Assembly (NCBI RefSeq): GCF_008364845.1
Contig: NZ_VTTP01000001.1
Location: 86,827-150,826, forward strand
DNA length: 64,000 nucleotides
Reading direction: 5' to 3'
From: Actinotalea subterranea
Lineage (GTDB): Bacteria > Actinomycetota > Actinomycetes > Actinomycetales > Cellulomonadaceae
Made by a program: the position numbers and the translations under genes. The notes beneath the pieces are model-generated. The model saw only the letters and a list, made by a program, of their open reading frames with translations, did no database searches and was not told the DNA's origin. Shown piece by piece: positions 1-64,000 of the stretch (within the stretch, counting starts at the first letter, position 1; every line of letters starts with the position of its first letter).

Positions 1-87
1 GTGCCACCCGTGCCACCCGTGCCACCCGTGCCACCCGTGCCACCCGTGCCACCCGTGCCACCCGTGCCACCCGTGCCACCCGTGCCA
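1..87. repeat. 9-bp tandem repeat GTGCCACCC
   Basis: Nine exact copies of GTGCCACCC run from base 1 to 81, followed by a partial tenth copy to about 87. The array is cut by the window edge, so its true length is unknown. The unit is a multiple of three, so it could encode a three-residue repeat (Gly-Gly-Thr in one minus-strand frame, Val-Pro-Pro in one plus-strand frame) if it belongs to a neighbouring gene. No start, stop or flanking coding sequence in the window decides this. Confidence 0.9.
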
Positions 88-126
88 GGGCACGGTCCGA
101 CGCCGTAGCACCGCCCCGGGCTCGAC

Positions 127-163
127 TAGGGTGGGCGCGGACCCGAGGTCTCGCATGACCTCG
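127..163 (+). promoter_or_regulatory. Possible promoter -10 and 5' leader hairpin
   Basis: TAGGGT at 127-132 resembles an actinobacterial -10 box. It is followed by a 7-bp perfect hairpin, CGAGGTC (144-150) / GACCTCG (157-163), in the leader of the downstream lipoprotein gene. No good -35 is visible. I compared the leader with the cobalamin riboswitch core and found no convincing match. Confidence 0.3.
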
Positions 164-244
164 TCACCGGCCTGGCACTGGGCCGCGGTCCCTCGGTCGG
201 CAGCTGGACCGGCCCCCTCCACCCCCGCCCTCCCTGGAGACCCC

Positions 245-1321
245 GTGCCCGCGACCCCAGCCCCCGCACGCCCCCGCACGTCCGCCCCGGCAGGGCGCTC
301 GCCGCGCTCCCGCGCCCGCCTGGCGCCCCTGCTCGTCCTGCTGCTCGCCGCGTGCGCCGGCCCCGTCGAGGCAGCGGACGGTGGCACCGAGGGCCCGACG
401 CCGACGCCCACCGCGACGGCCGGCGGCGGAGCCGTCGGAGCGACGCAGTACCCCGTCACGATCGACAACTGCGGCTTCCCCGTGACGTTCGACGCAGCTC
501 CCGAGCGCGTCGTGACCATCAAGTCGAGCGCGACGGAGACCCTGCTCGCACTCGGGCTCGAGGACCGCCTCGTCGGGACGGCGTTCGCCGACGGGCCCCT
601 GCCGCAGGAGTACGCGTCGGCGGCCGACCTGCCCGTCCTCTCGGAGAAGGTGCCCGCCGCCGAGGTGGTCCTCGAGGCCGAGCCGGATCTCGTGTACGCC
701 GGGTGGGAGTCGAACCTGACCGCCGAGGGCGCGGGCGACCGCGCGACCCTTGACGGCCTCGGCGTCGGCACGTACGTGGCGCCGTCGGCCTGCAAGGACC
801 CGGCCTACCAGCCCGACCGCCTGACCTTCGACACCGTCTTCGACGAGATCACCCAGATCGCGACGGTGCTCGACGCGCAGCGCGCCGCCGCCGACCTCGT
901 CGCCGAGCAGCGCGCCGCGCTCGACGCCGTGACCCCCGACGAGCGAGGGCTCACGGCCCTGTGGTACTCGTCCGGCGACGACGTCCCCTACGTCGGTGCC
1001 GGGATCGGGGCGCCGCAGATGATCCTCGACGCGATCGGCCTGACCAACATCGCCGCCGGCGTGCAGGACACGTGGGCGTCCTTCAGCTGGGAGCAGGTCG
1101 CGCAGGACGACCCGGACGTGATCGTCCTCGTCGACGCGACCTGGAACAGCGCCGAGCAGAAGAAGGAGCGGCTCGCCGCGAGCCCGGCGACAGCGAACCT
1201 GACCGCGGTGCTCGAGGAGCGCTACCTCGTGGTGCCGTTCGCGGCGACCGAGGCGGGCGTGCGCAACGTCCCGGCCGCGGTGGACCTGTCCGAGCAGCTC
1301 GCGGCGCTCGACCTCCGTTGA
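245..1321 (+). CDS. Putative F420-0 ABC transporter, substrate-binding lipoprotein
   Basis: Extracytoplasmic binding protein of a BtuF/FepB-like ABC importer. The GTG start at 245 is chosen because TGGAGA lies just upstream and it yields a lipoprotein signal: a basic N-terminus, a hydrophobic stretch and the lipobox LLAAC. The mature part has the periplasmic-binding fold of iron-siderophore/cobalamin receptors, with a segment like PERVVTIKSSATETLLALG near the start. It heads a cassette with a permease and an ATPase and is followed by cofE and an F420-dependent enzyme. Actinobacterial three-gene cassettes of this kind (TIGR03868/03869/03873) have been proposed to import F420-0. Assignment is by family resemblance and context; a cobalamin or siderophore receptor is the alternative. 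Confidence 0.75.
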   Translation: MPATPAPARPRTSAPAGRSPRSRARLAPLLVLLLAACAGPVEAADGGTEGPTPTPTATAGGGAVGATQYPVTIDNCGFPVTFDAAPERVVTIKSSATETLLALGLEDRLVGTAFADGPLPQEYASAADLPVLSEKVPAAEVVLEAEPDLVYAGWESNLTAEGAGDRATLDGLGVGTYVAPSACKDPAYQPDRLTFDTVFDEITQIATVLDAQRAAADLVAEQRAALDAVTPDERGLTALWYSSGDDVPYVGAGIGAPQMILDAIGLTNIAAGVQDTWASFSWEQVAQDDPDVIVLVDATWNSAEQKKERLAASPATANLTAVLEERYLVVPFAATEAGVRNVPAAVDLSEQLAALDLR

Positions 1322-2412
1322 CGACGGCCCGCGCTCCCCTGCCCGCACCGGCGGGTGCGGCGGGTCGGCGCACCTCGGCGCGGCTCGCACCGGCCTGGGT
1401 CGCGCTGGCGTTCGCGGTGCTGCTCGCCTCGGCCACGTTCTCGGTCACCGTCGGGCCCGCGGGGATCGCACCCGGTGACGTGTGGCGCTCGGTGGGGTCC
1501 CACCTCGGTGCGCTCCTGTCGGGCACGCAGGCACAGGCGCCGCTGGGCCCGCTGCTGGACGGCATCGTGTGGGACCTGCGCCTGCCGCGGGTCCTGACGG
1601 CCGCCGCCGTGGGCGCGGGTCTCGCGGTTGCCGGCGCCGTGATGCAGAGCCTGACCCGCAACCCGCTGGCCGACCCGTACCTGCTGGGGCTGTCCTCTGG
1701 TGCCTCGCTCGGCGCGGTCGCGGTCCTCGTCCTGGGCGTGGGCGTGCTGCTTCCCGTGGCGGCGTTCGCGGGAGCGGTGCTGGCCCTCGCGGCGGCGCTC
1801 GGCCTCGCGGGCTCGCTGGGGACGATCACGCCCGCCCGCACCGTGCTCGCGGGCCTCGCCGTCGCGCAGCTCGCGTCCGCCGGGACCTCGTTCGTCATCT
1901 TCTGGTCCTCGACGGGTGACTCCTACCGCGAGATCCTCGCGTGGCTCATGGGCTCCCTCGCCGGGGCCGGGTGGGACGCGGTCGCGATCTCCGGCGGGGC
2001 CGTCCTCGTGCTGGGCACGCTGCTCACCGTGAGCGGCCGCACCCTCGACGCGTTCGCGTTCGGCGACACGGCGGCGTCCGCGCTCGGCATCGACGTGAGC
2101 CGGACCCGGTGGACGCTGCTCACCGTGGTCGCGCTGCTCACCGGTGCGCTCGTCGCGGTCAGCGGGTCGATCGGGTTCGTCGGCCTGATCCTGCCGCACG
2201 CGGTGCGGCTCCTCGTCGGTGCAGGGCACCGCCGGCTGCTGCCTATGTCCGCGCTCGTCGGCGCGACGTTCCTCATCTGGGCGGACACCGCGGCGCGCTC
2301 GCTCTTCGAGCCCCGCGAGCTCCCGGTCGGCATCGTGACGGCGTTCCTCGGCGCCCCGGTGTTCGCGCTCCTGCTGTGGCGCCGCAGGTCCGGAAGCCGG
2401 GACCTCGCATGA
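1318..2412 (+). CDS. Putative F420-0 ABC transporter, permease
   Basis: FecCD/BtuC-type membrane permease of about 364 residues, with many hydrophobic helices through its length, as expected for the roughly ten-helix BtuC fold. The TTG at 1318 is preferred because TTGA overlaps the upstream stop by 4 nt, implying translational coupling; the frame itself is open much further upstream. The segment MQSLTRNPLADPYLLGLSSG near residues 100-120 is typical of FecCD permeases. It should form the channel with the ATPase encoded immediately downstream. The substrate is inferred from cofE next door. Confidence 0.78.
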   Translation: MTTARAPLPAPAGAAGRRTSARLAPAWVALAFAVLLASATFSVTVGPAGIAPGDVWRSVGSHLGALLSGTQAQAPLGPLLDGIVWDLRLPRVLTAAAVGAGLAVAGAVMQSLTRNPLADPYLLGLSSGASLGAVAVLVLGVGVLLPVAAFAGAVLALAAALGLAGSLGTITPARTVLAGLAVAQLASAGTSFVIFWSSTGDSYREILAWLMGSLAGAGWDAVAISGGAVLVLGTLLTVSGRTLDAFAFGDTAASALGIDVSRTRWTLLTVVALLTGALVAVSGSIGFVGLILPHAVRLLVGAGHRRLLPMSALVGATFLIWADTAARSLFEPRELPVGIVTAFLGAPVFALLLWRRRSGSRDLA

Positions 2413-2422
2413 GGGGGATCCG

Positions 2423-3202
<780 letters not shown>

Positions 3203-3263
3203 CCGGCCACCCGCTCGCGCCAGCGCTCTCGAAGCCCGCCGCGCGGCCTGGCACGATGACGGC

Positions 3264-3845
3264 ATGGCACCCACGCTCTGGCTCACCGGCGACCCGGAGG
3301 CCGACGCACTGCTCGAGGCCGACCCGTTCGCGCTGCTGCTGGGCATGCTCCTGGACCAGCAGGTGGCGATGGAGACCGCGTTCGTGGGTCCCCACAAGAT
3401 CGCCCAGCGCATGGGGGGCCGGCTCGACCCGGCGCTCGTCGCCGACGCCGATCCGGAGGAGTTCGCCGCCCTGTGCGCGACGCCGCCCGCCGTGCACCGC
3501 TACCCCGGCTCGATGGCGGGCCGCATCCAGGCGGTCGCACGGGTCGTCGTCGACGACTACGCCGGTGACGTCGCACGCCTGTGGTCGGACGGGGACCCGG
3601 ACGCGCGTGAGGTGCTCCGCAGGCTCAAGGCCCTGCCCGGGTTCGGCGACCAGAAGGCTCGGATCTTCCTCGCGCTGCTCGGCAAGCAGCGCGGGGTGAC
3701 CCCCGACGGGTGGCGCGAGGTGGCGGGCGCCTACGGGGACGAGGGCGCGCGACGATCCATCGCGGACGTGACCGACGAGGCGAGTCTGCACCAGGTGCGT
3801 GAGACGAAGAAGGCGGCGAAGGCGGCCGCCAAGGCGATGCGCTGA
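3264..3845 (+). CDS. HhH-GPD family base-excision repair protein
   Basis: A 193-residue protein of the uncharacterised actinobacterial HhH-GPD family (TIGR03252-like), related to endonuclease III and AlkA DNA glycosylases. Recognisable are LLLGMLLDQQVAMETAF in the N-terminal helical part and LPGFGDQKARIFLALLGKQ, the helix-hairpin-helix region followed by a family-typical Lys-rich segment. The C-terminus is rich in Lys and Ala. The presumed role is recognition or excision of damaged bases; the substrate is unknown. The gene is probably leaderless: CACGAT at 3252-3257 ends 6 nt before the ATG and no Shine-Dalgarno is seen. Confidence 0.8.
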   Translation: MAPTLWLTGDPEADALLEADPFALLLGMLLDQQVAMETAFVGPHKIAQRMGGRLDPALVADADPEEFAALCATPPAVHRYPGSMAGRIQAVARVVVDDYAGDVARLWSDGDPDAREVLRRLKALPGFGDQKARIFLALLGKQRGVTPDGWREVAGAYGDEGARRSIADVTDEASLHQVRETKKAAKAAAKAMR

Positions 3846-3864
3846 CGGGCCCGGCCGGGCGCGC

Positions 3865-4662
3865 TCACCCGCCGGGTGCGGCCGGACCCTCCCCGAGTGC
3901 GTCTGCGCGACCGCGCGCGTAGGCCTCGGCGCTGCCCTCGCGGAACATGTCCTCGGACGCGGGCCTGACGAGGGCGCGCGCGCCGGGCCCGTCGTCGTCA
4001 GGGGCCAGGACGTACCGGCCGAGGCCGCGCACCACGGCGACGGGCCGGCCCGCGGTCTTGCCGGTGACGAGCTCGGCGGTCGAGGCGATCTCGTCGGCGA
4101 CCGCGGTGACGGTCACGTCCAGCCGGCGCCCGTGCGCGTCGGTCGAGCCCCGCAGGTCCTCGAGCACCCGCAGCCCCGCGGCGCCGATCGCGATGTCCGT
4201 CAGGCCCTGGCGCCAGGCACGCCCGGCCGTGTCGGTGACGACGACCCCGAGGCGGACGCCGAGGCGCGCGACGAGCGCCGCCCGGAGCTCACGCGCCGAC
4301 GCGTCCGGGTCCCGGGGCAGCAGCAGGACGGTCCCCAGCGGCGTGTTGCTCGCGTCGACACCCGCCGCGGCCATGACGAGGCCGAGCCGGTTCTCGACGA
4401 TGCGCAGCGTCCCGGCGGCATGCGTGCGCGTGGCGACGACCCGCACGGTCTCGTCCGTGATCGCCTGCTCACGGTCGTCCGCACGGACGATGCGCCCCTC
4501 GGCCTTGGACACGACCTTGCTCGTCACGACGACGACGTCGCCGTCGGCAAGGCCCTCCCCGACGAGCGCGTCGCCCACGAGGCGCGCCAGGTCGTCTCCC
4601 GGCCGGACCTCGCCGATGCCGTCCGGGGCCCACGCCTCGAGGCGCTCGCCGCCCCGCGTCAC
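3865..4662 (-). CDS. cofE: Coenzyme F420-0:L-glutamate ligase
   Basis: Adds glutamates to F420-0 to make the polyglutamylated cofactor, using GTP. Visible CofE/FbiB N-domain motifs are [18 protein letters not shown], a following [19 protein letters not shown] segment and [20 protein letters not shown]. At about 265 residues it is the stand-alone CofE type, lacking the C-terminal nitroreductase-like domain of mycobacterial FbiB. The GTG at 4662 is preferred over longer versions because GTGA overlaps the stop of the upstream oxidoreductase gene, indicating an operon. No cofC, cofD, cofG or cofH is present in the window, which fits salvage of imported F420-0. Confidence 0.9.
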
Positions 4663-5669
4663 CGCGACAGGTGCGGCAGGACGTCCCGGCCGAAGACCTC
4701 GATCCACTCGCGCTGGTTGCGGCCGACGTTGTGCAGGTAGATGCGGTCAAAGCCGAGGTCGACGTACTTCTGCAGCTCGGCGCGGTGCACGTCCGGGTCG
4801 GCGGAGACGACCATGCGGCCGGCGAAGTCCTCGGGGCGCACGAGCTTGGCCATCTGCTCGAAGTCGTGCGGGGAGCGGATGTCGCCCTTGGGGAACTTCA
4901 TGCCGCCGTTGGGCCACTGGTCGAGCGCGTTGGCCATCGCCTGCTCGTCTGTCTCCGCCCAGGACAGGTGCACCTGGAGGAGGCGGGGCATCGTGGAGGG
5001 GTCCTTGCCTGCGTCGCGCGCACCCTCGTCGAACTTGCCGAAGAGCCCCGCGATCTTCTCGAGCGGTGCCCCCACGGTGATGAGGCCGTCCGCGTGCCGG
5101 CCGGCGCGCTTGGCCGTGACCGGGCCAGCGGTCGCGACCAGGATCTCGGGCGCCACCTCCGGCATGGTCCACAGGCGCGTGGACTCCATCTTGTAGAACG
5201 GCCCGGAGTGCTTGACGTCCTTGCCTGCGGCCGAGGCCGTGAAGAGCTTGGTGATGATGTCGATCGCCTCGAACATGCGGTTGATCCGCTCGGGCGCCTC
5301 GGGCCAGTACGTGCCCAGGACGTGCTCGTTGAGCGCCTCCCCCGAGCCGAGGCCGAGCCAGTGCCGCCCGGGGTACATCGCCGCGAGGGTCGCCGACGCC
5401 TGGGCGACCATCGCGGGGTGCCAGCGGAACGTCGGTGCGGTCACACCTGGTCCCAGGTCGCCGCGCGTGCGCTCGCCCAGGGCGGTCAGGACGTTCCACA
5501 CGAACGAGGCCTCGCCCTGCGCCGGGACCCACGGCTGGAAGTGGTCGGCGGCCATGACGCCCGAGAACCCGTGCTGCTCGGCGAGCACCGCGAGGTCCAG
5601 CACCTCACCCGGAGGGAACTGCTCCAGCGCCGCCGCGTACCCGACCGTCAGACCTGCCACACCCGCCAC
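4659..5669 (-). CDS. F420-dependent oxidoreductase, glucose-6-phosphate dehydrogenase family
   Basis: Luciferase-like (LLM) F420 enzyme of 336 residues, the same length as mycobacterial Fgd1. The F420-contacting motifs DHFQPW (near residue 43) and GEALNE (near residue 108) are both intact. By my alignment from memory, Fgd1 phosphate-binding Lys259 and Arg283 are conserved, while the Lys198 position (TSGK in Fgd1) reads TVGA here. It may therefore be the paralogous G6PDH-family group (TIGR03557) rather than true Fgd. It is first gene of an operon with cofE. The GTG start is not well fixed; a second GTG three codons downstream is possible. Confidence 0.85.
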
Positions 5670-5764
5670 CTCGCACCCGTCGTCCTACGGCGGCACGTCG
5701 CGTCCGCCGGCCTCCGACACTACCGACCCCGTGTGACGCCCACGTGTCGGGGCCGCCGCCCCCG

Positions 5765-5788
5765 CGGCACGTCCCGTGGGACGTACCG
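5765..5788. promoter_or_regulatory. Dyad in the promoter region of the F420 oxidoreductase-cofE operon
   Basis: ACGTCCC-GT-GGGACGT at 5769-5784 is a dyad with perfect 7-bp arms, extended imperfectly by CGG/CCG on the outside. It lies about 100 bp upstream of the oxidoreductase start, a plausible operator position. No regulator is encoded nearby. Confidence 0.35.
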
Positions 5789-5812
5789 GCGGGTGCGACG
5801 GCCCCCCGTTCG

Positions 5813-5835
5813 CCCGGGCGCCCTCCGCGCCCGGG
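5813..5835 (-). terminator. Hairpin terminator after the ABC permease
   Basis: Perfect 9-bp stem CCCGGGCGC / GCGCCCGGG with a 5-nt loop, starting 6 nt past the stop of the minus-strand permease. No T-run, as is usual in high-GC actinobacteria. Confidence 0.6.
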
Positions 5836-5840
5836 AGCCC

Positions 5841-8417
5841 TCACTCGTAGGAGACGGCCTCCAGCACCGGCAGGCGCGCGGCGCGCACGGCCGGCCAGAC
5901 GGCGGCGAGCATCCCGACGACGACCGCGAGCGCGAGCATCCACCCGAGGCTCGCCCACGGGATGACGAGCGCGGTGAGGCCCTCGTCCGCGTACACCGCC
6001 GGCAGGGCCGACGCCAGGCCGACGCCCACGAGGACACCCGTGACGGTCCCGAACACCGCCGTGAGCACGGACTCGATCGTGACGGTCCCCGCGAGCTGGA
6101 GCCGGCCGAGCCCCACGGCACGCAGGAGCCCGATCTCCCGCGTCCGCTCGATGACGGACAGCGCGAGCGTGTTGACGATGCCGAGCACCGCGATGACGAT
6201 CGACAGCCCGAGCAGCGCGTAGAGGATGGTCAGGACCTGGTCGACCTGGTCGGCGAGCGTCGAGGCGAACGCCTCCTGGTCCATGACGGACAGGATCACG
6301 TACGGCTTGACGGTCTCGGTGAGGTCGGCCTGCAGGTCCGCGACCGCGACGCCGTCGGCCGCCTCGATGATCACCGTGTCGACCGTGCTCGCGGTGGCCG
6401 GGACCACGCGCTCGTACACGTCCATCGGCAGGATCACGGGCGAGCCGAGCGCGCGCGTGTCGATGATCGCCCCGATCGGCACCGTCACGGACGCGCCGTC
6501 CAGCGAGACGGTGAGCTCGTCACCCACCTGCCAGTCGCGGTTCTCGGCGTCGGCGCGCTTGACTGCCGCCTCCCCCGAGTCGAGCGACGCGAGGTCGCCG
6601 TCGACGACCGTGACGTTGAGCGCCCGGTCGAACGCGACCGTCTCGACGCCGATCACGTAGTCCGACGCCGGCTCCTCGCCCTCGGCGGCGATGCGCACGG
6701 AGGCGAACGCGATGGCGTCGGCCGAACCCACGCCGTCGACGTCGGCCATCGTGTCGATCGCCTCCTGCGGGATCGCGTACGTCGCCGACTGGACGATGAG
6801 GTCGCCCGTGAACTCGTCCTCCACGATCGTTGCCGTCGAGGCCTGCGTCGACGCCGCCAGGACCGACGCCGCGCCCACGAGTGCCATGCCGATCATCAGT
6901 GCACCCGCCGTGCTCGCGGTGCGACGCGGGTTCCGCGTCACGTTGCCCCTGGCCAGCGTGCCGATGGGCTTGAGCCCGGCGACGAAGGGCGCCGCCATGA
7001 TCCTCAGCGTCGTCCGGGCGATGACCGGCGCGATCGCCAGCATGCCGATGACGACGGCACCCGCACCGACACCCAGCATCACGCCGGCGTTGTCCGCCAC
7101 CCAGGTGATGGAGTCGGGCGCGAGCGCAGTGAACGCCACGGTGGCGCCGCCCAGGACGAGCAGGAGCAGTCCGACGACGGCGCGCGTGCGCAGGGAGTGC
7201 TCGACGTCCGCGACGTCGTCCCGCATGGCCTCGACGGGGGGCACGAGGGCCGCGCGCCGCGCCGGGAGGGCCGCAGCCACGACGGAGACGACCGTGCCGA
7301 TGAGCACCGAGACCACGACGGTGAACCCGTCGAGCGGGATGCTGCCCGTCAGGTCCATGCCCATCTGCTCGAACACCACGCGCAGCAGCGACACGAGCCC
7401 GAGCCCGCCCGCGACACCCGCGAGGGAGCCGAGCACGCCGACGACGGCCGCCTGGATGAGCACCGAGGCGAACACCTGCGTGGGCGACGCCCCGACGGCC
7501 CGCAGGAGCGCGAGCTCACGCATGCGCTGACGCACCGACATCGTGAACGTGTTCGCGATGATGAACGCGCCGACGAACAGCGAGATCGCGGCGAACACCA
7601 GGAGGAACGTCTCGACGAACCCGAGGGCCTCCTCGATCGAGGCGCTCGCCTCCTCACGCATGAGGTCGCCCGTGAGGACCTCGGCGTCGTCGGCGGCCGC
7701 GACGGACTCGATCGCGTCCACGAGCTCGGCCTGGTCGACCCCGTCCTCGGCGTAGACGGCGATCGTCGCCGTCTTGCCGTCCGGGGCGAACACCTCGAGC
7801 GCGGTCTGCTCGTCGAACGTCGTGATGGTCGCGCCGGCGAGCGGACCGCTGCCGGAGATCTCGCCGACGACCTCGACCGGCACGAGCGCCCCACCGACGA
7901 TGACCGTGGTGCTGTCGCCGATCGCGAGGCCCGCGGACTCCATGGTCACGGTCTCGAGCGCGACCTCGCCCGCGGTGGCGGGTGCGCGCCCGTCGGACAG
8001 GACCATCGTCGGGTCGTCCGGGTCGTAGGCCATCCCGAAGCTGGGCGCCTGCGTGTTGATGACGGCTGTGCCGTCCGCACCGACGAGCACGACCTGCCCG
8101 GCGATGTCCGGCACCACGGTGGCGACGCCGTCGACGGCCTCGAGCTCCTCGACGAGGGTCAGCGGGATCCGCTCGCGCGCCCCGCCCACGTCACCACCCT
8201 CGGCGACGGACGGGCCTTCGGCGCCGTCCTCGAGGGCGCCGCGCGCGTACGCGTCACCGAGCATCGTGGTCTCCACGATGCTGTTGAACGTCGAGGACAG
8301 CATGGTCCGCAAGGAGAAGGTGCCCGCGACGAAGGCCACCCCGAGGGCGACGGCGAGCACGGAGAGGAGGAACCGGACCAGGTGGGCCCGGATCCCCCGG
8401 AGGGCGACGCGTCCCAT
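5841..8417 (-). CDS. ABC transporter permease, two FtsX domains (MacB/LolC-like)
   Basis: Membrane permease of 858 residues. After an N-terminal helix (about residues 13-33) comes a MacB-type extracytoplasmic domain, an FtsX three-helix block around residues 270-400, a second extracytoplasmic domain and a final FtsX block at the C-terminus. The repeated motif ELALLRAVGAS / EIGLLRAVGLG marks each FtsX domain. This class moves lipoproteins, lipids or antimicrobials, or acts mechanically on the envelope; the substrate is not deducible. The ATG at 8417 overlaps the ATPase stop as TGATG; the longer open frame upstream lies inside the ATPase gene. Confidence 0.88.
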   Translation of the reverse strand: MGRVALRGIRAHLVRFLLSVLAVALGVAFVAGTFSLRTMLSSTFNSIVETTMLGDAYARGALEDGAEGPSVAEGGDVGGARERIPLTLVEELEAVDGVATVVPDIAGQVVLVGADGTAVINTQAPSFGMAYDPDDPTMVLSDGRAPATAGEVALETVTMESAGLAIGDSTTVIVGGALVPVEVVGEISGSGPLAGATITTFDEQTALEVFAPDGKTATIAVYAEDGVDQAELVDAIESVAAADDAEVLTGDLMREEASASIEEALGFVETFLLVFAAISLFVGAFIIANTFTMSVRQRMRELALLRAVGASPTQVFASVLIQAAVVGVLGSLAGVAGGLGLVSLLRVVFEQMGMDLTGSIPLDGFTVVVSVLIGTVVSVVAAALPARRAALVPPVEAMRDDVADVEHSLRTRAVVGLLLLVLGGATVAFTALAPDSITWVADNAGVMLGVGAGAVVIGMLAIAPVIARTTLRIMAAPFVAGLKPIGTLARGNVTRNPRRTASTAGALMIGMALVGAASVLAASTQASTATIVEDEFTGDLIVQSATYAIPQEAIDTMADVDGVGSADAIAFASVRIAAEGEEPASDYVIGVETVAFDRALNVTVVDGDLASLDSGEAAVKRADAENRDWQVGDELTVSLDGASVTVPIGAIIDTRALGSPVILPMDVYERVVPATASTVDTVIIEAADGVAVADLQADLTETVKPYVILSVMDQEAFASTLADQVDQVLTILYALLGLSIVIAVLGIVNTLALSVIERTREIGLLRAVGLGRLQLAGTVTIESVLTAVFGTVTGVLVGVGLASALPAVYADEGLTALVIPWASLGWMLALAVVVGMLAAVWPAVRAARLPVLEAVSYE

Positions 8418-9214
8418 CAGGCGCGCACCTGCGCAGCGTGCTGGCCGGCCGGGCGGCCCGCGGGCGAGTACGCGCGCAGGGCCTCGAGGACCGTCTCGGG
8501 CGTGGGCGCCTCGAGCTCGCCGACGAGGCGCCCGTCCGCAAGGAACAGCACCCGGTGCGCGTAGGACGCGGCCGTCGGGTCGTGCGTGACCATGACGACG
8601 GACTGCGCCAGGTCGTCCACCGAGCGGCGCAGGAACCCGAGGACCTCGCCCGACGAGCGCGAGTCGAGGTTGCCGGTCGGCTCGTCCGCGAACACCACGG
8701 CCGGGCGCGAGACGAGCGCACGCGCACATGCGACGCGCTGCTGCTGGCCGCCCGAGAGCTCGTTGGGCCGGTGGTCGAGCCGGTCGCGCAGGCCCACGGC
8801 GTCGACCACCAGGTCGAACCACTCGCGGTCCACCGACGCGCGGGCGATGTCGAGCGGGAGGGTGATGTTCTCCTCGGCGGTGAGCGTCGGGATGAGGTTG
8901 AACGCCTGGAAGACGAAGCCCAGGCGCGTGCGGCGCAGCTTCGTCAGCGCGCGCTGGTTCATCCGTCCGACGTCCTCACCGCCCACGAGGACGGTGCCCG
9001 AGGTGGGCGTGTCGAGGCCGGCCATGCAGTGCATGAGGGTCGACTTGCCGGACCCGGAGGGGCCCATGATCGCGGTGAGCTCGCCGCGGGCGAAGTCGAC
9101 GTCGACACCGTCCAGGGCGCGCACAGCTGTCTCGCCCTTCCCGTAGACCTTCACGAGGCCCCGGGCCGAGGCGATGTGCCCCGCTCCGGTGAGGTCTGCT
9201 GCCAGTGCACGCAT
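8417..9214 (-). CDS. ABC transporter ATP-binding protein (MacB/LolD type)
   Basis: ATPase of 265 residues partnered with the FtsX permease. It has Walker [10 protein letters not shown], the Q-loop in GFVFQAFNL, signature LSGGQQQR, Walker B VVFADEPTGNLDS and switch MVTHDPT. The FADEPTGNLD form of Walker B is characteristic of the LolD/MacB/FtsE group. An AGGAG Shine-Dalgarno sits about 11 nt before the ATG. The two genes form one operon. Confidence 0.9.
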   Translation of the reverse strand: MRALAADLTGAGHIASARGLVKVYGKGETAVRALDGVDVDFARGELTAIMGPSGSGKSTLMHCMAGLDTPTSGTVLVGGEDVGRMNQRALTKLRRTRLGFVFQAFNLIPTLTAEENITLPLDIARASVDREWFDLVVDAVGLRDRLDHRPNELSGGQQQRVACARALVSRPAVVFADEPTGNLDSRSSGEVLGFLRRSVDDLAQSVVMVTHDPTAASYAHRVLFLADGRLVGELEAPTPETVLEALRAYSPAGRPAGQHAAQVRA

Positions 9215-9500
9215 CGGTCGTTCGCTCCTGTCGTCATGTGGTTACAGCAGAGGATCTCGGACGGCGGGCGGCCCAGGGATCGGGGACACCCCTCACCGAC
9301 CCCTGAGATCGTGGGACGACCACCCTGAGCGCCGGGACCCCGGACCCTGGTCCCAGGTCAGGGCCATGATCAGACGACGTCACGACCGCGTCGCGCGTCC
9401 AGGACCAGCATGGACCCGCGTGCCGCCTGCCACGAGGTGCGGATGCGCCCACGCCCGCGCAGCCCTGCTGCTGTCCACGACGTCGAAAGGCAGCGGCAGT
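9215..9500. other. Intergenic region, no gene recognised
   Basis: 286 bases upstream of the ABC ATPase and downstream of the lipoprotein gene. It should hold the promoter of the ABC pair on the minus strand and contains a 6-bp stem GGGACC (9334-9339) / GGTCCC (9349-9354). The short ORFs here look like chance frames. Confidence 0.5.
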
Positions 9501-10118
9501 TCAGCCGTCGGTGAGCGCCGGGCCGCCCATGGGGTTGAGCAGAGCGGGGGTACCGGACCAGGTGATCGCTGCGGCGGCACCGTCGAGGCAGCCCAGGTCG
9601 ACGTCGCCCGAACCGGGCCGCACAGGTCCCGGGTCGGCGTCGCTGTGATGGAGCGCCACCGCCGTGACGCGCACGGTCCAGCCGACGTCGGTTCCGGTCT
9701 GCGCCTCGACCCGCGCCGTCACGCTGCTTCCGTCGTCGAGCGTGCTCACGAGGTCGACCATCGCCGCGTCGGGTCCGCAACGGACGAACGCCGGCCGCCA
9801 GCCTGTGTCGACGGCCGCCCGGACCTCGTCGGCAGCGAGCCGCCACGCGGGGCCCGGTACGTCACCGACGCGCTCGACGGACGGTCGCTCCCACACTCCG
9901 GCGGCGGGCTCCGACCTGCTCCACTGTGATGCGGGCGCACGCAGGTCCCAGTCCCCGTCCGCCCCGAGCCATTCGACCGCAGCCACCTCCGCTTGGCGAC
10001 GCTCGTCCACGGCATCCCAGTCAGACGTCGCGCCGGCGCTGCACCCGGACAGGGTCGCGGCGCTCAGGGCCATGGCAATGACGATGGTCCGGCTCCTGCG
10101 GACGCTGTTCACGATCAC
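9501..10118 (-). CDS. Hypothetical lipoprotein, paralogue of its neighbour
   Basis: About 205 residues. A lipoprotein signal (IVIAMALSAATLSGCSAG) is followed by a small soluble domain of unknown function. The motif GWRPAFVRC matches GWWPSYVRC in the upstream neighbour, so the two are probably a tandem duplication. The GTG start at 10118 makes a GTGA overlap with the upstream gene; a GTG two codons later is equally possible. Last gene of a three-gene minus-strand operon. I recognise no known family. Confidence 0.65.
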   Translation of the reverse strand: MIVNSVRRSRTIVIAMALSAATLSGCSAGATSDWDAVDERRQAEVAAVEWLGADGDWDLRAPASQWSRSEPAAGVWERPSVERVGDVPGPAWRLAADEVRAAVDTGWRPAFVRCGPDAAMVDLVSTLDDGSSVTARVEAQTGTDVGWTVRVTAVALHHSDADPGPVRPGSGDVDLGCLDGAAAAITWSGTPALLNPMGGPALTDG

Positions 10119-10702
10119 CAGCCGGTCAGATCGGTCGGGTCGCCGAGCGTCGAGGGCCCGGAACCGTCCTTGCTCAGGCACGCCGCCTCTTCGGCTTCCA
10201 CCTCGCGTGGTGGGTCGGGCGTCGGCACGGCGTGGTTGGGGACCGTCGCGACGACCTCGACCTGGTCGGCAGCCCCGATGACCGCCTGCGCAAGGGAACC
10301 GTCACCGAGCTCACGGACCACGACTGCCACGAGCGTCGAGTCGGGGTGATGGTCGACCGTTCGGTCGGCCGGGCTCTCCACGCCCGGGCAACGCACGTAC
10401 GACGGCCACCACCCCGCCGCCGCGGCCGCCTCGAGCTCCAGCGTGACGGCCTGCGCCGCCGTGCCGGCAAGCGGCCGCACGACGTGTGCCGTACCAGGCT
10501 CATACTGCCCGTTCGTGCCGTAGGCGTACCGGGTGGTCTCGACGAACGTGGGTGCCAGCCACGGGTCGGCGCGCAGCACATCGGCGCGCTCGAGGTCGAC
10601 ACGGGTTGGTTCGCCCTCTGCCGAGCCACCGGTGCATCCTGTGAGCAGGACGGACCCGGCAGCTGCGACGACGACGACGGCGAGAGCTGCCCGGCAGGTC
10701 AT
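10115..10702 (-). CDS. Hypothetical lipoprotein
   Basis: 195 residues with signal VVVVAAAGSVLLTGCTGG, predicted to be lipid-anchored on the outer face of the membrane. It shares the GW(W/R)P(S/A)(Y/F)VRC motif and overall layout with the downstream lipoprotein. The ATG at 10702 forms an ATGA overlap with the reading frame that ends at 10699, which is why it is preferred; the frame is open far upstream only because of the antisense valS region. Function unknown. Confidence 0.7.
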   Translation of the reverse strand: MTCRAALAVVVVAAAGSVLLTGCTGGSAEGEPTRVDLERADVLRADPWLAPTFVETTRYAYGTNGQYEPGTAHVVRPLAGTAAQAVTLELEAAAAAGWWPSYVRCPGVESPADRTVDHHPDSTLVAVVVRELGDGSLAQAVIGAADQVEVVATVPNHAVPTPDPPREVEAEEAACLSKDGSGPSTLGDPTDLTGW

Positions 10703-10906
10703 GGCGTGACCACCGCCCACGGGCGATCCCAGCCACCGAGATCCACGTCGCCGCGAACGATGTCGTGCTCCGAGACGGTGACCGTCAACCCGCTGCCGGG
10801 CTCGTAGACCTGGAGCGCGTCGTCGCCGGTCGAGGTCGTCCGCGACGTCCCGCGCTCCGCGTGCGAGGCGCGCCAACCCGCCCTCGACCACGTGCACCTG
10901 GTTCAT
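10699..10906 (-). pseudogene. Small gene with apparent frameshift, first of the lipoprotein operon
   Basis: The ATG at 10906 follows a strong AGGGGGG Shine-Dalgarno and reads MNQVHVVEGGLARLARGARD with normal GC-rich third positions. Around 10820-10845 this frame becomes an Arg-rich shadow, while the other frame becomes coding-like, ending DLGGWDRPWAVVTP with a stop at 10701-10699. That stop overlaps the lipoprotein ATG as ATGA, as an intact operon would. The second frame has no start of its own. One missing base, a small internal deletion or a sequencing error would explain it. Joined, the product would be about 68 residues, of unknown function. Confidence 0.55.
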
Positions 10907-11041
10907 GAGCCCCCCCTGCCCGTACCCCCTGAGGGGCGTCCTGGGCGTGAGGCTAGCGGTCGGGCCGCGACGGCGGAGACGGACGGGCCCCCGAGCCGCG
11001 ACCCGCGGGTGAGGGCCCTGACGTCTGGAACAATCTCCGCC

Positions 11042-13765
11042 ATGACCACCGCACCCGGCACGCAGCCCAGCACCGCACCGTCGACCGGCTCCGCCCCGTC
11101 GACGTCGGCCGTACCGGGCGCCGCGCGGGTACCGGACAAGGTCAGCCTCGACGGCCTCGAGGAGCGCTGGGACGGTGCGTGGGCGGAGCAGGGCACCTAC
11201 GCGTTCGACCGCACCGCGACGCGTGACCAGGTGTTCTCGATCGACACCCCGCCCCCGACCGTCTCCGGCTCGCTCCACGTGGGCCACGTGTTCTCCTACA
11301 CGCACACGGACGTCGTCGCGCGCTTCTGGCGCATGCGCGGCCGCGAGGTGTTCTACCCGATGGGCTGGGACGACAACGGCCTGCCCACGGAGCGCCGCGT
11401 GCAGAACTACTACGGCGTGCGCTGCGACCCGTCCCTCCCCTACGTCCCCGCCTTCACGCCTCCCCACGAGGGCGGCGAGGGCAAGAGCGTCAAGGCCGCG
11501 GACCAGGTGCCGATCTCGCGCCGCAACTTCGTCGAGCTGTGCGAGCGGCTCACGGTCGAGGACGAGCGTCAGTTCGAGGCGCTGTGGCGCCGCCTGGGGC
11601 TGTCGGTCGACTGGTCGCACAACTACCAGACCATCGGCGAGCCGGCCCGCGCCGTTGCGCAGAAGGCGTTCCTGCGCAACCTCGCGCGCGGCGAGGCCTA
11701 CCAGGCCGAGGCCCCCGGGCTGTGGGACGTGACGTTCCAGACGGCGGTCGCGCAGGCCGAGCTCGAGGCGCGTGACTACCCGGGCCACTTCCACCGCGTC
11801 GCGTTCCACAGCACCGCGGACGGCACGCCGATCCACATCGAGACGACGCGCCCCGAGCTCATCCCGGCGGTCGTGGCGCTCATCGCGCACCCCGACGACG
11901 AGCGGTACCAGCACCTGTTCGGCACCACGGTGCGCTCGCCGCTCTTCGGCGTGGAGGTGCCCGTCCTCGCGCACCCGGCCGCCGAGCCGGACAAGGGCGC
12001 CGGCATCGCGATGTGCTGCACGTTCGGCGACCTCACGGACGTGCAGTGGTGGCGTGAGCTCCAGCTCCCCACCCGCTCCGTGATCCAGCGCGACGGCCGC
12101 CTCGCACGCGAGACGCCGGAGTGGATCGAGACCGCGACGGGCCGGGGCTACTACGCCGAGCTCGCCGGCAAGACGACGTTCTCCGCACGTCAGGCCGTCG
12201 TCGACGCGCTGCGCGACACCGGGGACCTCGACGGCGAGCCGACGGCCACGCAGCGCATGGCGAACTTCTTCGAGAAGGGCGACAAGCCGCTCGAGATCGT
12301 CACGTCGCGCCAGTGGTACATCCGCAACGGTGGCCGTGCCGAGGGCCGGGGCGAGGGCCTGCGCGAGGAGCTGCTCGCTCGTGGCCAGGAGCTCGAGTTC
12401 CACCCCGACTTCATGCGCGTGCGCTACGAGAACTGGGTCGGTGGCCTCAACGGCGACTGGCTCATCTCGCGTCAGCGGTTCTTCGGCGTCTCGATCCCCC
12501 TGTGGTACCCCGTGGACGCCGACGGCGCGGTCGACCACGAGCACCCGATCGTCCCGGACGAGGCGCTCCTGCCCGTCGACCCGAGCAGCGACGTGCCCGC
12601 CGGCTACACCGCCGAGCAGCGCGGGGTGCCCGGCGGGTTCGTCGGCGAGGCGGACGTCATGGACACGTGGGCCACGTCGTCGCTGACCCCGCAGATCGCC
12701 GGTGGGTGGGAGACGGACCCGGACCTGTTCGAGCGCGTGTTCCCGATGGACGTGCGGCCCCAGGGCCAGGACATCATCCGCACGTGGCTGTTCTCGACGG
12801 TCGTGCGCTCGCACCTCGAGCACGGCTCGCTGCCCTGGAAGCACGCCGCGATCTCGGGCTGGATCCTCGACCCCGACCGCAAGAAGATGTCGAAGTCCAA
12901 GGGCAACGTCGTGACGCCCATGGGCCTGCTCGAGGAGCACGGCTCCGACGCGGTCCGGTACTGGGCCGCCTCCGCCCGGCTCGGCACCGACGCGGCCTTC
13001 GAGGTCGGCCAGATGAAGATCGGCCGACGGCTCGCGATCAAGGTGCTCAACGCGAGCAAGTTCGCGCTGACGTTCGGTGGCGACGGCGAGCTCGACGCGC
13101 CGATCGACCCCGCCACGGTCACCGTGGCCCTCGACCGCGCGATGCTCGCGGGCCTGGCCGACGTGGTCGACAAGGCCACCGCGGCGCTCGAGGCCTACGA
13201 CCACACGCGTGCACTTGAGCTGACCGAGACGTTCTTCTGGACGTTCTGCGACGACTACCTGGAGCTCGTCAAGGACCGCGCCTACGGCTCGGGCGACGAG
13301 ACCCCGTCGGCCCAGACGCAGTCGGCGCGGACGGCCCTGCGCCTGGCCCTGGACACGCTCCTGCGCCTGCTCGCGCCGGTGCTGCCGTTCGCCACGGAGG
13401 AGGTGTGGTCGTGGTGGCGCACGGGCTCGGTGCACCGCGCGCCGTGGCCCGCCTCGGCGCCGCTGGTCGAGGCGGCGGGCGCCTCAGGCGACCCGATCGA
13501 GCCGGTCGACCCGGCCATGCTCGGCGCGGCGGGCCGTGCGCTCGCCGCGCTCCGCAAGGTCAAGTCGGAGGCGAAGGTCTCGATGCGCACGGTCATCACG
13601 CGTGCCGAGCTCGTGGTGCCCGCGGGGCAGCTCGCGCTCGTCGAGGCCGCGCTGGACGACGTGCGTGCGGCGGGTCGGGCGGCGACGCTGACGCTCGTCG
13701 GGGCGGACGACGCCGAAGTGGCTCAGGCCCGCGGCGCCGAGCTGGAGCCCCCGCAGCAGGTCTGA
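11042..13765 (+). CDS. valS: Valine--tRNA ligase
   Basis: Class I aminoacyl-tRNA synthetase charging tRNA-Val, 907 residues. The ATP-binding HIGH motif appears as HVGH (residues 79-82) and KMSKS as KMSKS (615-619). Between them lies the CP1 editing insertion that removes mischarged threonine. The anticodon-binding helical domain follows. The ATG at 11042 sits 6 nt after the -10-like CAATCT and has no Shine-Dalgarno, so the mRNA is probably leaderless. The first 30 residues are a Ser/Thr/Pro-rich extension. No T-box leader is seen upstream. Confidence 0.96.
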   Translation: MTTAPGTQPSTAPSTGSAPSTSAVPGAARVPDKVSLDGLEERWDGAWAEQGTYAFDRTATRDQVFSIDTPPPTVSGSLHVGHVFSYTHTDVVARFWRMRGREVFYPMGWDDNGLPTERRVQNYYGVRCDPSLPYVPAFTPPHEGGEGKSVKAADQVPISRRNFVELCERLTVEDERQFEALWRRLGLSVDWSHNYQTIGEPARAVAQKAFLRNLARGEAYQAEAPGLWDVTFQTAVAQAELEARDYPGHFHRVAFHSTADGTPIHIETTRPELIPAVVALIAHPDDERYQHLFGTTVRSPLFGVEVPVLAHPAAEPDKGAGIAMCCTFGDLTDVQWWRELQLPTRSVIQRDGRLARETPEWIETATGRGYYAELAGKTTFSARQAVVDALRDTGDLDGEPTATQRMANFFEKGDKPLEIVTSRQWYIRNGGRAEGRGEGLREELLARGQELEFHPDFMRVRYENWVGGLNGDWLISRQRFFGVSIPLWYPVDADGAVDHEHPIVPDEALLPVDPSSDVPAGYTAEQRGVPGGFVGEADVMDTWATSSLTPQIAGGWETDPDLFERVFPMDVRPQGQDIIRTWLFSTVVRSHLEHGSLPWKHAAISGWILDPDRKKMSKSKGNVVTPMGLLEEHGSDAVRYWAASARLGTDAAFEVGQMKIGRRLAIKVLNASKFALTFGGDGELDAPIDPATVTVALDRAMLAGLADVVDKATAALEAYDHTRALELTETFFWTFCDDYLELVKDRAYGSGDETPSAQTQSARTALRLALDTLLRLLAPVLPFATEEVWSWWRTGSVHRAPWPASAPLVEAAGASGDPIEPVDPAMLGAAGRALAALRKVKSEAKVSMRTVITRAELVVPAGQLALVEAALDDVRAAGRAATLTLVGADDAEVAQARGAELEPPQQV

Positions 13766-13843
13766 GGACCGACCCCAGCACGTCCCGCGGCGAGGACGTG
13801 ATCTTCCACACCCGAACGTGGTGCATACCTATCGTCCGTTGCG

Positions 13844-13849
13844 TATATT
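13844..13849 (+). promoter_or_regulatory. Candidate -10 box for the amino-acid ABC operon
   Basis: TATATT lies in an unusually AT-rich patch (about 13823-13855) 35 nt before the binding-protein ATG. No clear -35 hexamer is found at 16-18 nt. Confidence 0.4.
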
Positions 13850-13883
13850 CTTGCAGCACGGACGAACGTCGAGAGGACCCCTC

Positions 13884-14681
13884 ATGCCTACCCTGACCCC
13901 ACGCCGCGCGCTCGCCCTGGCTGCCACGGCGGGTGTCGTCCTCGCCGTGGGCGCGTGCAGCTCCACCGCGTCCGAGGAGACGGCGTCCGGCGACGCCGTG
14001 CAGCTCATCGACGAGGGCACGCTCACGCTGTGCACCAACCCGCCGTACGAGCCCTTCGAGTACGAGGAGGACGGCGAGATCGTCGGCCTCGACATCGCGA
14101 TCGTCGGCGAGGTCGCCGCGGACCTGGACGCCGAGCTCGCGACGCTCGTGACGCCCTTCGAGGGCATCCAGTCCGGCCAGGACCTCGAGTCCGGGAACTG
14201 CGACATCGTCGCCTCCGGCATCACGATCACCGACGAGCGCGAGGAGAAGATGGACTTCTCCGACCCGTACTTCGACGCGGACCAGGGTCTCCTCGTCCCC
14301 GCCGGCTCGGGCCTCGACTCCGCCGAGGCGCTCGAGGGCCTCAAGGTCGGGGTGCAGGCCGCCACCACCGGTGAGACGTGGGCGACCGACGAGGGTCTGT
14401 CCACGGTCCAGTTCGAGGACCTCGGCCTCCAGGTCGAGGCGCTCCGCTCGGGCCAGATCGACGCCGCGATCAACGACATCGCGGTGCTCGGCCCGTTCGT
14501 CGACGACTCGCTCGAGATCGGCACGACCTTCACCACGGGCGAGCAGTACGGCCTCGGTGTGAAGACGGGCAACACGGCGCTCCTCGACGCCGTGAACGCC
14601 ACGCTCGAGCGCATCCGCGAGGACGGCACGTACGACGACCTCTACACGCAGTACATCGGCACGGCGCCGACCGAGGACTGA
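13884..14681 (+). CDS. Amino-acid ABC transporter, substrate-binding lipoprotein
   Basis: Family 3 solute-binding protein (HisJ/GlnH-like), 265 residues with lipobox VGACSS after the signal helix. It shows the family opening [20 protein letters not shown], the [20 protein letters not shown] segment and a C-terminal [17 protein letters not shown] Shine-Dalgarno precedes the ATG by 7 nt. It heads a complete importer with permease and ATPase. The specificity (polar amino acid, glutamine/glutamate or cystine) cannot be fixed from sequence. Confidence 0.9.
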
Positions 14682-15517
14682 TGTCGACGACCGACGCCCG
14701 GTCCGCGCTCGGCGCGGGCCGGGCCCGGCTGAGCCCGCGCCGTCGGCAGGAGATCTCACGCCGCGTCCAGTACGGGCTGCTCGCCGCCGTCCTCGTGCTC
14801 CTCGTCGCGACCACCGACTGGGGTCGCATGGGCACGACCTTCGCGAACCCCGACGCGATCAGCGCGATCGCACCGGACCTGCCCCGCGCCGCGCTCAACA
14901 CCGTCCTCTACACGCTCGCTGCGTTCGCCGTCGGCCTGAGCCTCGGCCTCCTGCTCGCGCTCATGAAGCTCTCGACCGTGCGGGTCTACCGGATCATCGC
15001 GACCGCCTACGTCGAGTTCTTCCGGGGGATTCCCGCCCTTCTCGTGGTCTTCGCCTTCGGGTACGCGATCCCCGCGGCGTTCCAGGTGCGGTTCGACTCC
15101 GTGATCCTGCAGATCGGGCTCGCCCTGGGCGTCGTCTCGGCCGCGTACATCGCCGAGACGCTGCGCGCCGGCATCCAGGCGGTGCCCCGCGGGCAGGTCG
15201 AGGCCGCGCGCTCGCTGGGCATGTCCGCGCGCTCGACGACGCTGCGGGTCGTCATCCCGCAGGCGTTCAAGATCGTGCTCCCACCGCTGACGAACGAGAT
15301 CGTGCTCCTCACCAAGGACACGTCGCTGGTGTTCGCCCTCGGGCTGCTCACGACCGACTACGAGCTCACCAAGCTCGGCCGCAACGCGCTGAGCGAGGCG
15401 AGCGGCGGGATGACGTCGATCCTCGTCGTCGGGCTCGTGTACCTGCTCATCACCATCCCGCTCAGCTCCCTGACCCGGTGGCTCGAGCGCACGACCGGCT
15501 ACAAGGGACACGTATGA
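14681..15517 (+). CDS. Amino-acid ABC transporter permease
   Basis: HisM/GlnP-type permease of 278 residues with about five membrane helices and the EAA loop [20 protein letters not shown], which docks onto the ATPase. The family signature [18 protein letters not shown] is present. The ATG overlaps the binding-protein stop (TGATG). About 30 residues of basic cytoplasmic sequence precede the first helix. Only one permease is encoded, so it probably works as a homodimer. Confidence 0.92.
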
Positions 15518-16338
15518 GCGCCGCCAGCACGCCGGGCACCAGCACGCCCACGCCAGGTACGTCCGAGCCCGGCACGTCCCAGCCGGGTGCGGTCGTCGAG
15601 ATCGTCGGGCTGCACAAGTCCTTCGGCGAGCGCGAGGTGCTCAAGGGCATCGACCTCGGGGTCGCGCAGGGCGAGGTCGTCTGTGTCATCGGGCCCTCGG
15701 GCTCGGGCAAGTCGACCCTCCTGCGCTGCGTGAACCTCCTCGAGCAGCCCACCGCGGGCACCATCCGCGTCCTCGGCACCGACGTGACGGACCCGGACGT
15801 CGACATCGACGCGGTCCGCACGCACGTCGGCATGGTGTTCCAGCAGTTCAACCTGTTCCCGCACCTGTCCGTGCTCGACAACTGCACGCTCGCGCAGCGC
15901 ACCGTGCTGGGCCGCTCGCGCGAGGAGGCCGAGGCCATCGCGCGCAAGAACCTCGACCACGTCGGCCTCGCCGATCGCGCCGCCTCCTCCCCCGGCCAGC
16001 TCTCGGGCGGTCAGCAGCAGCGCGTCGCGATCGCGCGGGCGCTGAGCATGGACCCCGCGCTCATGCTCTTCGACGAGCCGACGTCGGCCCTCGACCCGGA
16101 GCTCGTCGGCGACGTCCTCGCGGTCATGCGGGACCTGGCCGACGACGGCATGACCATGCTCGTCGTGACCCACGAGATGGCGTTCGCCCGCGAGGTCGCC
16201 GACCGCGTGATCTTCATGGACGACGGCGTCGTCGTCGAGCAGGGCGCGCCCGACCAGGTCGTCGGCGCACCGCAGCACGAGCGCACCCGGTCCTTCCTGG
16301 CCCGGGTCCTGGACCCGACGCACCGCCACACCGCCTGA
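15514..16338 (+). CDS. Amino-acid ABC transporter ATP-binding protein
   Basis: GlnQ/HisP-type ATPase of 274 residues: Walker [11 protein letters not shown]-loop [12 protein letters not shown], signature LSGGQQQR, Walker [14 protein letters not shown] and switch VVTHEM. The ATG overlaps the permease stop as ATGA. The first 25 residues are a Thr/Pro/Gly-rich tail ([12 protein letters not shown]) not needed for the fold. A strong hairpin terminator follows directly. Confidence 0.92.
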
Positions 16339-16340
16339 GA

Positions 16341-16373
16341 GCCGCGGGGCCCGGCACGTCCGGGCCCTGCGGC
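16341..16373 (+). terminator. Hairpin terminator of the amino-acid ABC operon
   Basis: Stem GGGCCCGG (16347-16354) / CCGGGCCC (16360-16367) with loop CACGT, extended past one mismatch by GCCGC / GCGGC. It starts 3 nt after the ATPase stop. Confidence 0.75.
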
Positions 16374-16450
16374 CCCTGCGCGCCCGGAGCCGCGCGCTAT
16401 CGTCGGCCGGTCGGCCCCGCCCGCGGTCGGCTCCCCCACCAGGAGTAACC

Positions 16451-18250
16451 GTGCAGGAAGCCACCTCCCCCAGCCTGATCAGCGTCGACCCCGCGATGTC
16501 CATCCCCGGCCTGCTCGCCGCGCGCCTCGAGAGCGCACCCGACGGGACGCTCATCGAGCGCAAGACCGGGCTCGGCGGCACCTGGACGCCGGTGAGCACG
16601 CGCAGCTTCGCCGACCAGGTCACCGCCGTCGCCCGCGGGCTCGTCGCGCGCGGCATCGAGCCCGGCGATCGCGTGGCCATCATGAGCCGCACGCGCTACG
16701 AGTGGACGCTGCTCGACTTCGCGGCCTGGGCCGCGGGCGCCGTGCCGGTACCCGTCTACGAGACGTCGTCCGCGGAGCAGATCCGCTGGATCCTGTCCGA
16801 CGCCGGGGTGCGCCTCGCGCTCGTGGAGACCGTCGCGCACGCCGCCGCCACGGAGTCCGTGCGGTCCTCGCTCGACGCCCTCGGTGACGTGCTCGTCATC
16901 GACGACGGTGCCATCGAGACGCTCGTGCGCGACGGCGCCGCGATCGACGACGCGGAGGTCGAGCGCCGCAGCACCTCGGCCGGGATGGCCGACCTGGCCA
17001 CGATCATCTACACGTCAGGGACGACCGGGAGCCCGAAGGGCGTCGAGCTCACGCACGGCAACTTCGTGACCCTCGCGCTCGAGGGCATCGCCGGGCTCGC
17101 TGACGTGGTCGCGAAGCCGACGTCGCGCACCCTGCTCTTCATGCCGCTCGCGCACGTCTTCGCGCGGTACATCCAGGTCATGTGCATCCCGTCCGGGGGC
17201 GTCCTGGGTCACACACCCGACACCAAGAACCTGCTCGCGGACCTCGGCTCGTTCAGGCCGACGTACATCCTGTCGGTGCCGCGCGTGTTCGAGAAGGTCT
17301 ACAACTCGTCCGAGCAGAAGGCCGGCGGCGGCGCCAAGCTCAAGCTGTTCAGGTGGGCCGCGAAGACCTCGATCGTGTACTCGCGTGCGCTCGAGACGCC
17401 GCAGGGACCGTCCGCGGCGCTCAAGGCCCAGCACGCCCTCGCGGACCGCCTCGTGCTGCACAAGCTCCGCGCCGCGCTCGGCGGCGCGACCGAGTACGCC
17501 ATCTCGGGCGGCGCACCCCTCGGTGAGCGGCTCGGGCACTTCTTCCGCGGTGTCGGGCTGCACGTCCTCGAGGGCTACGGGCTGACGGAGACGACCGCGC
17601 CCACGGCCGTCAACATGCCCGCGCGCTCGAAGATCGGCACCGTCGGTCCCCCGTTCCCCGGCACGTCCGTCCGCATCGCCACCGACGGCGAGATCGAGAT
17701 CTCCGGCCCGCACGTCTTCCGGGGCTACCACGGCAACCCCGCGGCGACCGCGGAGGCCCTCGTCGACGGCTGGTTCCGCACGGGCGACCTCGGCGTGCTC
17801 GACGACGACGGCTACCTGACGATCACCGGCCGCAAGAAGGAGATCATCGTCACGGCCGGCGGCAAGAACGTGGTGCCCGCGCTCCTCGAGGACCGGCTGC
17901 GCGGCCACCCGCTCGTCAGCCAGGTCGTCGTCGTCGGCGACGGTCGGCCCTTCGTCGGGGCCCTCGTGACGCTCGACGCAGAGATGCTGCCCGGCTGGCT
18001 GGCCACCCACAACCTGCCGCCCATGGACGCGGCTGCCGCGTCGAAGAGCCACGCGGTGCTGGCCGCGCTCGACCGTGCCGCGGAGCGCACCAACGAGGCC
18101 GTCTCCCGCGCGGAGTCGATCCGCAAGCTCCGGGTGCTCGACCTCGACTTCACGGAGGCGAACGGCTACCTGACGCCGTCCCTCAAGGTCAAGCGTGGTG
18201 CGGTCATCCGGGACTTCGCCGACGAGATCGAGGCGCTCTACACGCGCTGA
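16451..18250 (+). CDS. Long-chain fatty-acid--CoA ligase (FadD15-like AMP-forming enzyme)
   Basis: Adenylate-forming enzyme of 599 residues that activates fatty acids to acyl-CoA. The AMP-binding P-loop IIYTSGTTGSPKG begins near residue 185, followed by YGLTETTAP and the hinge TGRKKEIIVTAGGKNV. Length and the C-terminal region match the bacterial long-chain group (FadD15/FAA1-like). AGGAG ends 5 nt before the GTG start. It is a single-gene unit between two strong terminators. Confidence 0.9.
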   Translation: MQEATSPSLISVDPAMSIPGLLAARLESAPDGTLIERKTGLGGTWTPVSTRSFADQVTAVARGLVARGIEPGDRVAIMSRTRYEWTLLDFAAWAAGAVPVPVYETSSAEQIRWILSDAGVRLALVETVAHAAATESVRSSLDALGDVLVIDDGAIETLVRDGAAIDDAEVERRSTSAGMADLATIIYTSGTTGSPKGVELTHGNFVTLALEGIAGLADVVAKPTSRTLLFMPLAHVFARYIQVMCIPSGGVLGHTPDTKNLLADLGSFRPTYILSVPRVFEKVYNSSEQKAGGGAKLKLFRWAAKTSIVYSRALETPQGPSAALKAQHALADRLVLHKLRAALGGATEYAISGGAPLGERLGHFFRGVGLHVLEGYGLTETTAPTAVNMPARSKIGTVGPPFPGTSVRIATDGEIEISGPHVFRGYHGNPAATAEALVDGWFRTGDLGVLDDDGYLTITGRKKEIIVTAGGKNVVPALLEDRLRGHPLVSQVVVVGDGRPFVGALVTLDAEMLPGWLATHNLPPMDAAAASKSHAVLAALDRAAERTNEAVSRAESIRKLRVLDLDFTEANGYLTPSLKVKRGAVIRDFADEIEALYTR

Positions 18251-18254
18251 GCAC

Positions 18255-18299
18255 GACGTCGCGGGGCACCCGGCACCAGGCCGGGTGCCCCGCGACGTC
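18255..18299. terminator. Bidirectional terminator, 19-bp perfect hairpin
   Basis: Arms 18255-18273 and 18281-18299 are perfectly complementary over 19 bp with a 7-nt loop, placed between the convergent acyl-CoA ligase and baeRF genes. It should stop transcription from both sides. Confidence 0.88.
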
Positions 18300-18308
18300 C
18301 GCTGCTGC

Positions 18309-19511
18309 TCAGTGGTGCCGGCGGTGCGTGTCGGCCGTGTAGGCCGGCGCGGTCTCGTGGGGCGTCGCAGCGTCGGACCAGCGCAGGAGCGCCCCGATCC
18401 CGTCCATGAGGTCGACGCTGCCCTCCTCGCCGTACGTCAGGCCCGCGTCCTGCCCGATGGCCGCCCGGAGCACCGCCACATCGGCCCGGAGCTCTCGCAC
18501 GTCAGCAGCCGGCACGCCGAGGTCCGTCACGTCCTCACGCCGCATGCCGAGGTGCAGGGGGTCGGGCCCCACCCACAGCGTGCGCTCGCTCAGGCGCGCG
18601 ACACTCGCTCCCGCCGCGTCGCGGACGATGACCACCTCGTCGACCTGCCCCTTCCGGAGCACCTCCACGAGGTCCGCGAGGGACGTGACACCGCCGTCGC
18701 CGCGCCCCAGGGCCTCCCGCAGCCGCGCGACGACCGCCTCCCGTCGGCGCGCCCGGAACGCCTCGAGGACGTCGTGCAGGTTCTGCGCGAACGCGTCCTC
18801 CTTGACACCGTCCGCGCGCGAGCCACCGGGGACCTCGACGAGGATCTCGCTCGCCTGCTGGCCCAGGTCCTCCCGCAGGAGCGCGACGGCGCGCACGTCG
18901 CCCGTGACGAGCAGCAGCTCCGGGCGGTGCTCGGCGACCAGCTTGTCCACCTCGGCCGCGACGGCGTCGGCGTTGCGCTCCCACGAGTCCTGCACGCGCA
19001 TCTGGAAGCGCCGGTGCGCCCACCCTCCGCCGCCGAACTTGTGGACGACGTCGTGACCGCCCTCGACGTGGTCCACGACCGTCGTCGCGTCGTCGGCCTC
19101 GGGGCCCGACCAGACGAGGTCCGCGCCGAGCCGGTTGATCTCGACGAGCAGGTACCTGACGGAGTCGTCGGCAGCCATGGCGGCCGGGGCGAGCGACGGC
19201 ACGCCGTCGTGGAACGCCTCGTCACGGATCGGCGGCTGCGGCAGCACCCGGTCGAAGAGGATGCGGTCCCCCGAGGCGACGAGGTAGCGGCCGTGGGGCC
19301 CCGGCACGTGCGTGGGGCGCAGCACCGCCTCCTGCAGAGCGTCCAGCGTCTGCGGTGGGCTGCCCAGATGCTCGAGCGTCCGTCGCATCCCGTTCCACCT
19401 GCTGCGGACCTCGCGGTCGCCGCCGGCCTCGTCCCCGCGGGTGGCGTCGAGGCACACCGTGGTGAGCGGCCCGTCGTGGTGGATCAGGGGCTTCAGGGAG
19501 TCGAGCTTCAT
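18309..19511 (-). CDS. baeRF family protein, Rv2629-like
   Basis: 400 residues resembling mycobacterial Rv2629, a member of the bacterial archaeo-eukaryotic release-factor-like (baeRF) families related to eRF1 and Vms1/ANKZF1. The loop HKFGGGGWAHRRFQMRVQDSW near residue 160 is the family counterpart of the GGQ-type catalytic loop. A predicted role is peptidyl-tRNA hydrolysis or ribosome rescue under stress; this is inference from family. A GAGG sequence 8 nt before the ATG supports the start. The gene is separate from clpX upstream. Confidence 0.75.
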   Translation of the reverse strand: MKLDSLKPLIHHDGPLTTVCLDATRGDEAGGDREVRSRWNGMRRTLEHLGSPPQTLDALQEAVLRPTHVPGPHGRYLVASGDRILFDRVLPQPPIRDEAFHDGVPSLAPAAMAADDSVRYLLVEINRLGADLVWSGPEADDATTVVDHVEGGHDVVHKFGGGGWAHRRFQMRVQDSWERNADAVAAEVDKLVAEHRPELLLVTGDVRAVALLREDLGQQASEILVEVPGGSRADGVKEDAFAQNLHDVLEAFRARRREAVVARLREALGRGDGGVTSLADLVEVLRKGQVDEVVIVRDAAGASVARLSERTLWVGPDPLHLGMRREDVTDLGVPAADVRELRADVAVLRAAIGQDAGLTYGEEGSVDLMDGIGALLRWSDAATPHETAPAYTADTHRRHH

Positions 19512-19573
19512 CGAGCACCTCGCGATCGGATCGTCCAGGCCGGCGTCGTCGCCGGCTCGTCGTTCCCTTCACA

Positions 19574-19625
19574 CCGTTCCTCAGAACGGCTCGCGGCGCC
19601 AGCCCGGCGCGGCCTTTTCGGCCGC
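19574..19625 (-). terminator. Two hairpins after clpX
   Basis: GCGGCC-TTTTC-GGCCGC (19609-19625) lies 5 nt after the clpX stop and likely terminates it. A second perfect hairpin, CCGTTC-CTCA-GAACGG (19574-19589), lies further on in the leader of the baeRF gene. Confidence 0.5.
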
Positions 19626-19629
19626 CGGA

Positions 19630-20913
19630 TCAGGCCGACTTCTCGCGCGGTGTCCGCTTGCTCGACGGCGCCGGCTCACGCGGCACGATCGTCGGGTTGA
19701 CGTTCTCGAGGACCGTGCCGCGCGTGACCACCACGCGGGCGATGTCGTCGCGGCTCGGCACGTCGAACATGACCTGCTGAAGCACCTCTTCGAGGATCGC
19801 GCGCAGGCCTCGCGCGCCCGTCCCGCGCAGCAGCGCCTGGTCCGCGATGGCCTCCACGGCGTCCGGCGTGAACTCGAGCTCGACCCCGTCGATCTCGAAC
19901 ATCCGCTGGTACTGCTTGACGAGGGCGTTGCGCGGCTCCGTGAGGATCCGGACGAGTGCCTGCTGGTCGAGCGGCGAGACGGTCGTGATGACCGGCACGC
20001 GGCCGATGAACTCGGGGATGAGGCCGAACTTCAGCAGGTCCTCGGGCATGACGTCGCCGAAGACGTCCGTGTCGTCGGCCGAGTGCAGCGGTGCGCCGAA
20101 CCCGATGCCCCTGCGCCCCGCGCGTGACGTGATGATCTCGTCGAGCCCGGCGAACGCGCCCGCGACGATGAACAGCACGTTGGTCGTGTCGATCTGGATG
20201 AACTCCTGGTGCGGGTGCTTGCGTCCGCCCTGCGGGGGCACCGACGCCGTCGTGCCCTCGAGGATCTTCAGGAGCGCCTGCTGGACGCCCTCGCCGGAGA
20301 CGTCGCGCGTGATCGACGGGTTCTCGCTCTTGCGGGCGATCTTGTCGACCTCGTCGATGTAGATGATGCCCGTCTCGGCCTTCTTGACGTCGTAGTCCGC
20401 GGCCTGGATGAGCTTGAGCAGGATGTTCTCGACGTCCTCGCCGACGTACCCGGCCTCCGTCAGCGCGGTCGCGTCCGCGATCGCGAACGGCACGTTGAGC
20501 ATCTTCGCGAGGGTCTGCGCGAGGTACGTCTTGCCGCAGCCCGTGGGCCCGATGAGCAGGATGTTCGACTTCGCGAGCTCGACCTGCTCGGCCTCCGGTC
20601 CGGAGCGTGCGAGCTCACCGGCCTGGATGCGCTTGTAGTGGTTGTAGACGGCGACGGCGAGCGACCGCTTGGCGGGCTCCTGGCCGATGATGTACTGCTC
20701 GAGGAAGTCGAAGATCTCGCGGGGCTTGGGGAGCTCGACCATGCCGACCTCGGTCGCCTCGGCGAGCTCCTCCTCGATGATCTCGTTGCAGAGGTCGATG
20801 CACTCGTCGCAGATGTAGACGCCAGGGCCGGCGATCAGCTTCTTGACCTGCTTCTGGCTCTTGCCGCAGAAGGAGCACTTGAGCAGGTCGGCGCCATCCC
20901 CGATGCGTGCCAC
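19630..20913 (-). CDS. clpX: ATP-dependent Clp protease ATP-binding subunit ClpX
   Basis: AAA+ unfoldase of 427 residues that feeds substrates to ClpP. The N-terminal zinc domain has Cys13, Cys16, Cys35 and Cys38; Walker A is GPTGCGKT, Walker [11 protein letters not shown], pore loop GYVGED and the ClpP-docking loop contains IGF. The C-terminal small domain carries [15 protein letters not shown]. The GTG start follows GGAGGAG. It lies 143 nt downstream of clpP2 on the same strand. Confidence 0.97.
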
Positions 20914-21056
20914 TGCGATCTCCTCCCTGCCGGGCGCCTCGTGGCACCCATGACCTCAGACAACCATTGCACACCACGCCGGGCCCCCTGTCAGCCTGCG
21001 GGCCCGGCGGCGTGTCCCACCCTCCCGATCGACCGTCCGAGCGGGAACCTGAGCGT

Positions 21057-21752
21057 CTAGGACGTCGGGACGACGGCGGCCTTGCGGCTCGCCAGCACCT
21101 GGTCGACGAGCCCGTAGTCGAGCGCCTGCTGCGCCGAGAGGATCTTGTCCCGCTCGATGTCGAGCCGGACCTGCTCGACGTCACGCCCGGTGTGGTGCGC
21201 GATCGTCGCCTCGAGCCACTCCCGCATGCGGATCAGCTCGTTCGCGTGGATCTCGATGTCGGAGGCCTGCGCGTAGCCACCGCCCTCCATCGCGGGCTGG
21301 TGGATGAGCACGCGCGCGTTCGGCAGCGCGAGGCGCTTGCCCTGCGTGCCCGCCGCCAGCAGGACGGCCGCGGCCGAGGCCGCCTGGCCCAGGCAGACCG
21401 TCTGGATCTGCGGCTTGATGTACTGCATCGTGTCGTAGATCGCCGTCATGGCCGTGAACGAGCCGCCGGGCGAGTTGATGTACAGGATGATGTCGCGGTC
21501 CGGGTCCTGGCTCTCGAGGACCAGGAGCTGGGCCATGATGTCGTCCGCCGACGCGTCGTCGACCTGCACGCCGAGGAAGATGATGCGGTCCTCGAACAGC
21601 TTGGTGTACGGGTCCTGGCGCTTGAAGCCGTAGGCGGTGCGCTCCTCGAACTGGGGCAGCACGTACCGCGACGACGGCGTGCTCCCCGCGGTGCCGCCGA
21701 AGCCGCCGGCGAGTGCCGCGGCGCGGGAGATGAACTGGTGCTCGGTGCTCAC
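21057..21752 (-). CDS. clpP2: ATP-dependent Clp protease proteolytic subunit 2
   Basis: Serine protease subunit of 231 residues. Catalytic Ser126 (GQAASAAAV) and His151 (ARVLIHQP) are visible, with the Asp in the DIERDK region. The N-terminal 30 residues are Gly/Ser-rich and probably processed. The GTG at 21752 follows GAGGAG at 5-nt spacing; the open frame upstream overlaps clpP1 antisense-free sequence and is not used. In actinobacteria ClpP1 and ClpP2 form a mixed double-ring peptidase. Confidence 0.96.
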
Positions 21753-21793
21753 GGATGCTCCTCGATGTGTGGTGGGCGTGGCTGGGGGCCGGC

Positions 21794-22426
21794 TCAGGAG
21801 CCGGTCGTCCCGCCGCCGCCGCTGACCGACCCGGAGTGGGTCACGACGTGGTCGACGAACCCGTACTCCAGGGCCTCCTCGGCCGTGAACCACCGGTCAC
21901 GGTCGGCGTCGATGTTGATCTGCTCGACGGACTTGCCCGTCTGCTCGGCGGTCAGCTCGGCCAGCACCTTCTTCATGTGCAGGATGAGCTCGGCGTTGAT
22001 GCGCACGTCCGTCGCGGTGCCCCCGATGCCGCCCGAGGGCTGGTGCATGAGGACCCGGGCGTGGGGCGTGATGTAGCGCTTGCCCTTGGCGCCCGAGGAC
22101 AGCAGGAACTGGCCCATCGAGGCAGCCATGCCCATGGCGACGGTGGCGACGTCCGGCTGGATGTACTGCATGGTGTCGTAGATCGCCATGCCCGCGGTGA
22201 TCGAGCCGCCGGGCGAGTTGATGTAGAGGAAGATGTCCTTGTCCGGGTCCTCCGCGGCGAGGAGCATCAGCTGCCCGCAGATGGCGTTCGCGTTGTCGTC
22301 GCGCACCTCGGAGCCCAGCCAGATGATCCGCTCACGGAGCAGCCGGTTGTAGATGTGGTCGTTCAGACCCAGGTTGGGTCCCTCGCCCCGCGCGTCACGC
22401 GGCTGCAGCTGGCTCATCTCGTTCAC
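21794..22426 (-). CDS. clpP1: ATP-dependent Clp protease proteolytic subunit 1
   Basis: Second ClpP paralogue, 210 residues, with Ser103 (GMAASMGQF), His128 ([11 protein letters not shown]) and the Asp of the DADRDRW segment. The GTG start at 22426 follows GAGGAG; an internal ATG three codons on is possible. The C-terminus is Gly/Ser-rich. It is 41 nt upstream of clpP2, so the two are co-transcribed. Confidence 0.96.
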
Positions 22427-22609
22427 GGCTCTCCTCGTCCTTCGTGCCCTGACCCGCGTGGTGGATGCGGGTCCTCACGTCGTGCACGGTGTGCAGTGAC
22501 CCTAACGCGCGGGGGTGCGCCGCCACGTCCCGCACCGGGCCCTTTTCGCTGACGGCGCACGGCCGGGGCCCGGGGCGCCTGCTCGCGCTCGACGCGGCGC
22601 CCGGCGACG

Positions 22610-22646
22610 CCGAGGGCCCCGTGCCGCGTGCGGCAGGGGCCCTCGG
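22610..22646 (-). terminator. Hairpin between tig and clpP1
   Basis: Stem CCGAGGGCCCC (22610-22620) / GGGGCCCTCGG (22636-22646), continued inside by TGCCG / CGGCA after a one-base bulge. It lies about 70 nt past the tig stop on the minus strand, separating tig from the clpP operon. Confidence 0.7.
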
Positions 22647-22718
22647 GATCGTGCGGTCGTCAGGTCGAGCGGGTCGTGCCGGCGCTCCCGGGCAGCGGGC
22701 CCGACGCGCCCGCGGGGG

Positions 22719-24122
22719 TCAGACCTCGGGCTTGGCGTCCTCGTCGGCCGCGTCCTCGACGGCGACCTCGTCGGCGGCGTCCGCCTCGGCCAGCGTCTCC
22801 TCGACGAGGGCCTGGGCGGCAGCGACGGCGTCCTGCTCGTCCTCGTCGTCGGTCCCGATGTACTCGGACAGGTCGACGACCGCACCCGAGCCGTCCACGA
22901 CGCTCACCTGGCGCAGGGCGACGGCGACGGCCTTGGAACGGCCGACCTCGGCGATCATCGCGGGGATCTGGCCCTGCTCGTCCACGGTCTTGATGAACGT
23001 GTTGGGGTCCATCCCGTACTGGCGGGACGCGCTCACGAGGTACTCGAGGAGCTCGTTCTGGGAGACGCGGACCTTGAGGCTCTCCGCGAGGGTGTCGAGC
23101 AGGATCTGGGTCGCGAGCGCCTCACGGGCCTGCGTCTGGACCTCGGCGCGGTGCTCCTCGTCCTCGAGGCGACCCTCGGACTCGAGATGACGGTGCACCT
23201 CGGCCTCCACGACACCGGTGGGCACGGGGATGTCGAGCCCGTCCTGGAGCCGCTCGAGGAGCAGGTCACGCGCCTGGACGGCCTGGTTCGACGCCTTGGC
23301 CTTGGCCGCCTGCGAGGTGAGGTCCTCACGCAGCTCGTCGATGGTGTCGAACTCGCTCGCCAGCTGGGCGAACTCGTCGTCGGCGTCGGGCAGCTCGCGG
23401 ACCTTGACCGTGGTGGCCGTGACGGTCACGAGCGCGTTCTCGCCGGCGTGCTCGCCGCCCGCGAGGGCGGTCTCGAACGTCGTGGTCTCACCGGCGGAGA
23501 GGCCAGTGAGCGCCTCGTCGAGGCCCTCGAGCATGTTGCCCGAGCCGATCTGGTAGGAGATGCCGTTGACCGCGTCGACCTCGTCGTCACCGACGGCCGC
23601 ACGCAGGTCGAGCACCACGTAGTCGCCCTCGGCCGCGGGGCGGTCGACCCCGACGAGGGTGCCGAACCGCTCGCGCAGCGCGTCGAGGCGCGCGTCGACG
23701 TCGGCGCCCGTCACGGTGACGTCGTCGACCGTGATCGTCACGTCCGTCAGGTCGGGCAGCGTGACCTCGGGCCGGATCTCGACCTGCGCCGTGAAGCTCA
23801 GGCCGCCGTCGGGCTCGGTCAGCGCGGGGACCGCGGTGACCTCGATCTCGGGCTGGCCGAGCGGGCGGATGTCCGCCTCGGCGACGGCCTGGCGGTAGAA
23901 CCCGGCCATCCCGTCGTTCACGGCGTGCTCGATGACCGCGGCACGCCCGACGCGCTGGTCGATGATGCGCGCCGGGACCTTGCCCTTGCGGAAGCCGGGC
24001 ACCTGCACCTGCGAGCCGATGTGCTGGTAGGCGTGCTCGATGCTCGGCTTCAGCTCCTCGGACGTCACCTCGACGGTCAGCTTGACCGTGGTGGCGTCCA
24101 GGGTCTCGACGGCGCTCTTCAC
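22719..24122 (-). CDS. tig: Trigger factor
   Basis: Ribosome-associated chaperone of 467 residues. The ribosome-binding loop GFRKGK is at residues 43-48; an FKBP-type peptidyl-prolyl isomerase domain follows near 160-240 and then the helical substrate cradle. The C-terminal tail is strongly acidic (EEDEQD, then Glu/Asp/Ala runs), common in actinobacteria. The GTG at 24122 is the correct start: the longer frame upstream crosses the tRNA gene. GGAG lies 9 nt before it. Confidence 0.95.
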   Translation of the reverse strand: MKSAVETLDATTVKLTVEVTSEELKPSIEHAYQHIGSQVQVPGFRKGKVPARIIDQRVGRAAVIEHAVNDGMAGFYRQAVAEADIRPLGQPEIEVTAVPALTEPDGGLSFTAQVEIRPEVTLPDLTDVTITVDDVTVTGADVDARLDALRERFGTLVGVDRPAAEGDYVVLDLRAAVGDDEVDAVNGISYQIGSGNMLEGLDEALTGLSAGETTTFETALAGGEHAGENALVTVTATTVKVRELPDADDEFAQLASEFDTIDELREDLTSQAAKAKASNQAVQARDLLLERLQDGLDIPVPTGVVEAEVHRHLESEGRLEDEEHRAEVQTQAREALATQILLDTLAESLKVRVSQNELLEYLVSASRQYGMDPNTFIKTVDEQGQIPAMIAEVGRSKAVAVALRQVSVVDGSGAVVDLSEYIGTDDEDEQDAVAAAQALVEETLAEADAADEVAVEDAADEDAKPEV

Positions 24123-24325
24123 AGCAGTGGTCTCCAACGGCTCGGGTCCGCCCCCGGTGAGGTCCGGAGGTCTGTGGCTCGGGGCCGCACGGCCCCGGGG
24201 ATCTGGCGCGGCCGGGCAGGCTGGAGCCCACCGGCGCGGCCCGTCGATCCTACGGCACGCACGCGTACCCGCCGGGCGGCGTGCGTCCCGCTCGCAGCAA
24301 CCTGCTCCGGCACCCTGCCGCTCGG

Positions 24326-24399
24326 TCGGGATGGACGGATTCGAACCGACGACCTTCCGCTCCCAAAGCGGACGCGCTACCAAGCTGCGCCACATCCCG
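24326..24399 (-). tRNA. tRNA-Pro (UGG)
   Basis: Full cloverleaf on the minus strand: acceptor CGGGATG / CATCCCG, D-arm GCGC, anticodon stem TCCGC / GCGGA with loop TTTGGGA (anticodon TGG), and the TTCGAAT T-loop. The discriminator is A and CCA is not encoded. It sits just upstream of tig. Confidence 0.96.
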
Positions 24400-24469
24400 T
24401 GCCCCCGGTGCACCCGGCACCGGGACGCTCTCCTCGTCCACCGGGGCGGACGAGTCGTGAGCGACCTCC

Positions 24470-24475
24470 AGGGTA
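24470..24475 (-). promoter_or_regulatory. Candidate -10 box of tRNA-Pro
   Basis: TACCCT on the minus strand, 70 nt upstream of the tRNA 5' end. The same hexamer precedes tRNA-Gly in this window by 62 nt. No clear -35. Confidence 0.4.
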
Positions 24476-24878
24476 GCGGTCGGGCGGCGCCGCCCGACCC
24501 GGGGCCACCGCCACCCCGCTCGACGTCCCGGCGTGCGGCCGGCTCCGGCGTCGACCCCATGGTCGATCTCACATCGTGGTGTTAATTCTGTGCTCCGTCC
24601 GTGTGAACGGTGGGCCCATTCGTCCCGGTATGTCCCATCCTGGCGGACGGCGCGCGGCCCCGAGTCACGTTCATCCTTGACAGGACCCCTTGTGGTCCCG
24701 TGACGGGCCGAACACGATGTGTCGCAACCACCGCGGGGCCCAGCGGTGGGGGACGTCTCCGGGATCCAGAACGGTCGTCGACCGCCCGGACCACGCGCTG
24801 CCGATCGCACGGCCGCCATCCCTGCCTCGCCAAGGACGCCGCCGCAGCCACCCCTGCCGACCGAGCCCGAGGTGCGCC
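24476..24878 (+). promoter_or_regulatory. Long non-coding leader upstream of the exopolysaccharide operon
   Basis: About 400 bases without a credible gene. It contains a perfect TTGACA (24677-24682), without a good -10 at 17 nt, followed directly by the hairpin GGACC / GGTCC (24683-24698). A further perfect 7-bp hairpin, CCACCGC / GCGGTGG, is at 24728-24749, and there is a wide 7-bp inverted repeat CCGTCCG (24595-24601) / CGGACGG (24644-24650). This looks like a structured 5' leader, but I cannot name a riboswitch class. Confidence 0.4.
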
Positions 24879-26513
24879 ATGTTCATCTTCCTGCTCCAGC
24901 TCCGCCACATGCTCCAGGACAGCTCGGAGTACTACCTCTTCGCCGCCTTCTCGGCCCTCGTGTGGGCCCTGTGGGCGCTCAAGGTCGTCCTGTCGCGGCG
25001 CTACCGCCCGTACATGCTCCCCCACCGCACGACCACGAGCGTCGTCGTCCCCGTGGTCGACGAGCCCGAGGACCTCTTCCGGGACGTCCTCGCGCGGATG
25101 GTCGAGCAGCACCCCGACGAGATCATCGTGGTCATCAACGGTGCCCGGAACACCGTGCTCGAGCGCGTGTGCGACGAGTTCGCCCCGCTCGTGCGGTGGA
25201 CCCACACCCCGGTCCCCGGCAAGCGCAACGCCGTGCGGATCGGCACGCTCATGTCGCGCTACGACATCACGGTCCTGGTGGACTCGGACACGGTCTGGAC
25301 GCCCCGCGTGCTCGAGGAGCTCGTCAAGCCGTTCGCGGACGACCGCGTCGGCGGCGTGACGACGCGCCAACGGATCCTGGAGCCCACGCGCAGCTGGATC
25401 ACGCGGTGGGCCGACTGGCTCGAGAACTCGCGCGCCCTGTACTCGATGCCCGCGCAGAGCGTCCTGGGCCAGATCGGCTGCCTGCCGGGCCGCACCATCG
25501 CGTTCCGCCGCAACATCCTCGTCCGCGTCATGGACCGGTTCATGACCGAGAGGTTCCTCGGCGTGTTCCTCGAGGTGTCCGACGACCGCACCCTGACGAA
25601 CCTGACGCTCAAGGAGGGCTACCGGACCGTCTACCAGCACACGAGCCTCGTCTACACGGACGCCCCGCTGCAGATCAAGAAGCTGTTCAAGCAGCAGCTG
25701 CGCTGGGCGCGGGGAAGCCAGTACAACACCCTGCGGATGCTCCCGTGGATGCTCGGGCACGCGCCGTGGCTCGCGCTGTTCTTCCTCGCCGACATCGTCC
25801 TGCCCTTCCTGCTCGTGGGCACGATCCTGGGCTGGGGCTACCGCGCCGTGACGGGCACGGGCGTCAACTTCTACGAGGCGATCCTCGCGACGTACGGCGA
25901 GCAGGTCGGCTGGGTGTGGGTCGTCGCTCTCATGATCACGTCCTCGGTGCTCAGCATGGCGATCCGCCAGATCCGGCACCTCCAGGAGGTCCCGTCCGAC
26001 TTCTTCCGGCTCCCCGTGTTCATCGTCGTGTCCACGTTCTTCCTCATGCCCGTGCGCCTCATCGGGTTCTTCCGCATGGGGCACGTCAGCGGCTGGGGCA
26101 CGCGTGCGGGGGCGTACAGCGGCGGCCCGGGTGATGCCGCACCCGACGTCGAGGCCCTGACGCAGCGCCCGGTCGACGGCCGCTCGAGCTCGGCCCTGCT
26201 CTCCGAGCTCGAGCACCTGCACGGCCCGGGCCCGGTAGACGTCGTGGACCGTGCCCCCGGTGCCCCAGGCGGCCCAGGTGCCCCGGCCACCCCGGGGGTA
26301 CGGCCGACGGCTCCCGACGCGCGGGTCGTCGTGGCCGGGTCGCCGAGCCTCGCGACCGGTACGCAGGCGGTCGCGACCCGCACCCGACGCGTGGCCCGGG
26401 AACCAGTGGCACGCACCGCCCCGACGAGCGCTCGCCGGTTCAACCCGCTCGCCGCCGTCCCGTACCTGATCGGACTCGCGATCCTCTCCCTGGAGGCACT
26501 CCTCTATGTCTGA
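24879..26513 (+). CDS. Processive family 2 glycosyltransferase (hyaluronan/cellulose-synthase-like)
   Basis: Membrane polysaccharide synthase of about 544 residues. An N-terminal helix (about 18-38) is followed by a GT2 catalytic domain with DSD at 135-137, the acidic SDD acceptor region and QQLRW at 272-276, the hallmark of processive synthases. Three or more helices follow (300-420), then an Ala/Pro-rich cytoplasmic stretch of about 100 residues and a final hydrophobic helix. It overlaps the GH26 gene by 8 nt and is followed by UDP-glucose dehydrogenase, which suggests a glucuronate-containing polymer; the substrate is inference. The ATG at 24879 has only a weak Shine-Dalgarno. Confidence 0.82.
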   Translation: MFIFLLQLRHMLQDSSEYYLFAAFSALVWALWALKVVLSRRYRPYMLPHRTTTSVVVPVVDEPEDLFRDVLARMVEQHPDEIIVVINGARNTVLERVCDEFAPLVRWTHTPVPGKRNAVRIGTLMSRYDITVLVDSDTVWTPRVLEELVKPFADDRVGGVTTRQRILEPTRSWITRWADWLENSRALYSMPAQSVLGQIGCLPGRTIAFRRNILVRVMDRFMTERFLGVFLEVSDDRTLTNLTLKEGYRTVYQHTSLVYTDAPLQIKKLFKQQLRWARGSQYNTLRMLPWMLGHAPWLALFFLADIVLPFLLVGTILGWGYRAVTGTGVNFYEAILATYGEQVGWVWVVALMITSSVLSMAIRQIRHLQEVPSDFFRLPVFIVVSTFFLMPVRLIGFFRMGHVSGWGTRAGAYSGGPGDAAPDVEALTQRPVDGRSSSALLSELEHLHGPGPVDVVDRAPGAPGGPGAPATPGVRPTAPDARVVVAGSPSLATGTQAVATRTRRVAREPVARTAPTSARRFNPLAAVPYLIGLAILSLEALLYV

Positions 26514-28425
26514 GAACAGCCCGACGTCGCCGACCAGCCCGACGTCCCAGGAGCACACGCACAGCCCCGCCACCCACTGGTGGACCGCATCGGGCCTGTC
26601 ACCGCGGGCCAAGCTCGGCACCGCCGTCGTCGCGAGCCTCCTGCTCGTCGTCACCGTCGCCGTCTGGACGTCGCCCTCGGGGCCCGACAGCGCCGAGGCC
26701 GCGACCTCACCGACCGTCAGCGCCGAGGAGCAGCGCCTGGCCGACGAGCTCGCCCGCGTGCAGGGCCGGCTCGACGCCCGGGAGACGGAGCTCGCGGACC
26801 TCAAGGCCGCTCAGGAGAAGGCAGCCGCCGAGCGGGCCGCGGGCCAGGCGAGCGGGCAGGCCAAGGCGGAGGCCGAGCGCGCGGCGGCCGACGCGGAGTC
26901 CCAGGCCAAGGCGGCAGCGGAGCGGGAGGCGGCTGCCGCGCGTGGCCGGGCCCGTGCCGCTGCCGAGCGCGACGCCGCGACAGCACGCGGGCAGGCCGCC
27001 ACCGCGCAGGGCCAGGTCTCGTCCGCCCAGAGCCGCGCCGAGGAGGCGGAGGCCGAGGCCGAGGCCGCGCGCCAGGCGGCCGCCGCCGCGCAGAGGCGCG
27101 CCGACGCCGCCGCGGAGCAGGCCAAGCCACCGGCCCCGCAGCCACCCACGAAGCCCACGGCACCCACCCTCGCGGAGCTCGTCGACCCGAGCGAGCGGCA
27201 GTTCGGCCTCTACACGCCGCAGTCCCCGTTCAGCTGGGCCGAGCTGGACGACGTCGTCGCCAAGGTCGGCCACCGGCCGACGATCGCCGGGTACTTCCAG
27301 GGCTGGGACGGCGACTTCCGTCCGGACGCCGTCACACGGTCGTGGGAGCGCGGCATGATGCCCCTCCTGACCTGGGAGTCGCGCCCTATGAAGGCGGGCA
27401 ACGACCAGGCGGAGGACCCCGACTACTCGCTGCCGGTCATCATCGGCGACCCCGAGAACGGCGTGCCCGGCCGGTACGACGAGTACCTGCGCCAGTACGC
27501 GCGGGACATCGTCGCGCTCGGCCTGCCACTGGCGATCCGCCTCGACCACGAGATGAACGGCAGCTGGTACCCGTGGGGCGAGCGGGCGTGGGGCGGCAAC
27601 CCCCTCAACGGGAACCGCAAGGGCGACTTCGTCACGATGTGGCGCCACGTGCACGACATCTTCGAGGCCGAGGGCGCGGGCGAGTACGTCCTGTGGGTCT
27701 GGGCGCCGAACATCGTCAACTCCCTGCCCGCCTACGCGAAGAACTCGTCCTGGTACATGAGCAGCCTCTACCCGGGCGACGAGTACGTGGACTGGGTCGG
27801 GCTCTCCGGCTACTACCGGCCCCCGTACCGCGCCGACCAGACCCCGACCTTCCAGTACACGTTCGACCGGTCCCTGGACCAGCTGCGCGAGGTCGCACCT
27901 GGCAAGCCGATCCTGCTCGCCGAGATCGGCGCGTCGGAGGTCGGCGGCAAGAAGCCCGCGTGGGTCACGAGCCTCTTCGACTCCCTCGCTGAGCCGGAGT
28001 ACGACGACGTCGTGGGGTTCGCGTGGTTCCACCACACCGTCACGACCATCAGCGGCGGGGAGCGCGTCACGAACGACTGGCGCATCACCTCGCGGCGCGA
28101 CTCCCTCGAGGCCTTCGTGGCAGGGATGGACGACCCGGCGACCGGGTTCGGGCCCGCGACGACGGCATCCGCCACCGAGGTCCAGCCGACGCCCGGGCCG
28201 ACCAGCACCGCCCCGCCCGCCGAGGAGCCGGCGTTCGTCGACCCCTCACCGGACCGCGCGGGGCCCGACGCCGGCGAGAGCACGCCGAGCCCGACGGCGA
28301 CAGCCACGCCCACACCCACGCCGTCCGGGACGCCCGAGCCGTCACCGACCCCCACGCCCACGCCGTCGGGGACGACGCCGCCACCGGCCCCGGAGCCCGA
28401 GCCGACCCCGGGGAGCAGCCCGTGA
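26506..28425 (+). CDS. Membrane-anchored coiled-coil protein with GH26 domain
   Basis: 639 residues in four parts. A short cytoplasmic tail and one membrane helix (about 37-58) are followed by an Ala/Glu/Arg-rich coiled coil (about 72-205), a glycoside hydrolase family 26 domain (about 220-545) and a Thr/Pro-rich tail (TPTPTPS repeats). The acid/base Glu349 (HEMNG) and nucleophile Glu473 (LLAEIGASE) are both present, so the enzyme should be active. GH26 enzymes are mostly beta-mannanases and related endoglycanases. Its position beside a processive synthase suggests it trims or releases the secreted polymer. The start overlaps the synthase stop and follows TGGAGG. Confidence 0.85.
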   Translation: MSENSPTSPTSPTSQEHTHSPATHWWTASGLSPRAKLGTAVVASLLLVVTVAVWTSPSGPDSAEAATSPTVSAEEQRLADELARVQGRLDARETELADLKAAQEKAAAERAAGQASGQAKAEAERAAADAESQAKAAAEREAAAARGRARAAAERDAATARGQAATAQGQVSSAQSRAEEAEAEAEAARQAAAAAQRRADAAAEQAKPPAPQPPTKPTAPTLAELVDPSERQFGLYTPQSPFSWAELDDVVAKVGHRPTIAGYFQGWDGDFRPDAVTRSWERGMMPLLTWESRPMKAGNDQAEDPDYSLPVIIGDPENGVPGRYDEYLRQYARDIVALGLPLAIRLDHEMNGSWYPWGERAWGGNPLNGNRKGDFVTMWRHVHDIFEAEGAGEYVLWVWAPNIVNSLPAYAKNSSWYMSSLYPGDEYVDWVGLSGYYRPPYRADQTPTFQYTFDRSLDQLREVAPGKPILLAEIGASEVGGKKPAWVTSLFDSLAEPEYDDVVGFAWFHHTVTTISGGERVTNDWRITSRRDSLEAFVAGMDDPATGFGPATTASATEVQPTPGPTSTAPPAEEPAFVDPSPDRAGPDAGESTPSPTATATPTPTPSGTPEPSPTPTPTPSGTTPPPAPEPEPTPGSSP

Positions 28426-28478
28426 ACCGCCGACGCCCGCGCCCGTCCCGCTCCACGACCGACCACCTGGAGGTTCCG

Positions 28479-29867
28479 ATGACCGCTCAGCCGTTGACAG
28501 TCCGCACCAGGCCTGCCGAGGACCCCGGCGCCGACGACGCCGCCCCGCCACGCGTGAGCGTGATCGGCACGGGCTACCTCGGCGCGACCCACGCCGCCGC
28601 GATGGCTGCGCTCGGGTTCGCCGTGGTCGGGTTCGACACCGACGAGGCCAAGCTCAGGGCCCTGAGCCTGGGCAAGGTGCCCTTCTACGAGCCCGGGCTC
28701 GACGAGCTCCTGACCGAGCAGGTCGAGGCGGGTCGCCTGCGGTTCACCTCGGACGTCGCGGAGGCCGCGGCCTCGGCCGACATCCACTTCATCTGCGTCG
28801 GGACCCCGCAGATGAAGACGAGCCACGCGGCCGACCTGCGGTACGTCGAGGCCGCTGTCGTGTCGGTCGTGCGTCACCTGCGTTCGGACGCGCTCGTCGT
28901 CGGCAAGTCGACCGTGCCCGTGGGCACCGCGGAACGGCTGCGCGCGCTCGTCGCCGAGAACGTGCCCCCGGGCATCTCAGCCGAGCTCGTGTGGAACCCG
29001 GAGTTCCTGCGCGAGGGCAAGGCCGTCACGGACACGCTGCACCCCGACCGCATCGTGCTCGGCGGGACGAGCCCGCGCGCGGAGGCGCTCCTGCGCACGC
29101 TGTACGCGCGGCCCATCGCCGAGGGCACGCCGGTCGTCACGTGCGACCTGCCCACGGCCGAGCTCGTCAAGGTCAGCGCGAACGCCTTCCTCGCGACCAA
29201 GATCTCCTTCATCAACGCGATCGCGGGCGTGTGCGAGGCGGCGGGGGCCGACGTCACGGTCCTCGCTGACGCCCTGGGGCACGACCCGAGGATCGGCCGC
29301 CAGTTCCTCGACGCGGGCCTCGGGTTCGGCGGCGGCTGCCTGCCCAAGGACATCCGGGCGCTCATGCACCGCGCCGGGGAGCTCGGTGCGCACCGCGCGG
29401 CCCAGCTCCTCCAGCAGGTCGACGAGATCAACATGGGCCAGCGTGAGCGCGTGGTCGACCTCGCGCTCGAGGCGTGCGGCGGCTCGGTGCTGAACCGGCG
29501 GGTCGGGGTCCTGGGGGCGGCGTTCAAGCCGGACACGGACGACGTGCGGGACTCCCCCGCGCTCAACGTCGCGGCCGCGCTGCACCTGCGCGGTGCGCAG
29601 GTCACGGTGTTCGACCCCAAGGCGTCGGACACCGCCCGCAGCACCTTCCCGACGCTCGGCTACGCGACGTCACCCGAGGAGGCCGTCGAGGGGGCGGACG
29701 TCGTGCTCGTCCTGACGGAGTGGGCCGCCTTCGTCGAGAGCGACCCGGCGCGGCTCGCCGCGCTCACGCACCGCGCCCGCGTGATCGACGCGCGGGGAAA
29801 GCTCGACGCCGGGCGGTGGCGCGCGGCGGGTTGGGAGTTCAGGGGGTTGGGGCGGCCGGCCGCGTGA
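28479..29867 (+). CDS. UDP-glucose 6-dehydrogenase
   Basis: Oxidises UDP-glucose to UDP-glucuronate with NAD. The Rossmann motif GTGYLG is at residues 30-35, the catalytic Cys287 lies in GFGGGCLPKD, and the C-terminal UDP-binding domain has GAAFKPDTDDVRDSP. It is 462 residues from the ATG at 28479, which follows CTGGAGG. A GTG at 28422 overlapping the GH26 stop (GTGA) would add a 19-residue basic extension. Third gene of the exopolysaccharide operon and the likely sugar-nucleotide supplier for the GT2 synthase. Confidence 0.93.
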   Translation: MTAQPLTVRTRPAEDPGADDAAPPRVSVIGTGYLGATHAAAMAALGFAVVGFDTDEAKLRALSLGKVPFYEPGLDELLTEQVEAGRLRFTSDVAEAAASADIHFICVGTPQMKTSHAADLRYVEAAVVSVVRHLRSDALVVGKSTVPVGTAERLRALVAENVPPGISAELVWNPEFLREGKAVTDTLHPDRIVLGGTSPRAEALLRTLYARPIAEGTPVVTCDLPTAELVKVSANAFLATKISFINAIAGVCEAAGADVTVLADALGHDPRIGRQFLDAGLGFGGGCLPKDIRALMHRAGELGAHRAAQLLQQVDEINMGQRERVVDLALEACGGSVLNRRVGVLGAAFKPDTDDVRDSPALNVAAALHLRGAQVTVFDPKASDTARSTFPTLGYATSPEEAVEGADVVLVLTEWAAFVESDPARLAALTHRARVIDARGKLDAGRWRAAGWEFRGLGRPAA

Positions 29868-29985
29868 AGCCCGGGGGCAGAGCCGCGTGAGGCCCGGCGT
29901 GACCCCTGCGTGAGACGGGCTGGGACGCGGGCGAGGCGGGGGCACACGGCAGGCGCGGGGACGAGGGGCGACGCACGGGTGCGAC

Positions 29986-30014
29986 TTGACAGTCGTCCCA
30001 TGACAGCGCATCTT
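29986..30014 (+). promoter_or_regulatory. Promoter of the ATPase-YhgE-TetR operon
   Basis: Perfect -35 TTGACA (29986-29991), 17-nt spacer, -10 CATCTT (30009-30014). The operator begins 2 nt downstream, over the expected transcription start. Confidence 0.7.
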
Positions 30015-30015
30015 T

Positions 30016-30033
30016 GTACTGACCGGTCAGTAC
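30016..30033. promoter_or_regulatory. 18-bp perfect palindromic operator
   Basis: GTACTGACCGGTCAGTAC is a perfect palindrome immediately after the -10 box and 17 nt before the ATPase ATG. This is an ideal repressor position. The TetR protein encoded as third gene of the same operon is the obvious candidate, giving autorepression. Confidence 0.8.
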
Positions 30034-30049
30034 TAGAGAACCGAGCCCC

Positions 30050-30823
30050 ATGTCCGCCGTCGCTCCCGCCCCCACCCGCACCGAGGCACCTCTCGCATCC
30101 CCCGGCAGCCCGCCCTCGGCGCGCCTCCCGCTCGCCGTCGAGGCACGCGCCCTGACGCTGCGCACACGCCGCGGCCTGGTCTACGGGCCTGTGGACCTCG
30201 AGATCGCCGAGGGCGCGCTCGCCGTCATCCAGGGCCCGCAGGGCGGCGGCCGCTCGAGCCTGCTGCTCACGCTCGTCGGCCGGATGGTCGCCGATGCGCC
30301 CTCGCGCCTCACCGTCCTCGGCGAGGCCCTCCCCGCGCGGCGCACGGCGGTGCAGCGGCGAGCAGCCATCGCCGGGTTCGCGGGCATCGACGACCTCGAC
30401 GAGGGCGTGACGGTGCAGGAGGTCGTGCGCGAGCGCCTCGCCTGGCTCGCACCGTGGTACCGGCGTACCCCGAGCGTCGGTCAGCGGACGTTCACCGCGC
30501 TCGCCGCACCCGTCTTCGGCGACCGGCCGATCCCGCGGGTGGACACCCTGATCTGGGATCTCGACGAGGTCGACGCGATGCTCCTGCGGATCCTGCTCGC
30601 GATGCTCCAGGAGCCGGAGCTGCTCGCCGTCGACGACGTCGACCAGGTGCACGACTCCGCGCGTCGGCAGATCGTCTGGGACCGCCTCGCCGCGATCGCC
30701 GCGACCGGCACGACCGTCGTCGCGTCCGTCGCCTCCCTCGACGAGGTCAGCCGCATGTCCTGGCCGCTCGCCCCTGCACAGATCAACCTCGCCACCGGGC
30801 CGCACGCGGTCCCGGCCGCCTGA
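30050..30823 (+). CDS. Degenerate ABC-type ATPase paired with YhgE/Pip protein
   Basis: 257 residues with an ABC-ATPase-like layout but altered motifs. The Walker A region reads GPQGGGRSS (residues 62-70), with Arg68 in place of the invariant Lys. No LSGGQ signature is present; the expected place has DLDEVDAMLLRILLAM. The Walker B-like LLAVDDVDQV lacks the catalytic Glu at the usual site. It may bind nucleotide without hydrolysis or act as a regulatory partner of the downstream membrane protein. It is first gene of the TetR-controlled operon. Function is not established. Confidence 0.65.
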   Translation: MSAVAPAPTRTEAPLASPGSPPSARLPLAVEARALTLRTRRGLVYGPVDLEIAEGALAVIQGPQGGGRSSLLLTLVGRMVADAPSRLTVLGEALPARRTAVQRRAAIAGFAGIDDLDEGVTVQEVVRERLAWLAPWYRRTPSVGQRTFTALAAPVFGDRPIPRVDTLIWDLDEVDAMLLRILLAMLQEPELLAVDDVDQVHDSARRQIVWDRLAAIAATGTTVVASVASLDEVSRMSWPLAPAQINLATGPHAVPAA

Positions 30824-30839
30824 ACCCCGGGAACCCCTG

Positions 30840-32987
30840 ATGCTCTCCCTGACCTCCACCGGCACCGAGCTGCGCCGGTTCAGCCGCGGCCTGCTCCCCC
30901 GCCTCGCCGTCGGCGCGATGATCCTCGTCCCCCTGCTCTACGGAGCGCTGTACCTCTGGGCCTTCTGGGACCCCACCGGCAACCTCGACAAGCTGCCCGT
31001 CGCCCTGGTGAACGCGGACACCGGCGCCACGGTGGACGACGAGCCCCTGACCGCCGGGCAGGACGTCACCGACCGGCTCGTCGACTCGGGAGACCTCGAC
31101 TGGCGGGTCACCGACGCGGCCGACGCCGAGCAGGGCGTCCGGGACGGGACCTACTACTTCGCGGTCACCATCCCCGCGGACTTCTCGAGCGACATCAGCT
31201 CCGCCGGTGGGGACGACCCCACGCCCGCCCGGCTCGACGTCACGTACAACGACGCCAACTCGTTCCTCGCCACGACCCTCGGGCGCTCGGCGATGGCCCA
31301 GGTCCAGGCAGCGGTGTCCACGAGCATCGGCGAGCAGGCCGTCGACACCGTCCTCGTCGGGCTCGGCTCGGCACGCGACGGGTTCGCCCAGGCGTCCGAC
31401 GGCGCCCTGACCCTGCGGACCGCGAGCGGCGACCTGTCCGCGGGCACGCACCAGGTGGCCGACGGGGCCGGGACGGCAGCGAGCGGGGCCGCGCAGGTCG
31501 CCGACGGCTCGGCCCAGCTCGCCACCGGGAGCAGCCGGCTCGCCACCGGTGCCCAGCAGCTCTCCGCCGGCGCAAGCACGCTCTCGACCGGCGCTGCCTC
31601 CGCCGCCACGGGCGCCACGCAGGTGTCGGCGGGCGCGACGCAGCTGGCCGACGGCGCCCACACCGCCGCGACCTCGTCCCAGCAGCTCGCCGCCGGAGCC
31701 GCCCAGGTCAGCGCGGGCGTCGACCAGACCGTCACCACCGTGACCGGCCTCGCCGGGAAGCTCCCGACCCTGCAGACCGCGATGACGACGGCGGCCCACC
31801 AGCTCGCCACGATCGCGCAGGGCGGCACGGTGACCCCGGCGGACGCCGGCGCGACGGCGTCCGCGATCGGCCAGGCGGCCGCCGGGCTGCCGTCGACCCC
31901 GGAGGCGCTGAGCACGATGAACGTCCAGCTCACGGCCCTCCAGCAGGGCGCTCGCGACCTCAGCGCCGGAGCGGGTGCGCTCAGCACGGGCCTCGGCACG
32001 CTCGACACGAAGAGCCACGAGCTCGCCACGGGCGCCGCGACCCTGTCCGACGGCGTCGGTCAGCTCTCGACCGGGGCCACGAGCCTCGACACCGGTGCAC
32101 GCACGCTCGCGACGGGCGCCGCCGAGGCGTCGACGGGAGCGCAGGCCCTCGCCGACGGCGCCGCCGACCTGGCGACCGGCACGACGACCCTCGCCGACGG
32201 GGCGTCCCAGGTCGCGACCGGGAGCGACCAGCTCACCGAGGGCACGCAGCAGCTCGCGGACGGCCTCGCCGAGGGCACCGCCCAGATCCCTGACGACTCG
32301 ACCGAGCTGCGCACGCAGCGTGCCGAGGTGATCAGCGCACCGGTCGACCTCAGCACGAGCGCCGTGGCCGAGGCCGAGCACTTCGGCGAGGGGTTCGCGC
32401 CCTTCTTCATCCCGCTCGCGCTGTTCGTCGGCTCGCTCATCACGTGGCTCCTGCTGCGGCCGATGCCCACGCGCGCCCTCGCCACCCCGGTGCACGGCCT
32501 GCGCGTGACGCTCGCGGGGCTCCTGCCCGCACTGGCGATCGGCGTCGGCCAGGTCGTCGTGATGCTCGCCGTGATCCACCTCGGGGTCGGCCTGGAGATG
32601 ACGTCGGCGGCCGGGACCGTCGCGTTCACGCTCCTCGTGGTCGCGGCGTTCATGGCGCTCCAGCAGATGCTGCTCGCCCTCCTGGGCCCGGCCGCGGGCA
32701 AGATCGCGATCCTCGCGCTCCTGATGCTCCAGCTCGCGTCGTCGGGCGGCACGTACCCGGTCGAGACGACGCCCCTGTTCTTCCGGGTCGTGAACCCGAT
32801 GCTGCCGATGTCCTACGCCGTCACCGGGCTGCGGCAGCTCATCACCGGGGGCGCCGACGGGCGGCTGTGGCTCTCGGTCGCCGTCCTGGCCGCCGTCCTC
32901 GTCGGGTCGCTCGCCGTGACGACGTGGCGCGCCGGGCGGCTGCGGACGTGGACCATGGCACGCCTGCACCCGGCCCTGTCCATCTGA
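30840..32987 (+). CDS. YhgE/Pip family membrane protein with heptad repeats
   Basis: 715 residues. An N-terminal helix (about 20-42) precedes a conserved extracytoplasmic YhgE/Pip N-domain (PVALVNADTGATV). A long region (about 190-500) is built of roughly seven-residue units of the type GAxxLSxG. Five or six C-terminal membrane helices follow, resembling an ABC-2 permease. The architecture matches YhgE/Pip proteins and MmpL/ABC-2-linked exporters. It probably works with the upstream ATPase-like protein; the substrate is unknown. It is 16 nt downstream of that gene with a poor Shine-Dalgarno, so coupling is likely. Confidence 0.85.
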   Translation: MLSLTSTGTELRRFSRGLLPRLAVGAMILVPLLYGALYLWAFWDPTGNLDKLPVALVNADTGATVDDEPLTAGQDVTDRLVDSGDLDWRVTDAADAEQGVRDGTYYFAVTIPADFSSDISSAGGDDPTPARLDVTYNDANSFLATTLGRSAMAQVQAAVSTSIGEQAVDTVLVGLGSARDGFAQASDGALTLRTASGDLSAGTHQVADGAGTAASGAAQVADGSAQLATGSSRLATGAQQLSAGASTLSTGAASAATGATQVSAGATQLADGAHTAATSSQQLAAGAAQVSAGVDQTVTTVTGLAGKLPTLQTAMTTAAHQLATIAQGGTVTPADAGATASAIGQAAAGLPSTPEALSTMNVQLTALQQGARDLSAGAGALSTGLGTLDTKSHELATGAATLSDGVGQLSTGATSLDTGARTLATGAAEASTGAQALADGAADLATGTTTLADGASQVATGSDQLTEGTQQLADGLAEGTAQIPDDSTELRTQRAEVISAPVDLSTSAVAEAEHFGEGFAPFFIPLALFVGSLITWLLLRPMPTRALATPVHGLRVTLAGLLPALAIGVGQVVVMLAVIHLGVGLEMTSAAGTVAFTLLVVAAFMALQQMLLALLGPAAGKIAILALLMLQLASSGGTYPVETTPLFFRVVNPMLPMSYAVTGLRQLITGGADGRLWLSVAVLAAVLVGSLAVTTWRAGRLRTWTMARLHPALSI

Positions 32988-33044
32988 GCCCGTGGCCCCC
33001 CACCAGGATCCACGGGATCCCCCGGATCTGAGACAGTGACCCTC

Positions 33045-33671
33045 ATGACCGCGAGCGCGCCCGGGCTGCCCCCCGCCGGCGAGGACCGCCGCCCCTCCCG
33101 GCCAGGTGCGGGCGCCCCGGCCCGCGACACGCGTGCGGCGATCATCGACGCGGCCGTCACGCTCATCGCGAACCGCGGCTTCTCGGCGACGTCCGTCGAC
33201 GAGATCGCCGCGGAGGCCCGCGTGGCCAAGGGCAGCGTGTTCTACAACTTCGGGTCCAAGGCCGCGCTGTTCGAGGCGGTCATCGTCGAGGGCGTGCAAC
33301 GCCTGACGGTCGCGCTGCGGACCGCCCGGGAGGGCCGTGAGGGGCGCGAGGCGATGTCCGCGCTCGTCTCGGAGCTCCTGGTGCAGATCCAGGCGCACCC
33401 CGACTTCGCGAAGGTCATCGTCGCCGAGGTGTTCCGCACCGGCCGGGACTGGCAGGAGCCCATCCGGCAGGTCCGCAACGAGTCGTTCACCGTGCTCGCC
33501 GAGGTGGTCGCGGCGAGCTGGCCCGGGCGGGACCCGTCGCTGACCGCCGCGACCGTCTTCGGCGGGACGCTCGTGGCGGGGCTCGAGTGGCTGGCGTTCC
33601 AGCCGCACCGGACCGCCGACGACGTCCGTGAGGCGGTGCTGTCGACGTTCCTCGACGGGCTCCCGGCGTAG
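33045..33671 (+). CDS. TetR family transcriptional repressor
   Basis: 208 residues with a typical TetR helix-turn-helix: IDAAVTLIANRGFSATSVDE followed by VAKGSVFYNFGSKAALFEAV. The ligand domain is not assignable. Third gene after the YhgE protein, so it should autoregulate through the palindrome at 30016-30033. The ATG at 33045 is chosen; a GTG three codons upstream (33036) is possible. A strong terminator follows. Confidence 0.9.
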   Translation: MTASAPGLPPAGEDRRPSRPGAGAPARDTRAAIIDAAVTLIANRGFSATSVDEIAAEARVAKGSVFYNFGSKAALFEAVIVEGVQRLTVALRTAREGREGREAMSALVSELLVQIQAHPDFAKVIVAEVFRTGRDWQEPIRQVRNESFTVLAEVVAASWPGRDPSLTAATVFGGTLVAGLEWLAFQPHRTADDVREAVLSTFLDGLPA

Positions 33672-33678
33672 CGACGAC

Positions 33679-33719
33679 CGGACGGTCGGGGCAGGCTTGG
33701 CGGCCACCCCGACCGTCCG
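33679..33719 (+). terminator. Terminator after tetR
   Basis: Perfect 13-bp stem CGGACGGTCGGGG / CCCCGACCGTCCG with a 15-nt loop, starting 8 nt past the tetR stop. Confidence 0.85.
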
Positions 33720-33745
33720 ACGTGAGATCGCTGCCGCGGACCCGT

Positions 33746-33751
33746 TACCCT
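33746..33751 (+). promoter_or_regulatory. Candidate -10 box of tRNA-Gly
   Basis: TACCCT, 62 nt upstream of tRNA-Gly, in the loop of a dyad GCGGACCC / GGGTCCGC (33736-33759). Same hexamer as ahead of tRNA-Pro. Confidence 0.4.
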
Positions 33752-33813
33752 GGGTCCGCCGTCCCGTCCTGGACCGCCCTGACCTGCTCAGGGAGAGCCT
33801 GCGGCGGGACCGC

Positions 33814-33884
33814 GCGGGTGTAGCTCAATGGTAGAGCCCCAGTCTTCCAAACTGGCTACGCGAGTTCGATTCTCGTCACCCGCT
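33814..33884 (+). tRNA. tRNA-Gly (UCC)
   Basis: 71-nt cloverleaf: acceptor GCGGGTG / CACCCGC, D-arm GCTC/GAGC, anticodon stem CCAGT / ACTGG with loop CTTCCAA (anticodon TCC), T-loop TTCGATT, discriminator T. CCA is not encoded. Confidence 0.96.
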
Positions 33885-33949
33885 CCCCTGCCGAACCGCG
33901 CGTGTACCCGAAGGTTCATCCGGTCGCCCGCGGCCCCCGCTCCGGCCCG

Positions 33950-35845
33950 CTACCCGGCGACAGCGGCCCTCGTCCGCCAGGCGCTGCCCACGGTCGCCAC
34001 GAAGGCGATGCCGACCACCGTCAGGGCGAGCACCCCCGCCGCGGGCCAGGCCACCGCCAGGGAGATCCCGCTGCCCAGGCCGTACCCGACCCCGACGAGC
34101 GCGGGGAGCGCGGCGGCCACGCCCACGACGAGCGCCGCGACGGCGACGAACGCCGACTCGACCGTGACCATCGTCCGCACCTGCGCCTGCGTCGCCCCCG
34201 TGCGCCGCAGCAGGGCGAACTCGCTCCGCCGGGCGCCCGTGAGCATCACGAGCGTGTTGGCCGCCGCGATCGCGACGAAGAGCACGAGCAGGAGCACCAG
34301 CACGTTCGACAGCTCCTGGGACGACGCCGAGGACGCCGCGTCCCGGGCGTACCCCGCGGCGTCGGTGGACTCGAGGCCCAGAGCCGCGAGCGCAGAGGCG
34401 GCCGCCGCGGCGTCACCGTCCGCCAGACCGACGAGCAGGGTGTCCGCACGCGCTGCCCGGACGTCGGCGGGCAGGCCCCGCGCGTCCACGAGGTAGTCCC
34501 CGAAGCCGAGGCCGCGCTCGTACACCGCGACGATCTCGGCACTGGTCTGCGCGCCGCCGTCGAAGCGCAGGTCCACGGTGGAGCCCACGCCCTTGCCGGT
34601 GCCGAAGACCGCCACGGAGCTCACGGCGATCGTGCCCGGCGCGGCGAGGTCGTCGAGCGAGCCGTCGACCACACCGGGGTCGAGCAGCCGGGCCGCGTCG
34701 GCGCCGAGGACGCGCAGGCCCGTGGCCTCCCAGGCGAGGCCGTCGAGCAGCGGCATCTCCTCGTCCTGGTCGTCGACCTTGACCTCCGCGGCCGCCGTCG
34801 AGAGCGGGACCACGACGCCGACACCCGCCGTCGCCGCGACGGCCGCCTCCTCCGCGGGTGTCACGCCGTCGGGCGACGTGACCACGAGGTCGGCGCGGAT
34901 GCCGTCGCTCAGCTCGCCGACAGCCGCCCGGGTGAGGGCCACCGTCATCCCGGTCTGCACCACACCGAGCGTGAGGAAGAGCGCGAGCGGCGTGATGGCC
35001 GCCGTGAGCCGGCGCGAGAAGCCCCGCGCGTTCACGAGGGCGAGCATCGTCGCGCCGCTGCTCGCCGTGCGCGTCGCGGCCACCGAGCGCCGGGCCGCCC
35101 AGGCGACGACGACGGGTCCCGCGAGCGCCGCGGCCGTGATGAGCAGGAAGGCCGAGACCGCGCCCACGGCGCTGCCGAGCGCCCCAGGCAGGACGAACGG
35201 CGTGCCCGCGACGAGGAGGCCCGCGACGAGGAGGCCCACCGCGCTCGCGCGCCGGACGGGGCCGATGCCGGCAGGCTCAACGGCGCTGCGCCGCACGGCA
35301 GCCGTCGGGCTCATCCTCGCCACCGAGCGCGCCGAGACCCGGGCGGCGAGCAGGCCCGTCGGGACGAGCAGCAGGAGCGTGCCGAGCACCGGCCACGGCG
35401 AGAGCGTCAGGACGTGCCCGGGCGGCACGATGCCGCTGCGCTCGAGCAGCGGGGTCATCAGCCCTGCAGCGAGGAGCCCGGGCACGACCCCGAACGGTGC
35501 CGCGATCGCGAACACCGCCAGGACCTCGGCCGTGACCATCGCGCGCACCTGCGGGGCGGTGGCTCCCACGGCACGCAGCAGGGCGAACTGGGCGTGGCGT
35601 GGGCGCAGCGCCGCGGAGAACGTCGACGCGACCACGAGCACGACGACGAGGACGGTCGTCCCGGCGAAGGAGGAGGCCGCCGTGGTGAGCAGCGTCAAGG
35701 GCTTGCCCGACGCGTCCCCGCGCGCTCCGGACTCGAGCCAGACGCCGGTGGCGGTCAGGAGCGCCGAGGCGAGCGCGACGATCACGAGGCTCCCGGCGAA
35801 CGAGGCGCGGTAAGTGCGCAGGGCGGACCTGGCGAACGACCACAT
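33950..35845 (-). CDS. ABC transporter permease with two FtsX domains
   Basis: 631 residues. After the N-terminal helix come an FtsX block (about 50-150, with RHAQFALLRAVGATAPQVRAM), a central pair of helices near 220-300 and an extracytoplasmic domain. The C-terminal FtsX block contains RRSEFALLRRTGATQAQVRTM. It is shorter than the 858-residue permease at 5841-8417 and not closely similar. The ATG at 35845 lies 4 nt after the ATPase stop. Context (ATPase, CPBP protease, two-component system) resembles antimicrobial-peptide detoxification modules; this role is inference. Confidence 0.85.
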   Translation of the reverse strand: MWSFARSALRTYRASFAGSLVIVALASALLTATGVWLESGARGDASGKPLTLLTTAASSFAGTTVLVVVLVVASTFSAALRPRHAQFALLRAVGATAPQVRAMVTAEVLAVFAIAAPFGVVPGLLAAGLMTPLLERSGIVPPGHVLTLSPWPVLGTLLLLVPTGLLAARVSARSVARMSPTAAVRRSAVEPAGIGPVRRASAVGLLVAGLLVAGTPFVLPGALGSAVGAVSAFLLITAAALAGPVVVAWAARRSVAATRTASSGATMLALVNARGFSRRLTAAITPLALFLTLGVVQTGMTVALTRAAVGELSDGIRADLVVTSPDGVTPAEEAAVAATAGVGVVVPLSTAAAEVKVDDQDEEMPLLDGLAWEATGLRVLGADAARLLDPGVVDGSLDDLAAPGTIAVSSVAVFGTGKGVGSTVDLRFDGGAQTSAEIVAVYERGLGFGDYLVDARGLPADVRAARADTLLVGLADGDAAAAASALAALGLESTDAAGYARDAASSASSQELSNVLVLLLVLFVAIAAANTLVMLTGARRSEFALLRRTGATQAQVRTMVTVESAFVAVAALVVGVAAALPALVGVGYGLGSGISLAVAWPAAGVLALTVVGIAFVATVGSAWRTRAAVAG

Positions 35846-35849
35846 GGCC

Positions 35850-36596
35850 CTAGCTCCCGAGCTCGACGAGGCGGGCGGCGATCTGCGCGGTCGTGGGCGC
35901 GACCATCTCACCCGCGAGGCGTCCGTCCGCGAGGAAGAGGACCCGGTCCGCGGCGGCGGCGACGTGCGGGTCGTGCGTCACGACGACGAGCGTCTGACCC
36001 AGGCTCTTCGCGGTGGTCCGCAGCACGTCGAGCACCTGGTCGCCCGTGCGGCGGTCGAGCGCCCCGGTCGGCTCGTCCGCGAAGACCACGGTCGGGCGGG
36101 CGACGAGCGCGCGGGCGATCGCGACGCGCTGCGCCTGGCCGCCGGACAGCTCGCTCGGGAGCCGCTGCTCGAGCCCCGTCAGGCCGACGGCGGCGACGAG
36201 CGCGTCCTGCCACACCGGGTCCGGTCGGCGCGCGTCGAGCAGCAGGGGCAGCCCGATGTTCTCCGCGACGGTGAGGTGTCCGACGAGGTTGTAGGCCTGG
36301 AACACGAACCCGACGTGCCTCCTGCGGAACCGCGTGACGTCGTCGGGCGCGAGCGCGGTCAGGTCCGTGCCGCCGAGGACCACGCGCCCGCTGGTCGGCG
36401 TGTCGAGACCCGAGGCGCAGTTGAGGAACGTCGACTTGCCCGAGCCGGACGGACCCATGACGGCCGTGAAGGAGCCCGGCGGGATGTCGAGCGAGACGCC
36501 CGCCAGGGCGGTCACGACCTCGGGCCCGTTGGGGTAGGTCTTGTAGAGCTGGGCGAGGTGGACGGCCGTGTCGACGGCCGTGGTGGTGGGTGACAT
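35850..36596 (-). CDS. ABC transporter ATP-binding protein (FtsX-type partner)
   Basis: 248 residues with Walker [11 protein letters not shown]-loop VGFVFQAYNLVGH, signature LSGGQAQR, Walker B VVFADEPTGALDR and switch VVTHDPH. It belongs to the MacB/LolD/BceA group. AAGGAA precedes the ATG by 6 nt. It is transcribed away from the CPBP protease gene from a shared intergenic region. Confidence 0.92.
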   Translation of the reverse strand: MSPTTTAVDTAVHLAQLYKTYPNGPEVVTALAGVSLDIPPGSFTAVMGPSGSGKSTFLNCASGLDTPTSGRVVLGGTDLTALAPDDVTRFRRRHVGFVFQAYNLVGHLTVAENIGLPLLLDARRPDPVWQDALVAAVGLTGLEQRLPSELSGGQAQRVAIARALVARPTVVFADEPTGALDRRTGDQVLDVLRTTAKSLGQTLVVVTHDPHVAAAADRVLFLADGRLAGEMVAPTTAQIAARLVELGS

Positions 36597-36631
36597 GGGG
36601 GTTCCTTCGTCGAGGTGATGTCGTCCGTGCT

Positions 36632-36802
36632 CGACGCTAGGAAGGGCGGGGCAGGCGCTCCAGCCGCCTTCGGAGCAAGGCGCGAGGTTGCGCCTTTGGG
36701 TGCAGGTGCAGCCTCGCGGCGGACCCCCTGCACCTTTCGACGGGTCCCGCCGGCTTCGATCCTTCGGGGCTCGATGCCCCAGGTGTCGCGTTCCTAGCGT
36801 CG
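36632..36802. promoter_or_regulatory. Structured divergent promoter region
   Basis: The same 12-mer, TTCCTAGCGTCG, occurs at 36791-36802 on the plus strand and at 36632-36643 on the minus strand. Each contains the -10-like TAGCGT facing outward. Between them are AAGGCGC-GAGGTT-GCGCCTT (36677-36696), GGTGCAGG (36699-36706) / CCTGCACC (36727-36734) and GGACCC (36721-36726) / GGGTCC (36742-36747). No good -35 elements are seen, which fits activator-dependent promoters, possibly bound by the nearby response regulator. Confidence 0.6.
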
Positions 36803-36847
36803 TCGTGTGGCTCGTTCCGCCACCCGGACACGACGAGAGGACCCCTC

Positions 36848-37801
36848 ATGACGGTCATCGACACGCTCCCGAACGGGCCAGGCCGCCCGGCCGGCCCCGA
36901 GGCCGCGAACGGTCCGGGGGCCCGCGCGACAGGCCCGCTGGGCCTGGTCCGCCGGCACCCGCTCCTGAGCTTCTTCGTCCTCGCCAACGCGATGAGCTGG
37001 CTCGCCTGGCTGCCCTACATCCTGTCGCTCAACGGCCTGGGCGTCTGGGACTTCCGCTTCCCCGACGTCATGGGCTCCGGTCAGATCGCCGGTGTGCTGC
37101 CGGGCGCGTACCTGGGCCCGATCGCCTCCGCGTTCTTCGTGACGCTGGTCGCCGACGGCCGCGAGGGGCTGCGCCGCTGGGTCGGGCGCCTCTGGCGCTG
37201 GCGGGTGCGCCCACGCTGGTACGCCGTGACGCTGCTCGGCGTCCCCGCCGCGATGATCCTGACCGGGTTCGTCTTCTCGGGCGGCGAGATCCAGGCACCG
37301 TCCCTGATGGCGCTCGGCCTGTACCTCCCGCTGCTCCTGGCGCAGATGGTCACGACGGGTCTGGCCGAGGAGCCCGGCTGGCGGGACTTCGCGCTGCCGC
37401 GCCTGCAGCGCAGGCTCGGCGGGCTGCGTGCCGCGATGGTGCTCGGCCCCGTGTGGGCGCTGTGGCACATGCCCCTGTTCCTCAGCGACTGGGGCGGCTA
37501 CCCCGATGCGCACTGGACGCACCCCGTGGCGTTCACGGTCTTCTGTGTCTCGTTCAACGTCGTGATGTCGTGGGTCTTCAACCGCACGGGTGAGAGCCTG
37601 CCGCTGTCGATGCTCATGCACGTCAGCGTCAACAACTTCGCCTCCGTCCTGTGGATCGAGATGTTCCCCTCGATGGGCGCGGACGTCGCGATGCCGGCGA
37701 TGGCGGCGGCCTCCGTGGTCGCGGCGGCCGTCCTTCTCGTCCGCACCCGCGGGACGCTCGGGTACGTCCCCGCGACGCCGCTCCCGCGGGATGCGGCGTA
37801 G
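36848..37801 (+). CDS. CPBP family intramembrane metalloprotease
   Basis: 317 residues with about seven membrane helices. CAAX-protease/bacteriocin-processing motifs are intact: EEPGWRDFALPRL (Glu174-Glu175), WHMPLFL and a third motif, MHVSVNN. Such proteins cleave or protect against peptides, or process membrane proteins. GAGAGG lies 7 nt before the ATG, and the surrounding 17-mer CGAGAGGACCCCTCATG is identical to the start region at 13870-13886. It diverges from the ABC transporter and is near the two-component system. Confidence 0.88.
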   Translation: MTVIDTLPNGPGRPAGPEAANGPGARATGPLGLVRRHPLLSFFVLANAMSWLAWLPYILSLNGLGVWDFRFPDVMGSGQIAGVLPGAYLGPIASAFFVTLVADGREGLRRWVGRLWRWRVRPRWYAVTLLGVPAAMILTGFVFSGGEIQAPSLMALGLYLPLLLAQMVTTGLAEEPGWRDFALPRLQRRLGGLRAAMVLGPVWALWHMPLFLSDWGGYPDAHWTHPVAFTVFCVSFNVVMSWVFNRTGESLPLSMLMHVSVNNFASVLWIEMFPSMGADVAMPAMAAASVVAAAVLLVRTRGTLGYVPATPLPRDAA

Positions 37802-37865
37802 GCCCGAAGGTCGGGCCTCGCGCGCCGTCACGGCTGCGACGGCCCGACGACCCCGCGGGGCCGTC
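37801..37865. terminator. Hairpin cluster between convergent genes
   Basis: GGCCCGA-AGG-TCGGGCC (37801-37817) begins on the last base of the CPBP stop. GACGGCCC / GGGCCGTC (37838-37865) ends just before the response-regulator stop. Together they can terminate both strands. Confidence 0.7.
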
Positions 37866-37867
37866 GC

Positions 37868-38545
37868 TCAGCCGCGTTCGCGGTCGGGCACCGCGACGAT
37901 GCCGTTCTGGTAGGCCCACACGACCGCCTGGAGCCGCGACCGGACGCCGAGCTTCGGCAGCATCCGCGCGAGGTGCGACTTGACGGTCGAGACCTCCACG
38001 ACCAGGTCCGCCGCGATCTCCTCGTTCGACATGCCCTGGGCGAGGAGGAGCAGGATGTCCCGCTCGCGCGGGGTCAGCACGCCGTCGCCGCGCTGCGCCA
38101 CCACGGGCTGAAGGCTGCGGCGCTGCACGAACTCGCGCAGGACGCGGCGCGTGAGCGACTGGTCGATCGTGCCGTGGCCTGCGGCGACCTGCCGGACGGC
38201 GTGCGTGATCGCCTCCGGCTCGGCGTCCTTGAGCAGGAAGCCCGACGCCCCGGCCTCGAGGGCACCGAAGACGTAGTCGTCGAGGTCGAACGTCGTCAGG
38301 ACGAGCACCGGGATCGCGGGGTCAGCGTCCGGGCCGCACAGCTCTCGGGCGACGGAGATGCCGTCGCGGCCGGGCATCCGGATGTCGAGGCACGCGACGT
38401 CGGGCCGCAGCTCGCGCGCCATCACGAGTGCCTGCGACCCGTCGGACGCGACACCGACCACCTCGATGTCCGGCTCCGCGCCGAGCAGGGCGGACAGGCC
38501 CGCGCGGACCAGCGGCTGGTCGTCGGCGATGAGTACGCGGATCAT
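37868..38545 (-). CDS. NarL/LuxR-family response regulator
   Basis: 225 residues. The receiver domain has Asp8-Asp9, phospho-acceptor Asp54 (ACLDIRMPG) and Lys near 105 (FLLKDAEPE). The C-terminal LuxR helix-turn-helix is [21 protein letters not shown] with [12 protein letters not shown]. The ATG overlaps the kinase stop as ATGA, so the pair is translated together. Likely targets are the divergent ABC/CPBP promoters nearby; this is inference from position. Confidence 0.93.
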
Positions 38546-39951
38546 CCGGGCTCCTCCGGTGGTGCGGGCGACGACGTCTCGGCCGGTCCGCTGCCGTCCC
38601 GCGGGACCCGGAGGCGGACCTCCCAGCCGCCGTCGGGCGTCGGGCCGTAGCGCAGCCGGCCTCCCACGAGCTCGGCCCGCTCGTGCATGCCGACGAGCCC
38701 GAACCCGCCGCCCGGGCCGGGGTCCACGCCGTGCCCGCGCGCGTTCCGCACGACGACGACCAGGCGGTCGTCGTCACGGTCGTCGACCTCGACGACGCAG
38801 GGCGCGCCCGGCGCGTGGACGGCCGCGTTGGCGAGGGACTCCTGGACCATCCGGTACACGACGAGCTGGGCGAGCGGCCCGACGCCGGCACCCTGCTCGT
38901 GGGTCCCGGCGTCGGCGTCCGCCTCGGCGCCTGCGCCGGACGGGGAGGGCCCCGCCCCCACGGGTGCCCCGTCGCGGTCCGGCGCGTGGCCGGCGCCGTG
39001 CACCACGAGCCGGACGTCGGCGCCCGCCGCCCGGCGTGCCGCCACGAGGTCACGTACGGAGGCGAGCGACTCCACCGCCCGGCCGGCCCCGGCTCCCTCA
39101 CGCAGGAGGCCCACGAGCCGCCGCAGGTCGTCGAGCACAGCCGTGCTCTGCGCGCGCACCTGCTGCGCCGAGCGCTTGGCCTCCGCCGGGTCCGTGTCGA
39201 CCTGGTGCACGATCGCCGACGCCATGAGGGCGATCCCGGACATGTGGTGCGCGGCGATGTCGTGCAGCTCACGGGACATCGCAGCGCGCTCACGCGAGAC
39301 CGTGGCGTCGACGAGCGCCACGTGCTCGCGCTGGAGCGCCCGCACCTCCTTGTCGCGTGCCTCGCGCGCCTCCCGGCGGGCCGCGACCGTGAGCGCGACG
39401 GGCAGCGGCACACCGACCACGCCGAGCGCCTGGACGAGCGCGACGCCCAGTGCCGGCCCGAGCGGCGAGGCGCCGCTGCGCACGTCGTTCACCGTCTGGG
39501 CACCCGCGACGAGGACGGCCGCGAGCGCCAGGACCGGCACGAGCCTGCGCAGGGGCGGCAGCAGCGCCACGGCGAACACGGCGACGAGGACCGCCCCGGT
39601 GGTCAGGCCGAACAGGGGGCTGGGTGCGAGCGCCGCGACGAGCCACGGCAGGGCGGCCGCCGTCGTGGCGGCGACCCGCGGGGCGCGCCGCACCCACAGC
39701 AGCGCGACGGCCTGGGCCACGAGGACGACCACCACGACCCACCAGCCGACGCTCCATGCCGCGGGCAGCGGACCGACCGCGTCCTCGTCCGAGGCGGCCA
39801 GGAGAGGGATCGACAGGAGCCCGGTGAGAGCGAGGACGCCGAACACCCCGGAGGCGGCCGCCTCGGCGCGGGTCGGCCGCAGGAGCGAGCGCGGATCGGC
39901 TGGCACTGTCCCCCTGTCCCCCTGTCCCCGTCGCCACACGTGCAGCGCCAT
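38542..39951 (-). CDS. Sensor histidine kinase (HisKA_3 type)
   Basis: Up to 469 residues with about five to six N-terminal membrane helices and little extracytoplasmic sequence. The dimerisation region [14 protein letters not shown] holds the phospho-acceptor His (near residue 245). An Asn-box ([12 protein letters not shown]) and G-box ([16 protein letters not shown]) follow. The small sensor region suggests an intramembrane-sensing kinase. A GTG at 39906, preceded by GGGGG, is an alternative start that avoids translating the GGGGACA repeats. Operon with the response regulator. Confidence 0.92.
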
Positions 39952-40009
39952 CGTAGGTCCGACGGCGCACGGCCCACCGCGCCGCGTGCCCGGACGGGGC
40001 GGGGCGCGA

Positions 40010-40039
40010 TTGCCGACGCCCGGTGGAACCGGCTACCGT
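40010..40039 (+). promoter_or_regulatory. Promoter of the cysteine leader-cysK-cysE unit
   Basis: TTGCCG (40010-40015), 18-nt spacer, TACCGT (40034-40039). It resembles the promoter ahead of the sulfonate operon (TTGCCC-17-TACTCT). Confidence 0.5.
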
Positions 40040-40072
40040 CGCGCTACCGGACACCGAGCGGAAGGATGAGCG

Positions 40073-40153
40073 ATGCGCAGCGCCTCGCCCGCCACCGCCG
40101 CCGCGCACCCCCACGCAGCGCCCTGCTGTCGTCCCGCGCACCGCTGTCTGTAG
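40073..40153 (+). CDS. Cysteine-rich leader peptide upstream of cysK
   Basis: Twenty-six codons from an ATG preceded by GGAAGGA at 6-nt spacing. The peptide is Ala/Pro/His-rich and ends CCRPAHRCL; Cys codons are residues 18, 19 and 25 of 26. The stop codon abuts a 10-bp stem (40153-40162 / 40196-40205), so a ribosome stalled on Cys25 would cover the 5' arm. In mycobacteria, polycysteine short ORFs are known to attenuate cysteine-synthesis operons in response to cysteine. The position before cysK-cysE fits the same job. The peptide itself probably has no other function. Confidence 0.65.
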
Positions 40154-40205
40154 AGCGCTGGCCTGAGTCCTCCCGGACCGCCGCATCGCGACGTCGCCAG
40201 CGCTC
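40153..40205 (+). promoter_or_regulatory. Attenuator stem after the cysK leader peptide
   Basis: GAGCGCTGGC (40153-40162) pairs perfectly with GCCAGCGCTC (40196-40205), enclosing a small GTCC-TCCC-GGAC hairpin (40167-40178). The arms GCGCTGGC / GCCAGCGC, and the 11-mer TCGCCAGCGCT on the 3' side (40194-40204), recur in the second cysteine leader at 42211-42286. Confidence 0.65.
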
Positions 40206-40329
40206 GTCGACCCACGCACGACCCGCTCCCCAGCACACGCCCTCGCGGCACGCCCGAGCACCGGTCACGGCGACGCGTCCACGGCGCGGCACCCGACCGC
40301 GGCACCCTCCGTGCCACCCGCCGCAGCGA

Positions 40330-40382
40330 CCCGGTCCACGGTGCGCCGGCCGGGTGCGGAATGGACCGGGCGCGTGCACCGT
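40330..40382 (+). promoter_or_regulatory. Alternative RNA stems before cysK
   Basis: CCCGGTCCA (40330-40338) pairs with TGGACCGGG (40362-40370). ACGGTGC (40338-40344), inside that loop, can instead pair with GCACCGT (40376-40382). The two pairings conflict, as expected of a terminator/antiterminator switch about 60 nt before the cysK start. Confidence 0.45.
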
Positions 40383-40437
40383 TGACCCCATGATCGCCCG
40401 GCCCCCCACGGGCCCCACGAGACGACGAGGAACCACC

Positions 40438-41373
40438 ATGGCCCGCATCTACGACGACGTCACCCAGCTCATCGGCAACACCCCGCTGGTCCGCCTCAAC
40501 CGCGTGACCGAGGGCGCCGGGGCGACCGTCGCCGCAAAGCTCGAGTTCTACAACCCCGCGAGCTCCGTCAAGGACCGCATCGGTGTCGCGATCGTCGACG
40601 CGGCCGAGGCGTCGGGCGAGCTCCCGCCCGGCGGCACGATCGTCGAGGCCACGAGCGGCAACACGGGCATCGCGCTCGCCATGGTCGGCGCGGCCCGCGG
40701 GTACGACGTGGTGCTGACGATGCCCGAGACGATGTCGAAGGAGCGGCGCGCGCTGCTCCGCGCGTTCGGCGCGGAGCTCGTGCTGACGCCCGGTTCCGAG
40801 GGCATGAAGGGCGCGGTCACGCGGGCCGAGCAGATCGCCGCCGAGCGCCCCGGCGCGGTTCTCGCCCGGCAGTTCGCGAACGAGGCGAACCCCGCGATCC
40901 ACCGGGCCACGACGGCCGAGGAGATCTGGGCGGACACCGACGGCGGCGTCGACATCGTGGTGGCCGGCATCGGCACCGGCGGCACGATCACGGGAGTCGG
41001 GCAGGTCCTCAAGGAGCGCAAGCCCGGCGTGCAGGTCATCGCCGTCGAGCCCGCCGAGTCGCCGATCCTCAACGGCGGCCAGCCCGGACCCCACAAGATC
41101 CAGGGGATCGGCGCGAACTTCGTCCCGGAGATCCTCGACACGTCCGTCTACGACGAGGTCATCGACGTCGACGCCGACACCGCGATCCGTGTCGCGCGCG
41201 ACACCGCCCGGCGCGAGGGCCTCCTCGTCGGCATCTCGTCCGGTGCGGCCATCCACGCGGCCGTGCAGGTGGCTCACCGTCCGGAGAACGCCGGCAAGCT
41301 CGTCGTCGTCATCGTGCCGTCGTTCGGCGAGCGCTACCTGTCCTCGGTCCTCTACTCGGACCTGATGGACTGA
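40438..41373 (+). CDS. cysK: Cysteine synthase (O-acetylserine sulfhydrylase)
   Basis: PLP enzyme of 311 residues that makes cysteine and acetate from O-acetylserine and sulfide. The PLP lysine is Lys45 (SSVKDRIG), the substrate loop TSGNTG begins at residue 72, and the phosphate-binding [10 protein letters not shown] follows. ACGAGG ends 7 nt before the ATG. The frame is open far upstream but that part is antisense to the kinase. It is 2 nt upstream of cysE, forming a cysteine-synthesis operon with a cysteine-codon leader. Confidence 0.95.
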
Positions 41374-41375
41374 CC

Positions 41376-41960
41376 ATGGAGCACCTCTGGCGATTCCTGC
41401 GGGTCCTGCGCGAGGACCTCGACGCCGCACGACGGCGCGACCCTGCCGCGCGCAGCCTGCTCGAGGTCGCCCTGGGCTACCCGGGGGTCCACGCCGTGTG
41501 GGCCTACCGGGTGGCCCACCGGATGTGGCGTGAGCCGGGCCTGCGTCTGCCCGCGCGTCTGTTCTCCCAGCTCGCCAGGTCCGCCACGGGCATCGAGATC
41601 CACCCGGGCGCCCAGATCGGGCGCCGGCTCTTCATCGACCACGGCATGGGCGTGGTGATCGGCGAGACGGCCGTCGTCGGGGACGACGTCGTGCTGTTCC
41701 ACGGCGCGACCCTCGGCGGCAAGGCGATGCGCCGTGGCAAGCGCCACCCGACCCTCGGCGACCACGTGGTCGTCGGGGCGGGCGCGAAGATCCTCGGGCC
41801 CGTGTGGATCGGTGACGGCGCCCAGATCGGCGCGAACGCCGTCGTCGTCAAGGACGTCCCGGCCGGCTCCGTCGCGGTCGGCGTGCCGGCTACGGTCCGC
41901 ACGCGACCCCAGCCCTCCCCCGCTGCCGAGCTCGTCGAGGACCCCGCGATCTACATCTGA
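41376..41960 (+). CDS. cysE: Serine O-acetyltransferase
   Basis: Makes O-acetylserine from serine and acetyl-CoA, the substrate of CysK. The 194 residues form the short actinobacterial form: an N-terminal helical part and a left-handed beta-helix of hexapeptide repeats ([38 protein letters not shown]). The catalytic His and Asp of the hexapeptide domain appear in FIDHGMG and [10 protein letters not shown]. It starts 2 nt after cysK. Confidence 0.95.
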
Positions 41961-41969
41961 CCGGGCCCA

Positions 41970-41994
41970 GGCCCGCGCGCCGACGCGCGGAGCC
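41970..41994 (+). terminator. Terminator after cysE
   Basis: CCGCGCG / CGCGCGG with loop CCGA, extended by GGC / GCC past a one-base bulge, 10 nt after the cysE stop. Confidence 0.6.
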
Positions 41995-42034
41995 CGCCCG
42001 ACGTCTCGGCATGTGGCACGGGAGCGGCGCAGCC

Positions 42035-42063
42035 TTGCCCTACGGGTGGAGCGCCCCTACTCT
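42035..42063 (+). promoter_or_regulatory. Promoter of the sulfonate/methionine operon
   Basis: TTGCCC (42035-42040), 17-nt spacer, TACTCT (42058-42063). The transcript would start near 42070 and carry two small hairpins, GGTCC-CAA-GGACC (42073-42085) and TCTCG / CGAGA (42097-42111), before the leader peptide. Confidence 0.5.
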
Positions 42064-42134
42064 CGGGTCAAAGGTCCCAAGGACCGGGAATCATTGTCTC
42101 GCACCGCGAGACGCCGAGGAGAGGAGGCCGCGCC

Positions 42135-42224
42135 ATGCACCGTCACCACGACGTGTCGATGGCGCTGCCGATGATGCCCTCCTCCTGTGGCTGCTGTCCG
42201 TGCATGCCACGCGCTGGCGCCTGA
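42135..42224 (+). CDS. Cysteine-rich leader peptide upstream of ssuB
   Basis: Twenty-nine codons with a very strong Shine-Dalgarno (GGAGAGGAGG, 42118-42127). The peptide is His/Met-rich at the start and contains CGCCPC at residues 18-23: four Cys codons in six. Such a run makes translation sensitive to charged tRNA-Cys. The 5' arm of a 9-bp stem (42211-42219) lies within the last codons, so ribosome position on the Cys codons decides whether it folds. It precedes a sulfur-acquisition operon. The design resembles mycobacterial polycysteine attenuators, but those described are leaderless, whereas this one is Shine-Dalgarno-led. Confidence 0.75.
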   Translation: MHRHHDVSMALPMMPSSCGCCPCMPRAGA

Positions 42225-42286
42225 CGCGCTGACTCCCCCGGAGCCGGCCCGCTCCGGTCCGACGGCGGACCTCGGTCGCCAGCGCT
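42211..42286 (+). promoter_or_regulatory. Attenuator stems of the ssu leader
   Basis: GCGCTGGCG (42211-42219) pairs with CGCCAGCGC (42277-42285). GCGCTG (42226-42231), just after the leader stop, can compete for the same 3' arm. Inside are CCGGAGC / GCTCCGG (42238-42257) and GGTCCG-ACGG-CGGACC (42256-42271), which share two bases and exclude each other. The 3' arm lies in the 11-mer TCGCCAGCGCT also found in the cysK leader. Confidence 0.6.
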
Positions 42287-42341
42287 GAACCCCGGCCCGA
42301 CCCACCGCTCCCCCGCGCCCGCACCGCGCCGCCCCGTCGAG

Positions 42342-42356
42342 GGCCGGCGCCCGGCC
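42342..42356 (+). terminator. Possible intrinsic attenuator hairpin before ssuB
   Basis: GGCCGG-CGC-CCGGCC, a 6-bp all-GC stem 27 nt before the ssuB ATG. It could be the terminator arm of the leader; no T-run. Confidence 0.35.
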
Positions 42357-42382
42357 GCGCGAGGCTGGACCGACGAGGACCC

Positions 42383-43237
42383 ATGACGCTCACCACGCCC
42401 ACCGCTGTCCGCACCCACCCCGCACACCCGGTCTCCGTGCAAGGCGTGGGGCGCACCTTCGCCTCACGCGACCGCTCGGCACAGCCCCGCGCCGTGCTCG
42501 CCGACGTCGACCTCGAGATCGCCGCGGGCGACATCGTCGCCCTCATCGGCGCGTCCGGCTGCGGCAAGTCGACCCTGCTGCGCCAGGTCAGCGGCCTCGA
42601 CGCACCCACCACGGGCCGGATCCTCATCGACGGTCGCCCGGTCGACGGGGTCGACGCCCGGTGCGCGGTCGCCTTCCAGGAGCCACGGCTGCTCCCCTGG
42701 CGCACGCTCACCCAGAACGTCGCGCTCGGGCTCCCCCGCGGCACCGACCGGGCGACCGGCGACCGGCGTGTGGCGGAGCTCCTCGACCTCGTCGGCCTCG
42801 CCGACTGCGCGGGCTACCGGCCACGCCAGGTGTCGGGCGGCATGGCGCAACGCGCCGCGCTCGCCCGCGCCCTCGCCCGGAACCCCGGCGTCCTCGTCCT
42901 CGACGAGCCCTTCGGGGCGCTCGACGCCCTGACCAGGCTGCGCATGCAGGACCTGCTCCTGGACGTCCACGCCGCCGAGCCGACCACGGTCCTGCTCGTC
43001 ACGCACGACGTCGACGAGGCCCTGTACCTGGCCGACCGCGTCGTGCTGCTCGGTCGCCCCGCCGGTGCGCCGCCAGGCGCGCCCGCGGGCGTGCGCAGCG
43101 TCGTGACGGTCCCCGGACGGCGCCCGCGCGACCGCGGCGACGCGGGCCTCGCGCTGCTGCGCGCCCAGCTGCTCGACGGGCTCGGCGTGCCGACCCACCA
43201 CGAGGCGCACGACCCGGACCAGCACCACTCGATCTGA
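42383..43237 (+). CDS. ssuB: Aliphatic sulfonate ABC transporter ATP-binding protein
   Basis: ATPase of 284 residues of the nitrate/sulfonate/taurine class. Walker A is GASGCGKST, the Q-loop is AVAFQEPRLLPWRT, the signature is VSGGMAQR, Walker B VLVLDEPFGALDA and the switch VTHDVDEALYLADR. FQEPRLLPW and DEPFGALD are characteristic of SsuB/TauB/NrtC. GACGAGGA precedes the ATG. First enzyme gene of the operon behind the cysteine leader. The C-terminus is His/Asp-rich. Confidence 0.88.
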   Translation: MTLTTPTAVRTHPAHPVSVQGVGRTFASRDRSAQPRAVLADVDLEIAAGDIVALIGASGCGKSTLLRQVSGLDAPTTGRILIDGRPVDGVDARCAVAFQEPRLLPWRTLTQNVALGLPRGTDRATGDRRVAELLDLVGLADCAGYRPRQVSGGMAQRAALARALARNPGVLVLDEPFGALDALTRLRMQDLLLDVHAAEPTTVLLVTHDVDEALYLADRVVLLGRPAGAPPGAPAGVRSVVTVPGRRPRDRGDAGLALLRAQLLDGLGVPTHHEAHDPDQHHSI

Positions 43238-43334
43238 CGCGTCCACCCCGCGGCGACCGCCGCCACCATCCCTGCGCTCCACCACCCACCCCCCGGGGCG
43301 GCCGACCGGCCTCCCCGCCTGCCCAGGAGAACCC

Positions 43335-44381
43335 ATGAGAATCCGCACCGCACTGTCCGTCACCGCGACGACCGCCGCCGCCCTGATGCTCAGCGCCTGC
43401 GCGGCGGGCGAGGGGTCCTCGGTCGTCGAGGACGCGCCGGAGCCGGCCGTGTCCGCCGACGCCGAGGGCTGGAGCGACGACACCCTGACCCTCGACTACG
43501 CGACCTACAACCCGCTGAGCCTGATCATCAAGGAGCAGGGCTGGCTCGAGGCGACGCTCGACGACGTGACGGTCACGTGGGTCCAGTCGGCCGGCTCGAA
43601 CAAGGCCAACGAGGCGCTGCGGGCCGGCGCGATCGACGTCGGGTCGACCGCGGGCTCCGCCGCCCTCCTCGCGAAGGCCAACGGCTCGCCCATCCAGACC
43701 ATCGGGATCTACACGCAGCCCGAGTGGGCCGCGATCGTGGTTCCCGCAGGCTCGGACATCACGTCGGTCGAGCAGCTCGCGGGCCGGTCCGTCGCCGCGA
43801 CCAAGGGCACCGACCCGTACTTCTTCCTCCTCCAGTCGCTCGAGGAGCACGGCGTCGCCCTCGGCGACGTCGAGGTGCAGAACCTCCAGCACGCGGACGG
43901 CAAGGCCGCCCTCGAGTCGGGTGCGGTCGACGCCTGGTCCGGCCTCGACCCGCTCATGGCCGCGAGCGAGGCGACCGCAGGCTCCCGCCTGATCTACCGC
44001 AACATCGACTTCAACACGTACGGGTTCCTCAACGCCACGCAGGACTTCATCACGGCGAACCCCGACCTCGCCCAGGTCGTCCTCGACGCGTACGAGAAGG
44101 CCCGGGCGTGGGCGATCGAGAACCCCGAGGAGACGGCCCAGATCCTCGCCGACACCGCGGGGATCGACCTCGCCATCGCGCAGAAGGTCATCCTCGAGCG
44201 CACCGTCATCGACCTCGACGTCGTCCCGGGCGACGAGCAGCGCGACGTCCTGTCCGTCGTCGGGCCGATCTTCGTGGACTCGGGTGACGTCTCCTCGCAG
44301 GCGGACATCGACACGGCCCTCGACGGGCTGTTCCACACCGAGTTCGCCGAGAACGCGGACCCCGCGCCCATCGCCGACTGA
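43335..44381 (+). CDS. ssuA: Aliphatic sulfonate ABC transporter, binding lipoprotein
   Basis: 348 residues with lipobox LMLSACAAG and the SsuA/NMT1-like fold: DYATYNPLSLIIKEQGWLE, VTWVQSAGSNKANEALRAG and DVGSTAGSAALLAKANG. It would capture organosulfonates or related anions outside the membrane. CCAGGAG lies about 7 nt before the ATG. No desulfonating monooxygenase (SsuD/TauD) is encoded in the window, so the exact substrate is open. Confidence 0.85.
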   Translation: MRIRTALSVTATTAAALMLSACAAGEGSSVVEDAPEPAVSADAEGWSDDTLTLDYATYNPLSLIIKEQGWLEATLDDVTVTWVQSAGSNKANEALRAGAIDVGSTAGSAALLAKANGSPIQTIGIYTQPEWAAIVVPAGSDITSVEQLAGRSVAATKGTDPYFFLLQSLEEHGVALGDVEVQNLQHADGKAALESGAVDAWSGLDPLMAASEATAGSRLIYRNIDFNTYGFLNATQDFITANPDLAQVVLDAYEKARAWAIENPEETAQILADTAGIDLAIAQKVILERTVIDLDVVPGDEQRDVLSVVGPIFVDSGDVSSQADIDTALDGLFHTEFAENADPAPIAD

Positions 44382-44452
44382 GGCACCCCGCCCCGGGCCC
44401 GCGCGCACGCGTGGGCCCGGGGCACCCGACGAGCACCGAGCAAGGAGTCACC

Positions 44453-45418
44453 ATGAGCGACCTCGTCGCACCGGCGCGCGGAGCCACCGTCCGCCGTGCC
44501 ACGGCGCCCGGCGGAAGTGCCGCCGCGGACCGCCCGCGCACCGGGCCCGACGCGCCGTCGGCCCTTGAGGGGTCGGAGGTCGGGGCCCCGGCACCAGGCC
44601 CGACGCTGATAGCGGCGAGCCAGCTCGGCACCGCCGTGGTCGAGTCGCCCCGGGGCCGCGGCCGGCGGCGCAACCTCGCCCTCGCGCTCGTGGTCCCGGT
44701 GGGGCTCCTCGCCCTGTGGCACCTGGCGACCGCGGTGACCGGCACGTTCGCCTCGTACGAGCTGCCGTCGCCCGGTGCCGTGCTCGACGCTGCGGTCGAG
44801 CTCGCGACATGGGACAAGGGCCCGAACCTCGCGACCCACGTCCAGATCTCCGTGCAGCGCGTGCTCATCGGGTTCCTCGCCGGCTCCGCCGCAGGCCTCA
44901 CCGTCGGCGCGCTGGTGGGGCTGTCCCGGCTCGCCGACTCGCTCCTGTCGGGGACGATCGGCGCGGTGCGCGCGGTCCCCTCGCTCGGATGGGTCCCGCT
45001 GCTCGTCCTGTGGCTCGGCATCAACGAGGACTCGAAGGTGGTGCTCGTCGCGATCGGGGCGTTCTTCCCCGTGTACACGACCGTGGCGTCCGCCCTGCGC
45101 CACGTCGACCCGCAGCTCGTCGAGGCCGGGCGCGCGTACGGCCTGCGGGGCGCGTCGCTGCTGCTGCGCGTCCAGCTCCCCGCCGCCACGCCGTCGGTCA
45201 TCTCGGGGCTGCGCCTCGGCATGGCCCAGGCCTGGCTCTTCCTGGTGGCCGCGGAGCTCATCGCGTCGTCGATGGGCCTCGGCTTCATCCTCACCGACTC
45301 GGCCAACAACGGCCGGGTCGACCGCATCCTGCTGTCGCTCGTGACGCTCGCCGTCCTGGGCAAGCTGACCGACGCCCTCATCGGCGTCGCCGAGAAGAGG
45401 CTGCTGCGCCGGTGGTAG
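44453..45418 (+). CDS. ssuC: Aliphatic sulfonate ABC transporter permease
   Basis: 321 residues. An unusual N-terminal extension of about 75 mostly Ala/Pro/Gly residues precedes a BPD-transporter-like domain with about six helices. The EAA loop is VEAGRAYGLRGASLLLRVQLP. AAGGAG ends 5 nt before the ATG. The stop overlaps the next gene by 7 nt. It pairs with SsuB and SsuA in the same operon. Confidence 0.88.
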   Translation: MSDLVAPARGATVRRATAPGGSAAADRPRTGPDAPSALEGSEVGAPAPGPTLIAASQLGTAVVESPRGRGRRRNLALALVVPVGLLALWHLATAVTGTFASYELPSPGAVLDAAVELATWDKGPNLATHVQISVQRVLIGFLAGSAAGLTVGALVGLSRLADSLLSGTIGAVRAVPSLGWVPLLVLWLGINEDSKVVLVAIGAFFPVYTTVASALRHVDPQLVEAGRAYGLRGASLLLRVQLPAATPSVISGLRLGMAQAWLFLVAAELIASSMGLGFILTDSANNGRVDRILLSLVTLAVLGKLTDALIGVAEKRLLRRW

Positions 45419-47481
45419 ACGTCCGAGAGCACACGATCGCGCACCTCCTGACCGAGGACCGCACCTTCCACGCACCCGAGCACCTCGCACGCACCGCGAA
45501 CGTCGGCCCCGCGGACCACGCACGGCTGCTCGCCGAGGCCGACGCCGACCACGTCGCGTTCTGGGAGCGGGCCGCCGAGCGCCTGGACTGGGCCGAGCCC
45601 TGGCACACGGCCCACACGTGGTCGCCTGCCGTCCCCGACCCCGAGGCCCTGGGCGAGCTCACGGTCCCGGCCGCGCAGTGGTTCGTCGGGGGCCGCCTCA
45701 ACGTCGCGGTGAACTGCGTCGACCGGCACGTGGCCGCCGGGCGCGGCGACAAGCCCGCGCTGCACTTCGAGGGCGAGCCCGGGGACCGCCGGACCTACAC
45801 GTACGCCGACCTCCAGCGCGAGGTGTGCCGTGCCGCCAACGCCCTCACCGGGCTCGGCATCGGCAAGGGCGACCGCGTGGTCGTCTACCTGCCGGTGCTG
45901 GCCGAGACGGTCATCATCACCCTGGCGATCGCGCGCATCGGCGCGATCCACTCGCTGGTCTTCGGCGGGTTCTCCGCCGAGGCCGTGCGCTTCCGGGTCC
46001 AGGACACGGGCGCGAAGCTCCTCGTCACCTCCGACGGCCAGTTCCGGCGCGGCGCCGCGGTCCCCACCAAGGCGACCGCCGACGCGGCGGTCGAGGGGCT
46101 CGACCACGTCGAGCACGTCCTCGTCGTGCGCCGCACGGGTGAGCAGACGCCGGTGCCGTGGACCGCGGGCAGGGACGTGTGGTGGCACGACGTCGTCGAC
46201 ACGGCCGACGACGAGCACGAGGCCGAGGCGTTCGACGCCGAGACCCCGCTGTTCATCATCTACACGTCGGGCACGACCGGCCGCCCCAAGGGCCTCGTGC
46301 ACACGAGCGGTGGGTACCTGACGCAGGCGTCGTGGACGCACTGGGCGCACTTCGACGCACGCGACGACGACGTGCACTGGTGCACGGCCGACCTCGCCTG
46401 GGTCACCGCCCACACCTACGAGATCTACGGGCCGCTCTCGAACGGCCTCACGCAGGTCATCTACGAGGGGACGCCCGGCACGCCGCACCCCGGGCGGCAC
46501 TGGGAGATCATCGAGCGCTACGGCGTCACGACGTACTACACGGCGCCGACCCTCATCCGCACGTTCATGACGTGGTTCCCGGACGGCCCGCCCGCGTCCC
46601 ACGACCTGTCGAGCCTGCGCCTGCTCGGCACCGTCGGGGAGTCCATCAACCCCGAGGCATGGATGTGGTTCCACGAGCGCGTCGGGGGCGGCCGCGCACC
46701 CGTCGTCGACACGTGGTGGCAGTCGGAGACCGGCGCGACGATGATCGCGCCCCTGCCCGGCGTGACGACGCTCAAGCCCGGCTCCGCCACTCGCCCGCTG
46801 CCGGGCATCTCCGCGAGGGTCGTCGACGAGCAGGGCGACGACGTGCCACCGGGCTCGGGGGGCCTCCTGGTGATCGACCGCACCTGGCCCGCCATGGCCC
46901 GCACCGTGTGGGGCGACCCCCGTCGCTACCGCGACGCCTACTGGTCGCGGTTCGCCGACCGCGGCTACTTCTTCGCGGGAGACGGCGCGCGGCGCGACGC
47001 CGACGGCGACCTCTGGCTCCTTGGCCGCGTCGACGACGTCATCAACGTCTCCGGCCACCGCCTGTCCACGATCGAGATCGAGTCCGCGCTCGTCGCGCAC
47101 CCGCTCGTCGGCGAGGCCGGCGTCACCGGCGTGCACGACGCGACGACGGGCCAGGCGATCGCCGCGTTCGTGATCCCCGCGCGCGCCGACGCCCACCCCG
47201 ACGACCCGGCCGGCTGGGTGCGCCACGCGCTCGAGCTGACGCAGACGCTGCGCGCCCACGTCGCCCAGCAGATCGGCCCGATCGCCAAGCCGCGCGATGT
47301 CGTCGTCGTGCCCGACCTCCCGAAGACCCGCTCCGGGAAGATCATGAGACGGCTGCTCGCCGACCTCGTCGCCGGGGGCACCCTGGGCGACGTCACCTCG
47401 CTGCAGGACGCGTCCGTCCTGCACCGGATCCAGGCCGTGCTGGCCGCCCGCCAGGACCACACGAAGGGGCCCGTCCAGTGA
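45412..47481 (+). CDS. Acetyl-CoA synthetase-like acyl-CoA ligase
   Basis: AMP-forming ligase of about 689 residues. It has YTSGTTGRPKG from residue 284, the acyl-pocket motif DTWWQSETG with the Trp that restricts Acs to acetate/propionate, and the regulatory Lys643 in TRSGKIMRR. One deviation: the usual GEPINPEAW reads GESINPEAW. The GTG at 45412 overlaps the permease stop. Acetate is released both by CysK and by the MetY product encoded next, so acetate recycling to acetyl-CoA is a coherent role. A carboxylated sulfonate substrate is an alternative. Confidence 0.88.
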   Translation: MVDVREHTIAHLLTEDRTFHAPEHLARTANVGPADHARLLAEADADHVAFWERAAERLDWAEPWHTAHTWSPAVPDPEALGELTVPAAQWFVGGRLNVAVNCVDRHVAAGRGDKPALHFEGEPGDRRTYTYADLQREVCRAANALTGLGIGKGDRVVVYLPVLAETVIITLAIARIGAIHSLVFGGFSAEAVRFRVQDTGAKLLVTSDGQFRRGAAVPTKATADAAVEGLDHVEHVLVVRRTGEQTPVPWTAGRDVWWHDVVDTADDEHEAEAFDAETPLFIIYTSGTTGRPKGLVHTSGGYLTQASWTHWAHFDARDDDVHWCTADLAWVTAHTYEIYGPLSNGLTQVIYEGTPGTPHPGRHWEIIERYGVTTYYTAPTLIRTFMTWFPDGPPASHDLSSLRLLGTVGESINPEAWMWFHERVGGGRAPVVDTWWQSETGATMIAPLPGVTTLKPGSATRPLPGISARVVDEQGDDVPPGSGGLLVIDRTWPAMARTVWGDPRRYRDAYWSRFADRGYFFAGDGARRDADGDLWLLGRVDDVINVSGHRLSTIEIESALVAHPLVGEAGVTGVHDATTGQAIAAFVIPARADAHPDDPAGWVRHALELTQTLRAHVAQQIGPIAKPRDVVVVPDLPKTRSGKIMRRLLADLVAGGTLGDVTSLQDASVLHRIQAVLAARQDHTKGPVQ

Positions 47482-48932
47482 CCGATCCATCCACGACCGC
47501 GAGCAACACCACCACCGCAGGCACCGGTGCGACCGACGGCAGGCCCGTGAGCACGGGCGACCGGCGCTGGGGCTTCCGCACGCGCGCCCTGCACGCGGGC
47601 GGCGTCCCGGACGCGACGACGGGCGCCCGAGCGGTGCCGATCTACCAGACCACGAGCTTCGTGTTCACCGACACCGCCGACGCCGCGAACCTCTTCGCCC
47701 TGCAGAAGTACGGCAACATCTACTCGCGCATCGGCAACCCCACGGTCGCCGCTCTGGAGGAGCGGCTCGCCTCGCTCGAGGGCGGCATCGGCGCGGTCGC
47801 GACGGCGTCCGGCATGTCCGCGGAGTTCATCACCTTCGCCGCGCTCGTGGGCGCCGGCGACCACGTGGTCGCCGCGGCGTCGCTGTACGGCGGCACCGTC
47901 ACGCAGCTCGACGTGACGCTGCGCCGCTTCGGCGTCGCGACGACGTTCGTGGCGGGCACCGACCCGGCCGACTACGCCGCCGCGATCCGGCCCGAGACCA
48001 AGGTCGTCTACGCCGAGGTCGTCGCGAACCCGTCCGGCGAGATCACGGACATCGCGGGCCTCGCCGAGGTCGCCCACGCGGCCGGGGTCCCGCTCGTCAT
48101 CGACGCGACCCTCGCGACCCCGTACCTGTGCCGGCCCATCGAGCACGGCGCCGACATCGTCATCCACTCCGTCACCAAGTTCCTCGGCGGGCACGGCACG
48201 ACTCTCGGCGGCGTCGTCGTGGAGAGCGGGCGCTTCGACTGGGGCAACGGCAAGTTCCCGCAGATGACCGAGCCCGTGCCGTCCTACGGCGGCGTCAGCT
48301 GGTGGGAGAACTTCGGGGAGTACGGCTTCCTGACCAAGCTGCGGTCCGAGCAGCTCCGCGACATCGGGCCGGCGTTGTCCGCGCAGTCCGCCTTCACCCT
48401 GCTCCAGGGTGTCGAGACCCTACCCCAGCGCCTCGACGCGCACCTCGCCAACGCCAGGACCGTCGCCGAGTGGCTCGACGCGGACCCCCGCGTGGGCTAC
48501 GTCAGCTGGGCGGGCCTGCCCGGGCACGCGCACCACGAGCGGGCGCGTCGCTACCTGCCCGCCGGGCCCGGCGCGGTGTTCGCGTTCGGGCTCCGCGGGT
48601 CGGGTGACGTCCCGGGCCGCGAGGCCGGGCGGCGCTTCATCGAGTCCTTGCAGCTCGCGAGCCACCTCGCGAACGTCGGCGACGCGCGCACCCTCGTCAT
48701 CCACCCCGCGTCGACGACGCACCAGCAGCTCTCGCCCGAGCAGCTCGCGGCGGCCGGCGTCCCGGAGGACCTGGTCCGGATCAGCGTGGGCCTCGAGGAC
48801 GTCGAGGACATCCTGTGGGACCTCGACCAGGCCATCACGGCCGCCGTCGGGCCGCGGCCGGCGGCCTCGAGCGACACCCGTCGACCGGCCGTCGCCGCGA
48901 CGGGCGCGAGCGCGACGGAGGCCACCGCATGA
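47478..48932 (+). CDS. metY: O-acetylhomoserine sulfhydrylase
   Basis: PLP enzyme of the Cys/Met metabolism family, 484 residues, making homocysteine and acetate from O-acetylhomoserine and sulfide. Recognisable are FRTRALHAGG, YSRIGNPTVAALEERLASLE and the PLP lysine in IHSVTKFLGGHGTT. The GTG start overlaps the ligase stop as GTGA. A 20-residue Thr/Gly-rich N-terminal and an Ala-rich C-terminal tail extend the core. It links sulfur uptake in this operon to methionine synthesis. Confidence 0.93.
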   Translation: MTDPSTTASNTTTAGTGATDGRPVSTGDRRWGFRTRALHAGGVPDATTGARAVPIYQTTSFVFTDTADAANLFALQKYGNIYSRIGNPTVAALEERLASLEGGIGAVATASGMSAEFITFAALVGAGDHVVAAASLYGGTVTQLDVTLRRFGVATTFVAGTDPADYAAAIRPETKVVYAEVVANPSGEITDIAGLAEVAHAAGVPLVIDATLATPYLCRPIEHGADIVIHSVTKFLGGHGTTLGGVVVESGRFDWGNGKFPQMTEPVPSYGGVSWWENFGEYGFLTKLRSEQLRDIGPALSAQSAFTLLQGVETLPQRLDAHLANARTVAEWLDADPRVGYVSWAGLPGHAHHERARRYLPAGPGAVFAFGLRGSGDVPGREAGRRFIESLQLASHLANVGDARTLVIHPASTTHQQLSPEQLAAAGVPEDLVRISVGLEDVEDILWDLDQAITAAVGPRPAASSDTRRPAVAATGASATEATA

Positions 48933-49480
48933 GCACCCTCGACCCGCAGCCCGCCGCCGGCGCCGCGTGCGCGCTCCCGGCACCCGCGCCCGCGGGCGCC
49001 GCCCGGACCTGGGTGGGCCCCGACGCCGGGCGCCGGCTCGCCCTCCTGCGTCGCACGAGGTCGGTCGCGATCGTCGGTGCGTCCGCCAACCCGTCGCGCG
49101 CCAGCTACTTCGTGGCGACCTACCTGCTGTCGTCGTCGCCGTACGACGTGTACTTCGTCAACCCGCGCGCGACCGAGATCCTCGGCCGGCCCGTGTACCC
49201 GTCCCTCGAGGCGCTACCGGTGGTGCCGGACCTCGTCGACGTGTTCCGCCGGCACGACGACCTCCCCGCGGTCCTGCAGGACACCCTGGCCGTGGGCTCG
49301 CCCGCGCTGTGGCTCCAGCTCGGCTCGTGGCACGATGACGTCGCGCGCACCGCCGAGGCCGCCGGTCTGGCCGTCGTGATGGACCGCTGCCTCAAGATCG
49401 AGCACGCGCGGTTCCACGGCGGGCTGCACCTCGCGGGCTTCGACACGGGCGTGATCAGCTCACGGAGGTCGCTGGCCTGA
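48929..49480 (+). CDS. CoA-binding domain protein
   Basis: 183 residues with a Rossmann-type CoA-binding (YccU-like) domain: SVAIVGASANPSRASYFVATYL, then YFVNPRATEILGRPVYPSLE and VVMDRCLKIEHARF at the C-terminus. The first 35 residues are Ala/Pro-rich. The ATG overlaps metY as ATGA. Proteins of this family commonly sit beside MetY; the function is unknown, possibly modulation of CoA or acyl-CoA-linked steps. Confidence 0.85.
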   Translation: MSTLDPQPAAGAACALPAPAPAGAARTWVGPDAGRRLALLRRTRSVAIVGASANPSRASYFVATYLLSSSPYDVYFVNPRATEILGRPVYPSLEALPVVPDLVDVFRRHDDLPAVLQDTLAVGSPALWLQLGSWHDDVARTAEAAGLAVVMDRCLKIEHARFHGGLHLAGFDTGVISSRRSLA

Positions 49481-49483
49481 GCC

Positions 49484-49816
49484 TCACCCCTCGTCGGGCC
49501 ACCACACCGCGCGCCGCAGGACCACGCGCGCCCCCGTGTCGTCCGCCGCGCCGTCGTCGGACAGCGGGCAGCCCTCCTGGCGCAGGGCCGCGAGCGCCCG
49601 CTCGCGGTGCGCGACGGGCGGGTGCCCGGACGCGTTGACGACCCGCCACCACGGGACGCCCGAGCCCGCCCGCGCGAGCACCTGGCCGACCTGGCGCGGG
49701 CCGCCGCGTCCGAGGCGGTCGGCGAGGACCTCGGCGATGGTGCCGTACGTCATGACGCGTCCCGGCGGGATCGTCGCCACGAGGTCCAGCACCGCCTCGA
49801 GGTAGTCGTCGTCCAC
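49484..49816 (-). CDS. Alkyltransferase-like protein (MGMT-like without Cys)
   Basis: 110 residues resembling the DNA-binding domain of O6-alkylguanine-DNA alkyltransferase: IPPGRVMTYGTIAEVLADRLG, then RQVGQVLARA and VPWWRVVNASG. The methyl-accepting PCHR motif reads PWWR, so it cannot transfer alkyl groups. Such ATL proteins bind O6-alkylguanine and hand it to nucleotide excision repair. The GTG start is 6 nt downstream of the phosphatase gene. Confidence 0.9.
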   Translation of the reverse strand: MDDDYLEAVLDLVATIPPGRVMTYGTIAEVLADRLGRGGPRQVGQVLARAGSGVPWWRVVNASGHPPVAHRERALAALRQEGCPLSDDGAADDTGARVVLRRAVWWPDEG

Positions 49817-49822
49817 GGGCGC

Positions 49823-50941
49823 TCAGTCGCGGTGCACGAGGATCAGCGCGCGGTCGTCGCCCTCGCCCGCCCGGACCCCGGCGACGACCGCGTCGGCGCC
49901 TCCCGTCCGGGTCGAGATGACGCGCTCCGCCTCGCCCATGAGGCGGTCGATGCCGAGGTCGACGTCGGCGCCGGGCGCCTCGACGAGGCCGTCCGTGTAC
50001 ATCATGATCGTGTCGCCCGCCTCGAGCTGGCCCGTGTGCACGCCGAACACCGGCGCGTTCACGACGCCGAGCGCGGGCCCGCCCGTCGTGTCGATCATCT
50101 CGATCCGGCCCGAGCCCGCGTGCATGTGCAGGGCGGGCGGGTGGCCGGCGGTCGAGACCCAGAACTGGCCGGTGTCGAGGCGCACGGTGAGGTGCACGGC
50201 CGTCGCGAAGCCCTCCGACCAGTTCTGCGCGAGCAGGTAGTTGTTCGCGGCGACGAGGAACGACTCCCGGGGCATCGCGCCCAGCAGCCCGCCGAACGCG
50301 CCCGACAGGAGCAGGGACCGCACGCCAGCCTCCTGACCCTTGCCGGAGACGTCGACGAGCACGATCTCCAGGAGAAGGCCCTGCTGGCTGCGCGAGGCGA
50401 CCACGAAGTCCCCCGAGAACGCCTCCGCGTACGCCGACCGCACGAGGCTGTCCACCCGCCAGCGCTCCGGCAGGGGCGGGATGCGCCCGTGCGCGACGAG
50501 CCGGTCGCGCAGGTCGACGAGCATGAGGTCGCTCGCGGCGCCCTGCAGGCCGAGCCGGCTCCGGTTCCGCACGAAGAGCACGCCCGAGAGCGCGCCGAGG
50601 ACCTGGACGACGAGCAGCCCCGGCTCCAGCTCCGCACGGTCACCGAGCGCGATCGCCGCCATGAGCCCGAGCACCGTCGCAGCGAGCAGGATCATGCCGG
50701 GCAGGCGTAGGACGAAGACGCCGAGCAGGATGATGAACAGCAGCGCGGCGGGCGACACCCAGACGGGCTCCACGACGATCCCTGTCGTGACGACCAGCGC
50801 CGACGCCACGAGGAGCGTCGTCGCCGCGACCTGCCGGTTCACCAGGCGCCGCCGACGAGGCAGGCGCAGCCAGCGCATGCGTCGGGGCGCTCCGGGCCGC
50901 GTCTGACGCGTCCGGCGGGGCACCCGCACGGCGGTGGTCAC
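49823..50941 (-). CDS. PP2C-type (SpoIIE/RsbU-like) phosphatase, membrane-anchored
   Basis: 372 residues. A basic N-terminus and about four membrane helices (35-125) precede a PPM/SpoIIE phosphatase domain. Metal-binding acidic residues are in FSGDFVVAS, VLVDVSGKGQEAG and MYTDGLVEAPG. It probably dephosphorylates an anti-sigma-factor antagonist in a general stress cascade. The gene is leaderless: TAGCCT ends 6 nt before the GTG. It diverges from the Eis-type gene. Confidence 0.88.
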   Translation of the reverse strand: MTTAVRVPRRTRQTRPGAPRRMRWLRLPRRRRLVNRQVAATTLLVASALVVTTGIVVEPVWVSPAALLFIILLGVFVLRLPGMILLAATVLGLMAAIALGDRAELEPGLLVVQVLGALSGVLFVRNRSRLGLQGAASDLMLVDLRDRLVAHGRIPPLPERWRVDSLVRSAYAEAFSGDFVVASRSQQGLLLEIVLVDVSGKGQEAGVRSLLLSGAFGGLLGAMPRESFLVAANNYLLAQNWSEGFATAVHLTVRLDTGQFWVSTAGHPPALHMHAGSGRIEMIDTTGGPALGVVNAPVFGVHTGQLEAGDTIMMYTDGLVEAPGADVDLGIDRLMGEAERVISTRTGGADAVVAGVRAGEGDDRALILVHRD

Positions 50942-50947
50942 GCGCTG

Positions 50948-51033
50948 AGGCTACCGAGAGGGTGTGACCCAGGCCATGCGGTCCCAGATCGGGCGAAATG
51001 CGCTCGGCCTGCGAACCGCGGGCAGGGCACGAT
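50948..51033. promoter_or_regulatory. Divergent leaderless promoters
   Basis: Minus strand: TAGCCT (50953-50948), 6 nt before the phosphatase GTG. Plus strand: CACGAT (51028-51033), 6 nt before the Eis-type ATG. No Shine-Dalgarno on either side. Confidence 0.6.
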
Positions 51034-51039
51034 GGCGCC

Positions 51040-52284
51040 ATGACCTCCCTTCCTGACGGGTACCGCCCCGTCGACGTGCCCGAGACGCGACGCCCCGAGC
51101 TCCAGGTCGTCGACTCGTGGGCCTTCCCGACCTCCACGAGCGACGAGAAGGCGCTCGAGGTCCCGTCGTCCCTGACGTGGGACCGCACACGCGGCATCGA
51201 GACCGCCGACGGCGAGCTCGTCGCGTGCCACTCGTCCTACCCGTTCTCGACGTTCCCTGTCCCGGGCGCCCGGACCCGCGTCTCGGGCCTGACGTGGGTG
51301 GGCGTGCACCCGGGCCACCGGCGCCGCGGCCTGCTCACGTCGATGATCAGCGAGCACTTCGCCCGCAGCCTCGCGCGCGGCGAGGCGGTCTCGGCGCTCT
51401 TCGCGGCCGAGCCCGCGATCTACGGGCGGTTCGGCTACGGGCTCGCCGCGACGGACCTGCACCTGAAGATCCCGCGCGGCGCCGCGCTCCGGGACGTCGC
51501 GGGCAGCGCGGACGTCCGCATCCGGCTCGAGCGCCTCGACGCCGAGCGCCACGGGCCCGTCATCGCGGCGCTGCACGGCAGCGTCGAGCGTCCAGGCTGG
51601 GTGACGCGTGACTCCGCCGAGCTGCGCACGGCCCGCCTCGCCGACCCCGAGATCTACCGGGGCGGCGCCGAGTCCCTGCGTGTCGCCCTCGCCGAGCGCG
51701 ACGGCACGACGGTCGGCTACGCGCTGTTCCGGCGCAAGGAGGCGTGGGAGATCCCCGGCCCGCGCGGCACCGTCCAGGTGCGTGAGCTCGTCGCGCCCGA
51801 CGCGGCCGTCTCGCGCGCGCTGTGGGGCGTCCTGATCGACCTCGACCTCATGGCGACGGTCGAGGCGGGCATGCTGCCCCTCGACGACCCGATCACCCAC
51901 CTGCTCGTGGACCTGCGCGCGGCCGAGCCCCGCATGGGCGACAACGTGTGGGTCCGCCTGCTCGACGTGCCCGCCGCGCTCGCCGCGCGCAGGTACGCGG
52001 CGGACGTGGACGTCGTGCTCGAGGTGACCGACGCCGCGCTCCCGGCCAACGCCGGGCGGTGGCGCCTCGTCGGTGGGCCCGCGGGCGCCGAGGTCCGGGC
52101 GACGGATGACGCGGCGGACCTGACGGTCGACGTGCGCGAGCTCGGCGCCGCCTACCTGGGTGGGCGGTCGCTCACCGCCCTGGCGGGCGCGGGTCTGGTG
52201 GCCGAGCGCACGACGGGCGCGCTGCACCGCGCGTCGACCGCGTTCGGCTGGCCCCAGGCGCCCGTGGCGGGCTGGGTGTTCTGA
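51040..52284 (+). CDS. Eis-family GNAT N-acetyltransferase
   Basis: 414 residues of the Eis family (mycobacterial enhanced intracellular survival, aminoglycoside/lysine acetyltransferase). It shows the acetyl-CoA loop VGVHPGHRRRGLLTSM, IYGRFGYGLA with the presumed general-acid Tyr, a second degenerate GNAT half, and an SCP2-like C-terminal domain ending in the family-typical aromatic residue (GWVF), whose carboxylate serves in catalysis. The natural substrate is unknown. Start at 51040 by leaderless spacing. Confidence 0.88.
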   Translation: MTSLPDGYRPVDVPETRRPELQVVDSWAFPTSTSDEKALEVPSSLTWDRTRGIETADGELVACHSSYPFSTFPVPGARTRVSGLTWVGVHPGHRRRGLLTSMISEHFARSLARGEAVSALFAAEPAIYGRFGYGLAATDLHLKIPRGAALRDVAGSADVRIRLERLDAERHGPVIAALHGSVERPGWVTRDSAELRTARLADPEIYRGGAESLRVALAERDGTTVGYALFRRKEAWEIPGPRGTVQVRELVAPDAAVSRALWGVLIDLDLMATVEAGMLPLDDPITHLLVDLRAAEPRMGDNVWVRLLDVPAALAARRYAADVDVVLEVTDAALPANAGRWRLVGGPAGAEVRATDDAADLTVDVRELGAAYLGGRSLTALAGAGLVAERTTGALHRASTAFGWPQAPVAGWVF

Positions 52285-52295
52285 CAGCTACCCAG

Positions 52296-52320
52296 GACCG
52301 CCCAGGACCCCTGGGCGGTC
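52296..52320. terminator. Bidirectional terminator
   Basis: Perfect 11-bp stem GACCGCCCAGG / CCTGGGCGGTC with a 3-nt loop, between the convergent Eis-type and rpiB genes. Confidence 0.85.
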
Positions 52321-52342
52321 GTGCACCGCGACGCCGGGTCGG

Positions 52343-52792
52343 TCAGCGCGCGGCCTCGTAGGCCGCGAGCTGGTCGATCCGGCGCTGGTGCCGCGCGTCC
52401 CCGCTGAACGGCTCCGCGAGGAACGCCTCGACGATCTCGGTCGACTCGTCCACCGAGTGCTGCCGTGCGCCCAGCGCGACGACGTTCGCGTCGTTGTGGG
52501 CGCGGCCCAGGCGTGCGGTCTCGGTGCTCCAGGCGAGTGCCGCACGCACACCGGCGACCTTGTTCGCGGCGATCTGCTCGCCGTTGCCCGAGCCCCCGAT
52601 GACGATGCCGAGGGTGCCCGGCTCGGCGACGACCGCCTCGCCGGCCGAGAAGCAGAACGACGGGTAGTCGTCCTGCGCGTCGTACTCGTGGGCACCGTGG
52701 TCCACGACGTCGTGCCCCGCGGCCCGCAGGTGCTCGACGAGGTGCACCTTGAGCTCGTACCCGGCGTGGTCGGCTGCGATGTGGATGCGCAT
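52343..52792 (-). CDS. rpiB: Ribose-5-phosphate isomerase B
   Basis: 149 residues (RpiB/LacAB fold) interconverting ribose-5-P and ribulose-5-P. Visible are HIAADHAGYELK, the actinobacterial loop GGSGNGEQIAANKV, with Glu where enterobacterial enzymes use Cys, and HNDANVVALGAR. The ATG at 52792 is supported by CAGGAT ending 6 nt upstream (leaderless); a longer frame of 16 codons is less likely. Confidence 0.93.
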   Translation of the reverse strand: MRIHIAADHAGYELKVHLVEHLRAAGHDVVDHGAHEYDAQDDYPSFCFSAGEAVVAEPGTLGIVIGGSGNGEQIAANKVAGVRAALAWSTETARLGRAHNDANVVALGARQHSVDESTEIVEAFLAEPFSGDARHQRRIDQLAAYEAAR

Positions 52793-52798
52793 GCCGCC

Positions 52799-52874
52799 AT
52801 CCTGCCAGGCCGCACCCCGGCGTGCGGCACCGTACGACACCGTGCGGACCGCACACCGGCCGCTCGCCTAACCT
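52799..52874. promoter_or_regulatory. Divergent leaderless promoters
   Basis: CAGGAT on the minus strand (52804-52799), 6 nt before the rpiB ATG, and TAACCT (52869-52874), 6 nt before the M13 peptidase ATG. Confidence 0.65.
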
Positions 52875-52880
52875 GGGGCG

Positions 52881-54887
52881 ATGACCACGCCTGACGACCG
52901 CACGGCCGCGCGCAGCGGCATCGACCTCGACGCGCTCGACTCCGCCGTCCGCCCCCAGGACGACATGTACCGCCACGTCAACGGGCGGTGGATCGCGCAG
53001 CACGAGATCCCTGCCGACCGTGCGGCCGACGGGGCGTTCCGCATGCTCCACGACGAGGCCGAGGCGCAGGTCCGCGCGATCATCGAGGAGCTCGGCGAGC
53101 AGGCGCGGGCCGCCGGCGGCGCGGGCACCCCGGCGGCGCAGGTCGGCGCCCTCTACGCGAGCTTCATGGACGTCGACGCCGTGGAGCGCGCGGGGCTCGA
53201 CCCGATCCGCGACGAGCTCGCCGCGATCGACGCCGCGACGACCCCTGCCGCGCTCGTGACGGTGCTCGGTGCGCTTCAGCGCACCGGCGGCGCCGGGGCC
53301 ACGGCGTTCTGGGTCGACAACGACGAGAAGGACACCGAGCGGTACGTCGTGAACCTCGCGCAGAGCGGCCTCGGGCTGCCCGACGAGGCGTACTACCGCG
53401 AGGACCAGTACGCGCCGGTGCGCGAGAGCTACCGCACGCACGTGGCCCGCATGCTCGTGCTCACGGGGCTCGACGAGGCCGCGGCCGCCCGGGGCGCGGA
53501 CGACGTCCTCGAGCTCGAGACGGCGCTCGCGCGCTCCCACTGGGACGTCGTGCGGGACCGCGACGCGGAGCTCACCTACAACCCGATGACCCTTGCCGAG
53601 CTCGCCGAGCGCGCCCCGCAGCTCGACTGGCGCGCGTGGGCGGCCGCGCTCGGGGCACCGGACGGCGCCCTCGACCACCTCGTCGTCCGCGAGCCCGACT
53701 TCGTCGTCGGCCTCGCCTCGCTGTGGCAGGACGCGCCCGTCGCGCAGTGGCAGACCTGGCTCCGCTACCACCTGGTCACGGCACGGGCGCCCTACCTGAG
53801 CGACGCCGTCGTGCAGGCGAACTTCGACTTCTACGGACGGGTGCTCTCGGGGGCGACGGAGGTGCGCGAGCGATGGAAGCGTGGCGTGTCGCTCGTGCAG
53901 GGCGCGCTCGGCGAGGCCGTGGGTCAGGTCTACGTGGAGCGTCACTTCCCCGCCTCGCACAAGGAGCGCATGGTCGAGCTCGTGGCGAACCTCGTCGCCG
54001 CGTACCGGGAGTCGATCTCGGGTCTCGACTGGATGGGTGAGGAGACGCGTGCCAAGGCGCTCGCGAAGCTCGAGGCGTTCACCCCGAAGATCGGCTACCC
54101 GGACCGCTGGAAGTCCTACGAGGGCCTCGAGGTGCAGCCCGACGACCTGGTCGGCAACGTGCGCCGCTCCTACGCCTACGAGCAGGACCGCGAGCTCGCC
54201 AAGATCGGGCGGCCCGTGGACCGCGACGAGTGGTTCATGACCCCGCAGACCGTGAACGCGTACTACAACCCCGGCATGAACGAGATCGTCTTCCCCGCCG
54301 CGATCCTGCGGCCCCCGTTCTTCGACCCCGAGGCCGACGACGCGATGAGCTACGGGGGCATCGGCGCGGTCATCGGCCACGAGATCGGGCACGGCTTCGA
54401 CGACCAGGGCTCGAAGTACGACGGCACCGGCGCCCTCGCGGACTGGTGGACCGACGCGGACCGTGCCGAGTTCGACCGGCGCACGGCGGCCCTGGTCGAG
54501 CAGTTCTCGGCCTTCTCCCCCGCGCAGCTCGACGGCTCGCACCACGTCAACGGCGCGCTGACGATCGGCGAGAACATCGGCGACCTCGGCGGGCTCTCGA
54601 TCGCCCTCAAGGCGTACCGCATCGCGCTCGGCCGGCCGCTCGCGCAGGCGCCCGTGCTCGACGGCCTGACGGGCGTGCAGCGCGTGCTCCTCGGGTTCGC
54701 GCAGGTCTGGCGCTCGAAGATCCGCGACGAGGAGCTCGTCCGACGCCTCGCGACGGACCCCCACTCGCCCGACGAGTTCCGCTGCAACGGGACCCTGCGC
54801 AACATCGACGAGTTCTACGAGGCCTTCGGCGTCGAGCCGGGCGACGCGCTGTACCTCGCGCCCCAGGACCGCGTCCGCATCTGGTGA
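52881..54887 (+). CDS. M13 family zinc metallopeptidase
   Basis: Neprilysin/PepO-like endopeptidase of 668 residues. Zinc ligands are in HEIGH (His500, His504; catalytic Glu501) and the downstream ENIGDLGG. NAYYNP, the substrate-backbone binding motif, is present, and the C-terminus shows RCNGTLRNIDEFYEAF typical of the family. No signal peptide is apparent, so it is likely cytoplasmic. Leaderless start. Confidence 0.93.
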   Translation: MTTPDDRTAARSGIDLDALDSAVRPQDDMYRHVNGRWIAQHEIPADRAADGAFRMLHDEAEAQVRAIIEELGEQARAAGGAGTPAAQVGALYASFMDVDAVERAGLDPIRDELAAIDAATTPAALVTVLGALQRTGGAGATAFWVDNDEKDTERYVVNLAQSGLGLPDEAYYREDQYAPVRESYRTHVARMLVLTGLDEAAAARGADDVLELETALARSHWDVVRDRDAELTYNPMTLAELAERAPQLDWRAWAAALGAPDGALDHLVVREPDFVVGLASLWQDAPVAQWQTWLRYHLVTARAPYLSDAVVQANFDFYGRVLSGATEVRERWKRGVSLVQGALGEAVGQVYVERHFPASHKERMVELVANLVAAYRESISGLDWMGEETRAKALAKLEAFTPKIGYPDRWKSYEGLEVQPDDLVGNVRRSYAYEQDRELAKIGRPVDRDEWFMTPQTVNAYYNPGMNEIVFPAAILRPPFFDPEADDAMSYGGIGAVIGHEIGHGFDDQGSKYDGTGALADWWTDADRAEFDRRTAALVEQFSAFSPAQLDGSHHVNGALTIGENIGDLGGLSIALKAYRIALGRPLAQAPVLDGLTGVQRVLLGFAQVWRSKIRDEELVRRLATDPHSPDEFRCNGTLRNIDEFYEAFGVEPGDALYLAPQDRVRIW

Positions 54888-54909
54888 GGGCCGCCGGCCG
54901 GCCGGGGCG

Positions 54910-55503
54910 TCAGAAGAGCTGCGTCCCGGCACGCGCCAGGGAGAAGCCCTTGCCGCTCGGGTCGTGGCGGCAGAAGACGCCGTTGCGGGAGCTCAGGCAG
55001 GTCATCTCCCCGACCGAGCTGCCCTCGCCGTAGTCGAGCACCGGGGTGCCCTCGGCCGGGGGCCCCACGGGCGCCTCGACGCACGCGAAGCCCGCGTCGC
55101 CGTCGGCGCTCACGGTCAGGACGTTGCCGGCCGTGCCCGTGCACCCCTGGGGCGGCTCCGGCGCCGGGTAGCTGAACTCGAGGATCGTGCACGTCGCCGT
55201 GTCCTGCGTCATCGTGCAGTGGATGTTGCCGCTGGGCAGCACGAACGCGGGCAGGGACTGCGACTCCTCGGGGTCCGGCGGGGCGCTCTGCTCGGGCGAC
55301 TCCTCGGCCGTCGGGCTCGTCGTCGTCGGCCCGCCCGCGGCCTGGCCGTCGCCCGTGCCGCGGTTGCCGAGGGTCATGACGAGCAGCACGAGGAACGTCA
55401 CGACGAGGATGACGTCGACCACGAGGAACGTCGTCATGCCAGGGCTCAGGCCGGAGCGGCCCGTCGCTCCGCCGGGAGCGGGGGGTGCCGGGCGGTCGGC
55501 CAT
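54910..55503 (-). CDS. Membrane-anchored Cys-rich protein of unknown function
   Basis: 197 residues. One membrane helix (about 24-45) is followed by a Ser/Thr/Pro/Glu-rich linker and an extracytoplasmic domain with six Cys residues, starting FVLPSGNIHCTM and ending in SSRNGVFCRHDPSGKGFSLA. The FxxPSGNIxC opening resembles small actinobacterial secreted domains of unknown function (DUF6636-like, from memory). Disulfides are likely. No clear Shine-Dalgarno. Confidence 0.75.
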   Translation of the reverse strand: MADRPAPPAPGGATGRSGLSPGMTTFLVVDVILVVTFLVLLVMTLGNRGTGDGQAAGGPTTTSPTAEESPEQSAPPDPEESQSLPAFVLPSGNIHCTMTQDTATCTILEFSYPAPEPPQGCTGTAGNVLTVSADGDAGFACVEAPVGPPAEGTPVLDYGEGSSVGEMTCLSSRNGVFCRHDPSGKGFSLARAGTQLF

Positions 55504-55750
55504 CGGGAGTCGTCGTCCTCTCCCGCCGCGCGTCGTGATCGGCGCAGGCGGTCCGGTCGGTGCTCGCCCGGCGCGGCGGCCCGCGCACGCTCGCGTGCGC
55601 CGGGGGCCTCGGGCGTCGGGCCTCGGTCAACACGGCAGCATGGCACGGCCGAACGGGTGACGCGAGCGCGTCCCGGTCCGGGGCCGCCGCGGGGCAGGGG
55701 CGTGGGAGGATCGCCGGGAAACCCATCGACGACATCCGAGGAGCACCACA
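55504..55750. other. Divergent intergenic region
   Basis: 247 bases between the divergent Cys-rich membrane protein and pepN. It should hold both promoters. I see no gene or strong repeat in it. Confidence 0.5.
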
Positions 55751-58336
<2,586 letters not shown>

Positions 58337-58343
58337 CGGCACG

Positions 58344-58388
58344 CCGACCGGCCGGTCCCGTCGCGGGTGCGAGGGGCCGGCCGGTCGG
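58344..58388. terminator. Bidirectional terminator after pepN
   Basis: A 16-bp stem (58344-58359 / 58373-58388) with one G-U pair, between the convergent pepN and malQ genes. Confidence 0.8.
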
Positions 58389-58410
58389 ACGACGCCGTCG
58401 GCCCCCGCCG

Positions 58411-58444
58411 GCCGCCGTGGGCGGGCGGGCCGCCGTGGGCGGGC
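58411..58444. repeat. Two direct copies of a 16-bp unit
   Basis: GCCGCCGTGGGCGGGC occurs at 58411-58426 and 58429-58444, period 18, just after the malQ stop. Probably slippage-generated. Confidence 0.7.
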
Positions 58445-58459
58445 CGGACGCGGCGGGCG

Positions 58460-60595
58460 TCAGCCGCGCAGCGCCGCCACGAGGGAGCGCAGGCGCGGGT
58501 TGTCGAACAGGTCGTCCACGAGGACGAGCCGCTGCGCGGAGTCCGCGAGCGGCACCTTCCAGTTCGGGTACTCCTGGTCGGTGCCCGGCTGGTTCTGGGC
58601 GCGCCGCTCACCGACGGCGTCCACGAGCCCGACGCCGACGAGCACCGCCGGCGACGCGAGGACGAGGCGGTGCATCGCCTCGACGAGCTGACGTTCGGAC
58701 GGGTCCGCGCCGACGAGCCCGCGCTGCGCGAGCAGCGCGAGCATCTGCGCCCGCTCGGCCTGCGCGGCCGCGCGCACCTGCTCGACGGGCTCGCTGAGCA
58801 GGCCGAGCCGGTCGCGCAGGTCCACGTGCTCCCCCGCGAGGTACCCCGCGGTGGGCGGCAGGTCGTGCGTCGTGACCGTCGCGAGCGCGAGACGCCGGTA
58901 CCGCTCGGGCGGCAGCGGGGCGTCGTCCTTGCGCTCGAACCACAGGACCGACGTGCCGAGGATGCCGCGGTCCGTGAGGTAGTCGCGGACCCACGGCTCG
59001 AAGACGCCCAGGTCCTCGCCGATCACGACAGCGCCCGCGCGGTGCGCCTCGAGGCACAGGATCCCGATCAGGGCCTCGTGGTCGTAGCGCACGTACGCGC
59101 CGTCCTGCGCGCCGGAGCCCTCGGGGATCCACCAGAGGCGGAACAGGCCGATGATGTGGTCGATCCGGATGGCGCCGGCGTGACGCAGCACGGTGCGCAG
59201 CATGTCCCGGTAGGGCCGGTACGCGGCGCGGGCGAGACCGTCCGGGCGCCACGGCGGCTGCGACCAGTCCTGGCCCTGCTGGTTGTACATGTCCGGCGGC
59301 GCACCCACGGACACCGCCTGGGCGAGCACGTCGCGCATCGACCACGCGTCCGCACCCTCGGGGTGCACGCCGACCGCGAGGTCGTGCATGATGCCGAGCC
59401 GCATCCCGCCGTCGAGCGCAGCACGCTGCGCGGTCGCGAGCTGCTCGTCGGCGACCCACTGCAGCCAGCAGTGGAACGTGATGCGCTCCGCGAGCTCGGT
59501 GCGCAGGCGCCGCACGAGCTCCGACCCTCGGTCGTCCGCCTCGGCGGGCCACGGCGCGCCCTCGAAGTGCTCGGCGAGCGCGCACCAGGTCGCGAAGTCC
59601 TCGAGCCCCTGGCCCTGCTCGGCGCGGAACGCCGCGAACGCCGCCTCGCGGCCGACGGAGCGCGGCACGGCGAAGACGACCTCGAGCGCGACCTTCTTCG
59701 CGGCCCACACGGTGTCCCGGTCGATCGGGCCCGGCTCGGTGCTCAGGGGCCGCGCGACCTCGGCCTGCCACTCGACGAGCGACCGCTCCGCGACCGGCAG
59801 GTAGGCGGTCTCGAGGACGTCCTCGACACGCAGGTAGACGGGGTTGACGAACCGCCTGCTCGTGGGCAGGTACGGCGACGGCGAGAGCGGCGGTACGGGC
59901 TCGGCCGCGTGCAACGGGTTGATCATGAAGAAGTCGGCGCCGCACCGACGGGCCGCGAGCCACGACAGGTCGCGCAGGTCGGCGAGGTCACCGATGCCCC
60001 ACGACTGACGGGACCGCACCGAGTACAGCTGGGCCATGAAGCCCCACGCACGGCGGTCCTCGAGCCCGTGGCCCAGCTCGAGGCGCTCGGGCGTCACGAC
60101 GACGGCGCACCGCGCGTCGACCCCGTCGCTCTCGGCGACCAGCGAGTGCCACCCCAGCGGGAGGTCGTCGGGGACCTCGAGGGTCGCGCGACCCACGAGC
60201 CGGCCGTCGACCGTGCGGGGCGCGACGTACACGTCGACCTGCTCCAGGTGCCGCGTGCCCCCGCCGGCCTCGGGGTCCAGCTCGAGGTGCGCCTCGAGGG
60301 ACGCCCCGTCCCGCACGTGCACCGGGACGTGCAGCGCAGAGCCGCGACGCAGCACGACGACGGGCGGCAGCATGCGCCGCCACGGCTCGTCCTCGGCGTC
60401 CTCGAGGGCGACCTCGACGCGCTCGGGGGTCGACGCGTCGACCCCCAGGGCACGCAGCACCGAGATGATGGTCGACTCGCGCACGTAGCGGTGACCGCCG
60501 CCGAAGTCCCAGAAGTCGGGGACGACCCCGTGACGCTCGGCGAGCGCGAGGAGCTGCTCGGGAAGGGAACCGGTGGGGACGTCGGACTGGGGCAC
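58460..60595 (-). CDS. malQ: 4-alpha-glucanotransferase (amylomaltase)
   Basis: GH77 enzyme of 711 residues that disproportionates maltodextrins. Catalytic residues are in IRIDHIIGLFR (nucleophile Asp), VVIGEDLGVFE (acid/base Glu) and TVTTHDLPPT (third Asp). It has an N-terminal extension of about 150 residues as in the actinobacterial MalQ subgroup. The GTG at 60595, with CAGGAT exactly 6 nt upstream, is preferred; the longer frame would overlap the divergent S9 gene. Confidence 0.93.
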   Translation of the reverse strand: MPQSDVPTGSLPEQLLALAERHGVVPDFWDFGGGHRYVRESTIISVLRALGVDASTPERVEVALEDAEDEPWRRMLPPVVVLRRGSALHVPVHVRDGASLEAHLELDPEAGGGTRHLEQVDVYVAPRTVDGRLVGRATLEVPDDLPLGWHSLVAESDGVDARCAVVVTPERLELGHGLEDRRAWGFMAQLYSVRSRQSWGIGDLADLRDLSWLAARRCGADFFMINPLHAAEPVPPLSPSPYLPTSRRFVNPVYLRVEDVLETAYLPVAERSLVEWQAEVARPLSTEPGPIDRDTVWAAKKVALEVVFAVPRSVGREAAFAAFRAEQGQGLEDFATWCALAEHFEGAPWPAEADDRGSELVRRLRTELAERITFHCWLQWVADEQLATAQRAALDGGMRLGIMHDLAVGVHPEGADAWSMRDVLAQAVSVGAPPDMYNQQGQDWSQPPWRPDGLARAAYRPYRDMLRTVLRHAGAIRIDHIIGLFRLWWIPEGSGAQDGAYVRYDHEALIGILCLEAHRAGAVVIGEDLGVFEPWVRDYLTDRGILGTSVLWFERKDDAPLPPERYRRLALATVTTHDLPPTAGYLAGEHVDLRDRLGLLSEPVEQVRAAAQAERAQMLALLAQRGLVGADPSERQLVEAMHRLVLASPAVLVGVGLVDAVGERRAQNQPGTDQEYPNWKVPLADSAQRLVLVDDLFDNPRLRSLVAALRG

Positions 60596-60601
60596 CGTCT
60601 G

Positions 60602-60647
60602 ATCCTGCCAGAGGCGGCAGCGGGCTGCCCGGAGGACACCGTAGCCT
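60602..60647. promoter_or_regulatory. Divergent leaderless promoters
   Basis: CAGGAT (60607-60602, minus), 6 nt before the malQ GTG, and TAGCCT (60642-60647, plus), 6 nt before the S9 ATG. The two start codons are only 58 nt apart, so the promoters overlap. Confidence 0.65.
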
Positions 60648-60653
60648 TCGCCC

Positions 60654-62816
60654 ATGTTCCTCGGGCCCTATCCCCAGGCGGCGCGAGCCGCGATCGTCGA
60701 CGACCTCCACGGGCACCGCGTCCCGGACCCGTACCGCGGCCTCGAGGACCCCTCGCACGACGCGACGCGCGCGTGGTCGGCGGCTCAGGACGCGCTGCTC
60801 GACGCGTACCGCGACACCGACCATCGCGCCCGGGAGGACGTGTTCCGGGCACGCCTGACCGAGCTGCTCGCCGTCGGCTGGGTCGGCTCACCCGTGTGGC
60901 GCGGTGCACGCAGGTTCGAGTCCCTACGGTCGGGCGCGGCCGAGCATGCCGTCGTGACCGTCGTCGAGGCGTCGGGCGACCGCCGCACGCTCATCGACCC
61001 CATGGAGCTCGACCCGAGCGGTGCGACGACGCTCGACGCGTGGCAGCCCAGCGTCGAGGGCGACCTGGTCGCGTACCAGGTGTCCGCCGGTGGCACGGAG
61101 GAGAGCGTCCTGCGCGTCCTGGACGTGCGGACCGGCGAGGTCGTCGACGGGCCGGTCGACCGCGCGCGGTACTCGCCCGTCGCCTGGCTCCCCGGCGGCG
61201 AGGCCTTCTACTACGTACGGCGGCTCGCCCCCGAGCTCGTCCCGTCCGGCGAGGAGCAGTACCACCGCCGGGTGTGGCTGCACCGTGTGGGGACGGACCC
61301 GGCCACCGACGTCGAGGTGTTCGGCGCGGACCGCGACCGCACCACGTACTACGGGGTCGCGGTGTCCCGTGACGGCCGCTGGCTGGTCGTGAGCGCCGCG
61401 GCCGGCACCGCGCCGCGCAACGACGTGTGGGTCGCGGACCTCCACGCGTCGCCGGCCAGTCGGCCCGACCTCGTGCCGGTCGCCGTCGGGCTCGACGCGC
61501 AGACGCACGCGTGGGTCGGACGCGACGGGCGCCTGTACGTCCTCACCGACCTCGACGCACCGCGCGGGCGGCTCGCGGTCACGGACCCTTCCCGGCCCGG
61601 CGTCGAGCACTGGCGGACGCTGCTCCCGCAGGACCCGCAGGCCGTCCTGCACGACGTCGTCCTGCTCGACGACGGGGACTCGGACGGCGACGAGCCCGGG
61701 CCACCCGTGCCGACCGAGCTCGTCGCCCTGTGGCGCCGGCACGCCGTGAGCGAGGTGACGGTCCACGACCCGGCCTCGGGCGCGCAGCTGCCCGGCGACC
61801 GTGGCCGTGTGCCGCTGCCCGGCCCCGGGACGGTGCCCGGGCTCACACGCCGGCCGGCCGGCGGCCGCGAGATCTGGTTCGGCTGGACCGACACCACGAC
61901 GCCCGCCGCCGTGCACCGCTGGGACGCGCGGACGGGTGCGGTCGACCTCTGGGCGTCGCCGCCAGGCGTCCCGGCACACGTGCCTGACGTGCGCGCCCGC
62001 CAGGTGACCTATGACGGGCTCGACGGCACCCCCGTGCGCATGACCGTCGTCGCCCGCGCCGACGCCCTCGGCCCGGACGGCCTGCCCCTGTCCCCGGCGC
62101 CGACCATCCTCTACGGCTACGGCGGCTTCCAGGTGAGCCTCGAGCCCGCGTACTCGGCCACCGCCCTCGCGTGGGTCGAGGCCGGGGGCGTGTACGCCGT
62201 CGCGAACCTGCGCGGTGGCGGCGAGGAGGGCGAGGAGTGGCACAGGGCGGGCATGCGCCAGCACAAGCAGAACGTCTTCGACGACTTCCACGCGGCCGCC
62301 GAGCACCTCGTCGAGCAGGGCTGGACGACGCCCGCGCGCCTCGCCGTGTGGGGTGGCTCGAACGGCGGCCTCCTGGTCGGTGCGGCCGTGAGCCAGCGCC
62401 CTGACCTCATGGCCGCGGCGGTGTGCAGCGCACCCCTGCTCGACATGGTGCGCTACCAGGGCTCGGGCCTCGGGGTGACGTGGACCGAGGAGTACGGCGA
62501 CGCCGACGAGCCGGCCGAGCTCGCGTGGCTCCTGGGCTACTCGCCCTACCACCGCGTGCTCGCCGACGCGCCGGCACGCCCGGCGTACCCCGCCGTGCTC
62601 TTCACGGTGTTCGACGGCGACACGCGCGTCGACCCGATGCACGCGCGCAAGATGTGCGCGGCCCTCCAGGACGCGACGTCCGCGGCGCCCGACGTGGCGC
62701 CCGTGCTCCTGCGCCGGGAACGGGACGTCGGCCACGGCGCTCGCGCGCTGAGCCGCACGGTCGCGCTGGGCGCCGAGCAGCTCGCCTTCGTGCAACGTCA
62801 GACGGGGCTCGCCTGA
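60654..62816 (+). CDS. Prolyl oligopeptidase family serine peptidase (S9)
   Basis: 720 residues. An N-terminal propeller domain (about 70-420) is followed by an alpha/beta-hydrolase domain with Ser569 (WGGSNGG), Asp660 (GDTRVDPMHA) and His694 (DVGHGARA). The N-terminus, DPYRGLEDPSHDATRAW, is the classic prolyl-oligopeptidase opening. It is a cytoplasmic enzyme cleaving short peptides. Leaderless start. Confidence 0.92.
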   Translation: MFLGPYPQAARAAIVDDLHGHRVPDPYRGLEDPSHDATRAWSAAQDALLDAYRDTDHRAREDVFRARLTELLAVGWVGSPVWRGARRFESLRSGAAEHAVVTVVEASGDRRTLIDPMELDPSGATTLDAWQPSVEGDLVAYQVSAGGTEESVLRVLDVRTGEVVDGPVDRARYSPVAWLPGGEAFYYVRRLAPELVPSGEEQYHRRVWLHRVGTDPATDVEVFGADRDRTTYYGVAVSRDGRWLVVSAAAGTAPRNDVWVADLHASPASRPDLVPVAVGLDAQTHAWVGRDGRLYVLTDLDAPRGRLAVTDPSRPGVEHWRTLLPQDPQAVLHDVVLLDDGDSDGDEPGPPVPTELVALWRRHAVSEVTVHDPASGAQLPGDRGRVPLPGPGTVPGLTRRPAGGREIWFGWTDTTTPAAVHRWDARTGAVDLWASPPGVPAHVPDVRARQVTYDGLDGTPVRMTVVARADALGPDGLPLSPAPTILYGYGGFQVSLEPAYSATALAWVEAGGVYAVANLRGGGEEGEEWHRAGMRQHKQNVFDDFHAAAEHLVEQGWTTPARLAVWGGSNGGLLVGAAVSQRPDLMAAAVCSAPLLDMVRYQGSGLGVTWTEEYGDADEPAELAWLLGYSPYHRVLADAPARPAYPAVLFTVFDGDTRVDPMHARKMCAALQDATSAAPDVAPVLLRRERDVGHGARALSRTVALGAEQLAFVQRQTGLA

Positions 62817-62830
62817 ACTACCCTGCCCGG

Positions 62831-63832
62831 GTGCCCCACCTCGCCCTGCTCCCCCTGGCCGCCCGGCTCCCCATGACCGCCGAGACGGACGCCCTCGAGG
62901 CCTCCGCCCGCTGGTTCGACTGGCTCCTGGGCGCGCCGCTGCAGAGCGTCGTGGCCGTCGTCGTCGGGCTGGTCGTCCTGGCCGTCGTGCGCTGGGCGAT
63001 CACCCGCGCCGTGCGGTCGGTCGTCGAGGGTGGCACGGTCGTGCGCCGGCACGCCCGCCGCCTCCTGACGAGCAGCCGGGTCGGGTCCGTCGTCGCCGAC
63101 TCGAGCCCGCTGATGGTCGCGCGGCGGGTCCAGCGTGCCGAGACCATGGGCTCGGTCCTGAGGTCCACGGCCGCCTTCGCGGTCGGGATCGGTGTGCTCA
63201 CGGCGGTCGCGAACATCAACCGCTGGGACCTGGGCCCGGTGCTCGCGTCCGCCGGGGTCGTGGGTGTCGCGCTGGGGTTCGGCGCGCAGACGCTCGTGAA
63301 GGACTTCCTCTCGGGCATCTTCATGCTCGTCGAGGACCAGTACGGCGTGGGCGACGTCGTGGACCTGGGTGAGGCGTCCGGGTCCGTCGAGGCCGTCGGC
63401 CTGCGCGTCACGCAGGTCCGGGACATGCAGGGCACGCTCTGGTACGTGCGCAACGGGGAGATCCTGCGCGTCGGGAACAAGACCCAGGGGTGGTCGCGCG
63501 CGCTCGTCGAGGTGCGGGTCGGCCCGGACGAGGACGTCGAGCGCGTGCTCGGCCTGCTGCAGGGCGCAGCGGCGGACGTCAGCCGCGACGAGGACGTGGC
63601 CGGCCTCCTGCTGGGCGAGCCCGAGGTCACGGCGTTCGAGGACCTCACGGGCGAGTCGGTGATGCTCAGGGCGATGATCAAGACCGCCCCGTCGAAGCAG
63701 TGGGAGGTCCAGCGCGCGCTGCGTGCCCGCATCAAGGACGTGTTCACCGGCCAGGGCGTGCCGCTCGCGCTGCCGCGGCGCGAGGTCCTCGTCGAGCGGC
63801 CGGGGCCGACCGGTCAGGGCACCTCGGCCTGA
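62831..63832 (+). CDS. MscS-family mechanosensitive ion channel
   Basis: 333 residues. Two or three membrane helices lead into the MscS pore and beta domain: ALGFGAQTLVKDFLSGIFML followed by EDQYGVGDVVDLGEASGSVE. It opens under membrane tension to release solutes. The GTG at 62831 lies 6 nt after TACCCT, a leaderless arrangement; an ATG at 62873 is the alternative. The 3' end overlaps the convergent HAD gene by 19 nt. Confidence 0.9.
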   Translation: MPHLALLPLAARLPMTAETDALEASARWFDWLLGAPLQSVVAVVVGLVVLAVVRWAITRAVRSVVEGGTVVRRHARRLLTSSRVGSVVADSSPLMVARRVQRAETMGSVLRSTAAFAVGIGVLTAVANINRWDLGPVLASAGVVGVALGFGAQTLVKDFLSGIFMLVEDQYGVGDVVDLGEASGSVEAVGLRVTQVRDMQGTLWYVRNGEILRVGNKTQGWSRALVEVRVGPDEDVERVLGLLQGAAADVSRDEDVAGLLLGEPEVTAFEDLTGESVMLRAMIKTAPSKQWEVQRALRARIKDVFTGQGVPLALPRREVLVERPGPTGQGTSA

Positions 63833-64000
63833 GCGTCACCCGGCCCGGCGACAGCCCGGGCCCCGACGCACGCGGCCAGGGGACGCAGGTCCGGCACCGT
63901 GAGGTGCGCCCGGTGCAGCTCGCGCGGCCCGTGGCTCGTCGTGACGCCCACCAGGAGACCGATCCCCGCGGCGTCGGCCGAGGCGAGCCCTGCGGGCGCG
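63814..64000 (-). CDS. HAD-family hydrolase, C-terminal part (cut by window edge)
   Basis: Only the last 61 or so codons are present. The readable end includes ASADAAGIGLLVGVTTSHGP, then LHRAHLTVPDLRPLAA, which matches the C-terminal strand-helix of HAD-IA phosphatases (Gly-rich turn, then TTSH and DL). The rest lies beyond 64000. It converges on the MscS gene with a 19-nt overlap. Confidence 0.6.
   Translation of the reverse strand, partial: APAGLASADAAGIGLLVGVTTSHGPRELHRAHLTVPDLRPLAACVGARAVAGPGDAQAEVP

Follow-up and report, generated by a model that had tools for sequence, protein, structure and literature searches.

Cysteine leaders in Actinobacteria and related systems

In mycobacteria, leaderless polycysteine short open reading frames (sORFs) upstream of cysteine genes are reported to respond to cysteine (Canestrari et al. 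2020, as cited in PMC13236596 and PMC9094748). Seliverstov et al. 2005 (PMC1262725) described candidate cys leaders in Mycobacterium, in Propionibacterium acnes, and upstream of cbs in Bifidobacterium longum; the authors found the mycobacterial regions to be without a conserved hairpin and suggested Rho. The uORFC-8-2 motif of cysS in Rhodobacterales (PMC8632094) has its Cys codons inside the first stem and a terminal U-run, and the metL leader upstream of metNIQ in Streptomyces lividans (PMC8079986) is leaderless and carries both Met and Cys codons.

The leaders reported here resemble the mycobacterial sORFs in their Cys codons near the stop codon and their position upstream of sulfur genes, but they are mostly led by a Shine-Dalgarno (SD) sequence, possess a covarying stem, precede cysK-cysE, and occur in other families. 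As with the leaders of PMC1262725, cys genes of Actinobacteria are preceded by Cys codon runs close to a leader stop codon; the present leaders differ in having a conserved hairpin with compensatory changes. Like uORFC-8-2, they combine an upstream ORF having conserved Cys codons with conserved RNA stems; unlike it, they are not from Alphaproteobacteria, the downstream genes are cysK-cysE or ssu instead of cysS, the Cys codons are outside the stem, and there is no U-run. Met and Cys codons and the lack of a clear Rho-independent terminator are common to the S. lividans metL leader, which in contrast is leaderless and serves another operon, with no common sequence or stem shown. Classical trp-type attenuators of Actinobacteria (PMC1262725) likewise place their control codons late in a short leader, ahead of a stem, but they have a U-run and an antiterminator, neither of which was found here. 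Cysteine leaders had been predicted in Actinobacteria, and reported in mycobacteria, before; what is added is, in our alignments, a conserved and covarying stem tied to the Cys codon. The cysK-cysE leader looks like a candidate cysteine-supply switch, with Cys codons kept at a set distance from the stem across several families, and a nearby, related ssu leader seems to be a second candidate switch at which methionine is sensed too. The attenuator class, a Cys leader ORF followed by a stem, is well supported; its OFF step is one that we infer.

Two leaders in the Actinotalea subterranea window

The window is the whole analyzed stretch of 64,000 nt from Actinotalea subterranea (Cellulomonadaceae; GCF_008364845.1, NZ_VTTP01000001.1, positions 86,827 to 150,826 of the forward strand), and all features below lie on its + strand. 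The host is described as a soil bacterium. The cysK leader ORF (40073..40153), read directly, encodes 26 amino acids with 3 Cys and ends in TAG, its final Cys codon being TGT (40145-40147). Stem 1 has 10 bp; its 5' arm, GAGCGCTGGC (40153..40162), starts on the final base of the stop codon, and its 3' arm, GCCAGCGCTC (40196..40205), is followed by a C-rich tail. A possible leader promoter, TTGCCG-N18-TACCGT (40010..40039), was located by eye. The downstream genes are cysK for cysteine synthase A (40438..41373; TIGR01139, 452.5 bits, cut-off 351) and cysE for serine O-acetyltransferase (41376..41960; TIGR01172, 234 bits, cut-off 210.65). Between stem 1 and cysK there is a SigR/SigH-like promoter, GGAAT-N18-GTT (40358..40383), which was absent from the earlier, sequence-only reading of this DNA; a SigR-like motif occurs between stem and cysK in 28 of 135 leader regions, against 0.2 expected in shuffles.

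The ssu leader ORF, MHRHHDVSMALPMMPSSCGCCPCMPRAGA (42135..42224), also read directly, encodes 29 amino acids and is preceded by the SD sequence GAGGAGG. It contains 4 Cys and, besides the start codon, 4 Met; these internal Met codons had been missed earlier. Near the stem, a Cys codon (TGC, 42201-42203) is followed by a Met codon (ATG, 42204-42206). Stem 2 has 9 bp, with the 5' arm GCGCTGGCG (42211..42219) inside the last codons of the ORF and the 3' arm CGCCAGCGC (42277..42285), read directly. Its loop contains a small hairpin of conserved pairing, GGTCC-N6-GGACC (42256..42271), each of whose five positions is paired in 13 to 15 of 15 ssu leaders. A possible promoter, TTGCCC-N17-TACTCT (42035..42063), was again found by eye. 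The unit comprises an ssuB-like ABC transporter ATP-binding protein (42383..43237; PF00005), whose top NCBIfam matches are sulfonate, nitrate, and taurine transporters, all under their cut-offs; an ssuA-family substrate-binding protein (43335..44381; TIGR01728, 222 bits, cut-off 163.5); an ssuC-like permease (44411..45418; PF00528; PRK11365 at 165.6 bits, under its cut-off); an acetate-CoA ligase, acs (45424..47481, start codon assumed; TIGR02188, 841 bits, cut-off 725); and metY for O-acetylhomoserine aminocarboxypropyltransferase (47478..48932; TIGR01326, 576 bits, cut-off 495), so that the unit ends in a methionine gene.

The sequence-only reading had reported two SD-led Cys leader ORFs with stems and a shared 11-mer (40194-40204 and 42276-42286), all of which we recovered at these places, and its caveat about a similar sequence near 3220 was borne out by GCCAGCGCT at 3219, with another copy at 50458. 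It had placed the 5' arm at the end of each leader, which holds for both, with stem 1 running from the last base of the stop codon and stem 2 lying within the last codons. After the last Cys codon, both leaders have 7 nt and then GCGCTGGC. There are two copies of TCGCCAGCGCT in the window against 0.13 expected and three in the 4.03-Mb genome, the third (L003) lying in the middle of a long coding region that is, by eye, probably ftsK. The claim that one stem is shared by two operons did not survive as a commonly kept sequence: the U-A or C-G state of one pair is the same in stems 1 and 2 in 10 of 15 genomes and different in 5. Because each stem changes independently of the other, there is no need to invoke a binding site common to both, and a common regulator site in the shared sequence was rejected. 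The palindromic AGCGCT as a dimerization site was likewise rejected, as it is lost in variants such as GAGCGTC or GAGCATTG.

Cys codons and their spacing from the stem

Among 94 distinct cysK upstream regions picked by CysK, 48 carry a Cys-codon ORF ending in TGY-NNN-stop, and in 43 of these 48 a stem of 7 bp or more starts at the final stop-codon base. Five have no 7-bp stem; the GAGC arm is missing from three Cellulosimicrobium leaders and that of Oerskovia flava, and G008 (L006) has 6 bp. The architecture is present in 135 of 182 distinct regions of a partly model-picked set, a mix of CysK-picked and model-picked loci for which the rule demands TGY-NNN-stop, so that L017, with its moved stop codon, is counted among the 47 regions without a leader.

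Ahead of the last Cys codon, 402 of 1485 in-frame codons (27%) are Cys, compared with 6.7% and 1.9% in the other frames; one leader (L231) has the stem and, by eye, one Cys codon among its last dozen. The final Cys codon is TGT in 134 of the 135 leaders and the remaining Cys codons in 122 of 402; as background, nine genes of the window have a TGT:TGC ratio of 0:12, and long ORFs of named loci one of 2:35. An SD motif, from a loosely defined set, precedes 123 of the 135 leaders, in line with the earlier claim of SD-led leaders, and four (L005, L006, L007, and L080) are leaderless-like without one. In 131 of the 135 leaders, GAGC or GGGC starts at the final stop-codon base; the sequence is GAGC in 127. 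The arrangement Cys-7 nt-GCGCTGGC is kept despite a moved stop codon in L017 and in the ssu leader of the window; across the compared leaders, the spacing is one that tracks the last Cys codon, not the stop codon. From the end of the stem to the start codon there are 44 to 233 nt for cysK and 64 to 159 nt for ssuB.

Stem pairing and covariation

In 123 of 135 leaders the stem is 7 bp or longer (mean, 8.8, against 4.3 shuffled); the 3' arm in this count is the best-matching one, hence the control of 50 base shuffles each. Over 73 distinct rows, 97.3% of cells are paired, and two-sided changes occur at 6 of the 9 pairs, in 47 cells compared with 9.9 +- 2.3 in shuffles and at most 10 in slid controls. 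That alignment (A3) was fitted to the structure, which favors it. It and model R2 comprise every match of a first model, R1, that reached E 0.0175 in a chosen set of 76 loci. This cut-off had been lowered from 0.03 after two antisense matches and L039:10625 appeared there; L045 and L051 missed it. When the 3' arm was set by GCTC only, in 80 of the 127 GAGC elements, pairs 5 to 9 were paired in 85 to 99%. The first, narrower alignment (A1, from which R1 was built) held 36 of 49 hand-located cysK leaders plus the ssu leader of the window and showed two-sided changes in one pair only. The 13 left out (L006, L011, L029, L030, L036, L038, L041, L045, L051, L063, L065, L073, and L080) were near-duplicates, stemless, or had shorter variant arms, and their omission lowered the covariation. 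Tested pair by pair on the tree, correlated change ran in the expected direction but never reached 0.05; such single-pair tests are weak because there are too few independent changes.

A free stem is predicted to form with a mean probability of 0.93, which falls to 0.45 once its four basal bases are covered. In the 10-bp stem of the window, the six pairs remaining after masking of four bases are still predicted to form with probability 0.98, so a ribosome at the last Cys codon may not by itself be enough to block it. No U-run follows the stem among the 123 stem-bearing leaders, except for a clear T-run in L175, and an intrinsic terminator was rejected on this ground. The usual tail is G-CCCC, with C at position 5 in 102 of 123; the loop within the stem matches the tail region in C content. 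Folding predictions gave no consistent alternative partner for the 3' arm and little change in tail accessibility. Predicted SD accessibility moves from 0.57 to 0.55 between states (P = 0.03), and SD sequestration was rejected as it is barely altered.

Distribution of the leaders

The cysK-leader model matches at the same place in all 19 genomes of the genus, two matches being weak (E 0.07 and 0.16) and one having a moved stop codon. The element is, within the genomes compared, limited to a few Micrococcales families; it was found in most regions read from Cellulomonadaceae, Promicromonosporaceae, Demequinaceae, and Georgenia. The covariance search in Micrococcales that had been proposed thus returned a Cys leader with a covarying stem upstream of cysK in relatives, and the concern that relatives might lack the ORF or compensatory changes was answered in part: both are kept in these groups, while 45 of 75 named regions failed the ORF rule within 500 nt upstream of cysK, those of Micrococcaceae, Microbacteriaceae, and Intrasporangiaceae among them. 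A class-wide search of 394 genomes gave six with matches; those of G231 and G379, from the same order, are chance, and two genomes outside the order had no convincing Cys leader at their matches.

Among 80 model-match contexts read, cysK is downstream in 55 and not in 25; the latter, considered as regulon members, were taken as chance, and the wider match tallies include such chance matches. L254 and L255, both without cysK, have a short frame with Cys codons and no fitting stem. A scan of loci of the sulfite reductase family (6 of 22), together with two class-level matches, showed no convincing leader; in it, L263 and L265 have a Cys frame plus a stem resembling chance. Apart from the ssu leaders of the genus, all convincing Cys-leader matches in the contexts read are upstream of cysK. 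The cysteine regulon that had been proposed is, on the contexts read, a small one. Positions 39950-42420 gave no Rfam 15 match up to E 1, SAM riboswitches and T-boxes included, and both leader peptides matched no family in NCBIfam (E 1) or Pfam (E 1e-5), although peptides this short are hard to match.

The ssu leader is present in all 15 genus genomes that have SsuA. Model R3 was built from these 15 leaders and matches them by construction, so that only its silence elsewhere is informative; under stricter filters, it found the leader in 0 of 181 family genomes outside the genus, with one extra weak match (G002, E 0.008). Of the 381 residues in the 15 leaders, 66 are Met and 41 are Cys. An ATG exactly 4 nt ahead of the stem is invariant (15/15), and a Cys codon directly precedes it, at the 7-nt spacing, in 13 of 15. 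What had been called a cysteine leader does keep Cys codons near the stem, but Met outnumbers Cys and the invariant codon is Met.

Proposed mechanism and alternatives

Both units are probably under ribosome-mediated attenuation through a leader that reads sulfur amino acids. The leader ORF, the in-frame Cys (cysK) or Cys and Met (ssu) codons, the covarying stem, and the kept codon-to-stem distance are read from the sequences. If charged tRNA-Cys ran short (or, for ssu, either tRNA-Cys or tRNA-Met), the ribosome would wait at the final control codon with its front edge over the stem base; the stem would be blocked, and transcription would enter the genes. With ample cysteine, the ribosome would finish, the stem would form, and transcription would stop ahead of the genes. 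This assignment of the ON state is what we infer. With no U-run and a C-rich tail, the stop would more likely be Rho or pause assisted than a classical intrinsic termination. In the genus, cysK is probably also served by a second promoter, of SigR type, that lies past the attenuator. We suggest, as a tentative proposal that may well prove wrong, a two-part attenuator class without antiterminator or U-run, in which a ribosome at one anchored UGU sits on the base of a default-off stem, the C-rich tail engages Rho, and the codon-to-stem spacing is conserved, with a copy in one genus retuned to Met and Cys for a sulfonate-uptake and metY operon.

The same parts could work with the opposite sign, in a three- or four-segment attenuator whose stem is the antiterminator (ON): a stall on upstream Cys codons would free the 5' arm, and a ribosome at the stop codon would cover it, leaving the 3' arm to a downstream terminating segment. 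In the Escherichia coli trp leader, segment 2 follows the stop codon, and the start of GAGC or GGGC on the last base of the stop codon (131/135) resembles this; most leaders also have further Cys codons upstream. We nevertheless regard this as unlikely, since the stop position is not kept in L017 and ssu while the last Cys or Met codon is, and since there is neither a U-run nor a consistent downstream partner in a non-exhaustive search of folding predictions. Mycobacterial cysteine leaders are described in PMC13236596 as working by translation attenuation, and here too the stem or an alternative might hide or free the SD of cysK or ssuB; the distance from stem to start codon (64 to 159 nt for ssu, 44 to 233 nt for cysK), the nearly constant predicted SD accessibility (0.57 to 0.55), and the SigR-like promoter lying between stem and cysK in 28 of 135 make this an improbable mode. 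Still more improbable is a metabolite- or protein-binding RNA with an incidental ORF: the arm sequence is conserved beyond pairing (GAGC in 127/135), but Cys enrichment is frame specific, a loosely defined SD motif is present in 123 of 135, and the one-stem architecture is simple, with no Rfam match up to E 1. In a GC-rich genome, inverted repeats rich in G and C might also coincide with short Cys ORFs by chance. Loose stem patterns with Cys codons are indeed common, at 6 places in the genome against 43 in a backward-read control, and the stem alone was rejected as evidence on that count; the weight of the finding comes from its conjunction with ORF, position, and conservation. The model match in 19 of 19 genus genomes and the covariation refute chance, to which we assign almost no credence.

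For the ssu unit only, there is a sizable minority chance that the leader chiefly senses methionine, or works as a nascent-chain arrest peptide of conserved sequence (MALPM...CMPRAGA), instead of sensing cysteine. The AG(A/V) end is dictated by the stem arm, and all 15 leaders have at least one Cys codon near the stem. Methionine starvation hampers translation initiation as well, which makes Met leaders awkward. Favoring this reading of ssu are the excess of Met over Cys (66 to 41), the ATG invariant in 15 of 15, the single Cys of L292 and L302, and metY in the operon; the S. lividans metNIQ leader likewise mixes Met and Cys codons (PMC8079986).

Attenuation by sulfur-amino-acid leaders, as preferred here for both units, bears on how Cys leaders might control the genes that follow them in GC-rich genomes that have few intrinsic terminators. 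The hosts of the element are non-pathogenic cellulose degraders. A covarying stem at a set spacing from a single Cys codon, found in several families, offers a defined element open to base-by-base mutation, and the ssu copy would test the reading of two sulfur amino acids by one leader.

Two Leaders and Their Stems in the Window

Direct reading of the sequence bore out the two leader ORFs, the stems, and the repeated 11-mer described by the sequence-only reading. Leader 1 (40073 to 40153), upstream of cysK-cysE, has its Cys codons arranged as CC...C, then CTG-TAG, and is followed by stem 1, in which 40153 to 40162 pair with 40196 to 40205 (10 bp). Leader 2 (42135 to 42224), the ssu leader, has the Cys pattern CGCCPC, and its stem 2 pairs 42211 to 42219 with 42277 to 42285 (9 bp). 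In both leaders, seven bases lie between the last Cys codon and GCGCTGGC. The 11-mer is present in two copies in the window, versus 0.13 expected, and in three in the genome, the third being within a long coding region (read by eye as ftsK). Relative to shuffles, the folding z score is -2.5 for stem 1 and -1.0 for stem 2, so that folding energy by itself would not have picked out stem 2. An Rfam search at the leaders gave no match.

Conservation and Covariation of the cysK Leader

CysK was found in all 19 genomes of the genus, with a match to the RNA covariance model just upstream in 19/19 at an E value of ≤1 (17 strong; G005 and G008 weak, with E values of 0.07 and 0.16). The closest named CysK to that of the window is from Actinotalea solisilvae (94% identical), and the window most likely belongs to Actinotalea (Cellulomonadaceae, Micrococcales). 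From 226 loci with CysK, 182 distinct upstream regions were obtained, of which 135 contain an ORF that has two or more Cys codons and closes with TGY-NNN-stop. A stem of ≥7 bp beginning at the final base of the stop codon follows in 123 of the 135. Since the RNA model had picked out many of these loci, the 94 distinct regions picked by CysK give the fairer figure (ORF in 48, stem in 43 of those). Among the 75 named CysK-picked regions, the ORF occurs in 30, 26 of them with the stem, from Cellulomonas, Oerskovia, Demequina, Georgenia, Isoptericola, Promicromonospora, Antribacter, Myceligenerans, Cellulosimicrobium, Pengzhenrongella, and two organisms without a genus name. The ORF rule failed in the other 45, including 19 Micrococcaceae, 10 Intrasporangiaceae, 9 Microbacteriaceae, and Pseudactinotalea of the window's own family. 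Genome searches with the model gave matches in 132 of 200 family genomes (20/25 genera), 101 of 396 order genomes, and 6 of 394 class genomes, the weak matches being partly due to chance (25 of 80 fetched contexts were such); neither of the two matched class genomes from other orders showed a convincing leader. In Cellulosimicrobium and Oerskovia flava (L029, L036, L038, and L030), a Cys leader before cysK is retained and the GAGC stem is absent; L030 has a different hairpin just downstream.

In a 37-row alignment, the nine-pair cysK stem is 98.8% paired, with two-sided changes at one pair only. Wider sampling (73 distinct rows) gave 97.3% of cells paired and two-sided changes at six of the nine pairs, with 47 two-sided cells versus 9.9 ± 2.3 in shuffles and at most 10 in slid versions. 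The arm pairs observed include GAGCGCCGG/CCGGCGCTC, GAGCGTC/GACGCTC, GAGCATTGA/TCAATGCTC, and GAGCGCGGG/CCCGCGCTC. When the 3' arm was anchored by its GCTC alone (80 elements), pairs 5 to 9 were paired in 99, 97, 99, 89, and 85% of elements, versus 97, 88, 83, 79, and 73% expected under independence. Correlated change was also assessed on independent branch pairs of the CysK tree, using supported branches: the 3' side tracked the 5' side in averages of 3.3 of 5 (pair 6), 2.9 of 3 (pair 7), and 3.6 of 7 (pair 9) branch pairs and changed the opposite way in 0.0, the remainder having no 3' difference; no single pair reached significance in this test.

Codon Usage and Initiation of cysK Leaders

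Upstream of the last Cys codon, 402 of 1,485 in-frame codons encode Cys (27%), versus 91/1,350 and 25/1,350 in the other two frames of the same leaders. In 134/135 cysK leaders, TGT serves as the last Cys codon (40145 to 40147 in the window), and the stop codon is TAG in 132/135. The genes of these genomes nearly always use TGC instead (TGT:TGC of 0:12 in nine window genes and 2:35 in the long ORFs from named loci); the window's ssu leader has TGC at this position. The TGT preference may reflect slow decoding or an RNA-level reason.

Four cysK leaders (L005 of G012, L006 of G008, L007 of G005, and L080 of Myceligenerans) look leaderless, having TANNNT 5 to 8 nt upstream of the start without a Shine-Dalgarno (SD) sequence. 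Three of them occur alongside SD-led leaders of their own genus, which may point to a recent change of initiation mode. Outside the window's genus, cysK leaders of Demequina and its family code (L042, L056, and L243 to L246) mix several Met codons with Cys codons, e.g., SMCCRMCCEGCCL.

The ssu Leader

SsuA was found in 15 of the 19 genus genomes, all with the leader upstream of ssuB. Among 200 family genomes, the ssu-leader model matched these same 15 and gave no match in the 181 that belong to other genera. The sequence-only reading had taken this to be a cysteine leader; Cys codons are indeed present, but the peptides are not purely cysteine directed, since the 15 leaders contain 66 Met and 41 Cys among 381 residues. 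An ATG four bases 5' of the stem is invariant, with a Cys codon directly before it in 13/15. Together with an operon (ssuB-ssuA-ssuC-acs-metY) that includes metY, this composition reads as that of a sulfur-amino-acid leader.

The outer stem and the GGTCC/GGACC hairpin are retained across ssu leaders (92.5% paired). Two-sided changes occur at two pairs, a number equalled in 48 of 500 shuffles, so covariation within the genus is modest. The conserved hairpin lies at 42256 to 42271 in the window (GGTCC-N6-GGACC), and an ALPM peptide core is also conserved in the aligned leaders. The window's own genome, which has this ssu-like uptake operon, has a single NIR_SIR match, in a 947-amino-acid open frame that may encode a nitrite reductase; the whole genome gave no further match of the kind expected for an assimilatory sulfite reductase.

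Proposed Mode of Action

The position of the stop codon is not fixed. In the cysK leader of L017, the TAG is lost and the end is shifted six codons downstream; in the ssu leader of the window, the stop lies five codons past where TGY-NNN-stop would put it. Yet the 7-base gap from the last Cys codon to GCGCTGGC is unchanged in both. Across ssu leaders, this Cys spacing is kept in 13/15, and a Met codon lies 4 bases from the stem in 15/15. Spacing that is kept though the stop has moved favors a role for a ribosome at the last control codon rather than at the stop codon. With the Cys codon in the A site, a ribosome of the usual footprint would cover about four arm bases. With four bases masked, the predicted probability of the stem falls, on average over 123 elements, from 0.93 to 0.45; that of the window's own long stem is still 0.98.

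The ORF, its codons, the stem, the spacing, and their conservation are observed features of these leaders. In the attenuation that they suggest, the stem would be the OFF state, a stalled ribosome would keep it from forming, and transcription would end after it. The tail 3' of the stem is G-CCCC, not U rich (C at position 5 in 102/123), and the following 50 bases are 47% C and 28% G. Such a tail allows for Rho but does not prove its action, since the loop within the stem is equally C rich (48% C and 31% G). Certain Actinobacteria have the fewest predicted intrinsic terminators, according to PMC2965389. Predicted SD accessibility hardly differs between the two states, an argument against direct translational control. 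A single cysK stem, that of L175 (G034), has a clear T run after it (TTTTTCTTG), in a context of lower GC content (52%).

Cys leaders lacking conserved hairpins were predicted for Mycobacterium, P. acnes, and B. longum (Seliverstov 2005; PMC1262725), and mycobacterial polycysteine short ORFs were described (Canestrari 2020, as cited in PMC13236596 and PMC9094748). Related systems are uORFC-8-2 of Rhodobacterales, a Cys upstream ORF with stems before cysS (PMC8632094), and metL of S. lividans, with mixed Met and Cys codons (PMC8079986). No description of the present element was found in the literature searched, which included few subscription papers.

A SigR/SigH-Like Promoter before cysK

Between the attenuator and cysK lies GGAAT-N18-GTT (40358 to 40383). 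GGAAT/C-N17-19-GTT, which resembles the SigR/SigH promoter motif, occurs between leader and cysK in 28 of 135 regions, versus 0.2 expected; of the 28, 16 belong to the window's genus and 10 to Demequina or its family code. SigH and the induction of sulfur genes upon diamide treatment are described in PMC3141025. A promoter of this kind would allow thiol stress to bypass the attenuator.
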